Positions 1-64,000 are shown, counted from the first letter of the stretch. The stretch is DNA of 64,000 nucleotides from Halobacterium hubeiense (GCF_001488575.1 NZ_LN831302.1:186001-250000); one strand, 5' to 3'. Notes: a model not told the origin generated them from the letters alone. Numbers and translations: made by a program.

Positions 1-65
1 AGTCGGAGATTGATCTGGACGGTTTCCGGGCCGTCGTCACCCGTCGAGGTCTCGGCGTCGGACAT
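1..65 (-). CDS. N-terminus of a possible ribbon-helix-helix protein (partial)
   Basis: The reverse strand opens with ATG at 65 and reads MSDAETSTGDDGPETVQINL before leaving the window. An acidic tail followed by a strand-like V-Q-I-N-L-R segment is how many haloarchaeal ribbon-helix-helix regulators begin. Only 21 residues are visible, so the family is a guess; the reading frame itself is plausible because a TATA-like box sits at the right distance upstream. Confidence 0.35.
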   Translation of the reverse strand, partial: MSDAETSTGDDGPETVQINLR

Positions 66-90
66 GATATACTAATGCTTTACGCGTGCA

Positions 91-100
91 TAGCAAATAA
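91..100 (-). promoter_or_regulatory. TATA-like box for the gene at 1-65
   Basis: On the reverse strand TTATTTGCTA lies 26-35 nt upstream of the ATG at 65. That is the normal distance for a leaderless haloarchaeal transcript. Confidence 0.4.
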
Positions 101-130
101 ATGTTCGCCGCGGAGCCGTGTTGTCGTGTA

Positions 131-178
131 TTCTACAGGCTGAGCAGGCCGAGTGCCTCGGGGCTTGACCCCGAGGGT
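131..178 (+). mobile_element. Solitary right-end fragment of an IS1341-type element
   Basis: A 22-bp palindrome at 155-176 is identical to the right-end hairpin of the tnpB element at 12527-12548. The preceding sequence (CTACAGGCTGAGCAGGCC) matches the reverse complement of the remnant at 10752-10870. No tnpB reading frame remains here, so this is a relic of an element end. Confidence 0.5.
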
Positions 179-498
179 GAAGGCCGTACGCTCTGCCCAG
201 AACAGGCCACACCTCGTGCCATCACTGCCGTAGCCGACAGTTACAGAATTTCAACGATGAATGCCCACCGGCTTTCCCGTGGGAGACAGTCCATCTTGGC
301 GGTGTTGAGTTGCCTTTTGAGGCGACAGCTTGGCGACCACGGAGAACTACGAGTTCCGGTCGATCCACGCTTTGAATTCTTGAACGTTCTTCATCCCTAA
401 CTTCAGCGGTTTTACCATCCTTCTCGATACCTGCGGTGGGCGAAGTGAGCCAGACAACGATTTCATAACACATTCGAGGCGAAAACCCACGGCTGTAG

Positions 499-642
499 TC
501 GTTGGAGGAAGCCGACCATGGGGAGCTAAACCACACTGGGGCAGACCCATTCCCAATCATCGCAGGTATCGCCGCCGTTGCCATCGCTGCCATCGCGCTC
601 CGTCGTCGGCGAGCAGACGACACCCTCCCCGAGAACTGAACG
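499..642 (+). pseudogene. C-terminal membrane tail of a lost surface protein
   Basis: An open frame after a stop at 496-498 ends in a hydrophobic stretch (PFPIIAGIAAVAIAAIAL) followed by RRRR and a short acidic end (ADDTLPEN, stop 640-642). A hydrophobic segment plus an arginine cluster at the extreme C-terminus is typical of haloarchaeal anchored surface proteins. There is no start codon and no upstream coding sequence, so I read it as the remaining tail of a deleted gene. The rest of 66-861 holds only the IS relic at 131-178 and the promoter of the next gene. Confidence 0.45.
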
Positions 643-827
643 ACCTGACGGACGCACGACAGCCTCGACTCGTTGCTGGACTCTTGTTGCCTTCCAGTCT
701 GCGCGTCGCACCGGCTAGATCTTGTGCGAGACCTGGCGCGTCCCGGTCAGCACACAACTGAACCCGCCGACAAATTACGCATCTGTTGTAATTAGGCCGT
801 ATAATGATGTAGAATATGGACAATCGT

Positions 828-838
828 CGATATTAAGG
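828..838 (+). promoter_or_regulatory. TATA-like box of the HTH gene at 862
   Basis: GATATTAAGGC is centred about 30 nt before the ATG at 862, which implies a leaderless transcript. Confidence 0.45.
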
Positions 839-861
839 CGGTTCGCACGAATAGAACGAGT

Positions 862-1104
862 ATGAGTACCAGACACATGGATGAGGCGACCGCTGAGGCG
901 ATCGAAGATCTGCCGCCGAGCGCGAAGCTCGTCGCGAAAGTCCTCGAACACAATGACGGCCTCACGCAGCGCGAACTTGCGGAAGAAACGCTGCTCCCCG
1001 ACCGTACCGTCCGGTACGCGCTCACTCGTCTCGAAGAGCAGGACGCCGTCACCGCCCGCTTCTCCTTCACTGACGCTCGGAAACGCGTCTACTCGCTTAA
1101 CTGA
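862..1104 (+). CDS. Small winged-helix (MarR-like) DNA-binding protein, 80 aa
   Basis: The 80-residue protein is almost entirely one winged helix-turn-helix domain. A first helix (PPSAKLVAKVLEHNDGLTQ) is followed by a helix-turn-helix (ELAEETLLPDRTVRYALTRL) and a wing (AVTARFSFTDARKRVYSLN). Single-domain proteins of this type are common in haloarchaea and are annotated as MarR-like or HTH proteins; their targets are unknown. The ATG at 862 is chosen because of the TATA-like box about 30 nt upstream. It stands alone: the next gene downstream is on the other strand. A DNA-binding role is likely from the fold; regulation of any particular gene cannot be inferred. Confidence 0.8.
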   Translation: MSTRHMDEATAEAIEDLPPSAKLVAKVLEHNDGLTQRELAEETLLPDRTVRYALTRLEEQDAVTARFSFTDARKRVYSLN

Positions 1105-1193
1105 GCGCTGGTCGTACGTCGCGGGAGGCGAAGCGCGTGTAGCAGGCCGCCCGCGACACGTTGATGGCGATTGGCTGTCTCTCCATTCGGCCG

Positions 1194-1310
1194 CTACGCC
1201 GTGTCGTCCTGCTCCGCGAGGCTGTCCGCCGCGACATTCGTGCCGTGCTGTTGGTGAGTCCCTGCCACGCCAGCGGTCTGTACTGCTTTGGGGGGACGTT
1301 CGACGACTGT
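1194..1310 (-). pseudogene. Degenerate copy of the 3' end of the gene at 4029-4280
   Basis: Read on the reverse strand, this segment ends in AVQTAGVAGTHQQH and VAADSLAEQDDTA before a TAG stop. The same residues close the intact 84-residue protein at 4029-4280 (AAQAAGVSAAHQQH, VAADILAEQDDSA). DNA similarity fades upstream of about 1310 and no start is available. It is a partial duplicate lying just downstream of the 167-aa gene, and suggests that recombination rearranged this small gene cluster. Confidence 0.6.
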
Positions 1311-1323
1311 GTTGGGGACGGAC

Positions 1324-1827
1324 TCACGCTAGTGAGCTGGTATCCAATCCAACTGGTCTGCCCTGCTCCCACTTGACCGCGCGGACGGCGTCTCCAAGTG
1401 AGGCGAGTCTGTGCTCGACAACAGCCAGCGGGTGTGCGTCGATGAACTGCGCAGACTGGTGGACAACAGTTGTCGTGCCGTTGTTCACCTGCAGGTGGAC
1501 TGGCCCGAGAGCATCGTGTGTCTCGTCCTGATGCCAGCCCACCAGCAGACTCCGGTCTGGCTCGACCCAATTGATCCAGTAATACTCGTGGGCTGCCTCC
1601 GTCTGCAGCTGTACCCCGATCTCAACCCGTGCACTCGGCACCGGATACGCGGCGTCCTCCAGGAACTGCCGCGGGTTCACGTCCCCAACGACACGATACG
1701 GGCCGGCTTCGCGTGGTTCGGCACGTCGCCGCCGAACGTCGTCAAACGAACCACTGAGGCGGTTCCGAATGCGGTCGTGGAGCCGCTTGCTCTGCAAGTT
1801 CGCCCGGTTTGCGAGAAAGACAACCAT
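1324..1827 (-). CDS. Conserved haloarchaeal hypothetical protein, 167 aa
   Basis: I recognise no domain with a known activity. The protein is hydrophilic, without signal peptide or membrane segment. It begins MVVFLANRANLQSKRLHDRI, a basic helical start, and continues into a mixed alpha/beta region with several Trp and His residues (EYYWINWVEPDRSLLVGWHQ). The ATG at 1827 is preferred over the further upstream start because codons beyond it belong to the IS end at 1831-1873. Codon use is ordinary haloarchaeal. It was probably co-transcribed with the HTH gene at 3391-3927, which reads the same way and whose stop codon abuts the far side of the inserted element. The HTH-plus-hypothetical pairing could be a toxin-antitoxin-like module, but nothing in the residues proves this. 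Confidence 0.65.
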   Translation of the reverse strand: MVVFLANRANLQSKRLHDRIRNRLSGSFDDVRRRRAEPREAGPYRVVGDVNPRQFLEDAAYPVPSARVEIGVQLQTEAAHEYYWINWVEPDRSLLVGWHQDETHDALGPVHLQVNNGTTTVVHQSAQFIDAHPLAVVEHRLASLGDAVRAVKWEQGRPVGLDTSSLA

Positions 1828-1901
1828 CCTTAAACAGCGAGGGAATCCCCGGCCTTTAGGCCGGGAGGGAATCGCGTAAGCGCTACTACACAGTCCAACG
1901 C

Positions 1902-2036
1902 TCAATCGCCATTATCGGAATCCAACTCCCGTTGCGCGTGGAGTAGCATCCCCTTCCACGTTAGACCGTGACGCTTCTTCGTCTCTTTCAGCGACTCGTA
2001 CTGTTCTTCGTCTACCTCGAAGTTGATGTGGGGCAT
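1902..2036 (-). CDS. 44-aa ribbon-helix-helix-like protein inside the tnpB element
   Basis: The reverse strand encodes an ATG-initiated 44-residue protein starting MPHINFEVDEEQYESLKETK and ending before TGA at 1902-1904. A short beta strand (INFEVD) followed by two predicted helices is the layout of CopG/Arc-type RHH DNA-binding proteins. It is divergent from tnpB, with only about 55 nt between the two starts, so the two genes share a promoter region (AT-rich at 2060-2080). From memory, such mini-genes accompany several haloarchaeal tnpB elements. A role in repressing tnpB or its guide RNA is an inference. Confidence 0.7.
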   Translation of the reverse strand: MPHINFEVDEEQYESLKETKKRHGLTWKGMLLHAQRELDSDNGD

Positions 2037-2090
2037 ATCTCATTCTTTCTCCCCGTTACACTTAAGTTTATCTACGTTGTATCTACGGGT

Positions 2091-3326
2091 GTGTCCGAGA
2101 CGGTGACGAAGACGCTACAGGCCACGCTCGCAACGCCCACCACGGGCAAAGAGCAACGCCTACAGCGCCTCTTGGACACCTACCGCGAAGCACTCCACGA
2201 CGCCTTCGACAACAGGGCGGATACAATGTCTGCCGTCAACGATGTTGTGACGCCCTACGACTTGCCGTATCAGGCCAAGGACGCGCTCAAGTCCTACGTC
2301 CCGAAGCTTCGGGATACGTACAACGCCGAGGAGTTGGACGACGAACATCCAGCTCGGCTCGTCAATCGAGCGGCCACATTCGACCACTCGGCGGAGCGCG
2401 ACCACGGCTTCGTCTGGCAGGTTCCGCAACCCGGTCGCGGGACGAACTTCTGGATTCCGCTTCAGATCAACCCCGAACAGGAATCACTCTGGTTCGACCT
2501 GCTGAATGGGGACGTGACGGCGGGCGAACTACGCCTTCAGCGACACCGCACGTCGTGGGAGTTGCACGTCACCGTCGAATACTCGGTCGAAGAACCGACC
2601 GAGTCGGACGACCCGACGTACATCGGCTTCGACGTCGGCGAGAGCGCGTTGATTACGGGCTGTGCCCTCAAACGCGACGTGCCACGGAAGCCGATGCTCG
2701 TCAGCGGCAGTCGAGCGCGACACCTTCGCAAAGAGATGCATACCACGCTCAAGCGACTGCAAGAGCGTAACGCCGCTCAGTGGCGTGTGGACGAACGATT
2801 CGACCACTACCAGAACGCCCTGACAGATATTGTCGAGAAGGCGTCTCGGGAGGCCGTCGAATATGCCCGACAGTTCGAGGACGCGGTTATCGTCCTCGAA
2901 GACTTGTCGTACATCCGCGAGCATCTCGACTACGGGAAGTGGATGAATCGCCGCCTCCACAACTGGGCGTTCGCCCGGCTACAGGGCCGCATCGAAGACA
3001 AAGCGGCCGAGGCAGGGATTCGCGTTGAGTACGTCAACGCGGCATATACCTCGCAGACCTGCCACGCCTGCGGTCGTCTCGGTCGGCGAGATGAACAAGC
3101 GGAGTTTGTGTGTCCGCACGACGATTGCCACGTCTCGAAGTTCCAAGCAGATATTAACGCGGCGGCGAACATCGCCGGTCGCGCTAACCCGTGGGGAGAG
3201 AGCGTCCGTTGGGAACCCGGACGCGATGACTCGCCTCGGGATGGGAGCGCCTGTGACAGCGCCACAGTCCTCCGAGAGACGAGTCCGAAACCCGGACAGA
3301 TGACGCTCTCGGCGTACTCGGACTGA
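2091..3326 (+). CDS. tnpB: RNA-guided endonuclease TnpB (IS1341 type), 411 aa
   Basis: TnpB proteins are guide-RNA-directed nucleases carried by IS200/IS605 elements. All parts of the RuvC-like core are visible: Asp in YIGFDVGESALI, Glu in VIVLEDLSYIREH, a CxxC...C...C zinc ribbon (TCHACGRLG, VCPHDDCHVS), and the last Asp in QADINAAANIAG. GTG at 2091 is preferred as start. The frame is open to 1968, but that part overlaps the divergent RHH gene and reads as antisense (hydrophobic, un-haloarchaeal). The 3' end runs into the right-end hairpin, where a guide RNA scaffold is expected. Key residues are intact, so it may be active. Confidence 0.9.
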   Translation: MSETVTKTLQATLATPTTGKEQRLQRLLDTYREALHDAFDNRADTMSAVNDVVTPYDLPYQAKDALKSYVPKLRDTYNAEELDDEHPARLVNRAATFDHSAERDHGFVWQVPQPGRGTNFWIPLQINPEQESLWFDLLNGDVTAGELRLQRHRTSWELHVTVEYSVEEPTESDDPTYIGFDVGESALITGCALKRDVPRKPMLVSGSRARHLRKEMHTTLKRLQERNAAQWRVDERFDHYQNALTDIVEKASREAVEYARQFEDAVIVLEDLSYIREHLDYGKWMNRRLHNWAFARLQGRIEDKAAEAGIRVEYVNAAYTSQTCHACGRLGRRDEQAEFVCPHDDCHVSKFQADINAAANIAGRANPWGESVRWEPGRDDSPRDGSACDSATVLRETSPKPGQMTLSAYSD

Positions 3327-3390
3327 AACCTGCCAGCCCGGATTTCCCCTCGTAGGGGAAGCCCCGCCGTTTACGGCGGGGAGGATGTCA

Positions 3391-3927
3391 CTAGGCGAAT
3401 GTCGAGGGGGAGTCAGTCCGCGGTGACGAGAGTTCGAGAACGTCGTCATACAGCTGGAGGGCGTGTTTCACGAGCCCGAGTTCCGTATCGATTGCCTCCC
3501 ACGTGGCAACCACATTCCGTCGCTCACGAAGCTCTGCAGCCGAGAGCTCCTCGGTAGCGAGTTGTTCCCGGAACTCGTCGAGTGAGCTGACGTTGTACTC
3601 CGTCGCTACTCCCTCCTGCTCGGCCTTCAGCTCCGTGAGCTGCTGCTCTAGTTCGTCGCGTGAGTGCGCCTCAATCAGGTCCGTCACTTCGTCGAAGAGC
3701 AGTCGCACGGGATTCAGGTCGTAGGCCTTCGTCCCGTCGACGGTCGTTTCCGTGACCCAGTCGTCACTCTGCAGTCGCTGAAGCTCATCGTCAGCTGTCG
3801 CGCGCGACACGTCTGCCCGGTCCGCGATCTCCTGGACTGGCGTTGGTTCATCCAGCAGTTCTACGACGTGCCGGACGCGCTCACGCCCGCTCATGTCCTC
3901 CCACGACTCCGGATTCGGTTCGGCCAT
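3391..3927 (-). CDS. Winged-helix transcriptional regulator with C-terminal helical domain, 178 aa
   Basis: The N-terminal third is an HTH (VRHVVELLDEPTPVQEIADR then ADVSRATADDELQRLQSDDW), followed by a wing and a Glu/Gln-rich helical region (AHSRDELEQQLTELKAEQEG) likely to form a coiled coil for dimerisation. ATG at 3927 is chosen because a TATA-like TTATTTGAG is centred about 30 nt upstream on the reverse strand. The stop TAG at 3391-3393 directly touches the inserted tnpB element, so the gene is intact but its operon with the 167-aa gene is interrupted. A TrmB-like or antitoxin-like regulator are both possible. Confidence 0.75.
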   Translation of the reverse strand: MAEPNPESWEDMSGRERVRHVVELLDEPTPVQEIADRADVSRATADDELQRLQSDDWVTETTVDGTKAYDLNPVRLLFDEVTDLIEAHSRDELEQQLTELKAEQEGVATEYNVSSLDEFREQLATEELSAAELRERRNVVATWEAIDTELGLVKHALQLYDDVLELSSPRTDSPSTFA

Positions 3928-4028
3928 TCGTCTAGCACTTGTCTCGTGCAACTCAAATAATTTCCCCCCCACTCAAATATTCAAAGACTGCATCGGATCG
4001 ACAGCTGACGCTATCTGCAACCGAGTAG

Positions 4029-4280
4029 CTACGCCGAGTCGTCCTGCTCCGCAAGGATGTCCGCCGCGACATCCTCGACGTGCTGTTGGTGAGCGGCCGA
4101 CACGCCAGCGGCCTGTGCAGCCTCGAGTTGGCCATTAACAACCGCGTTCTGCTGGGGTCCCCACACGCCGACGGGCTCGGACTGGATGTATTCGACCCAG
4201 CGCTTGACTCCCTCGATGCGCTGCTCGCGGACGCGTTCGTGCTTCTCGTCGAGTTGCTCACGCACGTTTGAGTCGTTCAT
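4029..4280 (-). CDS. Conserved haloarchaeal hypothetical protein, 83-84 aa
   Basis: A small charged, fully soluble protein starting MNDSNVREQLDEKHERVREQ. It has long amphipathic helices and a His-rich central stretch (AAHQQH). I know the pattern as a recurrent haloarchaeal hypothetical protein but not its function. ATG codons at 4280 and 4286 are both possible; I chose 4280. It lies upstream of the HTH gene, same strand, 100 bp away. A partial duplicate of its 3' end is found at 1194-1310. Immediately upstream (from 4309) is the left end of another tnpB element, which may have replaced its native promoter. Confidence 0.65.
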   Translation of the reverse strand: MNDSNVREQLDEKHERVREQRIEGVKRWVEYIQSEPVGVWGPQQNAVVNGQLEAAQAAGVSAAHQQHVEDVAADILAEQDDSA

Positions 4281-4308
4281 ACTCATCTTCGACACCGAGC
4301 CGAGTTAC

Positions 4309-5785
4309 GGAAAGTCAAGGAGAAAGCCCCGCGCTTCAGGGCGGGGATGAATCCGACACTACCTTTCACTAACCACGTTCGAGGGCCGGGCCGGATATTC
4401 CACGCCAATCCATACTATTAACTAATCTTATCGACATAGGTTACGTATGGCGAAACAGGTCGTCACCCGCACCTATACTGCTTCCATACGGAACCAGCAA
4501 CAGGTGTCCGACGACCTTGATTCGCTTGGGTTCGCAGCCTCGAAACTCTGGAACGTCGGACGGTGGGTCTGTGACAGAGTGTGGTCTGAGATCGGCCACA
4601 TCCCCAGTCACACCGAACTCACCGCGTACCTCAAAACCCACGACCGCTATGATGACCTGCATTCGCAGTCAAGTCAGCGAGTCCTCCAAGAACTCGCTGA
4701 GGCGTTCACCGGCTGGTACGGTAAACGACGCAACGGAGACACGAGAGCGAATCCGCCGAAGTACCGCAAGCACGGCGACGACCACCCACGAAGTACGGTC
4801 ACGTTCAAACAGAAAGGCTTCAAGCTCGACACCCAGTACAACCGCGTCCGACTCAGTAAAGGGTCGAACCTAAAGGAGTATTGGTCGGACTTCGTCCTCT
4901 GCGAGTACCAGACCCGGCCTGATGTTGACTTCTCTACGGTGGAGAGCGTCCAACAAGTCCGAGCCGTTTGGACAGGGAATGAATGGGAACTGCAGTTCGT
5001 CTGCAAGGTCGAAGTCGAAGTGAGCGAATCGCCCGGCGAGAAGACAGTAGGTGTTGACCTCGGCATCAACAACTTCGCCGCCCTCGCCTACGAAGACGGT
5101 CACAGCGAACTGTATCCGTTGAACTGCTTGAAGCAGGATGACTACTACTTCAGCAAGCGACTCGCCCAGTGTGACGATTCGGACTCCGAGCAGGCCACGC
5201 GGTTAAACCAGAAGAAGTCGGCTCGCCGTACCCACTACTTCCACACTCTTTCAAAACACATCGTCCAGCGGTGTGTTGACGAGGGTGTTGGAACGATTGC
5301 CGTGGGTGATCTATCCGGTGTCCGTGAGGATGAGGAGAACGGTGAGTCGAAGAACTGGGGCAAGCACGGCAACCTTGACCTGCACTCGTGGGCGTTCGAC
5401 CGCTTCACCGACCTGCTCGAATACAAGGCCGAGATGGAAGGCATCTCGGTTGAAGAAGTGTCTGAGCGAGATACGTCGAAGTCGTGTTCGTGCTGTGGTC
5501 GGAAGCGTGATACAAACCGTGTTGAGCGTGGGCTGTACGTCTGCGATTCGTGTGATGCGGTGGCGAATGCGGACGTGAACGGTGCTGAGAACATTCGACA
5601 GAAAGTATCTCCGAGTCTCGCCTGTGATGGGGGAGATAGGAGTAACGGCTGGTTGGCACAGCCATCGACGTTCCTGTTTGACAAGGAAACTGGTGCGTTC
5701 GTACCTCAAGAACAGGCTACGTCGTAAACCATAATATCCCAACGCGGTCGGGAATCCTCGCCCTTCAGGGCGGGGAGGATGTCAA
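4309..5785 (+). mobile_element. IS1341/IS605-type element with tnpB, 1477 bp
   Basis: The left end begins directly after TTAC (4305-4308) and carries the hairpin motif around 4325-4345. The right end closes with GAGGATGTCAA at 5775-5785. TTAC on the left and TCAA on the right are the cleavage signals known for IS608-type elements, and the same rule fits the elements at 12615 and 21620. There is no tnpA. The right end interrupts another gene, whose remnant follows at 5786. Confidence 0.8.
4447..5727 (+). CDS. tnpB: TnpB endonuclease with displaced RuvC-II acidic residue, 426 aa
   Basis: The N-terminal half has the TnpB wedge and recognition features (AASKLWNVGRWVCDRVWSEI, FTGWYGKRRNG). The RuvC-I Asp is in TVGVDLGINNFAAL. 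The usual Glu-Asp-Leu of RuvC-II is replaced by Gly-Asp-Leu (IAVGDLSGVREDEENG), with acidic residues four to seven positions later. The zinc ribbon is CSCCGRKRD...CDSCDA and the last Asp lies in NADVNGAENIRQK. TnpB lineages with a relocated catalytic glutamate have been described, so this need not be dead. ATG at 4447 is preceded by AT-rich sequence. It stands alone in its element. Confidence 0.88.
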   Translation: MAKQVVTRTYTASIRNQQQVSDDLDSLGFAASKLWNVGRWVCDRVWSEIGHIPSHTELTAYLKTHDRYDDLHSQSSQRVLQELAEAFTGWYGKRRNGDTRANPPKYRKHGDDHPRSTVTFKQKGFKLDTQYNRVRLSKGSNLKEYWSDFVLCEYQTRPDVDFSTVESVQQVRAVWTGNEWELQFVCKVEVEVSESPGEKTVGVDLGINNFAALAYEDGHSELYPLNCLKQDDYYFSKRLAQCDDSDSEQATRLNQKKSARRTHYFHTLSKHIVQRCVDEGVGTIAVGDLSGVREDEENGESKNWGKHGNLDLHSWAFDRFTDLLEYKAEMEGISVEEVSERDTSKSCSCCGRKRDTNRVERGLYVCDSCDAVANADVNGAENIRQKVSPSLACDGGDRSNGWLAQPSTFLFDKETGAFVPQEQATS

Positions 5786-6005
5786 CCATGTTTCGAGCCG
5801 CGACCCACTACGTGTTTCTTCGAACAGCGTGTACAGGTGGACTGCATCCTCGATGTCCTTCTGCGTGCCGAGGTGGAGTTTGTAGGCGACCTGTAGTTCG
5901 AGCGGGCCGATCGGGATTATTCTGCCGCCGGTATGAGCGGTGATCGCATTGTTAAGCGAGGCGGTATCGAACTCGTCACAGACCGTCTCCTGGCTGTTCG
6001 TTGTG
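5786..6005 (-). pseudogene. Remnant of a nucleotidyltransferase-like gene cut by the IS
   Basis: On the reverse strand a coding-like stretch reads ASLNNAITAHTGGRIIPIGP, then LELQVAYKLHLGTQKDIEDA and VHLYTLFEETRSGSRLETWL. It then passes directly into the inverted right end of the tnpB element. The pattern recalls the C-terminal part of haloarchaeal DUF-type nucleotidyltransferases, where an I-P-I-G/P-L-E-L segment is followed by KxxLG...KDxEDA. No start codon with coding sequence exists upstream, where the PIN-like remnant begins. The assignment to nucleotidyltransferases is from memory and moderate at best; truncation by the element is directly visible. Confidence 0.5.
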
Positions 6006-6029
6006 GCCCGGCCACCGCACTCCGGCACT

Positions 6030-6240
6030 GGTTATCAGTTCGTACGTCCTCGCCGAAGGTCGGTATTCGCGATGTATCGCTGGACGCCGTCCATCACCCA
6101 CGAGCCGGGACGCACGGAGAGTTTGCGTGGCGGCGCGAGTTCCTAGCTCTCGTCGGTTGCAGCGTCGACGGTTCTGTAGAAGGCCGCAACGAGCAACAGA
6201 TCCTGGCGTAGGTCGGTAAGTACAACCAGCTGTCTGATTT
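6030..6240 (-). pseudogene. Degenerate copy of the PIN-domain C-terminal fragment found at 13856-14251
   Basis: The reverse strand reads LTDLRQDLLLVAAFYRTVDA, then a TAG stop, then WVMDGVQRYIANT. The intact relative at 13856-14251 has LTDVRQNLLPVEECHRTVDA and SRVMDGVQRYIANADD at the same spacing. DNA identity is high between 6060 and 6225 and the matching part of 14041-14250. Stop codons and frameshifts make this copy non-functional. Confidence 0.6.
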
Positions 6241-6359
6241 TCCACGCAACTCTACCGATCACCGTAAACCCGAACGTGGATCGCTGAAGGCCCACTCCCA
6301 AGGGTAAGCAGGTTAAGAACCGTTCAGCGCCGCCAAATACGGAAAAGTTTGCGCGGGGT

Positions 6360-6818
6360 TTAGGCCGACTGGTCTTCCAGCGTGACTTCTTCCTGCGTGA
6401 TAACCGTTCGCGTGCCTTCGCCACCGATTCCGGTAACAGTCACTTGTACATCTCCCTCACTACCTACGCTAATGGTGTTTGCAGTATCATCTACACTATC
6501 CCCGCCGCTATCGTATTCGATTGATGCGGATTCACCGACCTGTTCGAGAGTGACATTCCCCTCGACACCCTCTACCGACACTTCCAGCTCAGATGCGGTG
6601 CCTTCGCTAATCCAGGTCGCAGTTGCAGTCCCGTCGTCATTTTGGCTCACGTCCGCGCCCGCTTGGACGGTCTCGTTGACGGAGTCACCGAAGCCGAGCA
6701 CGAAGCTGGCGATGACAGCAGCCAGAATAACGGTGATAGCAACCATGAGGATGACCCCAATGACTGGCGACACACCGCGTTCGTCGCGATCTGGGATCTC
6801 AAGTGTAATTTTCTTCAT
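6360..6818 (-). CDS. Type IV pilin-like surface protein (PilA family), 152 aa
   Basis: The protein begins MKKITLEIPDRDERGVSPVI. This is the conserved haloarchaeal pilin N-terminus: a short charged leader ending at R-G, then VSPVIG and a hydrophobic helix (GVILMVAITVILAAVIASFV). Prepilin peptidase PibD would cut before or near the V-S-P segment, and the helix would form the fibre core. The rest is an acidic beta-rich domain (ATATWISEGTASELEVSVEG). ATG at 6818 is the only start that places the pilin motif at the N-terminus. A TATA-like CTTTAAGTATG lies about 125 nt upstream, suggesting a leader. It is a single gene, not in a pil operon with pilB/pilC, so it would use machinery encoded elsewhere. 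Confidence 0.85.
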   Translation of the reverse strand: MKKITLEIPDRDERGVSPVIGVILMVAITVILAAVIASFVLGFGDSVNETVQAGADVSQNDDGTATATWISEGTASELEVSVEGVEGNVTLEQVGESASIEYDSGGDSVDDTANTISVGSEGDVQVTVTGIGGEGTRTVITQEEVTLEDQSA

Positions 6819-6998
6819 ATGTTTGGTATGCACGCAACCCAAAGGGATACGGTGGCACTCCACGAACAAATTCGCGGAGCTAGCCCCCTCCGTTCCCCGG
6901 TTGGATTCGCGCGTAGCGTCCCGTATCAACCGCACATACTTAAAGCACACCACCACTTAACGAGTTACTAACCAAAACTATCGCACCTGATTCCTCGC

Positions 6999-7796
6999 AT
7001 GCCCCTCCCTACACCGCAAGCGCTCGCCCGAACGTACCGTACACCTGGATACGAAGACCCGTGGGAGTGCGTTACAGACTACCAGCGCGTGCTCGAATAC
7101 ACGGCCGAGCATCCAGACCGTGGGAGCAGTGCAGTAGCCACTCGACTCAACTTACCGCGTAGTCGCATCCGGCCATGGATGAACGATAGTCGCCCCGACG
7201 TCGTGCGGGGCATTCAAACAGCAGAAGCGAACGGCTGGCTTGCCGACCACGCCACCCCCGACACAACAACGGCACTCGTTGCGCTCGCTGCGTGGGCACT
7301 CAGCGGCGGCAGCATCAACCACGGTGAGGGTGGCGCGCACGTTTACTTCTCGCTCGACCATGACGACGATGACTACTTTGCCACGCTCGCCTCGACTGCT
7401 GGCTTCGAATACCATGTCGTCAACGAAACGACGTCTGAGCGAGCGACTGAAGCACGGCCGGCCACAGATGGCTCCGTGCTCGCGCGTGTGTTGATCGCTA
7501 TGGGTGTGCCGCGTACGGCGACGGAGAAGCAGGACACAACCAGTCTGCCAACGTTTGTCGACACGCTAAGTGCGGCGTTGCGACTGACCTTCGCTCGGGT
7601 GTACGTGTTGAATCGCGGCGCGAAGCATCCGGATAAAGATACGTTGACGATTCGTGTGAAGCGGCCTGACGCGTATCTCGATGAACTCGTAGAGGTACTG
7701 CGGGCTGCGTCGGATGAGCCAGTGACGCGAACAGGGAAGACAGTGACAGTATCGGCAGCAGCGGCACGGGTTTTGCTTCCTGCGCAGCGGCTGTAG
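6999..7796 (+). CDS. HTH plus LAGLIDADG-like protein, 265 aa
   Basis: Residues about 25-65 look like a helix-turn-helix (GSSAVATRLNLPRSRIRPWM). The middle (LVALAAWALSGGSINHGEGG, HVYFSLDHDDDDYFATLAST) and later part (SVLARVLIAMGVPRTATEKQ, then TSLPTFVDTL) resemble the two halves of a LAGLIDADG homing-endonuclease fold. In that fold a W-x-L-G-D-G-S turn precedes a strand, and L-x-x-G-x-P-x-x-x-K-x-x-x-x-x-L-P marks the second half. The acidic residue expected in the G-G-S turn is not obvious, so a DNA-binding regulator derived from such an enzyme is as likely as a nuclease. Start ATG at 6999. It is free-standing, with no intein or intron around it. Confidence 0.6.
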   Translation: MPLPTPQALARTYRTPGYEDPWECVTDYQRVLEYTAEHPDRGSSAVATRLNLPRSRIRPWMNDSRPDVVRGIQTAEANGWLADHATPDTTTALVALAAWALSGGSINHGEGGAHVYFSLDHDDDDYFATLASTAGFEYHVVNETTSERATEARPATDGSVLARVLIAMGVPRTATEKQDTTSLPTFVDTLSAALRLTFARVYVLNRGAKHPDKDTLTIRVKRPDAYLDELVEVLRAASDEPVTRTGKTVTVSAAAARVLLPAQRL

Positions 7797-8006
7797 TGTA
7801 CCTACTCGCATAGAACGGGTGGAGTGGTTCTCGACTTCGTTTTCGACAGCTTCCCAAGCGATATTTCCGCAGATTTACCGACCAGCCGTTTCAGCGAGGT
7901 TGTGGCTGCGCGCGCAGCGACCCCTGGGAGCGAGCACGGAGCGGTGGGTGGGGCGGCGGGGCGTCCACGGGCGGCGGTCACCACGAAAAAGGAGGGCCGT
8001 GCCTGC

Positions 8007-9086
8007 TCAGCGCAGGGTGTCCCGTGCGTGCTCGACGCCGACACCCGGCTCGGTGGTGCCGTGTTCGGCCTCGTAGGCGTCGACGAGCTCCCGACTGTAC
8101 CGCGCAATCCGATTCTGAGACGTCTCGACCACCGCGCTTGCCGCCGTCGCGACCTGCGACTGCGTGAGGTGTTTCTCGGAGAGCAGCCGGTCCGCCGCGT
8201 ACACCGAGGCCCCGGCCACTGTCGACCGCGGCGTCCCCGGCCCAACCGGCACCGCATCACCGAGCGCCAGCAGGTGGTGGGCCAACAGCCACGTCCGCAC
8301 CGCCCGCGCCCCCGGCATCGCATCGTCATCGAGCGCCTCGATGACCGCCATCACGGCCTCCGGCCTGATCGCCGGCGCATCGACCCCGCATTTACACCGG
8401 ATCTTCCGCCCGGCCGCACACACCCGCTCGTGGGGTGCCTTCGTGTACCGGGCCACCGCGACATCGATCTTCTCCCGGTCGACTGATGAGGCCCGCACCG
8501 CCAGCAGGACGGCGCCGCCGGCGAGTGCCTCCCAGGCCATCCGCCCGCCCGGCAGCCGTGCTTCCGACGCCCGCCGAAGGAACCGTGCCGCCTGCCTGAT
8601 GACGTGCTCGGGCAGGCCCAGATTCCCGCCGATCATCTCGACGTCCCGCAGCCCCTCGTTGAGCCGCTTCGTCCGCTTGCGCTGCCGGCCGAACTGCATC
8701 CGCTTGTGCCACTTGCGCAACCGCTGGACCGTCTCCCACTGCTCGTCGCTCAGGGGATTGCCGTGCCCGTCAGTGTTCCGCCCGATCTTCGTGTGCAGAC
8801 CCTTGTCCGTCCGCAGCGGGTCTACCGTCTCGATGCTCTGCTCGGCATTCCCGATCATGCCCAGGTCCGTCAACGTGGGGCTCCGGTCAACCCACTCCGC
8901 GGCGACAACCAGCCCGCAGTCCGTGCAGAACGACTGCTCGTCTTCGGTGACCACCTGCCCTTCGCACTCTGGGCACGCCGCCCGCGCCGACGGCTCGTGT
9001 TCGACCGCCCGTTCCGGGCGCTGCGCGTCACTGTTTGAAGTCTGTGCCGCCAAAACCGTTTTCGCGCTTGCATTCGTAGTCGACAT
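8007..9086 (-). CDS. tfb: Transcription initiation factor TFB, 359 aa
   Basis: TFB (archaeal TFIIB) bridges TBP-bound promoter DNA and RNA polymerase. The zinc ribbon is visible at residues about 38-57 (ACPECEGQVV...FCTDCGLV). It is followed by the B-reader/linker region (DRSPTLTDLGMIG) and two cyclin-fold repeats: RLRKWHKRMQFGRQRKRTKR through about 230, then about 240-340 with TVAGASVYAADRLL and QSQVATAASAVVETSQNRIA. ATG at 9086 gives the standard N-terminus; the open frame upstream of it is GC-rich non-coding sequence. Haloarchaea carry many TFB copies, some on accessory DNA, and this one lies among IS elements. The central insertion with CKCGVD is unusual for the family. Confidence 0.9.
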   Translation of the reverse strand: MSTTNASAKTVLAAQTSNSDAQRPERAVEHEPSARAACPECEGQVVTEDEQSFCTDCGLVVAAEWVDRSPTLTDLGMIGNAEQSIETVDPLRTDKGLHTKIGRNTDGHGNPLSDEQWETVQRLRKWHKRMQFGRQRKRTKRLNEGLRDVEMIGGNLGLPEHVIRQAARFLRRASEARLPGGRMAWEALAGGAVLLAVRASSVDREKIDVAVARYTKAPHERVCAAGRKIRCKCGVDAPAIRPEAVMAVIEALDDDAMPGARAVRTWLLAHHLLALGDAVPVGPGTPRSTVAGASVYAADRLLSEKHLTQSQVATAASAVVETSQNRIARYSRELVDAYEAEHGTTEPGVGVEHARDTLR

Positions 9087-9897
9087 TGCTGTATTCCGAA
9101 GGCGCTCGCGACAGCGCCCGACACCGCGGCCCCTAACCGCGGTTTCCTCGACGACGACGCCCGACAGCGTCGGCTGCGCGCTCTCGCTCGCGCCTTCGCG
9201 AGCGCCCCCACTGGGGCGCGAGCGAGAGCGCGCCCGCACGAAGAGAGCCAACCAGCCGCGCGCGGCGTCCTGCCGAGCGCTGCGTGGCCGACCAGCGGGA
9301 GGCCACGAGCTAGCGAGCGGGGAGTGCGTGCTCGACCAGCGGGAGAGCACGGAACGGCGAACGGCGACCACCGGGAGCCGTGAGCAAAGCGACCCGCGAG
9401 CAGCGAGGCAGGGCTTGGAAGACGAACGGAGTGAGTCTTCCAGCGACCCGCCCGGAGCGAGCGACCAGCGGAGAAAGCGTGGGGGTGAGCAGCCACGCCG
9501 CGCAGCCCCCGCGCTTTCCCGCTGGCGTCGGGGGCACATGCACTTTAGCCCGGAACGGGCGCGGGTGGTGCGGAGAGCGCCCGCACGCCCGGAATGGTCG
9601 GTCGCGAGCGACGCGGAGGGCGGAACGCGGCGAGCGGGGCGGGCCGCTACGTGCACACCTGTCCAGCCGACCGCGACACGCGGCGTTCCAGCTACCGGCC
9701 TGACGGACGCAGAAAGGGCGAGGCCGCCTCGGCAACCGGGAGACTGCGTCTCCCGAGCTCGCGGCGAAAAGCGCCGCGAACGTCCCCCGCCCCCGCAAGC
9801 ACCGCAGCCACGAGGCGCTACGCGCCTCGCTTTGTGAGCACAACATCGAGCCGGCCGCATGCCAGGGGCCGCATGTATTTCATCGTGCCGCGAGCGC
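9087..9897. repeat. GC-rich non-coding block 1, shared with 13339-13800
   Basis: No credible gene lies between tfb and 9898. The sequence from about 9190 to 9835 consists of modules that recur at 13339-13800. One starts GGGGGTGAGCAGC (9481) and ends in a CTTTCCCGCTGGC segment. Another is a GGTCGCGAGCGACGCG stretch near 9598. A third reads CGGCGAGCGGGGCGGGCC near 9627, and a last is CAAGCACCGCAG near 9795. Module order differs: the hairpin array lies before the GGGGGTGAGCAGC module here, but after it in block 2. Many short palindromes suggest a structured RNA or a protein-binding repeat. The long frames through it (9310-9846 and others) are GC-driven and lack haloarchaeal composition. Confidence 0.6.
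9283..9381. repeat. Array of three hairpins with conserved inner sequence and covarying stems
   Basis: Three palindromes carry nearly the same 13-nt inside, CGACCASCGGGAG: 9283-9307 (stem CGTGGC/GCCACG), 9327-9351 (CGTGCT/AGCACG) and 9361-9381 (ACGG/CCGT). Stem sequences change on both sides together. Two further members are at 13481-13504 and 13556-13576. The inside could itself fold, with CC/GG closed by a CGA/GAG internal loop of tandem G-A mismatches. Confidence 0.6.
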
Positions 9898-10098
9898 TCA
9901 CCGTCGACGACCGTGCTCGGCTACCAGCTCTCTGAGTGCTCGAATACCGTACTGTTCAGCCCGCACGACCGCCTCAAGATATCGGACTGCGCGTTGCAAG
10001 TGCTCGTCCGAGGTGCCGAACGAGGGTAGCGGCGGCCTGTACGGCAGGACGGCGTCGACGACGGCCGCGTTCGACAACGACGGTTCGTCATGGTTCAC
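9898..10098 (-). CDS. Small hypothetical protein, about 66 aa
   Basis: The reverse frame from a GTG at 10098 reads VNHDEPSLSNAAVVDAVLPY, then a proline-rich turn (RPPLPSFGTSDEHLQRAVRY) and a charged helix (LEAVVRAEQYGIRALRELVA). Its composition (many A, V, E, D and R) fits a haloarchaeal coding sequence, unlike the GC-rich block beside it. It is divergent from the RHH antitoxin gene and shares a roughly 70-bp spacer. An in-frame ATG at 10161 exists but would overlap the other gene's promoter. I do not recognise the family. Confidence 0.45.
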   Translation of the reverse strand: MNHDEPSLSNAAVVDAVLPYRPPLPSFGTSDEHLQRAVRYLEAVVRAEQYGIRALRELVAEHGRRR

Positions 10099-10166
10099 GA
10101 ACTGGTTGACGATCCCCGCGAAAACTGAGCGACAATTCTTTGAGTACCACCCGCGTACCACGAATT

Positions 10167-10439
10167 ATGAGCACGGATACGGGCGACAACGGCGACGGGG
10201 ACATGGTCAAATTGAACGTCAAAGTCCCGAAACGGCTTCTGGAGGAGATCGACGAACTGGCCGAAGAACTAGAGTACACCAACCGCTCGGAGTTCATCCG
10301 TGAGGTGCTGCGCGACACCACGGAGCCGATTCTGACGCCCGGCGCGCAGGACGGCGTCTCGGAGGGCTACGCGGACGTTGCAGCGGGGCGGACGATGTCC
10401 ACGGACGAGGCCCGCGAACGCCTCGATATCGACGACTGA
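10167..10439 (+). CDS. Ribbon-helix-helix antitoxin of a RelE pair, 90 aa
   Basis: After a short acidic start, the RHH core is clear: strand MVKLNVKVPKRLL, helix EEIDELAEELEYT, then NRSEFIREVLRDTTEP, the N-R-S-E-F turn being typical of CopG/NikR-like proteins. The C-terminal tail (GYADVAAGRTMSTDEARERL) is the kind of segment that wraps the toxin. ATG at 10167 is preferred because an AT-rich box (about 10134-10146) precedes it by roughly 28 nt; an upstream ATG at 10140 lies in that box. The toxin gene starts 10 nt downstream of its stop, so the two form one operon. Autoregulation by the complex is expected for the family. Confidence 0.85.
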   Translation: MSTDTGDNGDGDMVKLNVKVPKRLLEEIDELAEELEYTNRSEFIREVLRDTTEPILTPGAQDGVSEGYADVAAGRTMSTDEARERLDIDD

Positions 10440-10449
10440 GGGCTGAACG

Positions 10450-10749
10450 GTGACTCACGAGGTCGTTCTGACGGAGACGTTGGTCGAAACGCTGGAACAG
10501 TTCGAAACCGATGACGTCGAGCGGATCATCAACAAGCTGGAGGACATCGGCGACTTCCCGGACCATTTCCTCGACCGGTTGAAGAACCATCCCGGCTACA
10601 AGCTTCGCGTCGGCGACTTCCGAGTCCTGATTGATTGGGACAAGGACAACGAGACGCTGTACGCCATCGACGCCTTCGAGCGGAAGAAGGAGTACCGCGA
10701 ACTCGGCACGTACCGAGAAGTGTGGGGGAGCTGGAGAGACGACGAGTAG
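10450..10749 (+). CDS. RelE-family mRNA endonuclease toxin, 99 aa
   Basis: The protein matches the RelE/ParE fold: an N-terminal helical hairpin (TLEQFETDDVERIINKLEDI) followed by strands KLRVGDFRVLIDWDKDNETL and AIDAFERKKEYRE. The G-x-x-R-V-L segment and the basic residues after it are where RelE toxins hold their active site. GTG at 10450 is the start. It lies 10 nt after the antitoxin stop. In RelE systems the free toxin cuts mRNA at the ribosome. Just beyond its stop, an inverted IS right end begins (10752), so the terminator region has been replaced. Confidence 0.85.
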   Translation: MTHEVVLTETLVETLEQFETDDVERIINKLEDIGDFPDHFLDRLKNHPGYKLRVGDFRVLIDWDKDNETLYAIDAFERKKEYRELGTYREVWGSWRDDE

Positions 10750-10751
10750 GA

Positions 10752-10870
10752 GTCAGCGACCCACCGCTGAAGCGGTGGGCTTGTCGGTGGACTCCCGTTC
10801 TGCCGACACTGGGGTGTCGGACGCCACGTGACCCGCCTCGGGGGCAAACCCCGAGACACGCGGCCTGCTC
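10752..10870 (-). mobile_element. Solitary inverted right end of an IS1341-type element
   Basis: Reverse-complemented, the segment reads CGGGAGTCCACCGACAAGCC and then the CCCACCGC-TTCA-GCGGTGGG hairpin. The same order (CGGGAGTCCACTGACAAGCC and a hairpin) follows tnpB at 12510-12548. No tnpB frame remains, so it is a relic. It abuts the relE stop codon. Confidence 0.6.
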
Positions 10871-10938
10871 CGCCTGTAGAGTCCGCAAAACAAGCCGGTT
10901 ACTGCAGGGCACAACTCTATCGATCGGAGTATTTTCGG

Positions 10939-11136
10939 TTATTCGTCATGTGCAAGCTGAAGTGTGAACCACCACGAAACCGATTCGGTAGTAGGGCTTG
11001 CTGCCGCGTCTTCGCTGGAAAATCGAACCGTTTCCTCCCACCGATATGTTCCCGGTTGGAGGTAGCCCGACACTTGATAATCGTCCCAAATCTCGTACGC
11101 CTTGCTGACAGACTCTCCCGCCTCGTACTGCTTCAT
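10939..11136 (-). pseudogene. 5'-truncated surface or lipoprotein fragment
   Basis: The reverse frame reads AYEIWDDYQVSGYLQPGTYR, WEETVRFSSEDAAASPTTES and VSWWFTLQLAHDE before its stop. The G-Y-L-x-P-G-x-Y-R-W strand and the W-W-F-T-L-x-L end look like the last beta strands of a haloarchaeal secreted protein of the type that carries an N-terminal Tat or lipoprotein signal. Such a signal is absent because the left end of the next IS begins at about 11140. No matching 5' part is found on the far side of the element. Confidence 0.5.
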
Positions 11137-11142
11137 AGAGAT

Positions 11143-12566
11143 TGCAAGGCGGATACCCCGACCCTTGAGGTCGGGGAGGAAGCCGACACTCGATGACGCA
11201 AATCACACGCAATGGCAAGGCCGACTCCCCACGCTTTAAGAAATACTTTCAAGTATCTCTAATAGCACTAATGAAGTATGGAGGTCGTCCGCAACATCCA
11301 GATAAAGCTCGACGTTCCCGAGGACGTTCACAGCGTTCTCGATGAGACGTTCGAGCAATTCCGTCAAGCGGCGCAACACGTCGCTGACGCTGGATGGAGC
11401 GGCGACCCCACGGAAATCGAGGACACGAAGAACACGCTCCACGACCAAACCTATTCAGAGGTTCGGGAGCAGACAAGTCTGCAAGCCAGCCTCGCCCAAT
11501 CCGCTCGCAATCTCGCCGCCGACGCACTCGGCAACTGTAAAGACCGCATCCTCGACGACGGCAAGAAGGCAAGCAAACCAGAGTTTCGAGGTAGTGTCGT
11601 CGTGTATAACGAGCGCACCATCACCTACAATGACGACCACGTGACCCTCGCAACCGTGGGCGACCGCGTGACCGCCGAGTTCGTCACGCCCGACGACGAA
11701 TCAGGGACACCGTTTGCGGAGTACTGGACGGAGGACTGGGAGAAAACCGAGGCCACGCTTCACAAGCGTGACGGGACGTACTACCTCCACGTCGCAGTCG
11801 AGAAAGACGTCGAACCCGCTGATTCTGGCAACGATTCGACCGAGAACGGAGTGGTTCTCGGCGTTGACTTGAACGTGGACGGCTCCCTCGCCGTCACCAG
11901 CACGGGAGCGTTCCTCGGAAACGCAGACTACCTCAACCACAAGCGTGACGAGTACGAGCGTCGGCGCGGCAATCTCCAACAGACGGGAACTCGCTCCGCA
12001 CACCTCACCATCAAAAGCATCGGATCACGGTTTGCTCGGTGGAGTGCGGACTATCTCCACTGCGTGTCGAAAGCGATTGTGCAGGAAGCCGTGGAGAACG
12101 ACTGTACGGCGATTGCGTTCGAGAACCTGACGCATATCCGCGAGCGTATCTCCAACGCCAGTAAGTTCCAGCAGTGGGCGTTCCGCGAACTCCAACGCCA
12201 CGTCGAATACAAAGCCGAAGAGTACGGAATCGACGTAGACGATGTTGCCCCTGCGTACACATCGCAGCGGTGTAGTCACGGCGAGTGCGGCTTCACGCAT
12301 GAGGACAACCGTGATGGTGACGAGTTTGAGTGCCTGAAGTGTGGAAAGGAACTGCACGCGGATTACAACGCCGCTCGGAATATCGGGTGGCGGCTTGTCC
12401 AGCACTGGCTCAAGTCTGGTGCTGGACGGGCCACCAGTCAACTGGCCCTCAAGTCAGGGACGCTGAACGCGAATGGCGATTACACGCCTTCCGCCTTGCG
12501 CGGATAGAGCGGGAGTCCACTGACAAGCCTCGGGGCTTGACCCCGAGGCGGTTGACACGTGGTCAA
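11143..12566 (+). mobile_element. IS1341-type element with tnpB
   Basis: The left-end hairpin is CCCCGACC-CTTG-AGGTCGGGG at about 11157-11177, followed by AGGAAGCCGACA. The right-end hairpin is at 12527-12548. A TCAA at 12563-12566 may be the right cleavage site. There is no tnpA, and boundaries are approximate. It truncates the gene at 10939-11136. Confidence 0.65.
11278..12507 (+). CDS. tnpB: RNA-guided endonuclease TnpB, 409 aa
   Basis: All catalytic residues are present: Asp in VVLGVDLNVDGSLAV, Glu in TAIAFENLTHIRER, and the last Asp in LHADYNAARNIGW. The zinc ribbon is CSHGECGFTHEDNRDG followed by CLKCGKE. N-terminal helices (VHSVLDETFEQFRQAAQHVA) match the recognition lobe of the haloarchaeal TnpB group with a short N-terminus. 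Start ATG at 11278 follows an AT-rich stretch. The C-terminus ends NGDYTPSALRG; another frame continues through codons for ERESTDKPRGLTP, the usual haloarchaeal TnpB ending as I remember it, so a small frameshift may have shortened it. This is outside the nuclease core. Confidence 0.88.
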   Translation: MEVVRNIQIKLDVPEDVHSVLDETFEQFRQAAQHVADAGWSGDPTEIEDTKNTLHDQTYSEVREQTSLQASLAQSARNLAADALGNCKDRILDDGKKASKPEFRGSVVVYNERTITYNDDHVTLATVGDRVTAEFVTPDDESGTPFAEYWTEDWEKTEATLHKRDGTYYLHVAVEKDVEPADSGNDSTENGVVLGVDLNVDGSLAVTSTGAFLGNADYLNHKRDEYERRRGNLQQTGTRSAHLTIKSIGSRFARWSADYLHCVSKAIVQEAVENDCTAIAFENLTHIRERISNASKFQQWAFRELQRHVEYKAEEYGIDVDDVAPAYTSQRCSHGECGFTHEDNRDGDEFECLKCGKELHADYNAARNIGWRLVQHWLKSGAGRATSQLALKSGTLNANGDYTPSALRG

Positions 12567-12614
12567 CTGTTCAGCCATCTATGAACCTTCTGCGGGGACA
12601 AAGACTGACTTTAC

Positions 12615-13232
<618 letters not shown>

Positions 13233-13338
13233 GACAGCGGGAGACGCACGTCTACTTACCAGCTCGTTTATCTAGACCGACGGTGAAACGAACCGCTGAC
13301 TGGACAGATCTGTGACACCCGCAGTTAGCACGCTCCCA

Positions 13339-13800
13339 GTCGGGGGTGAGCAGCGGCGCCGCGCAACCCCCGTGCTTTCCCGCTGGCACCGAGGGAATAT
13401 GCACGGTAGCCCGGAATGGCGAGCTTGCTCGCCGCATGCCCGGACTGGGCGGTCGCGAGCGACGCGCGACGCGACCGCTGCGTGGTCGACCCCGGAAGAT
13501 CACGACAGTGAGCGGGGAGTACCGTGACCCGCAAGCAGGGAGCGCCGCGATGCGAACGGCGACCGTAGGGAGCCGTGAACAAGCGGCGGGCGGCAGCGGC
13601 GAGCGGGGCGGGCCGTCACGTACGTACCCGTTCAGCCGGCTACGTCGCTCGGTGAGCCATCGACCGGCCTGGCGGATTCAGAAAGGGGCGAGTCGCCTCA
13701 GCCGCCCCCAAGCACCGCAGGCACGAGGCGCACAGCGGCGTTCTCGTGAGCGCAGTGAACGAGAGCCAGCGAGACGTAGTCTCGTGCGGTCGCGGGATGT
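13339..13800. repeat. GC-rich non-coding block 2, shared with 9190-9835
   Basis: Starting GGGGGTGAGCAGC, this block repeats the modules of block 1 at reduced identity and in a different order. The hairpin units (13481-13504, stem CGTGGT/ATCACG, and 13556-13576, stem ACGG/CCGT) come after the opening module. The shared tail ends with CAAGCACCGCAG and an ACGAGGCGC segment near 13730. Frames through the block are GC shadows. Between the MITE and this block (13232-13338) I see nothing. Confidence 0.6.
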
Positions 13801-13855
13801 CGAGCGGCCGAGGGCTTTCGAGGGTCCTCTCCCACCGAATCAGCCTAGCACTCAG

Positions 13856-14251
13856 TCAGCTGTCGCCGGCGACTAGGTCCTCGATGAACCGGAAGCCGTT
13901 CACGAACGTCACCGAGTCACCGTACCCCTCACTCGCGAGCACGGTTTCGGCTCCCTCGCCGGCCGCGATGTCGGTCGTGTAGATGTACACCTCGGTCGCC
14001 GTCCCCGCGCTGAGATGCTGGGCAGCCAGGGCGGCGAGGGCGGCGTCTGCACGCTCGACTTCGTCGGCGGGTCGGTCGTCGGCGTTCGCGATGTACCTCT
14101 GGACGCCATCCATCACCCGCGAGACGACCGGCTCGGAGAACTCGAGCGGCGCCGCAACCGTCGCCCAGCCCTCGTCGATCGCGGCGTCGACGGTTCTATG
14201 GCACTCCTCAACGGGTAACAGGTTCTGGCGCACATCGGTCAGGACAAACAA
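13856..14251 (-). pseudogene. C-terminal half of a PIN-domain (VapC-like) protein
   Basis: The frame (131 aa from an internal ATG) contains the later part of a haloarchaeal PIN protein: IDEGWATVAAPLEFSEPVVS, VMDGVQRYIANADDRPADEV, ERADAALAALAAQHL and VYIYTTDIAAGEGAE. The conserved acidic residues of the third and fourth PIN positions (E-R-A-D-A-A-L and T-T-D-I-A-A-G) are present. The N-terminal part with the first Asp is encoded about 780 bp away at 15028-15231, after an inserted lipoprotein gene. It may be expressed but cannot form a full PIN fold alone. A degenerate relative is at 6030-6240. Confidence 0.65.
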
Positions 14252-14252
14252 A

Positions 14253-14738
14253 CTAATTTTCGCTTGATAGTTCTACGTTAGTAGACTTGATATTGGATAA
14301 TGTTCCGTGCCGCCATCTCTGAAGGCGATACGAGAATTTGGGCTGGTCTGGTTCGTGGTCCGCCTCAGTAACGCTCAGTCTGTAGGTGATAGACTGTCTG
14401 TCCGCCTCTTGGTCATCAAGAACAACGTTTGTCCCGTCCGCTGCGAGACCGACAACTAATACGAGGCTGTGTGTATCAAAGTTTGTCTGCCTGTATGCTG
14501 CCGGATCTAACAGCATATCCCAGTTGAGGACAGAAACCTGGTCTTTACTATTGAAAATGTAGGCCCGCGCAAGCGGTTTTTCTGCTTGAATATCTGGTTG
14601 CTCAGGATAGAATACAGTCTCCCTTCGGAACCCGATTCCTCTGTCAATCTTTGGCCGGACCCGAACGACACTCGTACATCCCGAGAAGAGGAGAGTAGAC
14701 GTTGACGCTCCTGCAAGTATGGCCCGGCGAGAAGGCAT
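14253..14738 (-). CDS. Secreted lipoprotein (Tat-type signal), 161 aa
   Basis: The N-terminus MPSRRAILAGASTSTLLFSG is followed by Cys: a twin-arginine (SRRAIL) signal with a lipobox (L-F-S-G-C at about residue 21), as in most haloarchaeal lipoproteins. The mature part is a mixed hydrophilic domain (VFYPEQPDIQAEKPLARAYI, DTHSLVLVVGLAADGTNVVL) with no family I recognise. ATG at 14738 is chosen because it places the signal at the N-terminus; the frame is open further upstream. The gene has lower GC than its neighbours and sits exactly between the two halves of a PIN gene, so it probably arrived by insertion. Its TAG stop (14253-14255) touches the PIN fragment. Confidence 0.7.
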   Translation of the reverse strand: MPSRRAILAGASTSTLLFSGCTSVVRVRPKIDRGIGFRRETVFYPEQPDIQAEKPLARAYIFNSKDQVSVLNWDMLLDPAAYRQTNFDTHSLVLVVGLAADGTNVVLDDQEADRQSITYRLSVTEADHEPDQPKFSYRLQRWRHGTLSNIKSTNVELSSEN

Positions 14739-15027
14739 CTTGCGAGAATTTACAGATTCATGATGTAAGTATCTAATCTTTTCCCTTGTGGGAACTGCCT
14801 CACGACCCCACATTTTCACTCTGTCTCCAGGGGAAGATGTGGAAAGTGTTGTCGTGATCCAGCGCTTGCCGGATTTGGACTCGTCATCACTTGGATCGGA
14901 ACTATACCATACGAACTCCGCGTGCAAGTGGATTCGTCTGGATTGAATAGCTTCGTGCCACCACCCCTTCCCACGTGATAAATTCGCATACCGACTAACC
15001 AGTCGTTTCACCAGGAGTAGTACCTGA

Positions 15028-15231
15028 TTAATAGGTATTCAACGGGGCCGCGTCGACGGGCGGGTTTTCGACATCCAGATCGTCGACGGTCAACTCTTCG
15101 TACACTCGTTCAGGGAGGAGGTAGGTGACGTCGTTCCGGCGAGCGAACCGCCGAACAGCCTTGTACCGGTTGTTCGAGGGGTGCCCCATCGCGACGAACA
15201 GGCCGGTGTCGGCGATGTGGAGCCGGCTCAC
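15028..15231 (-). pseudogene. N-terminal part of a PIN-domain toxin, 67 aa
   Basis: The frame begins MSRLHIADTGLFVAMGHPSN, where the A-D-T-G holds the first catalytic Asp of PIN ribonucleases. It continues RRFARRNDVTYLLPERVYEE, the E being the second acidic position. After ENPPVDAA it runs into foreign sequence and stops. The continuation (VDAAIDEGWATV) is found at 13856-14251. The ATG at 15231 overlaps the end of the HTH gene at 15228, the arrangement of an antitoxin-toxin pair. The module is therefore broken in the toxin. Confidence 0.7.
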
Positions 15232-15827
15232 GCGTCGTCAGCGCCGTCGCCGTCGTCGATATCCAACTCGTCGAGTCCCGCCCCTGCTTCCTCGATGTCG
15301 TAGTGTTCGTGGACGACGGGCCGGAGCGCCTGGAGGATCATCTCCGCAGCCAGCGGCGAGATGTCGAGGTCCTCCGCCATCAGTCGGTGGGTCACCTCGC
15401 CGCGCTCCCGAGCAACCGCGTAGGTGAGCGCCGTCGCGAGGCCGGCGACGCCATGTCGGTCGATGTAGGTGTCGATGTCGGCGTCCGTCTCGCGGCGGCC
15501 AACGGCGTCGATCAGTGCCGGCGTGATCGTGTACTCGCGGTCGCCCGCGGCGGTCGTCACGGTTAGGTCGATCTCTCGGCCGGTATACTTGCGTGGTTGC
15601 TCGTCGTCGGTGACGGTGAGGACGCCGGCGTCGACGAGCCGGTTGACGTAGCTGTAGGCGGTTCCCTGTGCGAGCTCGAGGTCATCCATCACGTCCTGGA
15701 CAGTCGCCTCCCCCTCCCGAGTGAGGTACGCGTATAGCTGGGCGAGCTGTGGCTCCTCCAGGAGATCGGCGACCGCGAGGAAGTCCTGGACGATGTCGCC
15801 GTCGGCGCGATTTGAAGTGCGTGACAC
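15228..15827 (-). CDS. HTH antitoxin-like regulator paired with a PIN toxin, 199 aa
   Basis: Residues about 15-75 form a winged HTH (LEEPQLAQLYAYLTREGEAT, VQDVMDDLELAQGTAYSYVN). A wing and an all-helical C-terminal region follow (LATALTYAVARERGEVTHRL). The last residues are acidic. The 4-bp overlap with the PIN gene downstream marks a co-translated pair, and from memory this HTH-PIN pairing recurs in haloarchaea. ATG at 15827 is supported by a TATA-like CTATTTACTG about 33 nt upstream, inside an inverted repeat, which fits autoregulation. With the PIN partner disrupted, it may persist as an orphan regulator. Confidence 0.75.
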   Translation of the reverse strand: MSRTSNRADGDIVQDFLAVADLLEEPQLAQLYAYLTREGEATVQDVMDDLELAQGTAYSYVNRLVDAGVLTVTDDEQPRKYTGREIDLTVTTAAGDREYTITPALIDAVGRRETDADIDTYIDRHGVAGLATALTYAVARERGEVTHRLMAEDLDISPLAAEMILQALRPVVHEHYDIEEAGAGLDELDIDDGDGADDA

Positions 15828-15845
15828 GGTGGTTCTTGATTACAG

Positions 15846-15864
15846 TTTACAGCGAAACAGTAAA
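15846..15864 (-). promoter_or_regulatory. Inverted repeat overlapping the TATA region of the HTH-PIN operon
   Basis: TTTAC at 15846-15850 and GTAAA at 15860-15864 are separated by 9 nt and overlap the presumed TATA box upstream of 15827. The position suits autorepression by the HTH protein. Confidence 0.35.
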
Positions 15865-15996
15865 TAGTGTTTGGGTCACTCCGCCGGCGTCGCAACGAGA
15901 TGCTCCTCCCGGTCGCGCGTCCAGTACGTTGCGAGTCCGACTAAACTATCGCGGGCGCACAACGTTGACCGGGACCGGACAGCGACAGCCTCGGCG

Positions 15997-16509
15997 TCAC
16001 TCCTCCGCAAGTAACGACCGGGCCCGCTGCACGTAGCTGTTCGCGCCCCAACTGCGAGCGTCGCTTATCTCGTCGAGACGTGTCCGGGCATCGGCCGCTG
16101 ACAACTGCCCGGTTCGAACGAGGATTGAGAGCAGCGTTGGCGTCGTGACGAGTCGGGTATCGACGAGCGAGGCATGAATCAGGCCGAGCTGGGTGAATCC
16201 ATCACACAGCAACAGCGAGACGTCGAGGTCGTTCGCGAGGGTGACAGCGGCGTTCTCGCCATCGTCGAGTGGAAATTCGCCGTCGAGGTCGACCGCTCGT
16301 GTTGTAAACGCATCAGTTCGGTCGAGGACAGCGGTTGCAGCACGTCCATGCTCGTCCTCGTAGGAGGCGATCTCCTGGAGTTCCTTGATGACCGCCGTCG
16401 GAACGATGACGTCGTAGCGGGACAGACAGCATCCGAGTGGGTCGGGATCGTTCTCAGCGACAATCCCGAGGCTCACGAGCGCGGAGGCGTCTGCGACAAG
16501 CTGGGCCAT
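15997..16509 (-). CDS. PIN-domain ribonuclease toxin (VapC-like), 170 aa
   Basis: The first catalytic Asp lies in VADASALVSLG. The conserved Glu is in VIVPTAVIKELQEIAS, further acids are in PLDDGENAAVTLANDL, and a final Asp is in SLLLCDGFTQLGL. The spacing matches PIN proteins of the DUF3368 kind. The C-terminal tail (LSAADARTRLDEISDARSWG) is helical. The ATG at 16509 directly follows the stop of the RHH gene (16510-16512), so the two are co-translated. All acidic positions are intact, so this copy looks functional, unlike the broken PIN gene nearby. The target RNA is unknown. Confidence 0.8.
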   Translation of the reverse strand: MAQLVADASALVSLGIVAENDPDPLGCCLSRYDVIVPTAVIKELQEIASYEDEHGRAATAVLDRTDAFTTRAVDLDGEFPLDDGENAAVTLANDLDVSLLLCDGFTQLGLIHASLVDTRLVTTPTLLSILVRTGQLSAADARTRLDEISDARSWGANSYVQRARSLLAEE

Positions 16510-16812
16510 CTATGCGTCGGCGACCTCGTCGAGAAAGTCGTCGTCTAGCTGCTGTTTCAACACGCGGAGGTTCGCGGCTTCCTCGGCGCCGACGAGCGCT
16601 TTCAGTTGCTCGAAGGAGATCTCGTTGTCGTAGTAGGCGGCCGCGATCTCCTGCGTGAGTGCGTCGTCGTGGGCTGCCTCCTGGAGATACTCGCGGAGCG
16701 CGGTCACGAGAATGTCCGTCCGGTCTTCCCCGAGCACGTCCGCGAGCGCATCGGCTCGGTCAATCAGTCGGTGTGGGGCCCGAAACTGGACGCGTTTCTT
16801 CTCGCTACTCAT
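16510..16812 (-). CDS. Ribbon-helix-helix antitoxin of a PIN pair, 100 aa
   Basis: ATG at 16812 gives MSSEKKRVQFRAPHRLIDRA. A basic strand (RVQFRAPH) and two helices (LIDRADALADVLGEDRTDIL, VTALREYLQEAAHDD) form an RHH domain. The acidic C-terminal half (ISFEQLKALVGAEEAANLRV) probably contacts the toxin. A longer frame upstream to 16968 is open but lies in the promoter. It is adjacent, without spacing, to the PIN gene. Two direct repeats of a TGTGTAC-type site flank its promoter, consistent with autoregulation. Confidence 0.8.
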   Translation of the reverse strand: MSSEKKRVQFRAPHRLIDRADALADVLGEDRTDILVTALREYLQEAAHDDALTQEIAAAYYDNEISFEQLKALVGAEEAANLRVLKQQLDDDFLDEVADA

Positions 16813-16814
16813 TA

Positions 16815-16865
16815 TGTGTACAGTGTGAGCCAACTCACTTAGTCGTTGCCGTGTGTACGATGTGA
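16815..16865 (-). promoter_or_regulatory. Two direct repeats around the RHH-PIN promoter
   Basis: TGTGTACAGTGTGA at 16815-16828 and TGTGTACGATGTGA at 16852-16865 differ at two of 14 positions, one overlapping the translation start side and the other lying upstream. A TATA-like CTAAGTGAG (about 16834-16842) sits between them. Paired sites on both sides of a TATA box are typical RHH operators. Confidence 0.45.
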
Positions 16866-17120
16866 ACATCATGAAGAACTGGCCGACGCACATGCCGCTG
16901 CAGGCGGGCACCACTCGTCTCCCAGCTATGAAACGTCGAGCAACCCAAGCGTTCGACACCGCCAACACGCACGAGCAGTCTTAACCAACAGTCGCCGGAC
17001 AACACGGATATTGTTGGTTAACACGCTAAATTCCACCTAGCCCAAACGTACAACTACCTGCGTGCCACATACCCACACACCACGTATCGCCCACCAAACA
17101 AGTCCCCCTGTTCGCAACGC

Positions 17121-20100
17121 ATGCCCCCCGAGCAGTTCACGACCGACCGCCAGTACCTCCACGTCCAGCCCAGCACCGACCCGCTCCAACCAGCTGCTGT
17201 CGCCCGCTCGATCACGCGGCTGCATCGAACCACGAACGAGACGCCGACCTACGAGTGGCTGTTCGTCGCGACCGGCGACACCGGCCCGACCGGCGACCGC
17301 CACATCGACTGGTACGTCGGCGGCGACGACCTCCAGCCGGTCAAACGCACGCTCCGCCAGTCCCTTCCGACGTCCGTCGACCTCGTCGAAACCACGACTT
17401 CCTACCAGCAGGCACTCGGCCTCGACAGTCCACCCGAACTGAACGCTGACGACGCTACAGATGACGACGCGGTCGCGGGCATTGAGTGGCAGGGCGTCGG
17501 CGACCGCCCCGACGACTGGCAGACGCCACTCCCAGCGCTCGAAACCTTTGCCGGCGACCACGAGGGTGATTGGCCGCTCGCAGACCTCGTTGATGGCCTC
17601 GCAACGACCGACGCCCCCGTACTCGTCCAGATCTTGGTCACGCCAAAGGCCGATTGGACACAGCGGAAAGAAGACCGCATCATCGATCTGGAGTTGAACG
17701 GTGACTTGCGCCGTCACGCACTCGGCCAGGCGATTTTCGGCGGGATCGCGGACACGATTACGGAGGCTACCGACCACGACACAACCCGGTCTCCCTCGTA
17801 TCGACGCCATGATTCGGAGACCGGCCAGCACGCCGGTCGTCGGGACGCCGCTACGCCCGCCGGCCGGGACGCGCGCCGCCGCGTTGAGGACTCGACGGTG
17901 GCGCCGTCGAACGCGCGCCGCATCGAAGCGCTCCAGACCGTCGACACGCGGCAGTCGTTCGTCGTCAACGCCCGCGCTGTGGCCATCGCGCCTGAGTCGG
18001 CGACTACTGATACGACCATCGACGCGATCTCCTCGGGCTTCCAGGCTCTGCGGGGCGACCACTACCGCGTCACACCCACGACGCACCCACCAAATAGCGA
18101 CGGTGCTCGCGACCTCCTCGACACCATCTCTACCCGAACCACAAGGACGAGTCCGAGCCGGCGCAAACACATGCTGCCGTGGGTCGAGAACGCGAGTCCA
18201 GCCATCGTCGCCGACCCCGCCGCCGTCGGGGCGTTCTGCGTCATCGACGGGCCCACGCTTAGCCCGGCTGCGAGTCGCGCGCTTGAACCGACGCCCGAGG
18301 ATCGTACGGGCATCGAACTCCCGCCTCGGACCATTCTCGACCGGTATCTCGACGAACCCGGCATGACCGTCGGTCACCCCAAGACCGCCGACCGCACGAC
18401 GTTGGACGCGATGCTGTCGCTCCCACCAGCCGTGCAGCCGCTCCACACCGCACTCTTCGGGTCCACAGGCGCCGGCAAAACCGCCGTCGGCCAGCGCATG
18501 CAGCTCGCGAACCACGCCGCCACCGACGGCGCCACCGTCTACATCGACGCGAAAGGCGACGACGCCCCCGAAGCATACACCAAAACCCACTACGAACGCT
18601 ACAATACGCTGGAGGACGTCCACTATTTCGACTGCACGGAGTATCTGCCCGCACTCCCGTTCCTGACAATCAAGCCACTCCTCGACGCTGGGTTGGACCG
18701 CGAGTGGGCCGTCAATACGATTGCCGAACATTATATTGACTTGCTCGCCGCCGCCATGGGCCCCGAGCAGTTCTACAGTGCTGAGGCGGCTGTGGAGGTC
18801 ATCCAGCAGTTGGTGCGTGCGCTGTTCGACCCCGTGCATGGCAGTGAGAGCATCAGCCAGCAGGAGTTGCTGGCGGCGGCCACACAGTTCCACGAGACGA
18901 GGAATCCACCGCCAGTCTCGGATGGCACGCTCCACCAGAAACTCGCGAGCACGGCCGCAAACAACCCCAACACGTTCGACAGCATCATGAGCGCTGCCAC
19001 CCGCCGGATTGGGACTGCGACGAACGACGCTCGCCTCGCCCCCCTCTTCGAAGCGCACGCTGACGAGCAGTTTGATCTCCGGCGCGTGCTCGACGAGGAC
19101 TGCGTCATCATCGTCGACCTCCAGGGGTATGGGGAGCGCTCCCGGACGCTGCTCGCCGTCGCCATCCTCTCGCAGTTGTGGCGTGCGCTTCAGCGCCGGC
19201 AGGCAACGACGGAGCGAGCGAATCTCCCGCTCGTGAACTGTTACATCGAGGAAGCCGCCGACCTCGCGACGACTGGCATCCTGGATACGCTGCTCTCGCA
19301 GGGTCGCGGCTTCGATCTCGGGGTGACGCTGGCGATGCAGTTCCCCGAACAGTTGCGCGACTCCCACCCCCGCGTGTACGCCGAACTGTTGAACGATGTC
19401 GGCACGATCATCACGGGTCAGATCGGCGTTGACCGCCGCCTCACGGAGCGCCTCGCCACCAGCGAGTACAGCGCCGACCGCATCGAGACGCGACTCCACG
19501 ACCTCCAGCGCGGCGACTGGCTCGTCAGCCCCGCGGCGCCGTTCGCCGAACGCCAACCTCAGCCCTTCCACGTGACGTCGCCGCCGCTCCCCGCCGGCCA
19601 CCCCGAGGGCAGCCAGCCGCTGACGGGGCGCGCCAGCCGCGCCTTCGAGCGCGCCGTCCAGACGGCCAAAACCCGCACTCGCGACGAGTACGGCGTTCCT
19701 GTCGGGCGTGCCGCCAGCGGGAGTACCGAGCCCGCGGCCGTCGACGACGGCGACGCGACCGGGTCGACGCGCCCGGCCGCCACCGCCACCATCCCCCACA
19801 CCGAGCGCTTTCCCGAGTGTCTCACGTACATCGACGAATCTCCATACCCGATTGTCTGTGAGACCTGCGGGGACGACGGCACGAAATACCCCTCGACACC
19901 CGAGGGGCTGCGCCGTGCCATCGACTGTCACCATTCGCTCGAAGAAGTTGACCGCGCGAACATTCCGATCTGTTCGCTGGATCTGACGCTCACGAGCGGC
20001 GAACGCGCCGCCAGCGACTACAATGATGCCCAACTGCGCTTCCTCACGGCGGTCTACATGGCCCACCAGCAGCGCTTCGACCGCGAACTGGAGTACGACA

Positions 20101-20759
20101 TCGTCTGGGACTCAATGACCAACCTCGAGGCGTACGTCGGGATTGACGCCGACGACGTCCAGGCACTGGTCGACGACGGCCTCCTCCGCGTGGACTGTCG
20201 CCGCCCCCACAAACTGTACACCGTCACCCCCGACGGCCGGGACGTGATTGACGTCGGCCACCGCGAAGGCATCGCCCACGGCGACGGCACGGGCGACCTC
20301 TCCGAATCCAGTCTCCACGTCGCCATGGTCGACGTCGGCGCCCGCCTCCTCGCCCAAGAGCTGGTCGGCCCCGACAAACCTGGGGCCCGCGTCCAGCGCT
20401 ACTACGGCCTCGAGGACGGCCGCCTCGACGCTGCCGTCCTCGCCGCCGATGGGACGGTTGTGGCGACGCTGGAAGCCGAACGCATCAACAACGATCGTGG
20501 TGAGGCCATCCCCCGCGACTTCGACCAGATGGCCGCCTGCGACCCCCAGCAGGCGTGGTGGCTCGTCAAAACCCGCAGCGACGCCGCCGCCCTCCTCCGC
20601 GCGCTCCACGACCCCCCAGATGGTGCCCCTCGTGTGCCCCGCACGTACAGCGAAAACATGGCCCCCCGCAGATACAGCCTTGCGACGCCCGGATTGACCG
20701 ACGTCTACACGTTCGAATACGCCCGCGACACACTCCTCGACGAAACTCGTCCCGGCTAA
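17121..20759 (+). CDS. Large HerA/TraG-superfamily ATP-binding protein, 1212 aa
   Basis: The Walker A motif is GSTGAGKTAV at about residues 447-456. Walker B is CVIIVDLQGYG at about 660, and a conserved acidic segment (VNCYIEEAADL) follows at about 708. This order is that of VirB4/TraC, HerA and TraG pumping ATPases. The roughly 440-residue N-terminal part is haloarchaeal and unassigned. A C-terminal region (from about 900) holds a possible zinc pair (VCETCGDD), winged-helix-like segments (LVDDGLLRVDCRRPHKLYTV) and a nuclease-like end. ATG at 17121 precedes a good frame with strong codon bias. It is alone, without other conjugation or secretion genes in the window, so I infer a DNA-translocating role on a mobile island without proof. 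Confidence 0.75.
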   Translation: MPPEQFTTDRQYLHVQPSTDPLQPAAVARSITRLHRTTNETPTYEWLFVATGDTGPTGDRHIDWYVGGDDLQPVKRTLRQSLPTSVDLVETTTSYQQALGLDSPPELNADDATDDDAVAGIEWQGVGDRPDDWQTPLPALETFAGDHEGDWPLADLVDGLATTDAPVLVQILVTPKADWTQRKEDRIIDLELNGDLRRHALGQAIFGGIADTITEATDHDTTRSPSYRRHDSETGQHAGRRDAATPAGRDARRRVEDSTVAPSNARRIEALQTVDTRQSFVVNARAVAIAPESATTDTTIDAISSGFQALRGDHYRVTPTTHPPNSDGARDLLDTISTRTTRTSPSRRKHMLPWVENASPAIVADPAAVGAFCVIDGPTLSPAASRALEPTPEDRTGIELPPRTILDRYLDEPGMTVGHPKTADRTTLDAMLSLPPAVQPLHTALFGSTGAGKTAVGQRMQLANHAATDGATVYIDAKGDDAPEAYTKTHYERYNTLEDVHYFDCTEYLPALPFLTIKPLLDAGLDREWAVNTIAEHYIDLLAAAMGPEQFYSAEAAVEVIQQLVRALFDPVHGSESISQQELLAAATQFHETRNPPPVSDGTLHQKLASTAANNPNTFDSIMSAATRRIGTATNDARLAPLFEAHADEQFDLRRVLDEDCVIIVDLQGYGERSRTLLAVAILSQLWRALQRRQATTERANLPLVNCYIEEAADLATTGILDTLLSQGRGFDLGVTLAMQFPEQLRDSHPRVYAELLNDVGTIITGQIGVDRRLTERLATSEYSADRIETRLHDLQRGDWLVSPAAPFAERQPQPFHVTSPPLPAGHPEGSQPLTGRASRAFERAVQTAKTRTRDEYGVPVGRAASGSTEPAAVDDGDATGSTRPAATATIPHTERFPECLTYIDESPYPIVCETCGDDGTKYPSTPEGLRRAIDCHHSLEEVDRANIPICSLDLTLTSGERAASDYNDAQLRFLTAVYMAHQQRFDRELEYDIVWDSMTNLEAYVGIDADDVQALVDDGLLRVDCRRPHKLYTVTPDGRDVIDVGHREGIAHGDGTGDLSESSLHVAMVDVGARLLAQELVGPDKPGARVQRYYGLEDGRLDAAVLAADGTVVATLEAERINNDRGEAIPRDFDQMAACDPQQAWWLVKTRSDAAALLRALHDPPDGAPRVPRTYSENMAPRRYSLATPGLTDVYTFEYARDTLLDETRPG

Positions 20760-21619
20760 CCCATCCGCCATTCGGATGGGGGGCGCTCGACTGGCTCCGA
20801 CGACGGCTGGTGGCTGTGGCAGGCTACAGAGACGCGCTCGTCCGCAAGAACAGCCCTAGATAGTGTGCGGACCACCACAGTTCGAGCGGGGAGTGCTGGC
20901 GGGCTGGATTCGGTGACTGATTGGCTGGCGAGTCAGTACTTCAGGGGGTGTAACGGCGGGTTAGAAATGTCTGGCGAGTTTTTCTTAGTGAACGAAGACG
21001 TTTTGCTGAAGCGTGCGAATCGCCCGATGGGCTGGCTCTGTACAGTCGCTGTGGAGGGCTCTTCTACCGGTATGTGTCTGTGTAGTATCATTTCCGTCGC
21101 GCTTCGTGGGGTGACCGCTGAGTGCCGAAAGTCGGGGACGGCGAGTTGATTCGAGGGAGAACACGGTTGTCGACGACGTCTCGACGACTCGGGAGCGGCG
21201 ACTCGAAAATCCCCAGACGGCGTGGTTCTGTACAACACTTCGAGGGGGAAACACGTCGTCCTCGCGGTTGAGGCCACCAGCTTGCACTCCGGGTTGGTTG
21301 ACTGTGCGGCCGCAGCGAAAGGGACGTCGCTGTACAATCAACGCGGACGGCCCGACACGGACTGGCGGTATCCCCGCTGTCAGCGTCGCTCACAGCCAGC
21401 TTCGACTGCAGCATCCGCGATACCGTCCACCTGTCCATCCCACTACGCACTGTGTCCCTCCCAAGCTGACCCGCTCCGACCACATCTCAACTGACATGAA
21501 TGCCGACCAGCGACTCTGTTGTCCACCCCAGCAGAACTACAGACGATTCAATGAGGGGTTCTTTGCGGAGGGCGTGGTCTCTGTAGTCGCCAGAACAGCG
21601 CGTTCAGGGGGCGTATTAC
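20760..21619. other. Intergenic region without recognisable gene
   Basis: Open frames here (for example 20933-21337 and 21268-21882) have no coding composition, and the latter runs across an IS end. Repeated short words such as CTGTAC occur at 21048, 21230 and 21330. The last 60 bases before 21620 precede the TTAC insertion site of the next IS. I see no promoter or RNA gene I could support. Confidence 0.4.
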
Positions 21620-21641
21620 GGAAAATTCAAGGCGAAAGCCT

Positions 21642-21676
<35 letters not shown>

Positions 21677-21751
21677 ATTCAACCGCCGTCGATGGCATAG
21701 ACGCGGTTCCAACACAATTTTTAACCGGTCCGACCATGATAGTATACATAG

Positions 21752-22128
21752 ATGGTAAAGAGTACCCGTCACGCGAAATACGAACTCTATTACCACATAG
21801 TGTTCGTGCCGAAGTATCGGCGTTCGCCCCTGACGGGGAAGACGAAGGACCGTCTCGAAACCATCTTCACGGAAATCTGTGAGGACAAAGACCTCGAACT
21901 GGCCGAGTCCGAGGTCATGCCCGACCACGTACACCTGTTCATCGGGAGTCCACCGAAGAACGCCCCGTCACTCATCGTCAACTGGGTCAAGGGCATCTCG
22001 GCGCGGAAGTATAACCAGCGATACGACGACCGCGTGAAGTGGACTCGTTCGTACTACGTCGGTACGGCGGGTAGTTCCTCGAAGGGCGCTGTCGAACAGT
22101 ACATCGCTGAACAGGAAGGTGGTGACGA

Positions 22129-22132
<4 letters not shown>
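21752..22132 (+). CDS. tnpA: Y1 HUH transposase TnpA (IS200/IS605), 126 aa
   Basis: The HUH motif is [14 protein letters not shown] (His-Val-His), and the catalytic tyrosine lies in [10 protein letters not shown] near the C-terminus, the arrangement of single-strand transposases that excise and insert circular intermediates. Strand [16 protein letters not shown] is the conserved N-terminus. Length is normal for the family. ATG at 21752; the stop overlaps the tnpB start (ATGA at 22129-22132), so both are translated from one mRNA. It would act on TTAC/TCAA-bounded ends, including the MITE at 12615 and the tnpB-only element at 4309. Confidence 0.93.
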
Positions 22133-23455
<1,323 letters not shown>

Positions 23456-23560
23456 GGGTGTCGTTCTGTGGGGCGGGCGTGGGCCCGTCACAATCGGTCT
23501 TGAACCTCCTGTAGGTCGTTCCGATTCACCATGACAAAATATAATTCAAGTATAGAGGAA

Positions 23561-23723
23561 ATATAAATAATATATATTGGCCAGAGAGCATTTCCCGGGT
23601 CGCTCCGACAATCCCAGGTGCCCCTACCCGAACGGCGGCCGCAGAAGCCACCAACCCACCTGGTTCGGTGGCGGCGGTCGTCGGGTCCGGCTGGAACCAG
23701 TCCAGTCACAACCGACAACAACT
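23561..23723 (+). promoter_or_regulatory. Promoter and long 5' leader of S-layer gene 1
   Basis: A very AT-rich stretch lies at 23561-23580. AGAGAGCATTTCCC (about 23583-23596) matches AGAAAGCATTTACC before S-layer gene 2 at the same distance from a shared CCCCTACCCGAACGGCGGC (23621-23639). The leader can form a hairpin at 23648-23671 (CCACCAACC paired with GGTT-CGGTGG). A long leader of roughly 110 nt is known for the H. salinarum S-layer gene. Confidence 0.55.
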
Positions 23724-26700
23724 ATGGAACATCCAACAGACAAACTCCGCGCAGTCCTCCTCACTGCGCTAATGATCGGCTCCGTATTCACGGCCGGCAT
23801 CGCGTTCACGGGAACGGCTGTTGCCGCCGGCGATATTACTGGCGGCGCCAACGACTCAGGCACGGTTACAGGTGCTGCCGTGGATCCTGCACAGGTCGCT
23901 ACAGGCGAGACAACAAACGGACACAACTTCAGATTCACCGTCGCAAACGTTAATGGGTCCGGCGATACGGACACAATCCGCGTTAACTTCCCTAATGAGT
24001 TCGCGGAGGGACTTTCGTACAATTACGCCGACCTCGAGTTTACCAACGACGATGACCTTCAGATCGATGGCGGCGAAAATCTTGTTGACGGCCCTGATAA
24101 TGACGGCGTTGACGATACTCTCCCCATCGAAACCTCACCGGAAACGGACGGTGACGTCGAGGTTGTCCTGAACATGAATACGGACGCCCCGGCTGAGGCC
24201 GGCTACTACGATATCGCGGCTAGTTACGAGGAAAACGACGGAACAACCTCCTCGAATGACGCATTCGCGACTGTCACCGTCGGGGACCCAACGACAACTA
24301 CCTCAGACCCAGGGACGACTACTAACCCAACCACTTCAGACCCCACCACGACTACTAACCCAACCACTTCAGACCCCACCACGACCACTAACCCAACCAC
24401 CTCGGATCCGGGTGGAGAGACCTACGAGGGCCGGCTCGACTTCGGAGACAACCCGTGGGACACCTCTACTGGTGAAGGGGATGTCAGTACTGGGGCGACG
24501 GTCTTTCAGGGCGAGGATGACATCCAGTTCGTTGACGAGAACGGGAACGACGTGAGTGCCACGTCACTCGAACGGGCCAGCGGCGCCGACGAGGGGGTCC
24601 CGCTCGCGATGCCGATCCCCCAGGACCAGACAACTGGGTCCTACGATCTGAACGGGCCGGCAGCGGGTGACGGTGGCCTTCGCGTGACCGTCCAAACCCC
24701 GCGCGTGACGACGCTCGAAGTCCAGAACAACGCCGAGTCAGACGTCAGCGGTGGCATCCTCACCACGAATCAGGACGACGCCTCGGTCTACGTGGAGTAC
24801 AACTACGAGAACGCCGAAGACATCGAGCTGATCGTCGAAAATGAGGACGGCCTCGACGTCACCGACGAAATCGTCGAGGGCACCGACACGATGAACGGCG
24901 ACGGTCGCATCGACATCAACCCGAATGCTGTGGACGCCGGTGACTACACGTTCACCGTCGAGGGCGTTGACGACCTCGACTTCGGGGACGCCACGGAGAC
25001 AGTTCCCGTGACGATTTCGTCGTCGCAGACGGCGTCGCTGAACCTGGCGGCCGACGAGGTCGTGCAGGGTGAGAACCTGCAGTACACGGTTGAGAACAGT
25101 CCGGAAGGCAACTTCCACGCGGTCACCATCGACGCTGACGACTTCCGTAACGGGATCTCCGCGAGCAACGCGGCGAACATCCTGCGGAACGTCGGTGACA
25201 CCAGCGAAACCGGCGTGGTCACCGACGGGGGCCCGACCACGGCTGGCAACGCTGGTGACGTCGACATCGACGACGTCAACTACGCGTACGCGATCGTCGA
25301 GATTGACGGCGGCAACGGTGTCGGTTCCATCAACTCACAGCACCTCGACGACGCGTCCGTTGACGTTGACCTCTACCCGGCGTCCACTACTGAGGACACG
25401 TACGTGAACGACGACGGCGAGCTCAGCAACGCGACCGAGCTCGAGAGCCTGGAGACGGACGACGACGAGTCGTTCGACGTGACCCAGGGCACCGTCTCTC
25501 TGGACAGTCCGACTGGTGCGTACGTTGTGGGCTCCGAGAGGACTGTGAACGGGACGGCGAGCGCTGGGATCGACGAGGTCTCCCTCTACGCACGCAGCAA
25601 CAACGACTTCCAGCTCGTCGAAATTGACGGCGATCGCTCGATCGAAGTTGAGAGCGACGACACGTTCACCGAGGATGGCGTCGTCCTTACAGAGGACGGC
25701 GACGAGGGTAACGATCTCCTTTCGCTGCCGGGTTCGTACCGGCTCGGCGTCATCAGCTCGGAAGACGCTGACATCGACGGGAACGGGGCCATTGACTCGA
25801 CTCTCACCACGTCCGAGTTCAACAGTGGTGTGAGCAGCATCTCCTCGCTGACGGTGACGGACACCGAGCTCAACGGCTCGTTCCAGACCTACAACGGCCA
25901 GGTCGCAGTTGAAGACGGTGAGGTCGGCGTTGAGGGCACCGCGCCTGGCAAGGACAACCTCGTTGTTGCGTTCGTCGACGAGCGCGGGCAGGCAGTCGCG
26001 CACACGATCTCCGTCGACAACGACGGCATGTTTGACAACGACGGTCTCAGCCTCGGCAACCTGAATGAGGGCACGGTCTCCGCCCATATTCTGTCGTCCG
26101 GCCGTGACGGTACGTTCGGTGAGAGCGGGACCTATGAGTCTGCTTCCGCTCTCGAAACCCAGATTGAGGGCGAAGACGGCTGGGCGAGTGGTTCCAGCAG
26201 CGGGGAGCAGGTTCGCGAGCAGATTCTCGCGAACACGGTTGACGACACGGCAAGCGACGACCTGATCGTCACCGAAGAGCTCCGCCTCGCGAGCGCGCTC
26301 ACGACCATCGAGTCTGTCGACGGCGTTGAAGCCGGCGGCACGCTCACGGTCGAGGGCCAGACGAACCGCCAGCCTGACGACAACACCATCACCGTCGAAC
26401 TGCTCGACCAGGATGGTGACTCGGTGACGCTCGCTAGTACCGACGAGTGGGGCAGCAACGGGCAGTGGTCCGTTGAGATGAGCCTCGCGAACGTCGAGCC
26501 TGGCGAGTACACGCTCGAGTCCGACGACGGTGACAACACCGACCGTCAGGACATCGAGATCGTCGAGGAAGTCGAAGAGACCACCCAGCAGCCGACGACG
26601 GAAGTGACCGAAACCGCAACGGCGACGGAAACCGCTACGGCGACGGAAACCGCTACGGAAACCGCAACTGCAACGGCAACGGCCACGGAAACGTCTGAAG

Positions 26701-26792
26701 ACGGATCCGGTAGCGGCATCCCCGGCTTCGGCATGGGCATCGCGCTCGTTGCCGTGCTCGGCGCCGCGCTGCTGGCGCTCCGCCAGAACTAA
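23724..26792 (+). CDS. csg: S-layer glycoprotein 1 (PGF-CTERM), 1022 aa
   Basis: This is the main cell-wall protein family of haloarchaea. The signal peptide is MEHPTDKLRAVLLTALMIGS to about residue 35 (TAVAA). A domain of about 180 residues absent from S-layer gene 2 comes next, then a Thr-rich stretch (NPTTSDPTTTT repeats, about residues 192-230). The S-layer core follows (TVFQGEDDIQFVDENGND, VTTLEVQNNAESDVSGGI, then repeated beta domains). A TATE-type Thr/Ala/Glu stalk (about 955-992) leads to SGIPGFGMGIALVAVLGAAL and ALRQN, the tripartite PGF-CTERM signal cut by archaeosortase A. Most of the length aligns with the gene at 29379-32264 and, as I remember it, with H. salinarum Csg. ATG at 23724 gives the proper signal peptide. 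Confidence 0.93.
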   Translation: MEHPTDKLRAVLLTALMIGSVFTAGIAFTGTAVAAGDITGGANDSGTVTGAAVDPAQVATGETTNGHNFRFTVANVNGSGDTDTIRVNFPNEFAEGLSYNYADLEFTNDDDLQIDGGENLVDGPDNDGVDDTLPIETSPETDGDVEVVLNMNTDAPAEAGYYDIAASYEENDGTTSSNDAFATVTVGDPTTTTSDPGTTTNPTTSDPTTTTNPTTSDPTTTTNPTTSDPGGETYEGRLDFGDNPWDTSTGEGDVSTGATVFQGEDDIQFVDENGNDVSATSLERASGADEGVPLAMPIPQDQTTGSYDLNGPAAGDGGLRVTVQTPRVTTLEVQNNAESDVSGGILTTNQDDASVYVEYNYENAEDIELIVENEDGLDVTDEIVEGTDTMNGDGRIDINPNAVDAGDYTFTVEGVDDLDFGDATETVPVTISSSQTASLNLAADEVVQGENLQYTVENSPEGNFHAVTIDADDFRNGISASNAANILRNVGDTSETGVVTDGGPTTAGNAGDVDIDDVNYAYAIVEIDGGNGVGSINSQHLDDASVDVDLYPASTTEDTYVNDDGELSNATELESLETDDDESFDVTQGTVSLDSPTGAYVVGSERTVNGTASAGIDEVSLYARSNNDFQLVEIDGDRSIEVESDDTFTEDGVVLTEDGDEGNDLLSLPGSYRLGVISSEDADIDGNGAIDSTLTTSEFNSGVSSISSLTVTDTELNGSFQTYNGQVAVEDGEVGVEGTAPGKDNLVVAFVDERGQAVAHTISVDNDGMFDNDGLSLGNLNEGTVSAHILSSGRDGTFGESGTYESASALETQIEGEDGWASGSSSGEQVREQILANTVDDTASDDLIVTEELRLASALTTIESVDGVEAGGTLTVEGQTNRQPDDNTITVELLDQDGDSVTLASTDEWGSNGQWSVEMSLANVEPGEYTLESDDGDNTDRQDIEIVEEVEETTQQPTTEVTETATATETATATETATETATATATATETSEDGSGSGIPGFGMGIALVAVLGAALLALRQN
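24302..24410 (+). repeat. 33-bp tandem repeat coding a Thr-rich linker
   Basis: Units starting CCCAACCAC at 24326, 24359 and 24392 recur every 33 bp and encode NPTTSDPTTTT. They separate the extra N-terminal domain from the S-layer core and are probably O-glycosylated. Such repeats can change copy number. Confidence 0.8.
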
Positions 26793-26805
26793 CGAATCAC
26801 GACCT

Positions 26806-26824
26806 GACCGCCCGTAAGGCGGTC
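26806..26824 (+). terminator. Hairpin after S-layer gene 1
   Basis: GACCGCC-CGTAA-GGCGGTC forms a 7-bp stem 14 nt after the stop. The copy after S-layer gene 2 has one changed base that still pairs as G-U. No long T run follows here, except CACCTTTTTCG at about 26845. Confidence 0.45.
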
Positions 26825-27214
26825 ACCGCAGTCCCACCCACCACACCTTTTTCGTTCACGTACGACGCTTCCAGCCGAGCACAGCCCTCGCTAACCGCCG
26901 CAGCATGAACCCAGGCACTCCGGTGAACCTGGCCGTCTCGGCTGAACAGGCGCAATCTCACGCCGTTCACGGTATGGATGCGTGCCGTCATTCCGTGGAA
27001 CAACCGGCCATTCAACTGCCTATGGACCTCCCTGAGTCCGAAAGAACTAGAAGTCCGATAAGTAGACTACAAACCTGAAACGCCCACTGCTCCGGATTCC
27101 ACCGCCTTCAGCCCGAGGAGGATAGAAATCTCTTGTGAGGGATCGGTCAGAATGGGCGTCCACGCTGAATCCTCCCTGTTTACGGGTGGGTAGTTCGGGT
27201 TCACACACGAGCCG
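26825..27214. other. Intergenic region with IS-end-like debris
   Basis: No supported gene. A reverse frame of 72 codons (26797-27015) has somewhat coding-like composition but no recognisable family and would overlap the S-layer terminator. A segment near 27168-27190 (GAATCCTCCCTGTTTACGGG) looks like a decayed IS hairpin end. Confidence 0.35.
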
Positions 27215-28046
27215 ATGCAGGCTATCGGTATCGCTGCCAGGCAGGGGACACGCATGGGGCCGTTAACAGATGGGCGACCGAAGCCGTTGCTGCCGGTCGC
27301 TGGGAAACCGATTCGCGAGCACGTGCTTGACGCCGCCGCGCCGTACGTCGACGGCTACGTCGTGGTCGTCGGCTATGAAGGCGACCAGATTCGGGCCCGC
27401 GTCGGCGACACGTATCAAGGGTTCCTGGTTGAGTACGTCGAACAGGCCGACCAACTGGGGACCGCACACGCCGTTGGCCAGGCCGAACCGTTCGTCGACG
27501 AGGACGCACTCGTGCTGAACGGGGACGTCTACGTCACGGACGCGCTCGTCGAGCGTCTCGCAACACAGCCGGGAACGATGGCGGTGATGTCTGTCGAGAA
27601 CCCGCGCTCGTACGGCGTCGTCGAACTCGACGGCGAACGCGTGACCGGCATCGAGGAGCAGCCGCTTCCCGAACTCGCGAAGTCACAGTTCATCAACGCG
27701 GGCGTGTACACGTTCGACCCGAGCATCTTCGCGACCCGCTAGACCGAGAGTCACGGCGAGCAGGCGTTGACGGACACGCTCTCGCTGCGCTTAGACGACC
27801 AGCCGATTCGCGCCGTTCAGTACCGTGGCCGCTGGCTCGACGTCTCGGAACCGTGGGGCCTCCTCACTGTCAACGACGCGCTCATTGCTGACCGCGAGCC
27901 CGAACAGCCACAGCACGCAGCTATCGACGACTCAGCCGTCATCGCTGACGAGACCGTGGTCGGGGACGACGTGGTCGTCCACTCGCAGGCGGCAGTGATC
28001 AGCGGGGTGACCGTGGGTGACAACGTGAGCGTTGGCGCCGGCGCCG
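27215..28046 (+). pseudogene. Sugar nucleotidyltransferase with in-frame stop and lost C-terminus
   Basis: The N-terminus (MQAIGIAARQGTRMGPLTDG, RPKPLLPVAGKPI) is the signature of glucose-1-phosphate thymidylyl/uridylyltransferases (AglF or GlmU-like), which make nucleotide sugars for glycan synthesis. Here GEGTRMRPLT of active relatives has become RQGTRMGPLT. Metal-binding LVLNGDVYV is still visible. A TAG at 27740-27742 interrupts the frame, which then continues in the same phase (TESHGEQALTDTLSLRLDDQ, WLDVSEPWGLLTVNDALIAD) into a hexapeptide-repeat domain (GDDVVVHSQAAVISGVTVGD). At about 28046 it ends abruptly against an opposing aglB fragment. Loss of consensus residues, the stop and the truncation agree on a pseudogene. 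Confidence 0.8.
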
Positions 28047-28499
28047 GCATCCAGCATCGAGAGAACGAGATACCGGTAGTAGTAGGGGTTGTTGCCGAGC
28101 AGGACAACGTGCTCGCCGCGGAACACGCGCGGGTAGACGAAGACGCGGAACGCGACGACGACGAGCAAGCAGGCTGTGATAGCTCCCAGTACGTGCCGGG
28201 GAACGTCCAGTCGCGACATGTGGGGCCCGGAACCGGCCTGCGGTGTCGTCGCTGTCTGTGGGTTCGATATCCCCGAGCGCCACGCGGACGGCGTGCCGGT
28301 CCGCAAGGCGGTACCCAGCGGCCGTCTCAACGATGATGTCGTGAGCGACGAGTTCGCCAAACGTCCCCGACCCAAGTGGGCTGTCGTCGAATGTCGCCTT
28401 CTCCTGTTTGTGGTCGGTCTCGACGGGTGTCGGAAGCGCACCGGCCAGCTCGGAGTCGTTGTTGAGGCGGGCCGTAGTCTCCTCGCGGACATCGGTCAT
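28047..28499 (-). pseudogene. aglB: N-terminal fragment of oligosaccharyltransferase aglB, frameshifted
   Basis: The reverse strand starts MTDVREETTARLNNDSELAG and contains a cytosolic winged-helix-like region (SPLGSGTFGELVAHDIIVET). Near 28225 the reading shifts frame into SRLDVPRHVLGAITACLLVV, then FRVFVYPRVFRGEHVVLLGN and NPYYYRYLVLSMLD. The first membrane helix followed by an acceptor-binding loop with N-x-P-Y-Y-Y-R is the start of the STT3/AglB family, which transfers glycans to S-layer asparagines. Everything after the first loop is missing because the nucleotidyltransferase fragment begins at about 28046. The membrane-loop assignment is strong; the N-terminal extension is from memory of haloarchaeal AglB variants. 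Confidence 0.75.
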
Positions 28500-28661
28500 T
28501 GGCTTGACGGACGCTAATCTGCAGGCTACTGTGTTTGACTGTGAGTAGCCTCAGGCAACGCAGGCCAAGTGTCTCGTTGACTACCGCGGTTCCCCTCTCC
28601 CCTCTTCTTGTCCGTGGACTGCGCTCGTATTTGACCCGAATCAGTCCGCTTTGCAGTTGGC

Positions 28662-29003
28662 TCAGGGGGAGAGCAGGTTGGTGCCGCCGTCGTCAGTGGG
28701 TGGAGCGCGGTCGGCGTCATCCAGCTGGTCGTCGAGTGCCGCTGGATCGACGGCCGTGGTTACGGCGTCGAGGATGCGTTCGCGGCGTCGAACAGCGGCC
28801 GCATCCGCATCGTAGAACCGGACGTACTCCGCGCGCGTGTGCTTATGAAATGCATGCTTGATCGCGAAGTACCCCTCCGGGACGTGGCCGCCACAGATCT
28901 CACACTCGTGGCTCGCGTGGTCGGTGACCTGATGTGCCAGCAGCGCCTCAACGGTGTCGAATACGATCCCGCAGTCAACGATTCCACACTCCCACGCAGA
29001 CAT
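28662..29003 (-). CDS. Zinc-finger protein (haloarchaeal DUF7565-like), 113 aa
   Basis: Two zinc-binding sites appear in the first 60 residues: WECGIVDCGIVFDTVEALLA plus HQVTDHASH, a C2H2-like finger, then ECEICGGHVPEGYFAIKHAF plus HKHTRAEYVRFYDAD. The pattern matches a small conserved haloarchaeal zinc-finger family. The C-terminus is acidic and disordered. Start ATG at 29003. It lies between the decayed glycosylation genes and S-layer gene 2, reading away from the latter. Function is unknown; nucleic-acid or protein binding is likely. Confidence 0.75.
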   Translation of the reverse strand: MSAWECGIVDCGIVFDTVEALLAHQVTDHASHECEICGGHVPEGYFAIKHAFHKHTRAEYVRFYDADAAAVRRRERILDAVTTAVDPAALDDQLDDADRAPPTDDGGTNLLSP

Positions 29004-29110
29004 AGCGAATCCTATCGTGATAACGTAGATTAAAGCTTTGCTTGGGCGGCTCTCCGGGCTCGTGCTCGGTGGCTTCGTTGTTCCTCGATTGTGTTTCCGG
29101 TGTGAGCCGC

Positions 29111-29206
29111 TCAGCTCTGGCGCCTGGCGTCGGAGTACCCCTTGCGTTTCGCTGCGGCGTGGGACGCAATCTGTTCCATACGCAATACCGTGGTAATTTG
29201 TGTCAT
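29111..29206 (-). CDS. Possible 31-aa microprotein
   Basis: The reverse strand has ATG at 29206 followed by TQITTVLRMEQIASHAAAKR and KGYSDARRQS, then a stop. It is basic and helical, and its start is only about 30 nt from the S-layer 2 promoter on the other strand. No family is recognised, and an accidental frame is equally possible. Confidence 0.25.
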   Translation of the reverse strand: MTQITTVLRMEQIASHAAAKRKGYSDARRQS

Positions 29207-29237
29207 GGTGGCTTGTAGCGGCCGATACAGACAGAAA

Positions 29238-29378
29238 GCATTTACCAACGGATGCTCATAGTTGCGGGTACCCCTACCCGAACGGCGGCTGTGAAAACCC
29301 CGATTCACCGTTTCGGCGGAATCAGGTGGAAGCGGTCGTCTGGTCCGACTGGAACCGATCCAGTCACGAAGACAACAC
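29238..29378 (+). promoter_or_regulatory. Promoter and 5' leader of S-layer gene 2
   Basis: AGAAAGCATTTACC (about 29233-29246) and CCCCTACCCGAACGGCGGC (29271-29289) repeat the spacing seen before S-layer gene 1, implying a leader of about 110 nt. A hairpin at 29302-29323 (GATTC...GAATC with inner CCG/CGG) occupies the same position as the one in gene 1 but has different sequence. Confidence 0.55.
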
Positions 29379-32264
29379 ATGACTGATACAACAAATAAGC
29401 TCCGCGCGGTCTTCCTGACTGCGCTGATGATCGGCTCCGTATTCACGGCCGGCATCGCGTTCACAGGAACTGCCGCCGCGGCAAATGCATCCAGCCCAAA
29501 CAACATCCAGGTTGGTGGGCAGGACAGCATTGAGCTGAGCGAACCGACTACGCAAACAGAAGATGTCACGTTCGACATCAGCAACCTGAACCCGGACAAC
29601 TCCGGTCAGACCGTCGAATTCACGGTGTCCCTTGACGCCGCTAACTTCGAATTCAGTGACGCTAACCAGGTTCAGGTTAGTAACGATGTTTCGATTAGCC
29701 AGAATGAGCAGGTGAACGGTAACGGCGAAATCACGTTCAACCTGGAGCCCAGCAGTAGCGGCGTTGATGCTGGCACGATCACCGTTGATGGTGCCGTCAT
29801 CGACGCGACCGCTGCTAGCGCTGGTGCTTCCTCCGACGTGACGGTTACCGTCGACGACTCTGGCGCAAACGATGACACTACGGCCTCTACCACCCTCAGC
29901 AGCGCGGTGACGGTTGCTGAGTCGACTGGTCCGGCAGACGGTCGCTCCGACTCGGACGGCGACGGTAAGTACGAGACCGTCGGTCCGAACTCGGTTGTCT
30001 ACCAGGGTGAAGGCGACCTCGACTTCGCCAATGACCTGAGCGCAAGCAGCTTCGAGCGCGCAAGCGGGTCCAACGAGGGCGTCCCGCTCGAGATGCCGAT
30101 CCCGTCCGACCAGACGACCGGTACCTATGACGGTCCGTCCCCCTTCGGTAACGGCGGCCTGACCGTCTCGACGCCGCGTGTCACGACCCTTGAAGTTCAG
30201 AACAACGCCGGTTCTGACGTCAGCGGCGGTATCCTGAACACGAATCAGGACAACGCCGTTGTTGAGGTCGAGTACAACTACGACAACGCTGAAGACATCG
30301 AGCTGACCGTCGAAGATGAAGACGGTCTCGATGTCACCGACGAAATCGTTGACAGCGCCGCTACGCGTAACGGCGACGGTTCGATCGCGATTAACCCGTC
30401 CGCTGTTGACGCTGGCGAATACACCTTCGAGGTTGCTGGTGTTGATGACCTCGACTTCGGTGATGCTTCCGAGAGCGTCTCCGTGACGATTTCGTCCTCG
30501 CAGACGGCTTCCCTCAGCCTCGCTGAGGACGAAGTCGTGCAGGGCGCAAACCTCCAGTACACGGTTGAAAACAGCCCGGAAGGTAACTTCCACGCAGTCA
30601 CAGTCGACTCCAGCGACTTCCGCGACGGCGTCTCCACCGAGAACGTCGCGAACCTCCTCCGCAACGTCGGTGACACCACCGAAACGGGTGTCGTTAACGA
30701 CAACGGCGCAGTCGAGACCGACCTCGAAAACGCGGACATCGACAACGTTGACTACGCGTACGCAATCGTCGAGATCGACGGCGGGAACGGCGTCGGCTCG
30801 ATCGAAACGCAGTACCTCGACGATTCGTCCGTCGACGTTGACCTCTACCCGGCATCCGCTGACGCAGCTGATGATGGGTACGCACCGGACGGTAGCCTCG
30901 ACAACGTGACGACGCTGAACGGCCTCGAGACTGACGACGACGAATCCTTCGAAGTCACTGAAGGTGAAGTCTCGCTCGACAGCCCGACCGGCACGTACGT
31001 TGTTGGCTCCGAAGTTGACATCAACGGGACGGCCAACGAGGGCACCGACGAGGTCGCTCTCTACGCCCGTGACAACAACGACTTCGAACTCGTTACCATC
31101 GACGACGATCGCACGATCGAAGTCGACAGCGACGATACCTTCGAAGAAACGGACGTCGTGATCTCGGGTGACACTGACGGTAACAACCTCCTCTCGCTGC
31201 CGGGCACGTACCGCCTCGGCATCATTGACGCGACCGACGCTGACACGAACAGCGACGGGACCGTCGAAGACACGCTCACCACGTCCGACTTCAACAGCGG
31301 TATCAGCAGCACGTCCTCGCTGACGGTGACTGATACCGAGCTTAACGGTTCGTTCGTTACGTACAACGGCCAGATCGCCAGCGACGACGCGCAGGTCGAC
31401 GTTGAGGGCACCGCGCCCGGCAAGGACGAACTGGCTGTTGCGTTCGTGGACTCCCGCGGGAACGCGGAAGCCTACGACATTACGGTTGACAGCGACGGGA
31501 CCTTCACCGAGGAGGACCTCGACATTAGCACCCTGAACGAGGGTAGCGTCTCCGCGCACATCATCTCGTCCGGTCGCGACGGCGTCTTCGGTGACGGCGT
31601 CGAGAACTCTGCATCCGCGTTCGCGGACACCATTATGGGTGACTACGCGAGTGGCGCAAGCACCGGCAACCAGGTTCGCGACCGCATCCTCGCGAACTCG
31701 GTTGACGACACGGCAAGCGACGACCTGATCGTCACTGAGACCTTCCGCCTGTCGGACGGCCTCACGACGATCGAGTCCGTCAGCGGTGTCGAATCCGGTG
31801 GCACCCTTACGGTTGAGGGTCAGACCAACCGCGTCCCCGACGACAACACCATCACGGTCGAGCTGCTCGACCAGGATGACGAGTCCGTAACCATCGCGAG
31901 TACGGACGAATGGGGTACGGATGGTCAGTGGTCCGTTGAGATGGACCTGGCGAACGTCGAGCCTGGTGAGTACACACTCGAGTCCGACGACGGTGACAAC
32001 ACCGACCGTCAGGACATCGAGATCGTCGAAGAATCCCAGGAGACCACCCAGCAGCCGACCACGCAGACTACCGAGGAGCCGACCACGCAGGAGCCGACGA
32101 CCACCGAGGAGTCGACGACTGCAGCGCCGACGACCACCGAGGAGTCGGCCGGCACCACGGAAGACACTAGTGGCGAATCCGGTAGCGGCATCCCCGGCTT
32201 CGGCATGGGCATCGCGCTCGTTGCCGTGCTCGGCGCCGCGCTGCTGGCGCTCCGCCAGAACTAA
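29379..32264 (+). CDS. csg: S-layer glycoprotein 2 (PGF-CTERM), 961 aa
   Basis: The protein opens with the signal MTDTTNKLRAVFLTALMIGS (cleavage near TAAAA, about residue 36). It continues with an N-terminal beta domain different from gene 1 (VTFDISNLNPDNSGQTVEFT). The shared core starts at NSVVYQGEGDLDFANDLSAS and VTTLEVQNNAGSDVSGGILN. A Thr/Glu/Pro-rich stalk (TTQTTEEPTTQEPTTTEEST) precedes SGIPGFGMGIALVAVLGAAL plus ALRQN. P-G-F, the hydrophobic helix and the final basic residue form the archaeosortase recognition tail. It is closer to the H. salinarum protein in length than gene 1. The last 115 bp with the terminator hairpin are identical to gene 1. Very strong codon bias suggests high expression. 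Confidence 0.95.
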   Translation: MTDTTNKLRAVFLTALMIGSVFTAGIAFTGTAAAANASSPNNIQVGGQDSIELSEPTTQTEDVTFDISNLNPDNSGQTVEFTVSLDAANFEFSDANQVQVSNDVSISQNEQVNGNGEITFNLEPSSSGVDAGTITVDGAVIDATAASAGASSDVTVTVDDSGANDDTTASTTLSSAVTVAESTGPADGRSDSDGDGKYETVGPNSVVYQGEGDLDFANDLSASSFERASGSNEGVPLEMPIPSDQTTGTYDGPSPFGNGGLTVSTPRVTTLEVQNNAGSDVSGGILNTNQDNAVVEVEYNYDNAEDIELTVEDEDGLDVTDEIVDSAATRNGDGSIAINPSAVDAGEYTFEVAGVDDLDFGDASESVSVTISSSQTASLSLAEDEVVQGANLQYTVENSPEGNFHAVTVDSSDFRDGVSTENVANLLRNVGDTTETGVVNDNGAVETDLENADIDNVDYAYAIVEIDGGNGVGSIETQYLDDSSVDVDLYPASADAADDGYAPDGSLDNVTTLNGLETDDDESFEVTEGEVSLDSPTGTYVVGSEVDINGTANEGTDEVALYARDNNDFELVTIDDDRTIEVDSDDTFEETDVVISGDTDGNNLLSLPGTYRLGIIDATDADTNSDGTVEDTLTTSDFNSGISSTSSLTVTDTELNGSFVTYNGQIASDDAQVDVEGTAPGKDELAVAFVDSRGNAEAYDITVDSDGTFTEEDLDISTLNEGSVSAHIISSGRDGVFGDGVENSASAFADTIMGDYASGASTGNQVRDRILANSVDDTASDDLIVTETFRLSDGLTTIESVSGVESGGTLTVEGQTNRVPDDNTITVELLDQDDESVTIASTDEWGTDGQWSVEMDLANVEPGEYTLESDDGDNTDRQDIEIVEESQETTQQPTTQTTEEPTTQEPTTTEESTTAAPTTTEESAGTTEDTSGESGSGIPGFGMGIALVAVLGAALLALRQN

Positions 32265-32277
32265 CGAATCACGACCT

Positions 32278-32325
32278 GACCGCCCGTAAGGTGGTCTCCC
32301 GACTCAACGCGGATTCTTTCTTTTG
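32278..32325 (+). terminator. Hairpin plus T-rich tract after S-layer gene 2
   Basis: GACCGCC-CGTAA-GGTGGTC (32278-32296) is followed by a TTCTTTCTTTT tract (about 32315-32325). Oligo-T downstream of a strong gene is the usual archaeal termination signal. Confidence 0.6.
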
Positions 32326-32740
32326 CGCGCTACGCCCCGTAGCGACGGCGCTATCGCTACAACTGTCGGCCAAGTAATTTGCTACGCATACTCCCCGCCC
32401 GCTCCACAGCCTCGCTGTATCGCCACCAACACGCCTAGTGTCGCTTGAGCTGTCTCACCCCGTAGCGTCCACCGTTCTCCTCGCTAGAACTCACGGCTAT
32501 CCACGGCGTGCGAGACGCCCGTGGATGCATCAACCGAACTGGCGGCAGTCAACCGCCGGCAGGACCGCGACGTGGATTTCGGGCTGCTCGACGACACCCT
32601 CCTTTCGGGTGGCAAAAAGATAACCCGTTGCCACCCATATAGCCTGACACGACCGCCCAACCCTAACTCATGGCCCACCACACCGCAACGTCGACGACCT
32701 GCAGCATCTACCCGGTCGCACTCGGCCCAACCGGAGACAA
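32326..32740. other. Intergenic region between S-layer gene 2 and the next surface operon
   Basis: A short perfect palindrome (CGCTACG-CCC-CGTAGCG) lies near 32330. The rest has no coding signal on either strand. The TATA-like box for the gene at 32741 may be CCATATAGCC near 32635. Confidence 0.4.
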
Positions 32741-33913
32741 ATGAGCGCAGTCACTCGCTCTGCTGCGACGATTGTAGCCGCGCTCGTCGTGCTCTCGCTG
32801 GTGACTGCAGCACCCGTCACCGCCCAAACGGCGGACGAGACTGCCTCCGTCACCATCGGCCAAATCAATGTCGAGCCGGCCAACCCCACGACCGACTCGC
32901 GAACCGTGCTCACGCCCACGATCACGAACTCCGAGACGGCGACCGGCAGCGCGAAGCTCACGGAAGTGAGCATTCGCAGCGGCTCGGTCCTCAACACCGC
33001 GGACAACCTCGGCCGACTCGGCGCCGGGGATTCGACCGAAGTCCCGCTCGCTCACACCTTCGACACGCCCGGCGAGCGCCGCATCACCGTCTCCGCGCGT
33101 GGCACCAACCCCGACGGCAGCGTCTTTGTCGTCCAGAAATCCGTCTATCTCACCGTCGACGACCGTTCAACGGATGTCGACATCTCCGCGCGCGCCCAAT
33201 CCGTGAACGGCTCGACGGGCGTCGCTGCGACGCTCACGCAGTACGGCACCGTCCCCGTCGAATCCGGCGAGATCCAGCTCCGATCACAGGGCGAGACCGT
33301 CGACCGCGCCCCTCTCTCGAACGTCTCCGGCAGCCAATCACAGACCGTCACGTTCGACGGCGACACCATCCCCGCGGGCGAACTCACCGTCCGCGCCCAG
33401 TACACGCTCACCGACGAATACCAGAGCCGAAGCACGGCGACGACGCTCCAGTACAACCCACAGCGTGCCGCCGACATGGCGCTGACCGCCATCGAAACCA
33501 CCGCCCGAGGAACGACGTACACGATCAGCGGTGATGCGTCGAACCTCGGCGGCGCCGACGCCAACGCCGTGCTCATCGACGTTGCCGCGGCTGAGGGGCT
33601 CTCTGCGAACGGCGGTTACTTTGTCGGCACCGTCGAAACCAGCGAGTTCGCTACCTTCGACCTCACCGTCACCGCCGACTCCCCAGTTGAGACGGTGCCC
33701 GTCCGCGTCAACTACTCGGCCGACGGCGAGCAGTTCTCCGAAACCGTCACCGTCGACGTGAGCGACACGAATGCGGGCCTAACTGTCGACCGCGATCCCC
33801 GCCCACAGTCCGGCGGCTCGCCACTCGGCGGCCTCCCGGTGACCGCACTCGCGGTCGGCGTCCTCGTTCTGGTCGGCATTGGAATCGTTGCCTACCGCTG
33901 GCGTCGCTCATGA
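32741..33913 (+). CDS. Secreted, membrane-anchored CARDB-type protein of an ABC operon, 390 aa
   Basis: A signal peptide (SAATIVAALVVLSLVTAAPV to about residue 30) is followed by repeated beta-sandwich domains of the CARDB kind (VEPANPTTDSRTVLTPTITN, ADMALTAIETTARGTTYTIS). One C-terminal membrane helix (VTALAVGVLVLVGIGIVAYR) ends in RRS. It lacks a PGF motif, so it is probably a plain membrane-anchored protein facing outside. Its stop overlaps the ATPase start (ATGA at 33910-33913), making a three-gene operon with the MacB-like transporter. By position it could be an extracellular binding or adaptor subunit. It resembles the protein at 40708-41946. Confidence 0.8.
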   Translation: MSAVTRSAATIVAALVVLSLVTAAPVTAQTADETASVTIGQINVEPANPTTDSRTVLTPTITNSETATGSAKLTEVSIRSGSVLNTADNLGRLGAGDSTEVPLAHTFDTPGERRITVSARGTNPDGSVFVVQKSVYLTVDDRSTDVDISARAQSVNGSTGVAATLTQYGTVPVESGEIQLRSQGETVDRAPLSNVSGSQSQTVTFDGDTIPAGELTVRAQYTLTDEYQSRSTATTLQYNPQRAADMALTAIETTARGTTYTISGDASNLGGADANAVLIDVAAAEGLSANGGYFVGTVETSEFATFDLTVTADSPVETVPVRVNYSADGEQFSETVTVDVSDTNAGLTVDRDPRPQSGGSPLGGLPVTALAVGVLVLVGIGIVAYRWRRS

Positions 33914-34575
33914 GCATCATCGAACTCGACGACGTGGTGAAACGCTACGAGAGCGGTGCTGAGACCGTCGAAGCGCTAAAAGGCGTGGATTTCCACGCCG
34001 ACCGTGGCGAGATGGTCACGATCGTCGGCCCCTCCGGCTCCGGCAAGAGCACGATGCTCAACATGATCGGGCTGCTCGACTCTCCCACCGAAGGGACCGT
34101 CTCCCTCGACGGCCGGAACGTGACCGACCTCACGGAAGACGAGCGCACTGAAGAGCGCCGCTCCAAGCTCGGCTTCGTCTTCCAGTCATTTCACCTGCTG
34201 CCGATGCTGACCGCCGTCGAGAACGTCGAACTCCCGTCGATGTGGGACACCACCGTTGACCGCCACGACCGCGCCATCGACCTCCTTGAGCGGGTCGGCC
34301 TTGGCGACCGCCTCCAACACACCCCCAAACAGCTCTCGGGCGGCCAGCAACAACGCGTCGCTATCGCCCGCGCACTCATCAACAAACCCGATATTTTGTT
34401 GGCTGACGAACCAACCGGGAATCTCGACCAGGAGACTGGCGGCACGATTCTCGAGGAGATGCAGCGGCTCAAAGACGAGGAGAACATCGCCGTCGTCTCG
34501 ATCACCCACGACGAACAGCTCGAACAGTTCTCCGACCGCGTCGTCCGCCTCGTTGACGGGGTGGTCCGCTCGTGA
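33910..34575 (+). CDS. ABC transporter ATP-binding protein (MacB/LolD type), 221 aa
   Basis: All ABC motifs are intact: Walker A GPSGSGKST (about residues 38-46), Q-loop VFQSFHLLPMLTAVENVELP, signature LSGGQQQRVAIARAL, Walker B ILLADEPTGNLD, and the H-loop in SITHDEQ. The sequence around MVTIVGPSGSGKSTMLNMIG and LLDSPTEGTVSLDG is the LolD/MacB subfamily, which drives mechanotransmission rather than classical import. It overlaps the genes on both sides by 4 bp and so is translationally coupled to the permease. Length is normal. Confidence 0.93.
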   Translation: MSIIELDDVVKRYESGAETVEALKGVDFHADRGEMVTIVGPSGSGKSTMLNMIGLLDSPTEGTVSLDGRNVTDLTEDERTEERRSKLGFVFQSFHLLPMLTAVENVELPSMWDTTVDRHDRAIDLLERVGLGDRLQHTPKQLSGGQQQRVAIARALINKPDILLADEPTGNLDQETGGTILEEMQRLKDEENIAVVSITHDEQLEQFSDRVVRLVDGVVRS

Positions 34576-35717
34576 GCATCCTCGCCCGATTCCCTAGCGT
34601 GTTGATGGCGTGGCGGAATCTCGGCCGCAACCGCGTCCGCACTGCACTCGCGGCACTCGGCATCGTCATCGGCGTGATGTCGATCGCGTCGCTCGGCATG
34701 GCCGGCGTCGCCATCAACCAGCAGGCGACCGCCCAGCTCGGCACTATCGCCAACGAGGTGACGATTACGCCCGGCGAAGACAACCCCGACGACGGCGTCA
34801 CACAGGAACAACTCGAGGAGATCGAGGCGCTCGTCACGGACGCAGCCGTTGTCGAGCAGAAAACCAACAATACGGACGTTTCCGCCCGTGGCCAAGACGC
34901 CCGCGTCAGCGTTACGGGCGTTACCGAAGCCGACGAACTCTACACCGTCTCGGCTGGTGAGGCGCCACCGCGACTGCAGTCCGGAGCGTTACTCTCGAAT
35001 ACGACGGCCCAGGAACTCGGGCTTGAACTCGGTGACCCGGTCGAATACGACGGCCAACTCTACCGCATTCGAGGATTACTCGAGTCCGAGAACAGCTTCG
35101 GAGCGGGTGGTGGTGGCGAGCTGGTGTTGCCGCTGTCAGCGCTCTCGGAGCAAGACCACTATGATTCGGTGACCATTATCACCGCGGGGAGCGACGACAC
35201 GGCGGCGATCGCTGACCGGATCGACGCCGCGTTCAACAGCTACGGCCGCACCGAGGACGTGCAGTTGAGCATCTTCACCAGCGCCGACATCCAGAGCGGC
35301 ATCAGCGGGTTCATGAACACCCTCGAGTTGGCGCTGCTCGGAATTGGGTCGATCTCGCTCATCGTCGCTAGCGTCGCCATCCTGAACGTCATGCTGATGA
35401 GTACGGTCGAACGCCGCGGGGAGATCGGCGTGCTGCGCGCCGTCGGCATCCGGCGCGGTGAGGTACTGCGCATGATTCTCACGGAGGCGGCGTTCCTCGG
35501 GACGCTTGGCGGCCTGGTCGGCGCGCTCGCGTCGCTGGCGATCGGCTTTCTCATGTTCGGCGCGCTCACGGGCGACCCGATGGGCGTTCTGGCATGGGCC
35601 AGCGCCCGCTATCTCGTCTACGGGTTCGCGTTTGCGGTCGGCGCGAGCGTCCTGAGCGGGCTGTACCCCGCGTGGAAGGCCGCAAACGAATCCCCCGTTG
35701 AGGCTCTCCGTGGTTGA
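34572..35717 (+). CDS. MacB/FtsX-like ABC permease, 381 aa
   Basis: Four membrane helices in the FtsX order are seen: one N-terminal (VRTALAALGIVIGVMSIASL), then a large extracytoplasmic domain (about 50-245, with VEQKTNNTDVSARGQDARVS). Three clustered helices follow: LALLGIGSISLIVASVAILN, AFLGTLGGLVGALASLAIGF and YLVYGFAFAVGASVLSGLYP. The conserved MSTVERRGEIGVLRAVGIRR lies after helix 2 and PAWKAANESPVEALRG ends the protein, both hallmarks of the family. GTG at 34572 overlaps the ATPase stop. Probably exports or extracts a surface molecule together with the CARDB protein. Confidence 0.9.
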   Translation: MSILARFPSVLMAWRNLGRNRVRTALAALGIVIGVMSIASLGMAGVAINQQATAQLGTIANEVTITPGEDNPDDGVTQEQLEEIEALVTDAAVVEQKTNNTDVSARGQDARVSVTGVTEADELYTVSAGEAPPRLQSGALLSNTTAQELGLELGDPVEYDGQLYRIRGLLESENSFGAGGGGELVLPLSALSEQDHYDSVTIITAGSDDTAAIADRIDAAFNSYGRTEDVQLSIFTSADIQSGISGFMNTLELALLGIGSISLIVASVAILNVMLMSTVERRGEIGVLRAVGIRRGEVLRMILTEAAFLGTLGGLVGALASLAIGFLMFGALTGDPMGVLAWASARYLVYGFAFAVGASVLSGLYPAWKAANESPVEALRG

Positions 35718-36400
35718 TTTGGGGCCGTCAGCCACGGCGTTCCCACGATAGGTTTGCACTCCGAGTGACCCATCGGCGGTAGTTCTTCCACATCGGACTC
35801 GGGCCGTTTCGGTGGCGAGAGCGCTTTTGCCTGCTACTCTTGGGCTGGCGTCTGCCTGAATGGACGCTCGAATCCAAACACTTAGAACGCGAGCGTCGCT
35901 ACAGTCTGTTGCCCCGCCTGCCCGACGACCGGCCGTGTGTCCTGTGACTGGCCTGTCGCGCTCACGCGGCCTCCGGGTGGGCGGTGGCTCCCATCACCAG
36001 GCTGATGGGTGTTCGCCCTCCATCCCCAGCAGGCGCCGCCTGGTGTGCCGCTACGCTGCGGGCGAACACCTATCGCTACGCTCCGGAACAGCCGTGCCGC
36101 TTCGGTCCGGTGTCTGCTGACCGAGGCCACGGCTGTCGCTGGCCAGACCGACGGTGCGTCCGAGTGCGTCGTCGCAGACAACTCGACGTATCCTTTGCCG
36201 TCCGGCCGGCAACCACCGGCTTCGCTCACGCGGTAGCGATACGCTTCGCTACATCTTCGACGAAGTCGATATTGTCGCTGGCTGCATCGAACGTTGCGAG
36301 CAACACTCCACTGGCTAGCTCTGTAGTGGTTTCCACGTGCGTGGCGTCTTCGCCAACAAAAACATAGTTTCAATGTGCAGCAGCCTCAACTAGGCCGCTA
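35718..36400. other. Intergenic region with one coding-like relic
   Basis: Most of the 680 bp has no coding signal. On the reverse strand about 36223-36375 reads YVFVGEDATHVETTTELASG and VLLATFDAASDNIDFVEDVA, then a TGA stop, with haloarchaeal composition but no in-frame start (a stop lies just upstream). It may be the end of a lost gene of unknown family. Confidence 0.35.
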
Positions 36401-38035
36401 ATGAACCGCTCCCGTCGCTTCGGTGCGCTTTTCGTCAGTCTTCTCTGCGTCGCTGCCATCGCAGTCCCAGCCGTTAGCGCGTCCATTTCGGAGCCGGAGA
36501 CTGTCGCTGAACCGGCCGCCGACGACACACACAGCTACAGCCAGCAGGCAGCCGCTCCGAACATCTCAGTCACGGTCGGGGACACACTCCTCCCTGCCGG
36601 CGAGACGATCACTACGACGAACGACCCGACGCTGACCCTGGCTATCGCCGCTGACGCAACGATCGAGATTATCTCCGTCCGTGTCGACGACGAAACCCGC
36701 CGTTCGTACGTCCCTAATTCGAGCACGTTCTCCGAGACGACGACGCTCGACCTTGACGCTGGAACTCACCAACTCTCGGTCGTTGTTCGGACAACCGAGG
36801 GAACGACCACGTATGACGCGACCGTCATCGAGGATTCGGGGGCCCCACTGATGACATTCGAATCACCGATCTCCGCTGGATTCGTCGGGCCGAATGGAAC
36901 ATACGAGCAACTTAACGACACGTACACACTGAACAAATCAAGCGTCGAGCTTCGGGGGCGCATCCACGACCAGTCGAACGTCGAGCAGGTCATCATCGAA
37001 CACGAGTACCGCTATCAGTACGGCAACGAACCCCGGGACACGGACACCCGAATTGAGATCACGGAGCCCAATCAGACGATCTCACGCACCCTCCGCCTCG
37101 GGCCGACACAACCCGATGTCGGTAGCGGCGTGAACACGCTCAACATCGAGCTCCGCGACGAGTTCGGTCACATTCGCGAATACGAGACCACGCTTCGCGT
37201 CGAGGACTCGGACCCCCCGAATATCAGCGTCCTCGAACAGTATCCTGTCGCGACGCGTTCGGCCGTCCGCATTGACGCAGAGGCAACTGACCGCGTCGGA
37301 CTGGCATCCGTCGGCCTCCGCATCGGCCCGGCCAACGGATCGGGCCAGCAGTATCTCTACACCGAGCGCCAGCCGACCAAACAGGCAATCAGCAAAGTCA
37401 TCTCCCCGACTGTCGACGTCTTTGATGGGACACGCAACATCACGCTCGTTGCGACCGACCAGGCCGGTCAGACAACAACCAGAGAACTATCGGTTAACTA
37501 CACGGAGCTCGTCACGCCCAAAATCCAGTTCAACCGCTCGCTGTCCGGCTCAGTCGACGAGCGCACGGTCCAGGCAGCCGGCACGGTTTCTGACGGCCAG
37601 ATCACTCGTGTTCGGGTTGAAACACTCTCCCCGGATGGGGAGACGATCGATATTAACTCCGTCTACAGCGGCGGTGTCACTGAAAACCTCACCTTCAGAG
37701 AGCGCCTCGACGCCGGGAGCTATCCCGCTGCGGTCCGCGTCCGTGTTCTCGACGTGACGGGAACCGAACACATCCAGCGGCTCGAGCTGTCTCAGTCTGA
37801 GCCCGCTGACCCTCTGACTCGCTCCACCGAACAGTCCGCCGACCGTAGCACGGATTCGCCGAGCGGTACCACGCTGGGCGCCGTCGAATCCAGTGACCCG
37901 ATCCAGCCGAGCAGCTCGACCCAGTCTTCGTTGCTTGGCGGCCTGCTCTCGTTCATCGGTCAGCATGCGCTCGCTATCGGAGCGCTCACCGCGGTCGGTA
38001 TCGGTGGCGCAGTCTACCAACAACGCCGCGGCTAA
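36401..38035 (+). CDS. Secreted, membrane-anchored surface protein, 544 aa
   Basis: The N-terminal signal is RFGALFVSLLCVAAIAVPAV (cleavage near SAS, about residue 28). The exterior part is made of immunoglobulin-like beta domains (GDTLLPAGETITTTNDPTLT, VRVDDETRRSYVPNSSTFSE, LNIELRDEFGHIREYETTLR). It carries many N-x-S/T sequons, so N-glycosylation is likely. A Ser/Thr-rich stretch (about 470-515) precedes a C-terminal helix (HALAIGALTAVGIGGAVYQQ) and RRG. No PGF motif. ATG at 36401. I do not know the family; the architecture is that of a surface or adhesin-like protein. It is alone, 680 bp from the ABC operon. Confidence 0.75.
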   Translation: MNRSRRFGALFVSLLCVAAIAVPAVSASISEPETVAEPAADDTHSYSQQAAAPNISVTVGDTLLPAGETITTTNDPTLTLAIAADATIEIISVRVDDETRRSYVPNSSTFSETTTLDLDAGTHQLSVVVRTTEGTTTYDATVIEDSGAPLMTFESPISAGFVGPNGTYEQLNDTYTLNKSSVELRGRIHDQSNVEQVIIEHEYRYQYGNEPRDTDTRIEITEPNQTISRTLRLGPTQPDVGSGVNTLNIELRDEFGHIREYETTLRVEDSDPPNISVLEQYPVATRSAVRIDAEATDRVGLASVGLRIGPANGSGQQYLYTERQPTKQAISKVISPTVDVFDGTRNITLVATDQAGQTTTRELSVNYTELVTPKIQFNRSLSGSVDERTVQAAGTVSDGQITRVRVETLSPDGETIDINSVYSGGVTENLTFRERLDAGSYPAAVRVRVLDVTGTEHIQRLELSQSEPADPLTRSTEQSADRSTDSPSGTTLGAVESSDPIQPSSSTQSSLLGGLLSFIGQHALAIGALTAVGIGGAVYQQRRG

Positions 38036-38246
38036 CGAGGTCGTTGGTAGCGCTCTCGCTCTCATCCACGCGGAGCCATACCCGCCAGTTCCCGACGTGA
38101 CATCGGCCACCACAGCAACAGCCACGGCACGTGGCCGCACGCTTCTCGGGCGAGACACTCTACTAGGTAGTCACGAGGCCAACGCTCCGGATCGCCGCCT
38201 AATCGAAAGTACAAGCTCTTTTCTCCCCGGCGCCTCGACTGCACGT

Positions 38247-38960
38247 ATGCGTCGTCGTCCACTCCTTACTGTCGCAGTACTCGGTATGCTACTGTTCGCC
38301 GGTTGCGCCGGCCTGGGTAACTCACCCGCAACGACATCCGAGTATCCGGAAACCGTGTCGATTACTGATGACCGGATTGACCGCCACGCGGCTGCGTTGA
38401 ACGACACGAGCTTCACGTCCGTCGTTGCGATCACACAGGCTGGCGAGACTTCCTCTCGCATCGAATATCGGATCGACCCCGACGCCCAGCGGTATCTCCA
38501 GCATTCGATGAACTCGTTCGCTAACACGACCGTGTACACGGACCGGACCCGGACCCAACAGCGGTTCCAGTACGGCAATCAAACGCGTGTTACACAGTCT
38601 GACCAGGCTGTCAACGTCACGTCCGCACGTCGCGGCGTGCAACCGATCGCCACGTACGTGTCGCCAAATGCCACGTTCGAACGCAACGGAACCCACACGT
38701 TTGACGGCGATGAGGTGATGGCGTATGAGACCGCGGGCACCGACGCACTTCGGCACTCGTTCCGTAACTCGACGGGTGCAAACACCACGGTTACGGACTT
38801 TTCGGGTACCGTTGCCGTTGACGACCGCGGCCGAATTCGTCAGTTTACTGGCGAATTCGAGTACACGCAGGGCGAACAGACGATGCAAACGACGCTCACT
38901 GCGACCGTTCGCCAGCTCAACGACACCGATATCGAAGAACCCGACTGGATATCGAAGTGA
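38247..38960 (+). CDS. Haloarchaeal lipoprotein (DUF7537/LolA-like), 237 aa
   Basis: The protein starts MRRRPLLTVAVLGMLLFAG with Cys next, a Sec-type lipobox (L-F-A-G-C at about residue 20). The mature part has the pattern of haloarchaeal LolA-like lipoproteins: RHAAALNDTSFTSVVAITQA, DPDAQRYLQHSMNSF, TDRTRTQQRFQYGNQTRVTQ and a final domain with VDDRGRIRQFTGEFEYTQGE. Such proteins may carry lipids or small ligands at the cell surface. ATG at 38247 is chosen to place the signal; an open frame upstream (37893) overlaps the previous gene. A TATA-like AAAGTACAAGC lies about 38 nt upstream. Confidence 0.75.
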   Translation: MRRRPLLTVAVLGMLLFAGCAGLGNSPATTSEYPETVSITDDRIDRHAAALNDTSFTSVVAITQAGETSSRIEYRIDPDAQRYLQHSMNSFANTTVYTDRTRTQQRFQYGNQTRVTQSDQAVNVTSARRGVQPIATYVSPNATFERNGTHTFDGDEVMAYETAGTDALRHSFRNSTGANTTVTDFSGTVAVDDRGRIRQFTGEFEYTQGEQTMQTTLTATVRQLNDTDIEEPDWISK

Positions 38961-38971
38961 ACTACCCTACC

Positions 38972-39440
38972 CTACTCACTCGCCGCTGACGCGGCTCGTT
39001 CCTTGAAGATAGGGCTTCCTGCTTCAACGACGCGCTTTGCAGACACCGAACGGGTGTCCATAGGGAGCGCAGTCTCCACAGGCGTTCGTTCGGAGTGTCC
39101 CACCCCTACATCTTGTAGACCCCGAGAAAGAATGTTCCATGCCGCGTTCGCATCCCTGTCCGCCTCAAACCCACAGTCCGGACACGAGTGTTCACGGCCC
39201 CACAACGGCTTCTCCGTCGAGACGCCGCACGCCGCGCACTTCTTGGTCGTCCCTCTCGAATCAACTGCGACGAAGTGCGTCCCTTCGCGTTCGCACTTGT
39301 ACTCAAGTAACGAGAGGAACGTTCGCCACGCAGCAGACGCGGTGTTGCGGCTGTTCGACGGCGATTCTATCATTTCTTTGACGTTCAGGTCTTCGACCGC
39401 CACGAGGTCGTACTCCCGGGACTTTCGCCTCGTATCTCCG
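38972..39440 (-). pseudogene. tnpB: 3' fragment of a tnpB gene
   Basis: The reverse strand reads REYDLVAVEDLNVKEMIES (RuvC-II with Glu), then TTKKCAACGVSTEKPLWGRE and HSCPDCGFEADRDANAAWNI (zinc ribbon and last Asp). The first half of the protein, including RuvC-I, is missing, and sequence upstream of 39440 is not coding. It belongs to a different tnpB subgroup from the four full-length copies here. The right-end hairpin is not obvious. Confidence 0.8.
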
Positions 39441-39481
39441 TCATCGTGGTGAGTTGGCCTCGCCGTCGTCGGTGGGTTGTT

Positions 39482-40576
39482 TCACTGACCGGTGGTTCGC
39501 AGGGCTTCGATCCGTGGTGCGTCCCGGACCCCTGCGAACACCACGAGGACGCCCAGGCTATCGCTGTTCGGCAGCGGATTGTCGCCGGTGCGGAGCTGCA
39601 CCGACCCGATCTCCTCGGCTAGCCAGCTTTGCCCGTCCGAGATCGCTGACTGATGCAGCCATGCCGGTGGCCCGGCGACGATTAGCAATGCGCTTGCTGC
39701 TCCATCCAGCGGGCAGTCGAAGGTTAAGCGTCCCCGCGTCGCCCGCCGAAGCGTGGTTTCGACGCCCTTGATCGCTGTAATCTCGTCGACGGCCCCGTCA
39801 GCCGACCCGACGAGGCCACGAATGCGGTCGAGCATCGACTCCAGACCGGACTGTTGCTCGCTCTGCAGGCGCTGTTCGGCGTACCCGATCGTCGCTAATC
39901 CGCCTTCGTTCAGTGTGGCGATGATCTCGCTGGCATCGACGACGCGCTGACCCACAGTATCGGCGGCTGCAACTTCACCAGCGCTGAAGAGGGCGCCGAG
40001 TCGCTCCACAAGCACCTGATTTAGCTCTCCAGCGACAGCTGTGATGTCGTCGTCCGGATCGAGCCACACGTCGTTGTCAAAGACGATCTGTGCGTCGACC
40101 GCGCTGTCGACTGCTTGGAGCGCCCGTGCCGGGTTCTTATCGGGAATCGCCTCATGGGACGCAGGGAGGATGGTGACCGCATAGATGGGGTGGTCGTACA
40201 GCTCCTGAAGTGCACCCGCGAGTTTGGCGGTGACGCCAGCGCCGGTGCCACCGCCAAGCGATGCAATGAGCACGGTCGCGGCGGCCTCGGAACTGACGGC
40301 GTCTTCGGCGGCGCGTCGGCTTTCGAGACGGTCGGCTTCGAATGCCGCTGTAGCGCGCTCTGGATCGCCGTCCGCCCCGCTCCCACCGGTTTTGACTTGG
40401 CCGAACAGCTGCCGTGCGTCCTCGGGGACGGTATTGAGGTTGGCGAGAGCCGCTTGATCGGTGTCTAAGGCACATACACCGTCGAGATACGACACGTCTC
40501 GCGAGTCGTCATCTTCGAGGAGGGCGTCGACGATGCGTCCGCCTGCACCGCCGACACCGATGGCTGCGACGCGCAT
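39482..40576 (-). CDS. Tubulin/FtsZ superfamily GTPase (CetZ-like), 364 aa
   Basis: The N-terminal nucleotide-binding segment is MRVAAIGVGGAGGRIVDALL. The tubulin signature SLGGGTGAGV is at about residues 106-115, followed by KLAGALQELYDHPIYAVTIL. A conserved NExxxx-like helix region (NPARALQAVDSAVDAQIVFD, where FtsZ/CetZ bind the base) is present. Length fits CetZ and archaeal FtsZ3-like proteins, which control cell shape in haloarchaea. ATG at 40576 is taken as start because it begins directly with the GTPase core; the longer frame adds a weak tail. It is divergent from the surface protein at 40708 and lies within the cell-envelope cluster, which suits a shape-related role. Confidence 0.8.
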   Translation of the reverse strand: MRVAAIGVGGAGGRIVDALLEDDDSRDVSYLDGVCALDTDQAALANLNTVPEDARQLFGQVKTGGSGADGDPERATAAFEADRLESRRAAEDAVSSEAAATVLIASLGGGTGAGVTAKLAGALQELYDHPIYAVTILPASHEAIPDKNPARALQAVDSAVDAQIVFDNDVWLDPDDDITAVAGELNQVLVERLGALFSAGEVAAADTVGQRVVDASEIIATLNEGGLATIGYAEQRLQSEQQSGLESMLDRIRGLVGSADGAVDEITAIKGVETTLRRATRGRLTFDCPLDGAASALLIVAGPPAWLHQSAISDGQSWLAEEIGSVQLRTGDNPLPNSDSLGVLVVFAGVRDAPRIEALRTTGQ

Positions 40577-40659
40577 AGATGGTGTTTCGCGCGAGCGCGT
40601 AAACAGTTGACTCCCCGGTGTTCCCGTACTCATCTCTTATGGTGTCACCCCCGCACTGA

Positions 40660-40708
40660 TTAGGCCGACCTAAAACAAAGCGCTTATACTGTTTTAGGCA
40701 AGCCTAAA
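40660..40708 (+). promoter_or_regulatory. Two DtxR-type palindromes flanking a TATA box
   Basis: TTAGGC-CG-ACCTAA (40660-40673) and TTTAGGC-AA-GCCTAAA (40693-40708) lie on either side of CTTATACT (40683-40690). The second is a perfect inverted repeat that ends on the start codon. Centres are about 34 bp apart. TTAGGC-like palindromes are the targets of metal-dependent DtxR/Idr/SirR regulators. Confidence 0.6.
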
Positions 40709-41946
40709 TGATGATGTTGGACCTCAGCATTCCACCGTCACGAAACGCATACTCGGTGATCGTGGTTGCGCTTCTCTGCACCTCGTTGGCCGTTGGCACG
40801 GGAGCCGCTGCCGGAAGCTCGGACCTCTTCGTCACGATTTCGGACACCACCATCTCCGATGATGAACCTGAGACCGGCGACACAATTACGATCACGCCCA
40901 CGATTCACCACTCGAGCGCGAGTGAAGGCGGGTTTCGAATCACCGAGGTGGTGGTAACCGCATCGACTGGCGAGACGCTCTCGAGTGTCGACAACCTCGG
41001 CACGATCGGGGCTGACGAGTCGATCGATGTGCCGCTTCGGGCGACATTCGATACAGCCGGCGAAAAACACCTGACGATCACCGTTCGTGGTGTTCAAACA
41101 AACTCCAGCGGCGCCGTCGAAGTGATCGACACTATCGACTACCCGGTTTACGTGAGTGTCTCCGAGCCAACGAGCGACGACCCAGAGCCTGCACCCCAGC
41201 TCGACATCGACGCCGATACTGCCGTTGCTAACACAGCCGTCCCGGTCAACGTCACCGTTTCGAACGGCCGCGAATCTGACCTCTCGGACCTATCTGTCCG
41301 GCTGAACGCCGTTAACCAGTCGCTTGACACGGAGACGCGGTTGAAGCCGACCCTTGCAGCCGGGAACCTGACGACGTTCTCCTTCGAAATTCAGCCAGCT
41401 GCGGCCGGTAACCTCACACTCCGAGCGGTCCTCGACGCCGAGGAAGAGACAGTTGAGACCACCCGCTCGATCCCCGTGCGGGAACTCCGCTCGGAAATCG
41501 CCGTGGATGCGACAGTTCTTACGCAAAACGACTCCCGCTACCTGCAATACCGAGTCACCAACCTGGGGAACGCACCCGCACACGACGTCACGATCGTCGG
41601 CCAAGCGGGTGAGACACAGCTCCCCGCTGCCGGTATCGGTACTGTTGCCCCTGCCACGTCGCAGACCGCGCTCATCCCCGCGGATGTTCCACCAAACACG
41701 TCGGTCACTCTCCAGAGTAGTTACACGGTCGGCACCGAAACGAACCAGCACAGCCGCACTATCGACAGCGTGTCGGCTGTGAACGCGCAAACCGCAGACG
41801 ACGGTGGAGTTCAGGCAGCACAACAGTTCCCGCTCATCGGCGGTCTCGCCGGCGGTTTCCCCGGTTCACTCGTCGGATTCGTCCTCTTTAGTGCCTGCGT
41901 TGGCGTTGGCTGGGTTGGCTATCGCCGCTTCCGGACCGCCGACTGA
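40708..41946 (+). CDS. Secreted CARDB-like membrane-anchored protein, 412 aa
   Basis: Three ATGs in a row (40708, 40711, 40714) precede the signal peptide (YSVIVVALLCTSLAVGTGAA). The exterior has CARDB-like repeats (EPETGDTITITPTIHHSSAS, DADTAVANTAVPVNVTVSNG). A C-terminal helix (GSLVGFVLFSACVGVGWVGY) ends in RRFRTAD. The N-terminal domain is like that of the ABC-linked protein at 32741 (compare SVDNLGTIGADESIDVPL with TADNLGRLGAGDSTEVPL). The promoter carries two DtxR-type palindromes, the second overlapping the start codon, so metal-dependent repression is probable. The third ATG is perhaps the true start, as it puts the TATA box about 28 nt upstream. Confidence 0.78.
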   Translation: MMMLDLSIPPSRNAYSVIVVALLCTSLAVGTGAAAGSSDLFVTISDTTISDDEPETGDTITITPTIHHSSASEGGFRITEVVVTASTGETLSSVDNLGTIGADESIDVPLRATFDTAGEKHLTITVRGVQTNSSGAVEVIDTIDYPVYVSVSEPTSDDPEPAPQLDIDADTAVANTAVPVNVTVSNGRESDLSDLSVRLNAVNQSLDTETRLKPTLAAGNLTTFSFEIQPAAAGNLTLRAVLDAEEETVETTRSIPVRELRSEIAVDATVLTQNDSRYLQYRVTNLGNAPAHDVTIVGQAGETQLPAAGIGTVAPATSQTALIPADVPPNTSVTLQSSYTVGTETNQHSRTIDSVSAVNAQTADDGGVQAAQQFPLIGGLAGGFPGSLVGFVLFSACVGVGWVGYRRFRTAD

Positions 41947-42033
41947 TTGCGGGCAGCTGTTACTGCTCGGCGCTGTTCCACGCTGCAAGCTATAAACCAC
42001 GATTTTTAGCCGTCTCGCTCCCGAAGCGACGTT

Positions 42034-42795
42034 ATGGACGACACCACCCTGACGGAGTCGCTCAAGGAGCTGGGATTATCGACGTACGCCGCGGAAACCT
42101 TCCTCGGATTACAGCGGGTTGGCCCTGCAACGGCCAGCGACATCGCCGCCATTACTGATGTTCCGCGTTCGCAGGTGTACGGGGCAGCCGATGAGTTAGA
42201 AGAGCTTGGATTGGTGAACGTTCAATCCTCGAACCCCAAAGAGTTCCGGGCTGTCTCCCCGAGTACAGCCGGTGAACTGCTACGCTCTCGGATTGCTCAA
42301 CAGACGACGGAGATGGTGAGCCAACTAGAAGCGATTCGGGCGGCAGATGGTCGGCCTGAACAGGGGGAATCGGATTCAATCTGGCGGGTGCAAGGACTGC
42401 AGAACACCAATCAGAAGGCTATTGACTTCCTCGAATCCGCGGACAGCCGAGTGCATTACTACGTCACTGCTGCTGCGTTTCTCCCGAGCGCCGCGGTTGA
42501 CGCTCTTGAGGCGACCGCCACAGACGGCTGCACCGTCTCAGTATTTGCTCCGGCTGATACTGCCGTTGCTGAGCGTCGACCGGGACTGGTCGCGGACACG
42601 ATCGGTTTCGAGCATATTGATCCTCCGGCCGCGTTTGCGGACAACTGCACCCGGCTTCTGGTCGTCGATGACAGCGCAGTCCTGATCGGCGTCACAACGC
42701 CACAGGCCCCTCGCGAGGAGCTATGCTTCTGGAGTGCCGGTGAACAGGTCGCCCCGCCACTTGCAGCGGCTTTTCGCGCCGTGCTGCGTCAGTAG
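42034..42795 (+). CDS. TrmB-family transcriptional regulator, 253 aa
   Basis: The N-terminus is the typical TrmB winged helix: LTESLKELGLSTYAAETFLG, LQRVGPATASDIAAITDVPR, SQVYGAADELEELGLV. A helical linker (about 75-110) and a phospholipase-D-like effector domain follow (VHYYVTAAAFLPSAAVDALE, RLLVVDDSAVLIGVTTPQAP). TrmB proteins usually sense sugars or metabolites; the ligand here is not evident. ATG at 42034 has an AT-rich region about 25-40 nt upstream. It follows the DtxR-controlled surface gene but with its own promoter. Confidence 0.88.
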   Translation: MDDTTLTESLKELGLSTYAAETFLGLQRVGPATASDIAAITDVPRSQVYGAADELEELGLVNVQSSNPKEFRAVSPSTAGELLRSRIAQQTTEMVSQLEAIRAADGRPEQGESDSIWRVQGLQNTNQKAIDFLESADSRVHYYVTAAAFLPSAAVDALEATATDGCTVSVFAPADTAVAERRPGLVADTIGFEHIDPPAAFADNCTRLLVVDDSAVLIGVTTPQAPREELCFWSAGEQVAPPLAAAFRAVLRQ

Positions 42796-43085
42796 TGGGC
42801 CATCGCACACGTAGGGTCGGCGGGCGCTAATCTCGGAATCGACCACACCCACCACGAGTTGAGTCTGTAGCGGGCCCTCTCCCGGTGCGTGAGCATACCG
42901 TGACCGGGGCTGGTCTCGGCAGGAGAAGCCCCCGATCGATGACGTCAATGTCTCATCGGCTGCCCGAACACGCGTACTGTCGGCCCCTTGAATGGGGGCG
43001 AGCAGCCGTCTAGGTGTCCGAACGGCGGCCTGAATTCCCTGTCTCCAGTCTGACCGGGCGAGCGGTTAGGTAAAGGACAGCGTGA

Positions 43086-43256
43086 TCAGGGGAGCTGTCG
43101 CCACTTCGTTCCGCACTCCGGGCAGGCTCGAACTGTGCCAACCTCGTCGGGCTCGTTCTTCGTGACCAACTGTTCCTCGCACTCCACACATTCCAAGCGC
43201 TCGTACATGTCTTTCGAAATTTCACCCTCGCGAAGGGCCCGTCGAACGGAATCCAT
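43086..43256 (-). CDS. Small zinc-finger protein of the HVO_0758 type, 56 aa
   Basis: From ATG 43256 the protein reads MDSVRRALREGEISKDMYER, then LECVECEEQLVTKNEPDEVG and ACPECGTKWRQLP. Two C-x-x-C pairs and an R-V/A-C-P-x-C-G ending match a family of about 56-residue haloarchaeal zinc-finger proteins (HVO_0758 in Haloferax, as I recall it). The upstream extension of the frame to 43298 is not needed. Between the TrmB gene and this one (42796-43085) I see nothing. Downstream of its promoter is a relic IS hairpin. Confidence 0.8.
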   Translation of the reverse strand: MDSVRRALREGEISKDMYERLECVECEEQLVTKNEPDEVGTVRACPECGTKWRQLP

Positions 43257-43310
43257 ACATCCGACTCCGCGCTCGCGGGGAAAAACTCTGCTGGTCATCT
43301 TTGCGGTAGC

Positions 43311-43348
43311 GAGGAAACCCCGCCGCTTGCGGTGGGGAGGAATCGCAG
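43311..43348. mobile_element. Solitary IS end hairpin
   Basis: AAACCCCGCCGCTTGCGGTG and the following GGGAGG repeat the hairpin-plus-GGGAGGA pattern of the tnpB element ends, but without any reading frame nearby. Confidence 0.45.
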
Positions 43349-43407
43349 TGGTACCAGCGCGGAAGCTCCCCTCGTCATCGGTGGGCGGATATCAATCTGC
43401 CGGCGAC

Positions 43408-44031
43408 TCAGTTCACCAGAACCGTCTCCAGATAGGCGTGGATCGCCTCGCGGACCGGTTCCACGTCTGCGTTCGTCGTAACTCGTCGTGAGAAAATACC
43501 GTTCAAAAGCGTTGAGACAACCGCCGCCACGCGTTCCGCATCGACATCAGCGAACTGGCCACGGTCGATCCCCGCTTGAATGACGTCCGCAATGTGGTCC
43601 TGCTGGAGACGCGTAATCTCCGTAATCTTCTCTCGGTAGGCGTCATCGTGGGTTGCCCGTGCCCGAATCTGAATGAACACTCGGAGTGTCTCCTCCGATG
43701 GTGGCGAGAATCCTGCTAGCTCTCCCTCCATCTGTCGCCCAAATGCGACTTGATCGATGAAGCACTGTAGTTGCTGAAGAGAGTCACCATCTTCCTGTTG
43801 AACCATTCGGTATTTCATTTCCTCGATGACGTAATCAACGAGTGCGAGCAGGAGACTGTCTTTATCTGAATAGTGGTGGTAGACAGACGCTTTTTGGAGT
43901 CCCACTTCGTCGGCGATACGGCTCATTGACAGACCACTGTAGCCGTGTTCTTGGAGAACAAGAAAGGCTGCTCGGAGGATCTCCTCACGAGTGTCTTCGG
44001 GGGGTCCTTCGAAAGGGCTATCTATATCCAT
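43408..44031 (-). CDS. TetR-family repressor, 207 aa
   Basis: The N-terminal HTH is typical: TREEILRAAFLVLQEHGYSG, LSMSRIADEVGLQKASVYHH, YSDKDSLLLALVDYVIEEMK. The remaining helices form a ligand-binding domain (VAFGRQMEGELAGFSPPSEE, VAAVVSTLLNGIF). TetR proteins control exporters in response to a compound. The gene is divergent from the operon of COG1361-like and RND genes at 44453-48388, which is therefore its likely target. ATG at 44031. The 420-bp spacer contains a TetR-type inverted repeat. Confidence 0.9.
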   Translation of the reverse strand: MDIDSPFEGPPEDTREEILRAAFLVLQEHGYSGLSMSRIADEVGLQKASVYHHYSDKDSLLLALVDYVIEEMKYRMVQQEDGDSLQQLQCFIDQVAFGRQMEGELAGFSPPSEETLRVFIQIRARATHDDAYREKITEITRLQQDHIADVIQAGIDRGQFADVDAERVAAVVSTLLNGIFSRRVTTNADVEPVREAIHAYLETVLVN

Positions 44032-44217
44032 AGTTGAATTCTGCGCTACGTAATCTTTGAACTTGCGGGTCTTGGTAGGTAAACCGGAACAATAATTTGC
44101 GCTTCGAACCGTTCACTCTTTAGTAATGTCGGTGAGGGCTGGCTTGAGGTGTTGATTTCGATGTCTATACTATTTAATACAGTGAACAGGTCTGTGTCAC
44201 CTCACTTAGGGCGTGCT

Positions 44218-44292
44218 TGACTAAACAGCTGAAAGATCATTTAGTTGCGGCCAAGAAAGGAAAGATTGAATACCTGCCGACCGTTCGGTAGG
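44218..44292 (+). promoter_or_regulatory. Candidate operators between TetR and the exporter operon
   Basis: An imperfect 20-bp inverted repeat (CCTGCCGA-CCGT-TCGGTAGG, 44273-44292) has the CCGA...TCGG half-sites common for TetR proteins. A second element at 44218-44232 (TGACTAAACAGCTGA) resembles the palindrome upstream of the second operon (48485-48498). The remainder of 44032-44452 holds no gene. Confidence 0.45.
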
Positions 44293-44417
44293 CACAAGTT
44301 GAGGAGCAAGAGAGGGCGTCCCGAGAAGTATGTACTGGGGATGAGCGTGCCCATACGTCATGGGTCATGCTATCGACAGATAGTGTGATATATGACTTAA
44401 ATTGAACGCTCATCAAT

Positions 44418-44427
44418 CAAAAAATAA
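44418..44427 (+). promoter_or_regulatory. TATA-like box of the first exporter operon
   Basis: CAAAAAATAA is centred about 30 nt before the ATG at 44453, implying a leaderless transcript. Confidence 0.45.
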
Positions 44428-44452
44428 CACACCGAAATACGCTAGTAACTAG

Positions 44453-46108
44453 ATGATTGACAAACCGCACGCTCAGAAATACGTTTCCGGAATAACCGTT
44501 ACCGCTCTCGCACTAATGGTCGTGCTTACGGCAGTCCCGATGCCAGTACAGGCCGCCGAAAGCACAGTTACTGGGAAACCAGATATTAGTGTCTCATCAC
44601 CGAACGGGCCGGTTGAAGCTAGTTCTACACAAACGCTCACAGTTACGCTCTCAAATACGGGGACGATCCTTCAGGGTGGTCAAGCCAGCTATGAACAAGA
44701 AGTACAGACTGCTGAGGGGCTGCAAGTTCAGGTTTTAGAAGACCGGATTAGTGAACCAATCAATGTAAATACCGGTACACATACTGTTAGTAGTCTCCCA
44801 AGCGGGACCGCTGCCCGGTCACAGTTCCAACTTGAACTCGGCCAAGTGGAGCCTGGTACGTACCGGATTCCTATCGAAGTATCGTACGAACACACGCGCT
44901 CCGTTTCGTATGGTCCATATCAGGAGACGTTCCGAAAGACGAGCGAAGAAAACGACATCCGGTATATTGAGCTGACAGTCGAAGAGAAACCACAGTTCAA
45001 ACTCGTCGCTGAAGGTGAGAACAACGTCTTCGGCGGTGATACTGGCCAGCTTGCATTCACCGTGAAAAACACGGGGACGCAAACCGCCACTGATGCGTCC
45101 GTACAGCTGCGCAGTCAATCGCCGGCACTCTATTTCGGGTCCCAATCCAGCCCGCAGTCCTCGACGAGCCTCTACATCCCGTCGATTGCACCCGGCGAAA
45201 CCAGAAATCTCTCCGCTCAAGTTGGCGCCGAAGCGAACACTGAAGCTGGTCACTACCCCATTGAGACGACACTTGCGTACACCAACGAGAACGGCGTGAC
45301 CGAGCAATCTGATACGTTAACAACCGGGGTCTTAGTTCAGCCTGAGCGCCGCTTTGCACTGACAAACATCCAAACGGAACGCTTCCGCGTGGATGAATCC
45401 GAGGCAACGATTCAAGCCGAGGTCGTTAACACCGGCACTGGCAACGCAAATAATGTTGCTGTTCGCCTTACCTCGCTGCCAGGTATCACTGCAACTAACG
45501 GGGAGGCCGCGGTAGGGAATCTCGCGCCGGGTGAATCAAAACCGGTGTCGTTCACCGTGTCAATTCCCGAGTCGGCAGAACCAGGCACGAACTCCTTCCC
45601 GTTCGCTGTCGAATACGAGAACCCGGACGGTGACCTCCGAACGACAACGTCCCCGATTCGGAAAGCACTCGAAATTGGTGCCGAACAGAATCCGTTCAAG
45701 GTCGTCAACGTCAGCACCGATGTGTCCCCGGGTGGAAGTGACACGGTCGCCGTTCGAGTGCAATACCAAGGTGACGACCCTGTGTCGGCGACGAATGCAA
45801 AACTGTTCGTCAGTGACCCACTATCGACCTCTGACGACGGCGCGTATCTCGGTTCCATGGAACCCGGTGAGACGAAGGTGGCAACGTTTACAGCGAGTGC
45901 CGGCTCCGATGCGCTCGTCAAAGACTACGACGCGTCAGTCGAGATTCGATACGACGAACAGGATGGGGATACGAAGTACACTGACGGTCTCCCGATCGGC
46001 GTCGCGATCTCTCCGGCTTCAGGCGGGCTACCGGTGCCGCTCCCGGTGATCGGCGCCATCGTTGTTGTGGTTCTCGGAGCCGGCTACCTCCTGTATCGGC
46101 GCCGTTAA
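44453..46108 (+). CDS. COG1361-like secreted protein, partner of RND exporter 1, 551 aa
   Basis: A signal peptide (VSGITVTALALMVVLTAVPM, cleavage near QAA at about 34) precedes several beta-sandwich domains (QTLTVTLSNTGTILQGGQAS, GQLAFTVKNTGTQTATDASV, VAVRVQYQGDDPVSATNAKL). A C-terminal helix (PLPVIGAIVVVVLGAGYLLY) ends in RRR. COG1361 proteins of this layout are often found directly before MMPL/HAE3 exporters in archaea. It may act as an exterior adaptor that receives substrate. Start ATG at 44453; 27 nt separate it from the exporter. It is homologous to 48598-50223 (both start with an E-x-x-x-G-x-P-D-I-S strand). Confidence 0.85.
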   Translation: MIDKPHAQKYVSGITVTALALMVVLTAVPMPVQAAESTVTGKPDISVSSPNGPVEASSTQTLTVTLSNTGTILQGGQASYEQEVQTAEGLQVQVLEDRISEPINVNTGTHTVSSLPSGTAARSQFQLELGQVEPGTYRIPIEVSYEHTRSVSYGPYQETFRKTSEENDIRYIELTVEEKPQFKLVAEGENNVFGGDTGQLAFTVKNTGTQTATDASVQLRSQSPALYFGSQSSPQSSTSLYIPSIAPGETRNLSAQVGAEANTEAGHYPIETTLAYTNENGVTEQSDTLTTGVLVQPERRFALTNIQTERFRVDESEATIQAEVVNTGTGNANNVAVRLTSLPGITATNGEAAVGNLAPGESKPVSFTVSIPESAEPGTNSFPFAVEYENPDGDLRTTTSPIRKALEIGAEQNPFKVVNVSTDVSPGGSDTVAVRVQYQGDDPVSATNAKLFVSDPLSTSDDGAYLGSMEPGETKVATFTASAGSDALVKDYDASVEIRYDEQDGDTKYTDGLPIGVAISPASGGLPVPLPVIGAIVVVVLGAGYLLYRRR

Positions 46109-46135
46109 TCGCCCCACTAATCGACTAACTAATCT

Positions 46136-48388
46136 ATGGCTAAGTTACGTGGCATATTCGCCTCGATCGGTGATCGAATCCAGGCCCGCCCAGTAGCGAC
46201 ACTTCTGATTGCGGCGTTGTTAATTCTCGTCGCAGTCGGTGGCGCCGCACAGATCACGAGTGTCACTGGGGATGCAGCCTTCGTTGGCAGTGACCCCACG
46301 TACGAGGCGTTCTCTGAATCGTTCGACCGTGGCACAATTGCGGTCCTAGTCCGGGGTGATATCACTGAGCCGTCGACAATCGAGGCGATCGACAGATATG
46401 ACCGGCAAATGGCGAAGACCGACGATGTCTACATGGTCCAGAGTCCGGCCGATCAAATCCGTGCGGAATACGGCCGGATTCCGGAATCGCAGGCAAAAAT
46501 CGAAGCCGTCATCGGTTCTCCCGACTACACGACAGTCCAGATCGTCACTGACACTGGCCTGTCACAACAAGCGGAACGCCCAATTTACTCGAAAGCAGTC
46601 AGTACCAGCGAATGGGCGCGGTTCCCCGCCAGTGCAACGGTGACAGTCACCGGGAGCGCAGCGTTCTCTGCGCAGCTCTCGACGCTCATCCAGCAGAGCA
46701 CCCAGCAGTTACTCGGCCTGGCAGTCGGGCTGATGATTCTCGCCCTGTTCTTCCTCTTTCGTGGTGTACGATTACGCTTGTTGCCGATCGTCGCCGTCTT
46801 CACGGGTGTCATTTATACCTTCGGGGCGATCGGCTATGGTGGCATTCCGAACTCGACGATGACGAGTGCGGTGTTCCCGATTCTCATCGGTTTGGGAATC
46901 GACTATTCCGTGCAGTTCCACGAACGGTATGAGGAGGAACTGGAAACGTATCCGCCCAGGACCGCGCTTCCGAAGGCGCTCGGCGGGGTTGGGCCACCAG
47001 TCCTGATTGCGATGCTCGCCGCGGCACTTGGATTCGGCGCAACCTGGGTGTCCGCGACTTCCCCGGCGATTATTTGGTTTGCTCAGACTTCGATTCTAGG
47101 TGTCCTGCTAACGTTTCTCGCAGGAATTCTCGTCCTGCTGTCGGGACTTACCCTCTACGTTCGCTGGAAAGCTGACCCGGCCGAAACGCAGCCCGATGGT
47201 GGTGAGAGTGCAGAGCCGGCCCAAGATGGTGATGCAGACATCGGGTTTGTCGGACGGACGCTTGGCCGCGGCTCACGTGTACTTGCGACCCACCCCGTTG
47301 CCGTGCTACTGCTCGCGCTCGTCCTGACGGGCGTCGGCTTCCAGATCGGAGGGTCACTAGACACGATGGCTGACACTGAAGAGTTCATCCCGCAAGATCT
47401 CCCCGCATACGTTGACCTCCAGCAGTTCCGGGCTGAGACTGGTGGTGGCGGCTCCACCAGCTACGACGTGCTCGTTACGGGGTCGGAGTTGAAGCATCCG
47501 GAGACGTTGCGGTGGATGACTGACCTAGAACACGTTGCAACACAGGCGCCACTGATAGAGGGTGTCGATACTCCGGCAACGCTGGTGAAACAGTACAATG
47601 GTGGCGAGATCCCCCAGACGGAGGCTGGCGTCAGCCGCGTGCTCGAACAGATTCCCGAACAGCAGCGCCAGCAGTATTACAACGATGGCCGAGCACATAT
47701 TACGATCGTGTCGCCACAGGATATGACCACCGCTGAAGTGTTGTCGTTCCTGGAGAACGCACGCGGCTCAATCTCGTACAGTTCTCCACCACCGGGAGTT
47801 ACTGCAGAGCTTACCGGAACAGCCGCGATCTCTACGCCCGCGATCATGGAGCAGATCGAGTCACGAAACACCACCACAGGGTTGGGTGTGCTCTTTGTGT
47901 TCGCACTCCTCTTGCTGTACTACCGTGATCTCGTGAAAGCAGTTGCCCCACTCGTGCCAATGGTGTTCGTGATCGGGTGGCAGAACATCTATATGTTCGC
48001 GCTTGATCTACCGGTCTCTCCACTCGGAGCAAGCCTCGGAGCTATGACCGTCGGGATCGGCGCTGAGTACACGATCATCGTGATGGAGCGTTATTATGAG
48101 GAAAAACGGCGGGACGGCGTGAGCCGACTTGATGCTGTCCAAGTGGCCGCCGGCCGCGTCGGGAAAGCAATCAGTGTCTCCGGGATGACCACGGTTTTCG
48201 GCTTTTCCGCGCTCATTCTCTCTCCATTCCCGGTTCTCAGTAGCTTCGGCTTCCTCACTGTCGGCGTGATCTTCCTCACGCTGATCGCGTCGCTCGCAAC
48301 GCTCCCGCCAACCCTGATCGTCTTAGATACAGTCGCTGAGCGAGTGACCACATATTGGGGGACTAGTGCAGAACACACCGGAACTTAA
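46136..48388 (+). CDS. RND superfamily exporter (MMPL/HAE3 type), 750 aa
   Basis: Twelve membrane helices in two halves, each starting with one helix followed by a large exterior domain, then five helices. The first half shows RPVATLLIAALLILVAVGGA, QQLLGLAVGLMILALFFLFR and SAVFPILIGLGIDYSVQFHE. The second shows AVLLLALVLTGVGFQIGGSL, LGVLFVFALLLLYYRDLVKA and AMTVGIGAEYTIIVMERYYE. The G-x-x-x-D/E-Y motif in helix 4 of each half (GLGIDYSVQF, GIGAEYTIIV) carries the proton-relay acid. Likely function is export of lipids or hydrophobic compounds by proton or sodium exchange. Length is normal for the family. Confidence 0.9.
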   Translation: MAKLRGIFASIGDRIQARPVATLLIAALLILVAVGGAAQITSVTGDAAFVGSDPTYEAFSESFDRGTIAVLVRGDITEPSTIEAIDRYDRQMAKTDDVYMVQSPADQIRAEYGRIPESQAKIEAVIGSPDYTTVQIVTDTGLSQQAERPIYSKAVSTSEWARFPASATVTVTGSAAFSAQLSTLIQQSTQQLLGLAVGLMILALFFLFRGVRLRLLPIVAVFTGVIYTFGAIGYGGIPNSTMTSAVFPILIGLGIDYSVQFHERYEEELETYPPRTALPKALGGVGPPVLIAMLAAALGFGATWVSATSPAIIWFAQTSILGVLLTFLAGILVLLSGLTLYVRWKADPAETQPDGGESAEPAQDGDADIGFVGRTLGRGSRVLATHPVAVLLLALVLTGVGFQIGGSLDTMADTEEFIPQDLPAYVDLQQFRAETGGGGSTSYDVLVTGSELKHPETLRWMTDLEHVATQAPLIEGVDTPATLVKQYNGGEIPQTEAGVSRVLEQIPEQQRQQYYNDGRAHITIVSPQDMTTAEVLSFLENARGSISYSSPPPGVTAELTGTAAISTPAIMEQIESRNTTTGLGVLFVFALLLLYYRDLVKAVAPLVPMVFVIGWQNIYMFALDLPVSPLGASLGAMTVGIGAEYTIIVMERYYEEKRRDGVSRLDAVQVAAGRVGKAISVSGMTTVFGFSALILSPFPVLSSFGFLTVGVIFLTLIASLATLPPTLIVLDTVAERVTTYWGTSAEHTGT

Positions 48389-48484
48389 TCTGTCTCGTTC
48401 GTCTCTTTTCCTGTTTCGAGCCGAGTTACTGTGTTGCCACTGTTGTACCCGACACCAGTAACTTGATAACCAAGCATACGGTTG

Positions 48485-48498
48485 TGACTAAATAGTCA
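48485..48498 (+). promoter_or_regulatory. 14-bp perfect palindrome upstream of the second exporter pair
   Basis: TGACTA-AA-TAGTCA lies 100 nt upstream of the ATG at 48598, in a 209-bp spacer. A similar half-site is present upstream of the first pair. It could be a shared regulator site. Confidence 0.4.
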
Positions 48499-48597
48499 GT
48501 CAGCTACGAGCGGGTTTGTGTACGCCCATAACTACCAAAACACAATCATCCACAAGTGACCACTAATGAACGCCAATCACAACAGCGGTGTTAGTCC

Positions 48598-50223
48598 ATG
48601 AACTCGAACTATTCCACAACTATCCTTGTCGTTGCGCTCGTCCTGGCCTCGGTCGCCATTGCCGGCGTTCCTGGCGCGGTTAGCGCCCAAGAATCTGGGG
48701 AAGTGATCGGTCAACCGGATATTTCCTTCGCCACGGCAACCGGCGAAGTCTCAGCTGGGACGGCCGACGAGCTCAGCATCGCGATCACAAACCGCGGCTC
48801 CATCGATAAGGGCGGCCCATCCCAATACGAAAACCGAGTAACGACTGCCCGCGGGATGACGATGAGCCTCGATGACAGCAACGTGCCGATTGACGTTCAA
48901 GCCGGTGAACTCTCCATCGGGAACGTCCCAACTGGCTCTAGCCAAACGACAGTCCCAATTGAGATCGCTGAAGATGCTGCATCGGGGACGTACAAGATTC
49001 CCGTCGAATACGAGTATCAGTTCTCGCGAGTCGTTGACTACGACGCGTACGGAACTGATTACAGTGACTTCACGCGCACGCGCACCGGATCTATCACGGT
49101 GGCGGTAACTGACGACGCCCGCTTCGAAGTAGTGGACATTACCGGCACGGCCCAGATCGGCGATGATAGTGATGTCTCGATGACGCTGCGCAATACGGGC
49201 GCGGAAATCGCTCGTGGAGCAACAGTCGGTGCGACTTCCCGCAGCAACGCATTGACCTTTGATTCCGGTGGCCCGAGCGCAACGTCGTACGTGGGTGACT
49301 GGGAGTCCGGTGAGACTCGGAACGTGTCGTATGGCATCTCCCTTGCGCCTGATGCGACACAGCGTGGGTACACGCTCGATCTCACGGTCGAATACCAGGA
49401 TGCGAACGGAATCAGCCAGTCATCTGAGCCAATGACAGCCGGCGTTGAGGCCATCGATGAACAAGCGTTCGCGTTCAGCGATGTGGACACCTCACTACGC
49501 GTGGGAGAGGACGGCGAAATTACGGGCACCGTCACGAATCAGGGCCCACAGTCCGCAAAGAGCGTCGTCGTTCGCTACGCCGATGAATCCGCGACAATGG
49601 TGCCGATCGAAGAATCCGTCGCCGTCGGCTCGCTCGACGCGGGCGAGTCCGCATCGTTCCGACTGCCGATTGAAGTCACGAGTAGCGCCGAGGCGAGTCC
49701 GAATCTGATCGACTTCGCGGTTAACTACCGGAACGCCGATGGTGACCGACGGGCGTACGATAAGCTCGACGTCCGCGCTGATGTCGCCCCCGAACGCGAC
49801 CAGTTTACTGTTGAGCTCGCCGAACAGACGATCGAGACGGGCGGCTCACGCACGATCGCTGTCGACGTGACGAACAATCTGAATGAAACCGTCACGGACA
49901 TCGAAGCGCGGCTGTTCGCTGACGACCCCCTCGATACTGGTGATGCAGACACCGGCTACGTCGAGTCTATGGAGCCAGGGGAAACCGTCACGGTGTCCTT
50001 CGAGCTGACGGCGGCGTCATCGGCAACGCCGGATAAGACCTACCCGATTTCGTTCGACTTCCGGTACGACGATCAGCGGGGGAACAGCCAGTTGACGGAC
50101 ACCATGCGCGTCCCGATCAACGTCGTGGAGAGTAGTGGTGGCGGCCTCCCGATGCCGCTAATCATCGGCGCAGTCGTCCTCATCGGGGGGGCTGCAGCAG
50201 TGCTCTGGTATCGGAGGCAGTAA
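48598..50223 (+). CDS. COG1361-like secreted protein, partner of RND exporter 2, 541 aa
   Basis: A signal peptide (TTILVVALVLASVAIAGVPG, cleavage near VSA at about 31) starts the protein. Repeated CARDB/COG1361-like domains follow (ADELSIAITNRGSIDKGGPS, SDVSMTLRNTGAEIARGATV, GEITGTVTNQGPQSAKSVVV). The C-terminal helix is GGLPMPLIIGAVVLIGGAAA with WYRRQ. Paralogous to 44453-46108. Only three nucleotides separate its stop from the exporter start, so they are co-translated. ATG at 48598 is chosen over an earlier out-of-frame ATG at 48566. Confidence 0.85.
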   Translation: MNSNYSTTILVVALVLASVAIAGVPGAVSAQESGEVIGQPDISFATATGEVSAGTADELSIAITNRGSIDKGGPSQYENRVTTARGMTMSLDDSNVPIDVQAGELSIGNVPTGSSQTTVPIEIAEDAASGTYKIPVEYEYQFSRVVDYDAYGTDYSDFTRTRTGSITVAVTDDARFEVVDITGTAQIGDDSDVSMTLRNTGAEIARGATVGATSRSNALTFDSGGPSATSYVGDWESGETRNVSYGISLAPDATQRGYTLDLTVEYQDANGISQSSEPMTAGVEAIDEQAFAFSDVDTSLRVGEDGEITGTVTNQGPQSAKSVVVRYADESATMVPIEESVAVGSLDAGESASFRLPIEVTSSAEASPNLIDFAVNYRNADGDRRAYDKLDVRADVAPERDQFTVELAEQTIETGGSRTIAVDVTNNLNETVTDIEARLFADDPLDTGDADTGYVESMEPGETVTVSFELTAASSATPDKTYPISFDFRYDDQRGNSQLTDTMRVPINVVESSGGGLPMPLIIGAVVLIGGAAAVLWYRRQ

Positions 50224-50226
50224 CTG

Positions 50227-52695
50227 ATGGGAATCGGAGACCGGATTGAGGCGGCGACGAGACGACTCAACGACACGATCGTCTCTCGTCCGCGTGCGGT
50301 CGTGTTGGCGTTTCTTGTCGTTACAGCCATGTTTGTCGGTGGCTTCGGGCTGATCTCGACTGAAACCGACTCGACCGAATCATTCACCGATGGTCTTGAA
50401 GCTCAACAGGCTCTCGATTCGGTCAACGCGGAGTTCGAGGACCCATTCCGCCCGGAGATGGAGTCCACGCAGCTCATCCACACGGGGGATAACGTCCTCA
50501 CGAAGGAGGCGCTTGTTCGAAACATCCGCCTCATCGAAGAGATCGAAAGCCGCGACGACCTTCGAATGGCGTCGGCTTCCGGCCCGGCGCCGGTTGTCGC
50601 GCAAGCGATCGACCCCTCAGCGACAACGGTCGCTGAACAGCGCCGCGTGCTCGAAGCTGCGTCGGCAACCGAAATCCGACAAACGATCCGCAGCTTATCG
50701 GACAACGCCCAGTTCACCGGCGTTATTTCGGAGGATTTCAACCCGACGTCCGTTTCTGCGACGGCGTCGATCACGTCCGTCTCTCACGATGTTCCTCAGG
50801 GATTCACGGATGATGACCTGACCGCGGTCCAGACGTCCATTCAGTCGCTTGCGAGTAGTGAGCCCGGCGATATCCGTGCGTTCGGTGCTGGGATCACGAA
50901 CGCGGAGATGAGCAACGTCATCGGCGACTCGCTGGTCATCGTGATGCCGGTCGTCGTCATTCTCCTGTTGATCTTCCTGGTGGTCGCATACCGGGACCCG
51001 ATCGACCTGCTGTTGGGGTTGTTTGCCCTCTTGATGACGATCATCTGGACGTTTGGGTTCCTCGGCTACTCCGGGATCCCGTTCAATCAACAGATGATCT
51101 CCGTCCCCGTATTGCTGCTGGCAGTCGGGGTTGACTTCGGGATTCACATCATCAATCGCTATCGGGAGGAGACAGTCCAGGGCTTCGAACCGGTCAAGGC
51201 GATGCGGACAGCGAACAACCAGTTGATGATCGCGTTCGTGATCGTCACTGTGACGACCGTGTTCGGGTTCGGCGCGAACGTGATTTCGGACCTCACCCCG
51301 ATTCGCAACATGGGGATTGCGTCGAGCGCAGGGATCATCTTCACGTTCCTCATCTTCGGCCTGTTCCTCCCCGCGGCAAAGCTCGAAGTGGATAAACTCC
51401 GGGCCCGATTTGGCGTTCCCGAGTTCAACTCGGAGCCAATTGCATCCGAAGACTCTGCCCTGGGTCGTGCACTATCGCTGCCCGCCGTTGTAAGTCGGTA
51501 CGCACCGACTGTCTTTGTGCTGGTCTTACTGCTTACGGGCGGTGTCGCCGCCGCCTACGGTTCTGGAGTTGACACGTCCTTCGAGACGGAGGACTTCCTC
51601 CCACCCGAACAACAACCAGGGTACGTGACGGGGCTGCCGGAGCCGTTTGCGCCCAGTGACTACACCGTCACGGAGACGACGAACTTACTCGAAGACAAAT
51701 TCGCAACGAACCAAGACCAATCGGTGACAATATACTTTGAAGGATCGTTTGAGGAAGCTCATGCGCTCGAAGCGCTTGCCAGCCCGAATGATGACCCACC
51801 TGAGGAGCTCGCGGTCGGCGCTGGTGGTGGGGCGCAAGCTCAAAGCATTCTCACGGTCATACAGTCGCACGCCCAGCAGAACCCCGAATTCGCTGAACTT
51901 ATCGCACGAAACGACCAGAATGACAACGGCATTCCGGACCGGAATCTCGACCGCATCTATGATGTGCTGTTCGCGTCCAGCGCAAGCGACCAAGCATCCC
52001 AGTATCTGACTGAGGACCGGCAGGCCGCCCAAGTCGTCTATTCCATAGATTCAGACGCCTCACAGTCAGCAGCTGCCGACGCAACCCGGCAGTTCACTGA
52101 GGACTTCCGGTACACCGCGACGGCGACAGGCCAAGTCGTGGTGTTCGACGCCGTGACGGGGATTATCTTCACGTCCGCGATTGAGGGACTGGTGCTTGCC
52201 ATCGGCTTGACCGCCATCTTCCTCGTGATTGCTTACGGGGTGTTGGAGCGGAAACCGATGCTCGGCGTTGTGAACGTGTTCCCCATCCTCATCTCGATTG
52301 CGTACCTGATCGGAACGATGCGATATCTCGGGATGGCATTAAACGCGTTGACAGCAACCATCCTCTCGATCTCGATCGGACTCGGGATCGCCTACTCCGT
52401 TCACACAACGCATCGATTTATCGACGAGTTCAACGAGAGCGGCGATGCACACATGGCGATGGTGCGCACGCTTTCGGGAACTGGTGGGGCGCTGTTAGGC
52501 AGCATGCTAACCACCTCTCTCGGGACGGGTGCACTTGCACTCGCCATCACCCCCGTTCTTGGCGACTTCGGGCTTCTGATGGCGATTAGTGTGGTGTACT
52601 CGTTCATCTTCTCCATCGTCGCATTACCACCCGCAGTATTGCTGTGGTCGCGGTACCGTAACAGCGAACCACTCGCGATAGTACGCTCCCGTTGA
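50227..52695 (+). CDS. RND superfamily exporter (MMPL/HAE3 type), 822 aa
   Basis: Same two-half layout as exporter 1: first helix RPRAVVLAFLVVTAMFVGGF, an exterior domain, then helices including IVMPVVVILLLIFLVVAYRD and SVPVLLLAVGVDFGIHIINR. A second half begins with PTVFVLVLLLTGGVAAAYGS and includes GLVLAIGLTAIFLVIAYGVL and ATILSISIGLGIAYSVHTTH. In helix 4 the first half keeps an acid (GVDFGIHI) while the second has GLGIAYSV, lacking it, so the halves are not equivalent. A longer exterior loop in half 2 (about 500-640) differs from exporter 1. The stop codon at 52693-52695 overlaps an inserted IS end, so the native terminator is lost. Confidence 0.9.
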   Translation: MGIGDRIEAATRRLNDTIVSRPRAVVLAFLVVTAMFVGGFGLISTETDSTESFTDGLEAQQALDSVNAEFEDPFRPEMESTQLIHTGDNVLTKEALVRNIRLIEEIESRDDLRMASASGPAPVVAQAIDPSATTVAEQRRVLEAASATEIRQTIRSLSDNAQFTGVISEDFNPTSVSATASITSVSHDVPQGFTDDDLTAVQTSIQSLASSEPGDIRAFGAGITNAEMSNVIGDSLVIVMPVVVILLLIFLVVAYRDPIDLLLGLFALLMTIIWTFGFLGYSGIPFNQQMISVPVLLLAVGVDFGIHIINRYREETVQGFEPVKAMRTANNQLMIAFVIVTVTTVFGFGANVISDLTPIRNMGIASSAGIIFTFLIFGLFLPAAKLEVDKLRARFGVPEFNSEPIASEDSALGRALSLPAVVSRYAPTVFVLVLLLTGGVAAAYGSGVDTSFETEDFLPPEQQPGYVTGLPEPFAPSDYTVTETTNLLEDKFATNQDQSVTIYFEGSFEEAHALEALASPNDDPPEELAVGAGGGAQAQSILTVIQSHAQQNPEFAELIARNDQNDNGIPDRNLDRIYDVLFASSASDQASQYLTEDRQAAQVVYSIDSDASQSAAADATRQFTEDFRYTATATGQVVVFDAVTGIIFTSAIEGLVLAIGLTAIFLVIAYGVLERKPMLGVVNVFPILISIAYLIGTMRYLGMALNALTATILSISIGLGIAYSVHTTHRFIDEFNESGDAHMAMVRTLSGTGGALLGSMLTTSLGTGALALAITPVLGDFGLLMAISVVYSFIFSIVALPPAVLLWSRYRNSEPLAIVRSR

Positions 52696-53215
52696 CATCC
52701 ACCTACGGCTGAAGCTGTGGGGCCCCCCACTGGGTTGAACCCACGGACACAGAGAGGTTCGCAGGTTCGTCGTCACGATGGACGACGAACCTGCGACTCG
52801 GGCCGTGCCAGTACAACTCCCGTCTCGGACAGCGGTCTCTCAAACTTGCCTAACAGTTGTTATAAATACGATTTCTTTATTCGTCGTGGACGGCATCATA
52901 TGCCGTTCCACGCCTACTTACTCGGCAATCACTGAATAGAAGATCCCGTGTTTTCAACTACTGCTAAGGCTCGTTTCCCAACATTCAGCGCCGCGCTCTT
53001 GTCTGCATCGTCGTCCAACCCACATTCAGGCTGTAGAACACCGCGCACCCGAGCGCACGCTCCCCTCTTAGTTCAACGCCGGTGAGACACGCGTCGGCTG
53101 CATTCCATTCGTTTATGGCTGTGCTCGAGAACCCAGGGTTTGCGGTAATGTCTCGCGGTGAAACTGTGACTAGCCCGCCCATAAGAATATCATTCCCAGC
53201 GTTCACTCTACTCAT
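52693..53215 (-). mobile_element. Decayed tnpB-type element in reverse orientation
   Basis: Reverse-complemented, the end at 52693 reads GGTGGATGTCAA, close to the GGAGGATGTCAA right end of the other elements. Upstream a tnpB-like C-terminus is readable (ECGLDDDADKSAALNVGKRA, then LAVVENTGSSIQ and a stop near 52933) after a frameshift. A further coding-like piece is VSPRDITANPGFSSTAINEW at about 53110-53175. No complete gene or left end remains. A small hairpin (GGACGGCAT-CAT-ATGCCGTTCC) lies at about 52889-52910. Confidence 0.5.
52759..52796 (+). other. Perfect 16-bp hairpin
   Basis: TCGCAGGTTCGTCGTC and its exact complement are separated by ACGATG, 64 nt after the exporter stop. No T run follows, so a simple terminator is unproven. 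It lies within the decayed element, where a guide-RNA scaffold would be expected. Confidence 0.55.
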
Positions 53216-53217
53216 AT

Positions 53218-54303
53218 ATGCGTGTTCAGACGCTTCACGCTGCTCTCGCCGCGCTCGTTGTTATTGGAACAGCGATCGCCGGGACGGGTCTACTGACGGT
53301 GCAGGCGACCGCAGGCCCACCAACGCCGCAGGTGATGGATGGCACGGCACAGTCAACGAACATCGCTGCTGAAGCGCCGCGTGGCCGGTGGGATCCCACC
53401 ACAGGGACGGGAGAACTGATACTGGATAACCGGAGCTATTATACCGTATTTCAGGGTGAAGATGATATCGAGGCATGGCGGAATACGGATGGTGATGTGG
53501 TCTCCGGGACGCTGCTCGAGGGGGAGTCCGGAGCAAGCGAAGGCGACCTGCTTGACCTCACTAGCTCCATTCCAGCTGACCAGGCCACCGGGCGTTACTC
53601 CTCGGCGGAACTCACCGCTCGTGTTCTGGAACCCCGCATCTCGCAAGTTACACTCCGCAACCAGAATGGCGTCGAGATGGGTGCTGACGCTGCGATCCCG
53701 ACGAATAATCCAGTGTTGGTGACGGCTGATTGGAATTACGTGCAGGCTGAAGATATCCAGATTGCCGTGGTTGACCAGAGTGAGGGGATTACGATCGAGA
53801 AGGAAGTGCTTGCGGCTTCGCCTTCAGACGCCCAAGCGGCGCAGTTGCCTGCGGACTTCTCGACGACGAATCTTAGTCGGGTGACCCAAGGTCTCGGAAC
53901 GACGGGCCACAATACCGCCTACTGGCTCTTAGATTTCACCGAGGTTGACGAGGGAGCCTACACCCTTCGGATCAAGGGGTCGGATAGCCTGACTGCTAAC
54001 GATGCCGCGTGGACAACCGAACTGAGTGTTGGTGAACCGACGGCCCCAACCGAAACCACGACCGCTCTGACGTCGACGACGCCACAGACGGAAACGACGG
54101 CTCCAGCCACTCCATCGACCGAGCGACCGTCCGAAACGCCGACCACAGAGGCGGTGTCTCCACGGACACCAACGAGGAGTCAGACATCGACGGTATCGCC
54201 CACGCAAACCACGACAGAAGTGGATGGGGCAGGGTTCGGACTAGCTACGGGACTGCTAGCTGGACTCGTAGTCGCTGCCGTCGTGACCCTACGTCGGCTG
54301 TAA
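53218..54303 (+). CDS. Short S-layer paralogue with Thr-rich stalk, 361 aa
   Basis: The signal peptide (LHAALAALVVIGTAIAGTGL, cleavage near ATA at about 32) is followed by a domain homologous to the start of the S-layer core: YTVFQGEDDIEAWRNTDGDV and TSSIPADQATGRYSSAELTA. S-layer gene 1 has TVFQGEDDIQFVDENGND and PIPQDQTTGSYDLNG at the equivalent places. A roughly 65-residue Thr/Pro stalk (TETTTALTSTTPQTETTAPA) leads to GAGFGLATGLLAGLVVAAVV and TLRRL. This resembles a PGF-CTERM tail, but Pro-Gly-Phe has become Ala-Gly-Phe, so processing by archaeosortase is uncertain. ATG at 53218 directly follows the decayed IS, which now supplies its promoter region. Confidence 0.8.
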   Translation: MRVQTLHAALAALVVIGTAIAGTGLLTVQATAGPPTPQVMDGTAQSTNIAAEAPRGRWDPTTGTGELILDNRSYYTVFQGEDDIEAWRNTDGDVVSGTLLEGESGASEGDLLDLTSSIPADQATGRYSSAELTARVLEPRISQVTLRNQNGVEMGADAAIPTNNPVLVTADWNYVQAEDIQIAVVDQSEGITIEKEVLAASPSDAQAAQLPADFSTTNLSRVTQGLGTTGHNTAYWLLDFTEVDEGAYTLRIKGSDSLTANDAAWTTELSVGEPTAPTETTTALTSTTPQTETTAPATPSTERPSETPTTEAVSPRTPTRSQTSTVSPTQTTTEVDGAGFGLATGLLAGLVVAAVVTLRRL

Positions 54304-54652
54304 GCCGACCGCGCCGACCGACACAAAATAAGATATCTCGAAGCCCCACGCGGGGTACGAGTCCCGGCTTCGTGGCGGAGCCAGTGCTGTCGGTCACAAA
54401 GCTTAGATTCCCAACCGTCAGGGTTGCCATGCCCGGCTAACACCGGGTGGGAGCACGTCACTGTTCGGCCTCAACTTAACACGGTCCCGCAGTTGCCCAA
54501 AGTATTTATCCGGACAATCACTTCGTTTAGACAACCAAGTGTCTCCCGGGGAATGTTGGAGGACGTATGACGGCGAGTCGACCACTACTGCGTTCGGTCT
54601 CTCAGGGGGCCGTCTCGACACCCCGGTTGATACGCCACTAGCCGCTTAACTC
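54304..54652. other. Intergenic region with IS-like hairpins
   Basis: GATTCCCAACCGTCAGGGTT and CCCGGC-TAACA-CCGGGTGGG (around 54408-54451) look like the end of an IS1341-type element, without a gene. A TATA-like AAAGTATTTATCC (about 54499-54511) has no obvious gene within 40 nt. No RNA gene recognised. Confidence 0.35.
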
Positions 54653-56599
54653 ATGATGTATACTCTTTCCCAAGGTAGGCTGATCCGTCAGTTGCTCGTC
54701 GTGGTGGTGGTTACAGCAGCGGTCTGCGCACCGGTTGTCGGAGCTGCCAGCCCTGGCCCGGCATCGGTCTCCCACGAGTCCACTACGACCACCCCGAACT
54801 CGGAGAATCTCACAGCCATGAACGGCACCATACTGCGGTCCACGCAGTCGACCGCTGGAGCTTCCTCTTCCGATGGCTGGAGCCAGACGAGCTACGAACA
54901 GCCAGCTGGCGACATCGTCACCGTCTCGCTGAATCTGTCCACGATGACAGCGACCGACGGTGTTACTGCTGAACGTGGCTCGGCCCGCGATCACGCCTAT
55001 ATTCAACTTGGGGGGGTTTCAAGCGGCTTTCTCGACGTGCTCCGTGTCGAGGACGCTGACAGCGATGGAGATGTTACGTTTTCGATCAATACGCGGACGC
55101 TTGGGACGAGCGACAGTATCAGCGCCACAGCTAGCGACCTCGTTTACCACAGTGACGGTGACGTCATTCGGAGCAGCGTTCACGGCCGGCTTTCAACCGC
55201 TGACGACAGCCCCACCTTTCTCGGGCCGGACGGCTCCGAACTGACCGGATTTGGCGAATACCTCGCTGCATTAGGGCTCATCGACTCGGCATCGGCCGAT
55301 CGTGGCATTGACCAACTTCGGCGGCCGTTGCAGCCGGGGAACTACTCTCTCCTCGCCAGTACAGCCGGTGAGTTCCGCGCCAATGCCACATCCGATTCTC
55401 GTGGCTCCGCTGAGTACACATCCAAACCGACGTCGCCCACCATCGAGGCAACAACGATCGAACTGACGAAGCCAGGCCTCGGCGAAATGTCCATCCAAGC
55501 TGCGCCGGCAGGGCCGGCAAATGCCGCTCCCAACCACACGGCATTGGTAGACTCCGCGACGGAGAGCCGGACAGTCACGGCGACCGACCGGATCGTGATT
55601 ACCGCCGAGGCGACCGGCATTTATGGCCATCTCGTCGCGATTGAGGGAGGGTTCGAAGCGCTCTCAACAGGGTTCGATCCCGGAACTCTCTCGCAGTTGG
55701 AAACTAGAACCGGGGAGGGAGTTGAGTTTGCGGTTGAGTCGACTGACGGGCCGGTGCTACGCGGTCCCGGTCCTTCGGACGGACTTGAATCTCCACTTGA
55801 GGTGTTGGACCTCTCCACGCTTGACGCAACCGCTGTCACTGTGTATGCGGACAATACGGCGGGGAAACTCTACATTGTCGTCGATCCGCGGGCAACAGAT
55901 ACCTTCGCGTTGACCGACGACGCTAGCCGAAATTTCTCCGCTGCCCTCGAGTACCGCACCGACGCAACGTCGCCATTCCTCTTTGACCGTGAGGACCAGC
56001 ACATCCAGTCGTACTATCGCGGCTTGGTGGGCGGTGCTGGCGGCGATGTCGATACACCCGCCTTCCCGTACTTTGAACCTGGTGAGAACACCACCGCGAC
56101 GACCCAGTTCTCGCTCGTCGAACCACGCGTCCGGTTCGAGGGCACGGATGGGTGGGTGGAGTCGGGTTCCCCGGTTGTCGTCGACCGACAGTCTCCGACC
56201 CATATCCGCGGGAAAACGAACATCGCGCCCGGGACGGACGCGGAACTTCAACTGACATCCCGAGCGGCAAACACGTCATTCACGTCGTTGCAGCGGTCAC
56301 CTGTCTCGATCGCCCCAAATGGAACGTTCTCTGGCACGCTCGACCTCTCCGAGGCAGCGGTCCGTGGGACATCGACTCTCTCGCTTCTGATTGATGGTAC
56401 GGAGGTTGCTCGCACGGAGTTGGTGGTCGTTTCGGAGGTTCAGCAGACGGCGAACCAGTCTGTGCAAACGACTGTCGTTTCCGCTGAATCCGAGACGGAC
56501 GCAGAGGAATCAGGCGGGACTACACCTAGCCTCACCCCGCTCACCGCCCTCATTGTGGTAGCCGCCGCGTTCGCGTGGCTGTTTATATCCCGGCGGTAG
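54653..56599 (+). CDS. Secreted, anchored surface protein related to BGTF-type domains, 648 aa
   Basis: A signal peptide (IRQLLVVVVVTAAVCAPVVG, cleavage near GAA at about 32) is followed by a region organised as in haloarchaeal S-layer-associated surface proteins: GDIVTVSLNLSTMTATDGVT, YIQLGGVSSGFLDVLRVEDA, LQPGNYSLLAS. A charged linker (ETDAEESGG) leads to the C-terminal helix (TPLTALIVVAAAFAWLFISR). No PGF motif, so anchoring is by the helix alone. Many N-x-S/T sites suggest glycosylation. ATG at 54653 (a second ATG follows immediately). The surroundings (S-layer paralogue upstream, archaeosortase downstream) suggest a cell-wall role. Confidence 0.72.
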   Translation: MMYTLSQGRLIRQLLVVVVVTAAVCAPVVGAASPGPASVSHESTTTTPNSENLTAMNGTILRSTQSTAGASSSDGWSQTSYEQPAGDIVTVSLNLSTMTATDGVTAERGSARDHAYIQLGGVSSGFLDVLRVEDADSDGDVTFSINTRTLGTSDSISATASDLVYHSDGDVIRSSVHGRLSTADDSPTFLGPDGSELTGFGEYLAALGLIDSASADRGIDQLRRPLQPGNYSLLASTAGEFRANATSDSRGSAEYTSKPTSPTIEATTIELTKPGLGEMSIQAAPAGPANAAPNHTALVDSATESRTVTATDRIVITAEATGIYGHLVAIEGGFEALSTGFDPGTLSQLETRTGEGVEFAVESTDGPVLRGPGPSDGLESPLEVLDLSTLDATAVTVYADNTAGKLYIVVDPRATDTFALTDDASRNFSAALEYRTDATSPFLFDREDQHIQSYYRGLVGGAGGDVDTPAFPYFEPGENTTATTQFSLVEPRVRFEGTDGWVESGSPVVVDRQSPTHIRGKTNIAPGTDAELQLTSRAANTSFTSLQRSPVSIAPNGTFSGTLDLSEAAVRGTSTLSLLIDGTEVARTELVVVSEVQQTANQSVQTTVVSAESETDAEESGGTTPSLTPLTALIVVAAAFAWLFISRR

Positions 56600-56682
56600 C
56601 ACGCACCCGTCACCCCCCGATCGGGCCCAGCTGTGCGGAAGCGCGAGAGCTCGGGTGCCCGGGAGTTCCACCCGTTATATCC

Positions 56683-56727
<45 letters not shown>

Positions 56728-56851
56728 ATGGCTGTCACGCCAGCTAATTCCCCTCTTCAGCCCGAGAAGCGACTGTAATCTACCGACGCACTAACTCGGG
56801 ACTGAGGTCTTACCAACACGCCTATACTCGGGACGCCCGTCGCGTCGTACA

Positions 56852-57754
56852 ATGGTATCCGCGTTAACTGACGCGCTCGCGTGGATCGTCGTCGCGGCGT
56901 TCGCCACGAGCGCAGTTCTCCAGGTGGACTACCGCCAGTACAGCAGGTACACGGCGGTTGCCGCGTGGACGCTGTTCGCGGTGTTCTGGGGGCTACTCGC
57001 GCCGTACTACTTCTTCGAGCACTTGAGCATCATCGAGGGTGCGTTGAGCGCGGTCGCCGTCCCCGCGTGTCTCTACACCGCGTACCTCGTCGGCACCGGG
57101 AAACGCCAGCTGGAGACGCTGACGCGCTCGATCGCCATCATGGGACTGTTGTTCCTGCCGTTCGAGACCATCGAGCCGGCGCGCCGGTTCGCCATCGAGA
57201 CGGTCGCCCAGCAGGCCGAATGGCTGATGGCACAGTTCGGCTACTACCCGCCGGTCGTGGAAGGCGAACACGGCTACATGGCGAAGTTCGTGTTCACCGG
57301 CGAGCACGTCGTCACGGGCGAGTCGTGGAAGTTCCCGACGACCGTCCTGATGGCGTGTACGGGCATCGGCAGTATGTCCATCGTCGGCGGGCTCGCGCTC
57401 GCGGTGAAAGCGCCGTGGAAGCGCCGCGCCCAGGCACTCGCAATCGCGCTCCCGGTCATCTACGGGCTGAACGTGATTCGCGTGGCGTTCATCGCCGTCG
57501 CCCACGGCGAACAGTGGTTCCGCAACCCAACGATGCAGGACATCGTCTTCGCGGTGTTCCCGAGCGACGACCCGAACATGGTGTCGTACCTGTTCGCCGA
57601 CCGTATGCTCGCGCAGTCCGCGTCGGTCGTCGCACTCGTCGTCCTGACGTTCGTGCTGCTGCGCATCGTCCCGGAGCTCGGCGGCGTCGTCGAAGACGTC
57701 GCGTACATCGCGACCGGCAACGAGTACGACATCACCGAGCAGTTCGCGGAGTAA
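56852..57754 (+). CDS. artA: Archaeosortase A, 300 aa
   Basis: This integral membrane cysteine protease/transpeptidase processes PGF-CTERM tails and allows C-terminal lipid attachment of S-layer proteins. Eight or so membrane helices are visible. The catalytic triad of the family is present: Cys169 in LMACTGIGSMSIVGG, Arg210 in GLNVIRVAFIAVAHG and Arg251 in ADRMLAQSASVV. Other conserved segments are GESWKFPTTVLMACTGIGS and RNPTMQDIVFAVFPSDDPN. ATG at 56852 and the 300-residue length are normal. Its proposed substrates, S-layer proteins 1 and 2, lie 25-33 kb upstream. It seems to be a single-gene unit with its own promoter after an IS relic. Confidence 0.95.
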   Translation: MVSALTDALAWIVVAAFATSAVLQVDYRQYSRYTAVAAWTLFAVFWGLLAPYYFFEHLSIIEGALSAVAVPACLYTAYLVGTGKRQLETLTRSIAIMGLLFLPFETIEPARRFAIETVAQQAEWLMAQFGYYPPVVEGEHGYMAKFVFTGEHVVTGESWKFPTTVLMACTGIGSMSIVGGLALAVKAPWKRRAQALAIALPVIYGLNVIRVAFIAVAHGEQWFRNPTMQDIVFAVFPSDDPNMVSYLFADRMLAQSASVVALVVLTFVLLRIVPELGGVVEDVAYIATGNEYDITEQFAE

Positions 57755-57844
57755 CGCCGCTCGAACTGATTCTCGGGGGCTGTGGCGGTCTCGTGACGAA
57801 CTGCTCACGCTCGCCGCGTTACATCAGATTACATACTGTCGCGT

Positions 57845-58204
57845 ATGCCGATCGACATCCAGTCCTTCGAGGAGGGCGACGAAGCCGACCTCCGAGCGGG
57901 CGGCCGAACGAACGCCGAGGAGGTGCTGGCGTTCCTCGCCTCGTCGCCGGACCAGGCGTACACGCCGAGCGAAATCCACGACGGAACGACCGTCGCACGC
58001 GGCAGCCTCGGCGTCGTCCTCTCCCGACTGGAAGACCGCGGCCTCGTTCGCCACCGCGGCGACTACTGGGCTATCGGTGACGTCGAAGCCCTCGACGTGA
58101 CGCTCAGTTCGATGGCGACGGCGCGAGCTGCGACCGAACGGCTCGGTGCCGAAGACCCCGACGAGTGGGGCCCGGGCGTCGACGACGGTGACGAGAGCGA
58201 ATAG
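57845..58204 (+). CDS. Small winged-helix protein, 119 aa
   Basis: The centre is a winged HTH: TNAEEVLAFLASSPDQAYTP, SEIHDGTTVARGSLGVVLSR, LEDRGLVRHRGDYWAIGDVE. A short helix and acidic tail follow (EDPDEWGPGVDDGDESE). MarR-like single-domain proteins of this type are often partnered with a PemK/MazF-type toxin in haloarchaea, as I recall, but the DNA downstream reads the other way and is broken. ATG at 57845 is 5 nt after a TACTGTCGCGT stretch; no clear TATA. Function is unknown beyond DNA binding. Confidence 0.75.
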   Translation: MPIDIQSFEEGDEADLRAGGRTNAEEVLAFLASSPDQAYTPSEIHDGTTVARGSLGVVLSRLEDRGLVRHRGDYWAIGDVEALDVTLSSMATARAATERLGAEDPDEWGPGVDDGDESE

Positions 58205-58440
58205 CTGCCGGTCGAAGGCAGAGGTCACTTCGTAGCCGAGGATGACGGCAGTGTCACCGGTGTCGACGAAGAGACTGTACTCGCTCGCGCCAGCGACACG
58301 AGGTCCTACGCACGCTCTCAGTTCGCGGCGCCCCTCGCATTCCACGAGGACCGCTGCGCCCCATCGAAGCTTCCGACTCGCTTCTCCACAACGGGTTCGG
58401 CGTCGAACTCACCGAGGAAAGCGAGTCGCGTTGAGGCACG
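58202..58440 (-). pseudogene. Frameshifted gene fragment of unknown family
   Basis: The reverse strand reads RLAFLGEFDAEPVVEKRVGS plus FDGAQ in one frame, then VLVECEGRRELRACVGPRVA and ASEYSLFVDTGDTAVILGYE in another, ending in VTSAFDR. Both stretches have haloarchaeal composition and join logically across one frameshift near 58345. I do not recognise the family. Confidence 0.4.
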
Positions 58441-58496
58441 AGGCAGCGTCGCGGACGAAACAGTGAGCGGCGACGTGTGAATGCAGCGAGTATCGC

Positions 58497-58936
58497 CTAC
58501 GAATCAGGGCGAGACGATATCGACGGGATGGTACCGTCGAACTCGTAGTCGCTCGCCCAGTTGATTGCTGGGTGGTCGATTTCGGCCGAGAAGCGGAGCT
58601 CCATCTTCTGGTCGGTCGCTTCCGCGACGTCAATCCAGTAGAGGTCGTCCGTTTCGGGGTAGCGAACGACGAAGGCATCGACCGCATCGTGGTACGTACT
58701 CTCGTGGTACTCGCCGTCTCTGGTGGTCTGGGAATGCGTGTTGAATCGAATTGTCCCCGTCTTCGTTTCCCAGGCTGTTTTGCACTGGATGCGGAGGAGC
58801 CGTCCATCGTCGTCGACGATGAGGTCGTACTTGTCGTTGTCCCCAAGGGGATGGAGACGCTATACCCGTTGGAGATGAGCGTGTGGAGGATCTTGGACTC
58901 GGTTGTGTCACCGACGGCCTTCGAGTTCGGACACAT
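58497..58936 (-). pseudogene. PD-(D/E)XK nuclease-like gene with a single frameshift
   Basis: The reading starts MCPNSKAVGDTTESKILHTL and ISNGYSVSIPLG. After a one-base loss near 58857 (in a CCCC run) it continues DNDKYDLIVDDDGRLLRIQC, KTAWETKTGTIRFNTHSQTT and a final DYEFDGTIPSISSRPDS. K-Y-D-L-I-V-D-D followed by I-Q-C-K is the catalytic core of PD-(D/E)XK nucleases of the intron-associated kind (PDDEXK_5). With the base restored the product would be about 146 aa. Either the gene is recently inactivated or the base was lost in sequencing. It lies immediately downstream of tRNA-Asp on the same strand, a common integration hot spot. Confidence 0.65.
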
Positions 58937-59073
58937 GGGCACGCAGCGCAATTTTCGTCGCTTTGGCAGATGAACCTCCGGACGGCCATGAAGCGACAGC
59001 GAACACTCAGTCGTGCGGGAACGAGGAAATAGACTGGACGAACCAACTGCTGTTCGATTGGGAAACAGAGAAG

Positions 59074-59146
59074 CGCCCGGAGCGGGATTTGAACCCGCGT
59101 CACGGCCGTGACAGGGCCGTATGATGGGCCACTACACCATCCGGGC
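59074..59146 (-). tRNA. tRNA-Asp (anticodon GTC)
   Basis: Reverse-complemented, the sequence folds as a full cloverleaf. The acceptor stem is GCCCGGA with TCCGGGC, the anticodon arm CGGCC-CTGTCAC-GGCCG has GTC, and the T arm is GCGGG-TTCAAAT-CCCGC. The discriminator base is G and CCA is not encoded. No intron. A TATA-like CTTAAGAATA (59174-59183) sits about 30 nt upstream. Confidence 0.97.
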
Positions 59147-59250
59147 TTGCTGCACTCATTCGTAGCCGGCTTGTATTCTTAAGACTTTCCAAACGGTGGG
59201 CGGTGTGCGTCGTGGTGGCGCGGGCCGCGACCGGAATCGTAGTTGACAAG

Positions 59251-59259
59251 ACCTAAGTG
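59251..59259 (+). promoter_or_regulatory. Possible TATA box of the rpo operon
   Basis: ACCTAAGTG lies 66 nt upstream of rpoH. It is the best AT-containing box in a GC-rich spacer and would give a leader of about 40 nt. Confidence 0.3.
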
Positions 59260-59324
59260 CGCCGCGGATGAATTGGCCTGTAGTATCTCGTGAGAGGTAG
59301 TTCTCCCCCCATCCAGGCACATCC

Positions 59325-59552
59325 ATGGTAGACGTAAGCCAACACGAACTCGTCCCCGAGCACACCGTCCTCGACGAGGAGGAACTCGAGGACGTGCTCG
59401 TGGACTACGACATCGACCGGACGGACCTGCCGAAGATCAAACGGAAGGACCCTGCCCTGCCGGACGACGCGGAGGTCGGCGACGTCGTCAAAATCGTGCG
59501 GGACTCGCGGACCACGGACAAAGCTATCGTGTACCGACTGGTGATCGAATAA
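59325..59552 (+). CDS. rpoH: DNA-directed RNA polymerase subunit H (Rpo5), 75 aa
   Basis: Rpo5 sits at the downstream jaw of the archaeal RNA polymerase. The protein is typical: [20 protein letters not shown], then [20 protein letters not shown] and [20 protein letters not shown]. The start ATG at 59325 gives the family length. Its stop (59550-59552) is directly followed by rpoB2, so it heads the operon. Confidence 0.97.
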
Positions 59553-61115
59553 ATGCAAATCGAAGACCGACGTGAACTGTCGCGGGCGTATTTCTCGAAA
59601 GAACGACTCGCAGAGCACCACTTCAGGTCGTTCAACTCGTTCCTGAAGCGCGGCATGCAGGACGTCGTCACCGAGAAGGAGCGCATCGAGACGGACATCG
59701 GTGACAAGGAAGACGAGGAGCCGGTGTGGGTCGAACTCGGCGACGTCCGCATCACCACCCCGCGCGTGCGGGAGGCGGACGGCTCCGAGGAGCTGCTGTA
59801 CCCACAGGAAGCCCGGCTGCGCAACATCACGTACTCCGCGCCGGTGTTCATGGAGATGAGCATCGTGCGCGGCGGCGAAGAGGAAGAAGAGCGCGTGCTG
59901 GACACGACGGAGACGAAGGTCGGCCGGATGCCGATCATGGTCGGCTCCGACAAGTGCAACATCGCGGGCTTCTCCGAGGAGGAGCTCATCGAGATCGGCG
60001 AAGACCCCGCCGACCCCGGTGGCTACTTCATCGTGAACGGCAGCGAGCGCGTGCTGATGACCAGCGAGGACCTCGCGCCGAACAAGATTCTCGCGGAGTA
60101 CGACTCCAAGTACGGCGACGAGATTCAGGTCGCGAAGACGTTCAGCCAGCGCCGCGGCTACCGCGCGCTGGTGCTCGTCGAACGCAACCGCGAGGGGCTA
60201 CTCGAAGTGTCGTTCCCCTCGGTCTCGGGTTCGATCAACTTCGTGACGCTGGTGCGGGCGCTGGGCCTCGAATCCGACGAGGAGATCGTCCACCGCGTCA
60301 GCGAGGACCCCGAGATTGTGAAGTTCATGCTGGAGAACCTCGAGGAGGCCGACGTCCAGACTCAGGAGGAGGCCATCGAGGAGCTCGGGAAGCGCGTCGC
60401 CTCCGGGCAGGGGAAAAACTACCAGCTGAAGCGCGCGAACTACGTCATCGACCGCTACCTCCTGCCGCACCTCCACGAGGAGGGTATCGAGGACGAGGAG
60501 ACGCGCATCAACAAGGCGTACTACCTCTGCCGGATGGCCGAGGCGTGCTTCGAGCTCGCGCTCGACCGCCGCGAATCCGACGACAAGGACCACTACGCGA
60601 ACAAGCGCCTCAAGGTCTCGGGCGACCTGATGAAGGACCTGTTCCGGACGGCGCTGAACAAGCTGGCGCGCGACGTGAAGTACCAGCTCGAGCGCGCGAA
60701 CATGCGGAACCGCGAACTTACCGTCAACACGGTGGTTCGCTCGGACGTCCTCACGGAACGGCTCGAACACCCGATCGCGACCGGGAACTGGGTGGGCGGC
60801 CGTTCGGGCGTCAGCCAGCTCGTGGACCGGACGGACTTCATGGGCGTGCTTAGCCACCTGCGCCGCCTGCGCAGCCCGCTGAGCCGCTCGCAGCCCCATT
60901 TCGAGGCGCGTGACCTGCACGCCACCCAGTGGGGGCGCATCTGTCCCTCCGAGACGCCGGAGGGACCGAACTGTGGCCTGGTGAAGAACTTCGCGCAGGC
61001 GATGGAGCTCTCCCAGAACGTCGAGGACGAACGCGAACTCAAACGCGAACTCTCGTCGATGGGCGTCGAGGGCATCCCCGGAATCAGCACGGAAGCGACA
61101 CCAGCGGACGACTAA
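59553..61115 (+). CDS. rpoB2: RNA polymerase subunit B'' (N-terminal half of Rpo2), 520 aa
   Basis: In haloarchaea the large B subunit is split; this is the N-terminal piece. Diagnostic segments are [40 protein letters not shown], then [20 protein letters not shown] and the end [20 protein letters not shown] with [20 protein letters not shown], which corresponds to the fork and rifampicin-pocket region. Length is normal. Starts at the base following the rpoH stop. Confidence 0.97.
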
Positions 61116-61116
61116 C

Positions 61117-62943
61117 ATGAGCACGGAACGAGAAGCGAAAGTCTACGTCAACGGCAGTCTCGTCGGGACCCACGAGGACCCCGAGGAGCTGGCAGCACAG
61201 ATCCGGGAGGCGCGCCGACGGGGAGAGGTCTCCGAGATGGTGAACGTCTCCGTGAGAGACCGCACGAACGAAGTCATCGTCAACGCGGACGCGGGCCGGG
61301 CGCGCCGCCCGCTGCTCGTCGTCGAGGACGGCGAGCCGCTCGTCACTGACGACGAGATGGACGCCATCGAGAACGGCGACATCGACTTCGAGGACCTCGT
61401 TCACGCGGGGAAAGTCGAGTTCATCGACGCCGAGGAAGAGGAAGACATCCTCGTCGGCGTCGACGAGGACGAACTCACCGAGAAGCACACCCACCTCGAA
61501 ATCGACCCGCAGCTCATCTTCGGCATCGGCGCGGGGATGATTCCGTACCCCGAGCACAACGCCAGCCCCCGCATTACGATGGGCGCGGGGATGATGAAGC
61601 AGAGTCTGGGCCTGCCAGCGGCGAACTACCGCATCCGGCCGGACACCCGCCAGCACCTCCTGCACTACCCGCAGAAGGCAATGGTGAACACCCAGACCAC
61701 CGAACAGATCGGCTACGACGACCGGCCGGCCGGGCAGAACTTCGTCGTCGCCGTCATGTCCTACGAGGGCTTCAACATCGAGGACGCCCTCGTCATGAAT
61801 CAGGGCTCCGTGGACCGCGCGCTCTCGCGCTCGCACTTCTTCCGCACGTACGAGGGCGAGGAACGGCGCTACCCCGGCGGTCAGGAGGACCGCTTCGAGA
61901 TTCCGAGCGACGACGTGCGTGGCGGCCGCGGTGAGGACGCGTACACGCATCTCGACGACGACGGCCTCGTCAATCCCGAGACGCAGGTCGACGACTCTTC
62001 GGTGCTGCTCGGGAAGACGAGCCCGCCGCGGTTCCTTGAGGAACCCGAGGACATGGGCGGGCTCAGCCCGCAGAAGCGCCGCGAGACGAGCGTCACGATG
62101 CGCTCCGGCGAGGACGGCGTCGTGGACACGGTCACCCTCATGGAAGGCGAGGACGGCTCGAAGCTCGCGAAAGTCTCCGTGCGTGACGAACGCATCCCCG
62201 AGCTCGGGGACAAGTTCGCGTCCCGCCACGGTCAGAAGGGCGTTGTTGGCCACCTCGCGCCCCACGAGGACATGCCGTTCACGCAGGAGGGCGTCGTGCC
62301 CGACCTCGTGCTGAACCCGCACGCGCTGCCGTCCCGGATGACGGTCGGCCACGTGTTGGAGATGCTCGGCGGGAAAGCCGGCAGCCTCGACGGGCGCTCC
62401 GTCGACGGCACGGCGTTCACCGGCGAGAACGAGGAGGAACTGCGCTCGACGCTGGAGGAGCGCGGCTTCAAGTCCTCCGGCAAGGAAGTGCTGTACTCCG
62501 GCGTTTCCGGGGAGAAAATCGAGGCCGAGATCTTCGTCGGCACGATTTTCTACCACAAGCTCTACCACATGGTGTCGAACAAGCTCCACGCCCGCTCGAA
62601 GGGGCCGGTCCAAGTCCTCACGCGGCAGCCGACGGAGGGGCGCGCCCGCGAGGGCGGCCTCCGCGTCGGGGAGATGGAGCGCGACACCGTCATCGGCCAC
62701 GGCGCCGCGATGGTGCTCAAAGAGCGCCTGCTTGACTCCTCGGACCGCGAGGAGATTCACGTCTGCGGCAACTGTGGCATGACCGCCGTGGAGAACTACG
62801 AGCAGCGCCGCGTCTACTGTCCGAACTGTGAGGAGGAGACGGACGTGCACAGCCTCGAGATGAGTTACGCGTTCAAGCTCCTGCTCGACGAGATGAAAGC
62901 GCTCGGCATCGCGCCGCGACTCGAACTGGAGGACGCAGTATGA
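61117..62943 (+). CDS. rpoB1: RNA polymerase subunit B' (C-terminal half of Rpo2), 608 aa
   Basis: This carries the catalytic hybrid-binding part of the B subunit. Characteristic segments are [80 protein letters not shown] and [20 protein letters not shown]. The C-terminal zinc site is [20 protein letters not shown] followed by CPNCEEE. It starts one nucleotide after the rpoB2 stop. The stop overlaps the rpoA1 start (ATGA, 62940-62943). Confidence 0.97.
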
Positions 62944-64000
62944 GCACAGGACAATCACCCATGGAAATCGGGGAAATCAGCTTCGGGCTGATGGACCCGG
63001 AGGAGTACCGGGACATGTCCGCGACGAAAGTCATCACCGCGGACACGTACGACGACGACGGCTTCCCTATCGACATGGGGCTGATGGACCCCCGCTTGGG
63101 CGTCATCGACCCCGGGCTGGAGTGCAAGACGTGCGGCCAGCGCTCCGGGAGCTGTAACGGCCACTTCGGCCACATCGAGCTCGCTGCGCCCGTCATCCAC
63201 GTCGGATTCGCGAAGCTCATCCGCCGGCTGCTGCGCGGGACGTGTCGGGACTGCGCGCGCCTCCTGCTCACCGAGGAGGAGAAAGAGGAGTACCGCGAGG
63301 ACCTCGACCGCACGCGCAGCCTCCGCGAGGACGTCTCCGACGTCACGAAGGCCGCCATCCGGGAGGCCCGCAAGAAGGACCACTGCCCGCACTGCGGGGA
63401 AGTCCAGTACGACGTCAAGCACGAGAAGCCGACGACGTACTACGAAGTCCAGCAGGTCCTCGCCAGCGACTACAGCGAGCGCATCGCGGCCGCGATGCAG
63501 CCCGACCCCGACGAGGACGACTCGGGCATCAGCCCGCAGGAGCTCGCCGAGCAGACGGACATCGAGATCAGCCGCATCAACGACATCCTCTCCGGGGAGT
63601 TCCGGCCGCGCCGCGAGGACCGCGAGGCCATCGAGGCCGCCATCGGCGCGGACCTCACTACCGAGGACATGAACAAGCTGATGCCCTCGGACATCCGCGA
63701 CTGGTTCGAGGACATCCCCGGAGAGGACCTCGCCGTGCTCGGCATCGACCCCGACAAGAGCCGGCCCGAGTGGATGATTCTCACAGTGCTGCCGGTCCCC
63801 CCGGTGACCGCTCGGCCGTCCATTACGCTGGACAACGGCCAGCGCAGCGAGGACGACCTCACGCACAAGCTGGTGGACATCATCCGCATCAACCAGCGGT
63901 TCATGGAGAACCGCGAGGCGGGCGCGCCCCAGCTCATCATCGAGGACCTCTGGGAGCTGCTGCAGTACCACGTCACGACGTTCATGGACAACGAGATTTC
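62940..64000 (+). CDS. rpoA1: RNA polymerase subunit A' (Rpo1N), partial at the window end
   Basis: ATG at 62940 overlaps the rpoB1 stop. The N-terminus ([20 protein letters not shown]) leads into the clamp zinc sites ([20 protein letters not shown], then CRDCARLLL and [11 protein letters not shown]). It continues into the lid/rudder region ([20 protein letters not shown] and [20 protein letters not shown]). About 353 of the roughly 970 residues are in the window; the catalytic NADFDGD lies beyond it. Confidence 0.97.

Follow-up and report, generated by a model that had tools for sequence, protein, structure and literature searches.

Two adjacent gene pairs of Halobacterium hubeiense, each encoding a secreted multi-Ig protein (adaptor) and an RND exporter, lie at positions 43,408 to 52,695 of a 64,000-nt stretch (NZ_LN831302.1:186001-250000; hereafter the window). 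We consider it probable, though well short of certain, that they constitute two TetR-regulated bipartite modules, in which the exporter acts together with a four-Ig rod that would dock through Ig3-Ig4 and carry exchangeable Ig1-Ig2 domains, and that these modules are separate old lineages joined by recombination.

Results

Gene organization of the locus

All five ORFs described in the initial annotation were recovered at the same coordinates, with the same order and fold in both pairs, and the Pfam matches to TetR_N, CARDB (two proteins) and MMPL (two proteins) lie well above their cut-offs. The TetR-family regulator (43408-44031, minus strand, 207 aa) is divergent to pair 1 and matches PF00440 (E 1.1e-14; TetR_N HTH, 54.4 bits against a cut-off of 24) and TetR_C_6 (E 4.5e-12). 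Pair 1, on the plus strand, consists of adaptor 1 (44453-46108, 551 aa), a secreted CARDB/COG1361-like multi-Ig protein with a signal peptide and a C-terminal TM segment that ends in RR in the alignment, and exporter 1 (46136-48388, 750 aa), an MMPL/HAE3-type RND exporter of class 1 (PF03176, E 1.1e-43). A spacer (48389-48597, plus strand) separates it from pair 2 on the same strand, which consists of adaptor 2 (48598-50223, 541 aa), a secreted CARDB/COG1361-like four-Ig protein with a C-terminal TM segment at residues 519-540, and exporter 2 (50227-52695, 822 aa), an MMPL-type RND exporter of class 2 (PF03176, E 2e-34). The CARDB domain scored 68.6 bits (E 5.7e-19) and 47.6 bits (E 2e-12) in adaptors 1 and 2 against a gathering score of 22.7; "COG1361-like" denotes here a match to the CARDB profile, not to a COG1361 model. 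As had been claimed, the pairs are quite divergent, with 34% identity between the adaptors over 555 aa and 23% between the exporters over 619 aa. The genome also encodes a third pair (from C1:155029), which shares 68% identity with pair 2 in the exporter and 51% in the adaptor. A fourth MMPL exporter, of approximately 1231 aa, has no partner.

Next to the locus (39482-42795) are genes for a CetZ tubulin-like protein, a TrmB regulator and another secreted CARDB protein; the last, of 412 aa and located at 40708, did not match the adaptor HMM. The third pair likewise has a tubulin/FtsZ-like gene, probably also CetZ, at a distance of approximately 2.3 kb (L009 1-619). Downstream of exporter 2, at 53218-56599, are genes for surface proteins (S-layer-like, BGTF domain).

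Exporter classes and the TM10 acid

Both exporters have two MMPL stretches (PF03176, 149.9 and 119.5 bits against 20.5) and, judging from these matches and the model of exporter 2, the two MMPL halves and 12 TM segments of MMPL/RND proteins. Against the HAE3 model TIGR00921 (cut-off 351.9 bits), exporter 1 scores above the threshold at 412.2 bits and exporter 2 below it at 200.4 bits. The AF2 model of exporter 2 (pLDDT 83.4) has its best PDB matches in the MmpL5/MmpL4/HpnN/NPC1 family, and we classify it, from these sequence and model matches, as an MMPL/RND exporter of the HVO_A0467-like kind.

The initial annotation stated that exporter 2 lacks the acid in helix 4 of its second half. The acid is indeed missing, since TM10 of exporter 2 has A722-Y723 where exporter 1 has E644-Y645, but this is not peculiar to exporter 2. 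Alanine occupies the position in 12 of 25 class-2 exporters (Asp in the other 13) and in 15 of 24 class-3 exporters (Asp in nine), and the ten class-1 exporters have Glu (eight) or Asp (two). The 12 class-2 exporters with Ala form one supported clade, and Ala therefore appears to be an old state, not a lesion. The TM4 acid is present in both exporters (D256-Y257 and D303-F304), and the TM4 Asp was found in all 59 aligned exporters. A722 and Phe304 of exporter 2 (Tyr257 in exporter 1) presumably correspond to residues of the Tyr-Asp pairs of MmpL3, and by this analogy one of the two MmpL3-type pairs would be wholly missing from exporter 2. Two Tyr-Asp pairs have been named as needed for the proton relay in MmpL3 (PMC10171966).

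Pairing of adaptors and exporters

Pairing of class-2 exporters was counted from the exporter side at 80 loci in named genomes, 79 of which had room for an upstream gene. An adaptor is encoded directly upstream on the same strand at 72 of these 79 loci. The exceptions comprise six loci with no adaptor-like gene directly upstream, five in Natrinema (three of them inspected individually) and one in Halohasta litorea (likewise inspected), and a locus of Halorussus amylolyticus in which another secreted protein takes this place. The class-2 exporters of Natrinema and Halohasta, if they work at all, do so without a partner, which counts against the module reading. None of the 24 class-3 exporters, almost all of which come from Halobacterium genomes, has an adaptor, and all ten class-1 exporters are paired, a count that is biased because these loci were reached from the adaptor side. 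Pairing is thus close to a rule in two exporter classes and absent from the third, and the obligatory pairing that the initial annotation had assumed holds for class 2 as a near-universal arrangement only. Of 34 pairs examined, 33 have an adaptor-exporter gap of at most 43 nt, and in eight of these 33 the genes overlap.

Partnerless Halobacterium exporters of approximately 1000-1240 aa include that of L010 (2673-6368, genome C1:1580326 region) and its relatives; the L010 exporter has a long C-terminal extension past TM12, and its gene is followed by a TrmB-like gene. Adaptors of approximately 1000-1140 aa, double the usual length, are encoded beside a normal class-2 exporter in G007 (L089 5803-9228), G028 (L129 7051-10266) and G030 (L150 6259-9306).

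Fold and inheritance of the adaptor domains

The AF2 model of adaptor 2 (pLDDT 86.8) shows four beta-sandwich domains (approximately residues 34-172, 176-286, 291-395 and 403-510) followed by a C-terminal helix. Its PDB matches over the whole chain are long multi-Ig proteins with high rmsd, informative only as "Ig rod", and only Ig-like multi-domain proteins occur among the top fold matches listed. The signal peptide, four Ig domains, C-terminal TM segment, gene pairing and co-inheritance agree with the earlier proposal that the CARDB protein is an exterior partner, and it is predicted to be membrane-anchored.

The four domains differ in how closely they follow the exporter. Spearman correlations between domain and exporter distances in 32 pairs were 0.44 (Ig1), 0.46 (Ig2), 0.70 (Ig3) and 0.81 (Ig4), and those in 61 further pairs were 0.41, 0.50, 0.56 and 0.75, respectively; in the latter set, the difference between Ig4 and Ig1 or Ig2 stayed positive under resampling. 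Ig1-Ig2 evolve faster (mean distance approximately 1.1), and rate alone lowers such correlations; the AU tests are less affected. The Ig3-Ig4 tree contains exactly the 12-row TM10-Ala clade of the exporters (100/100), whereas the AU test rejects this clade for Ig1-Ig2 (p 0.001). Two pairs from one genome (L108 and L109) are sisters in the exporter and Ig3-Ig4 trees and unrelated in Ig1-Ig2 (AU p 2e-6). These tests show a true conflict between the Ig1-Ig2 and exporter trees. Adaptor 1 of G009 (L090 10658-12294) is chimeric: its first approximately 172 residues, comprising the signal and Ig1, are those of G009 adaptor 2, and the remainder is of class 1. The two adaptor genes are 95% identical in DNA over 620 nt, upstream DNA included, and the G009 adaptor 1 frame is broken later and split into two frames. 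Taken from these trees, the membrane-proximal domains Ig3-Ig4 appear to track exporter phylogeny and the distal Ig1-Ig2 appear to have been swapped between lineages. Most simply, the contact with the exporter would lie in Ig3-Ig4, and Ig1-Ig2 would be exchangeable.

Operator and regulation

The TetR-like inverted repeat of the initial annotation is a real palindrome, but its best 20-mer, the imperfect TGCCGACCGTTCGGTAGGCA, lies at 44275-44294 rather than at 44273-44292. This putative operator is approximately 160 bp from the start of adaptor 1 and 240 bp from that of TetR, distances that count against the proposed control. It is common to five Halobacterium genomes (the window's, G006, G008, G009 and G011), although the surrounding intergenic DNA has diverged. 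With zero or one mismatch it is a single site per genome, except for one extra one-mismatch site in G009. A pattern drawn from the palindrome, and hence made from the site itself, has 0.08 chance occurrences expected per window. The TetR orthologs of G008 and G011 (84% and 71% identical) both adjoin pair 2 alone, and in G006 pair 1 carries the operator but the TetR gene is elsewhere in the assembly. A separate divergent TetR gene accompanies the third pair, along with a separate palindrome, ACTGAGTGAGCACTCAGT, that is conserved in G021; when up to one mismatch is allowed, each of the two genomes has this site only.

More widely, a divergent TetR gene was found within 1.2 kb upstream at 41 of 72 paired class-2 loci, and strong palindromes occur in 17% of 36 divergent TetR-adaptor gaps compared with 1.4% in resampled sequence. 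Several other haloarchaea (L137, L138 and L145) have an operator-like palindrome of the related TTGATTGAACGTTCAATCAA type in the TetR-adaptor gap. A sigma-70/terminator scan, which is unsuited to archaea, gave no signal above shuffles. A short ORF over the operator (approximately 44190-44285) looked coding at first and was rejected, as its frame is not conserved in G009 or G006.

A palindrome that is conserved in five genomes and almost unique in each thus supports the TetR control suggested earlier, while binding and the direction of control are what we infer: TetR most likely represses the locus via the putative operator. The presence of two TetR/operator sets with different operators in one genome would make separate switching of each pump possible.

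Adaptor homologs beside other exporters

Approximately 65 of about 80 adaptors sampled in the haloarchaeal order adjoin RND exporters, seven adjoin ABC exporters and about four adjoin MFS exporters; for adaptor homologs from other members of the phylum, the adjoining genes encode RND exporters (25), glucose-6-phosphate isomerase (14), MFS exporters (6) and ABC exporters (2), with 18 unassigned, all these counts being approximate because some fetched stretches overlap. Homologs next to MFS exporters were seen at L102, L107, L116, L143, L253, L304, L308, L329 and L330, and homologs next to an ABC ATPase and ABC-2 permease at L121, L148, L278, L282, L287, L292 and L294. In non-halophilic archaea of this phylum (L255, L256, L258, L259 and others), a COG1361-like gene lies just 5' of glucose-6-phosphate isomerase, often overlapping it, with a divergent TrmB gene and no intervening transporter. 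A divergent TrmB regulator is frequent beside adaptor homologs in other archaea of the phylum; divergent regulators recur with the adaptor family, TetR in haloarchaea and TrmB in other archaea.

Discussion

In the mechanism we propose, translation of each accessory protein would be followed directly by that of its own RND (MmpL/HAE3-like) exporter. The accessory protein would stand outside the cell as a rod built from four Ig-like domains and anchored by its C-terminal TM segment. From the trees, Ig3-Ig4 most likely dock on the outer domains of the exporter, and Ig1-Ig2 would form the exchangeable end that reaches to the S-layer or the substrate. Repression by TetR at the palindrome would be relieved by a ligand, probably the exported compound itself, and the substrate is probably toxic or amphiphilic.

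Three other readings of the function were considered. Housekeeping export of lipids, carotenoid or envelope/S-layer material is in keeping with the structural neighbours, which include the lipid and sterol transporters MmpL3, HpnN and NPC1, and with the surface-protein genes that follow exporter 2. We regard it as unlikely, since the distribution is patchy (six of 13 searched Halobacterium genomes are without such an adaptor, and pair 1 is missing from the close relatives G008 and G011) and a dedicated TetR with a single putative operator would better suit inducible export. That the CARDB protein is a co-regulated surface protein rather than a pump part seems quite unlikely: homologs do occur beside glucose-6-phosphate isomerase in other archaea, or alone, and solo class-2 exporters exist, but the great majority of the sampled haloarchaeal adaptors adjoin exporters and their Ig3-Ig4 mirror the exporter tree.

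Siderophore export was proposed for the related Haloferax volcanii operon, in which HVO_A0467 is up 44-fold on iron starvation and docks schizokinen in silico (PMC11349517). The Haloferax (H. sulfurifontis) pair that carries an HVO_A0467 peptide is 74%/61% identical to the third pair, 66%/53% to pair 2 and 24%/31% to pair 1, and the structural matches of exporter 2 include the siderophore exporters MmpL4 and MmpL5 (PMC3561183). However, the operator here is TetR-like, the HVO_A0467 deletion fared neither better nor worse under iron scarcity (PMC11349517), and IucA/IucC (PF04183), present in 11 of 59 genomes, is absent from the window's genome and most pair-bearing relatives. NIS siderophore export as a general role is weakened by this absence from the window's genome, and for the pairs studied here it is very unlikely. 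We retain inducible export by an adaptor-exporter module as the preferred reading.

The two modules appear, from the trees, to be separate old lineages placed side by side and not a recent duplication. In exporter and adaptor trees of 34 pairs, pair 1 belongs to a clade of seven rows (the window with G006, G015, G021, G024, G034 and G036), pair 2 groups with G008, G011, G009 and others, and each clade holds members of several families. The class 1/class 2 split is fully supported in the exporter tree, and the identical class-1 clade is found in the adaptor tree (97). The initial annotation assumed a tandem duplication. Such an origin, with a single ancestral pair copied locally and the copies then diverging, would account for the adjacency, identical order and homologous proteins of the two pairs but is highly improbable, as the trees group each pair with members of other families and not with its neighbour, and the pairs also occur apart (pair 1 without an adjacent pair 2 in G006, G015, G021 and G024; pair 2 without pair 1 in G008 and G011). 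G008 and G011 have TetR, operator and pair 2, and G009 has TetR, pair 1 and pair 2 in the same order as the window. DNA from the spacer into the start of adaptor 2 (approximately 48539-48639) matches G011 at the corresponding place, directly upstream of its pair 2 and into the start of that pair (72.5% over 102 nt, E 1.7e-10), and the window's operator region also matches G011; between the two, pair 1 is present only in the window. The operator thus lies on one side of pair 1 and the promoter-proximal DNA of pair 2 exactly on the other, which argues that recombination, and not in-place duplication, placed pair 1 (class 1) next to pair 2 (class 2). Pair 1 was either gained in the window or lost from G008 and G011.

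Part of this arrangement is already known from Haloferax volcanii, where HVO_A0466/HVO_A0467 form an operon of an RND-T-associated protein and an RND permease; PMC11349517 reports that the pairing is systematic across 21 genomes and that the phylogenies match, and it describes a four-Ig rod with a C-terminal TM segment. The pairs of the window share its gene order, four Ig domains with a C-terminal TM segment, near-universal adjacency and matching phylogenies, with an Ig-rod protein directly 5' of a sequence-related RND permease. Pair 2 and the third pair belong to the HVO_A0466/HVO_A0467 clade; pair 1 is only distantly related, and its exporter is of a different, HAE3-type class. The TetR/operator, the partnerless class, the domain exchange and the MFS and ABC partners are absent from the parts of that paper considered here, and its main text has no occurrence of "TetR" or "palindrom". 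The independent origin of the pairs, the operator, the partnerless class and the proximal/distal split of the adaptor are new, as are the adaptor family beside MFS and ABC exporters and the recurring divergent regulators.

Mycobacterial MmpS4/MmpL4 and MmpS5/MmpL5 likewise combine an MmpL-type RND exporter, which matches in fold, with a small membrane-anchored accessory encoded next to it; MmpS, however, differs from the adaptors here in consisting of a single N-terminal TM helix and a single small soluble domain (PMC3561183). Neither the MmpS nor the HlyD/MFP family was among the Pfam matches of the adaptors (E <= 0.1). In bacteria, the membrane fusion protein family partners RND, MFS and ABC exporters (PMC8277102). 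The adaptors resemble AcrA, EmrA and MacA in that one accessory family serves all three exporter types, but those proteins have a hairpin/lipoyl/barrel architecture, whereas the adaptors are Ig rods with a C-terminal TM segment and have no outer-membrane channel to reach. It is possible, though less likely than not, that archaea have their counterpart of membrane fusion proteins in the multi-Ig (COG1361-like) proteins with a C-terminal anchor. These would be a general exterior adaptor for RND, MFS and ABC exporters, in which the proximal Ig domains would be exporter-specific and the distal ones exchanged between systems. They would be a counterpart by analogy, not by homology.

Because archaea such as Halobacterium have no outer membrane, an exterior partner of their exporters is unexplained. 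The proximal/distal split provides a direct, testable map of where this partner would dock, and since pumps of three types (RND, MFS and ABC) occur with this partner, it may be a general accessory of archaeal export.
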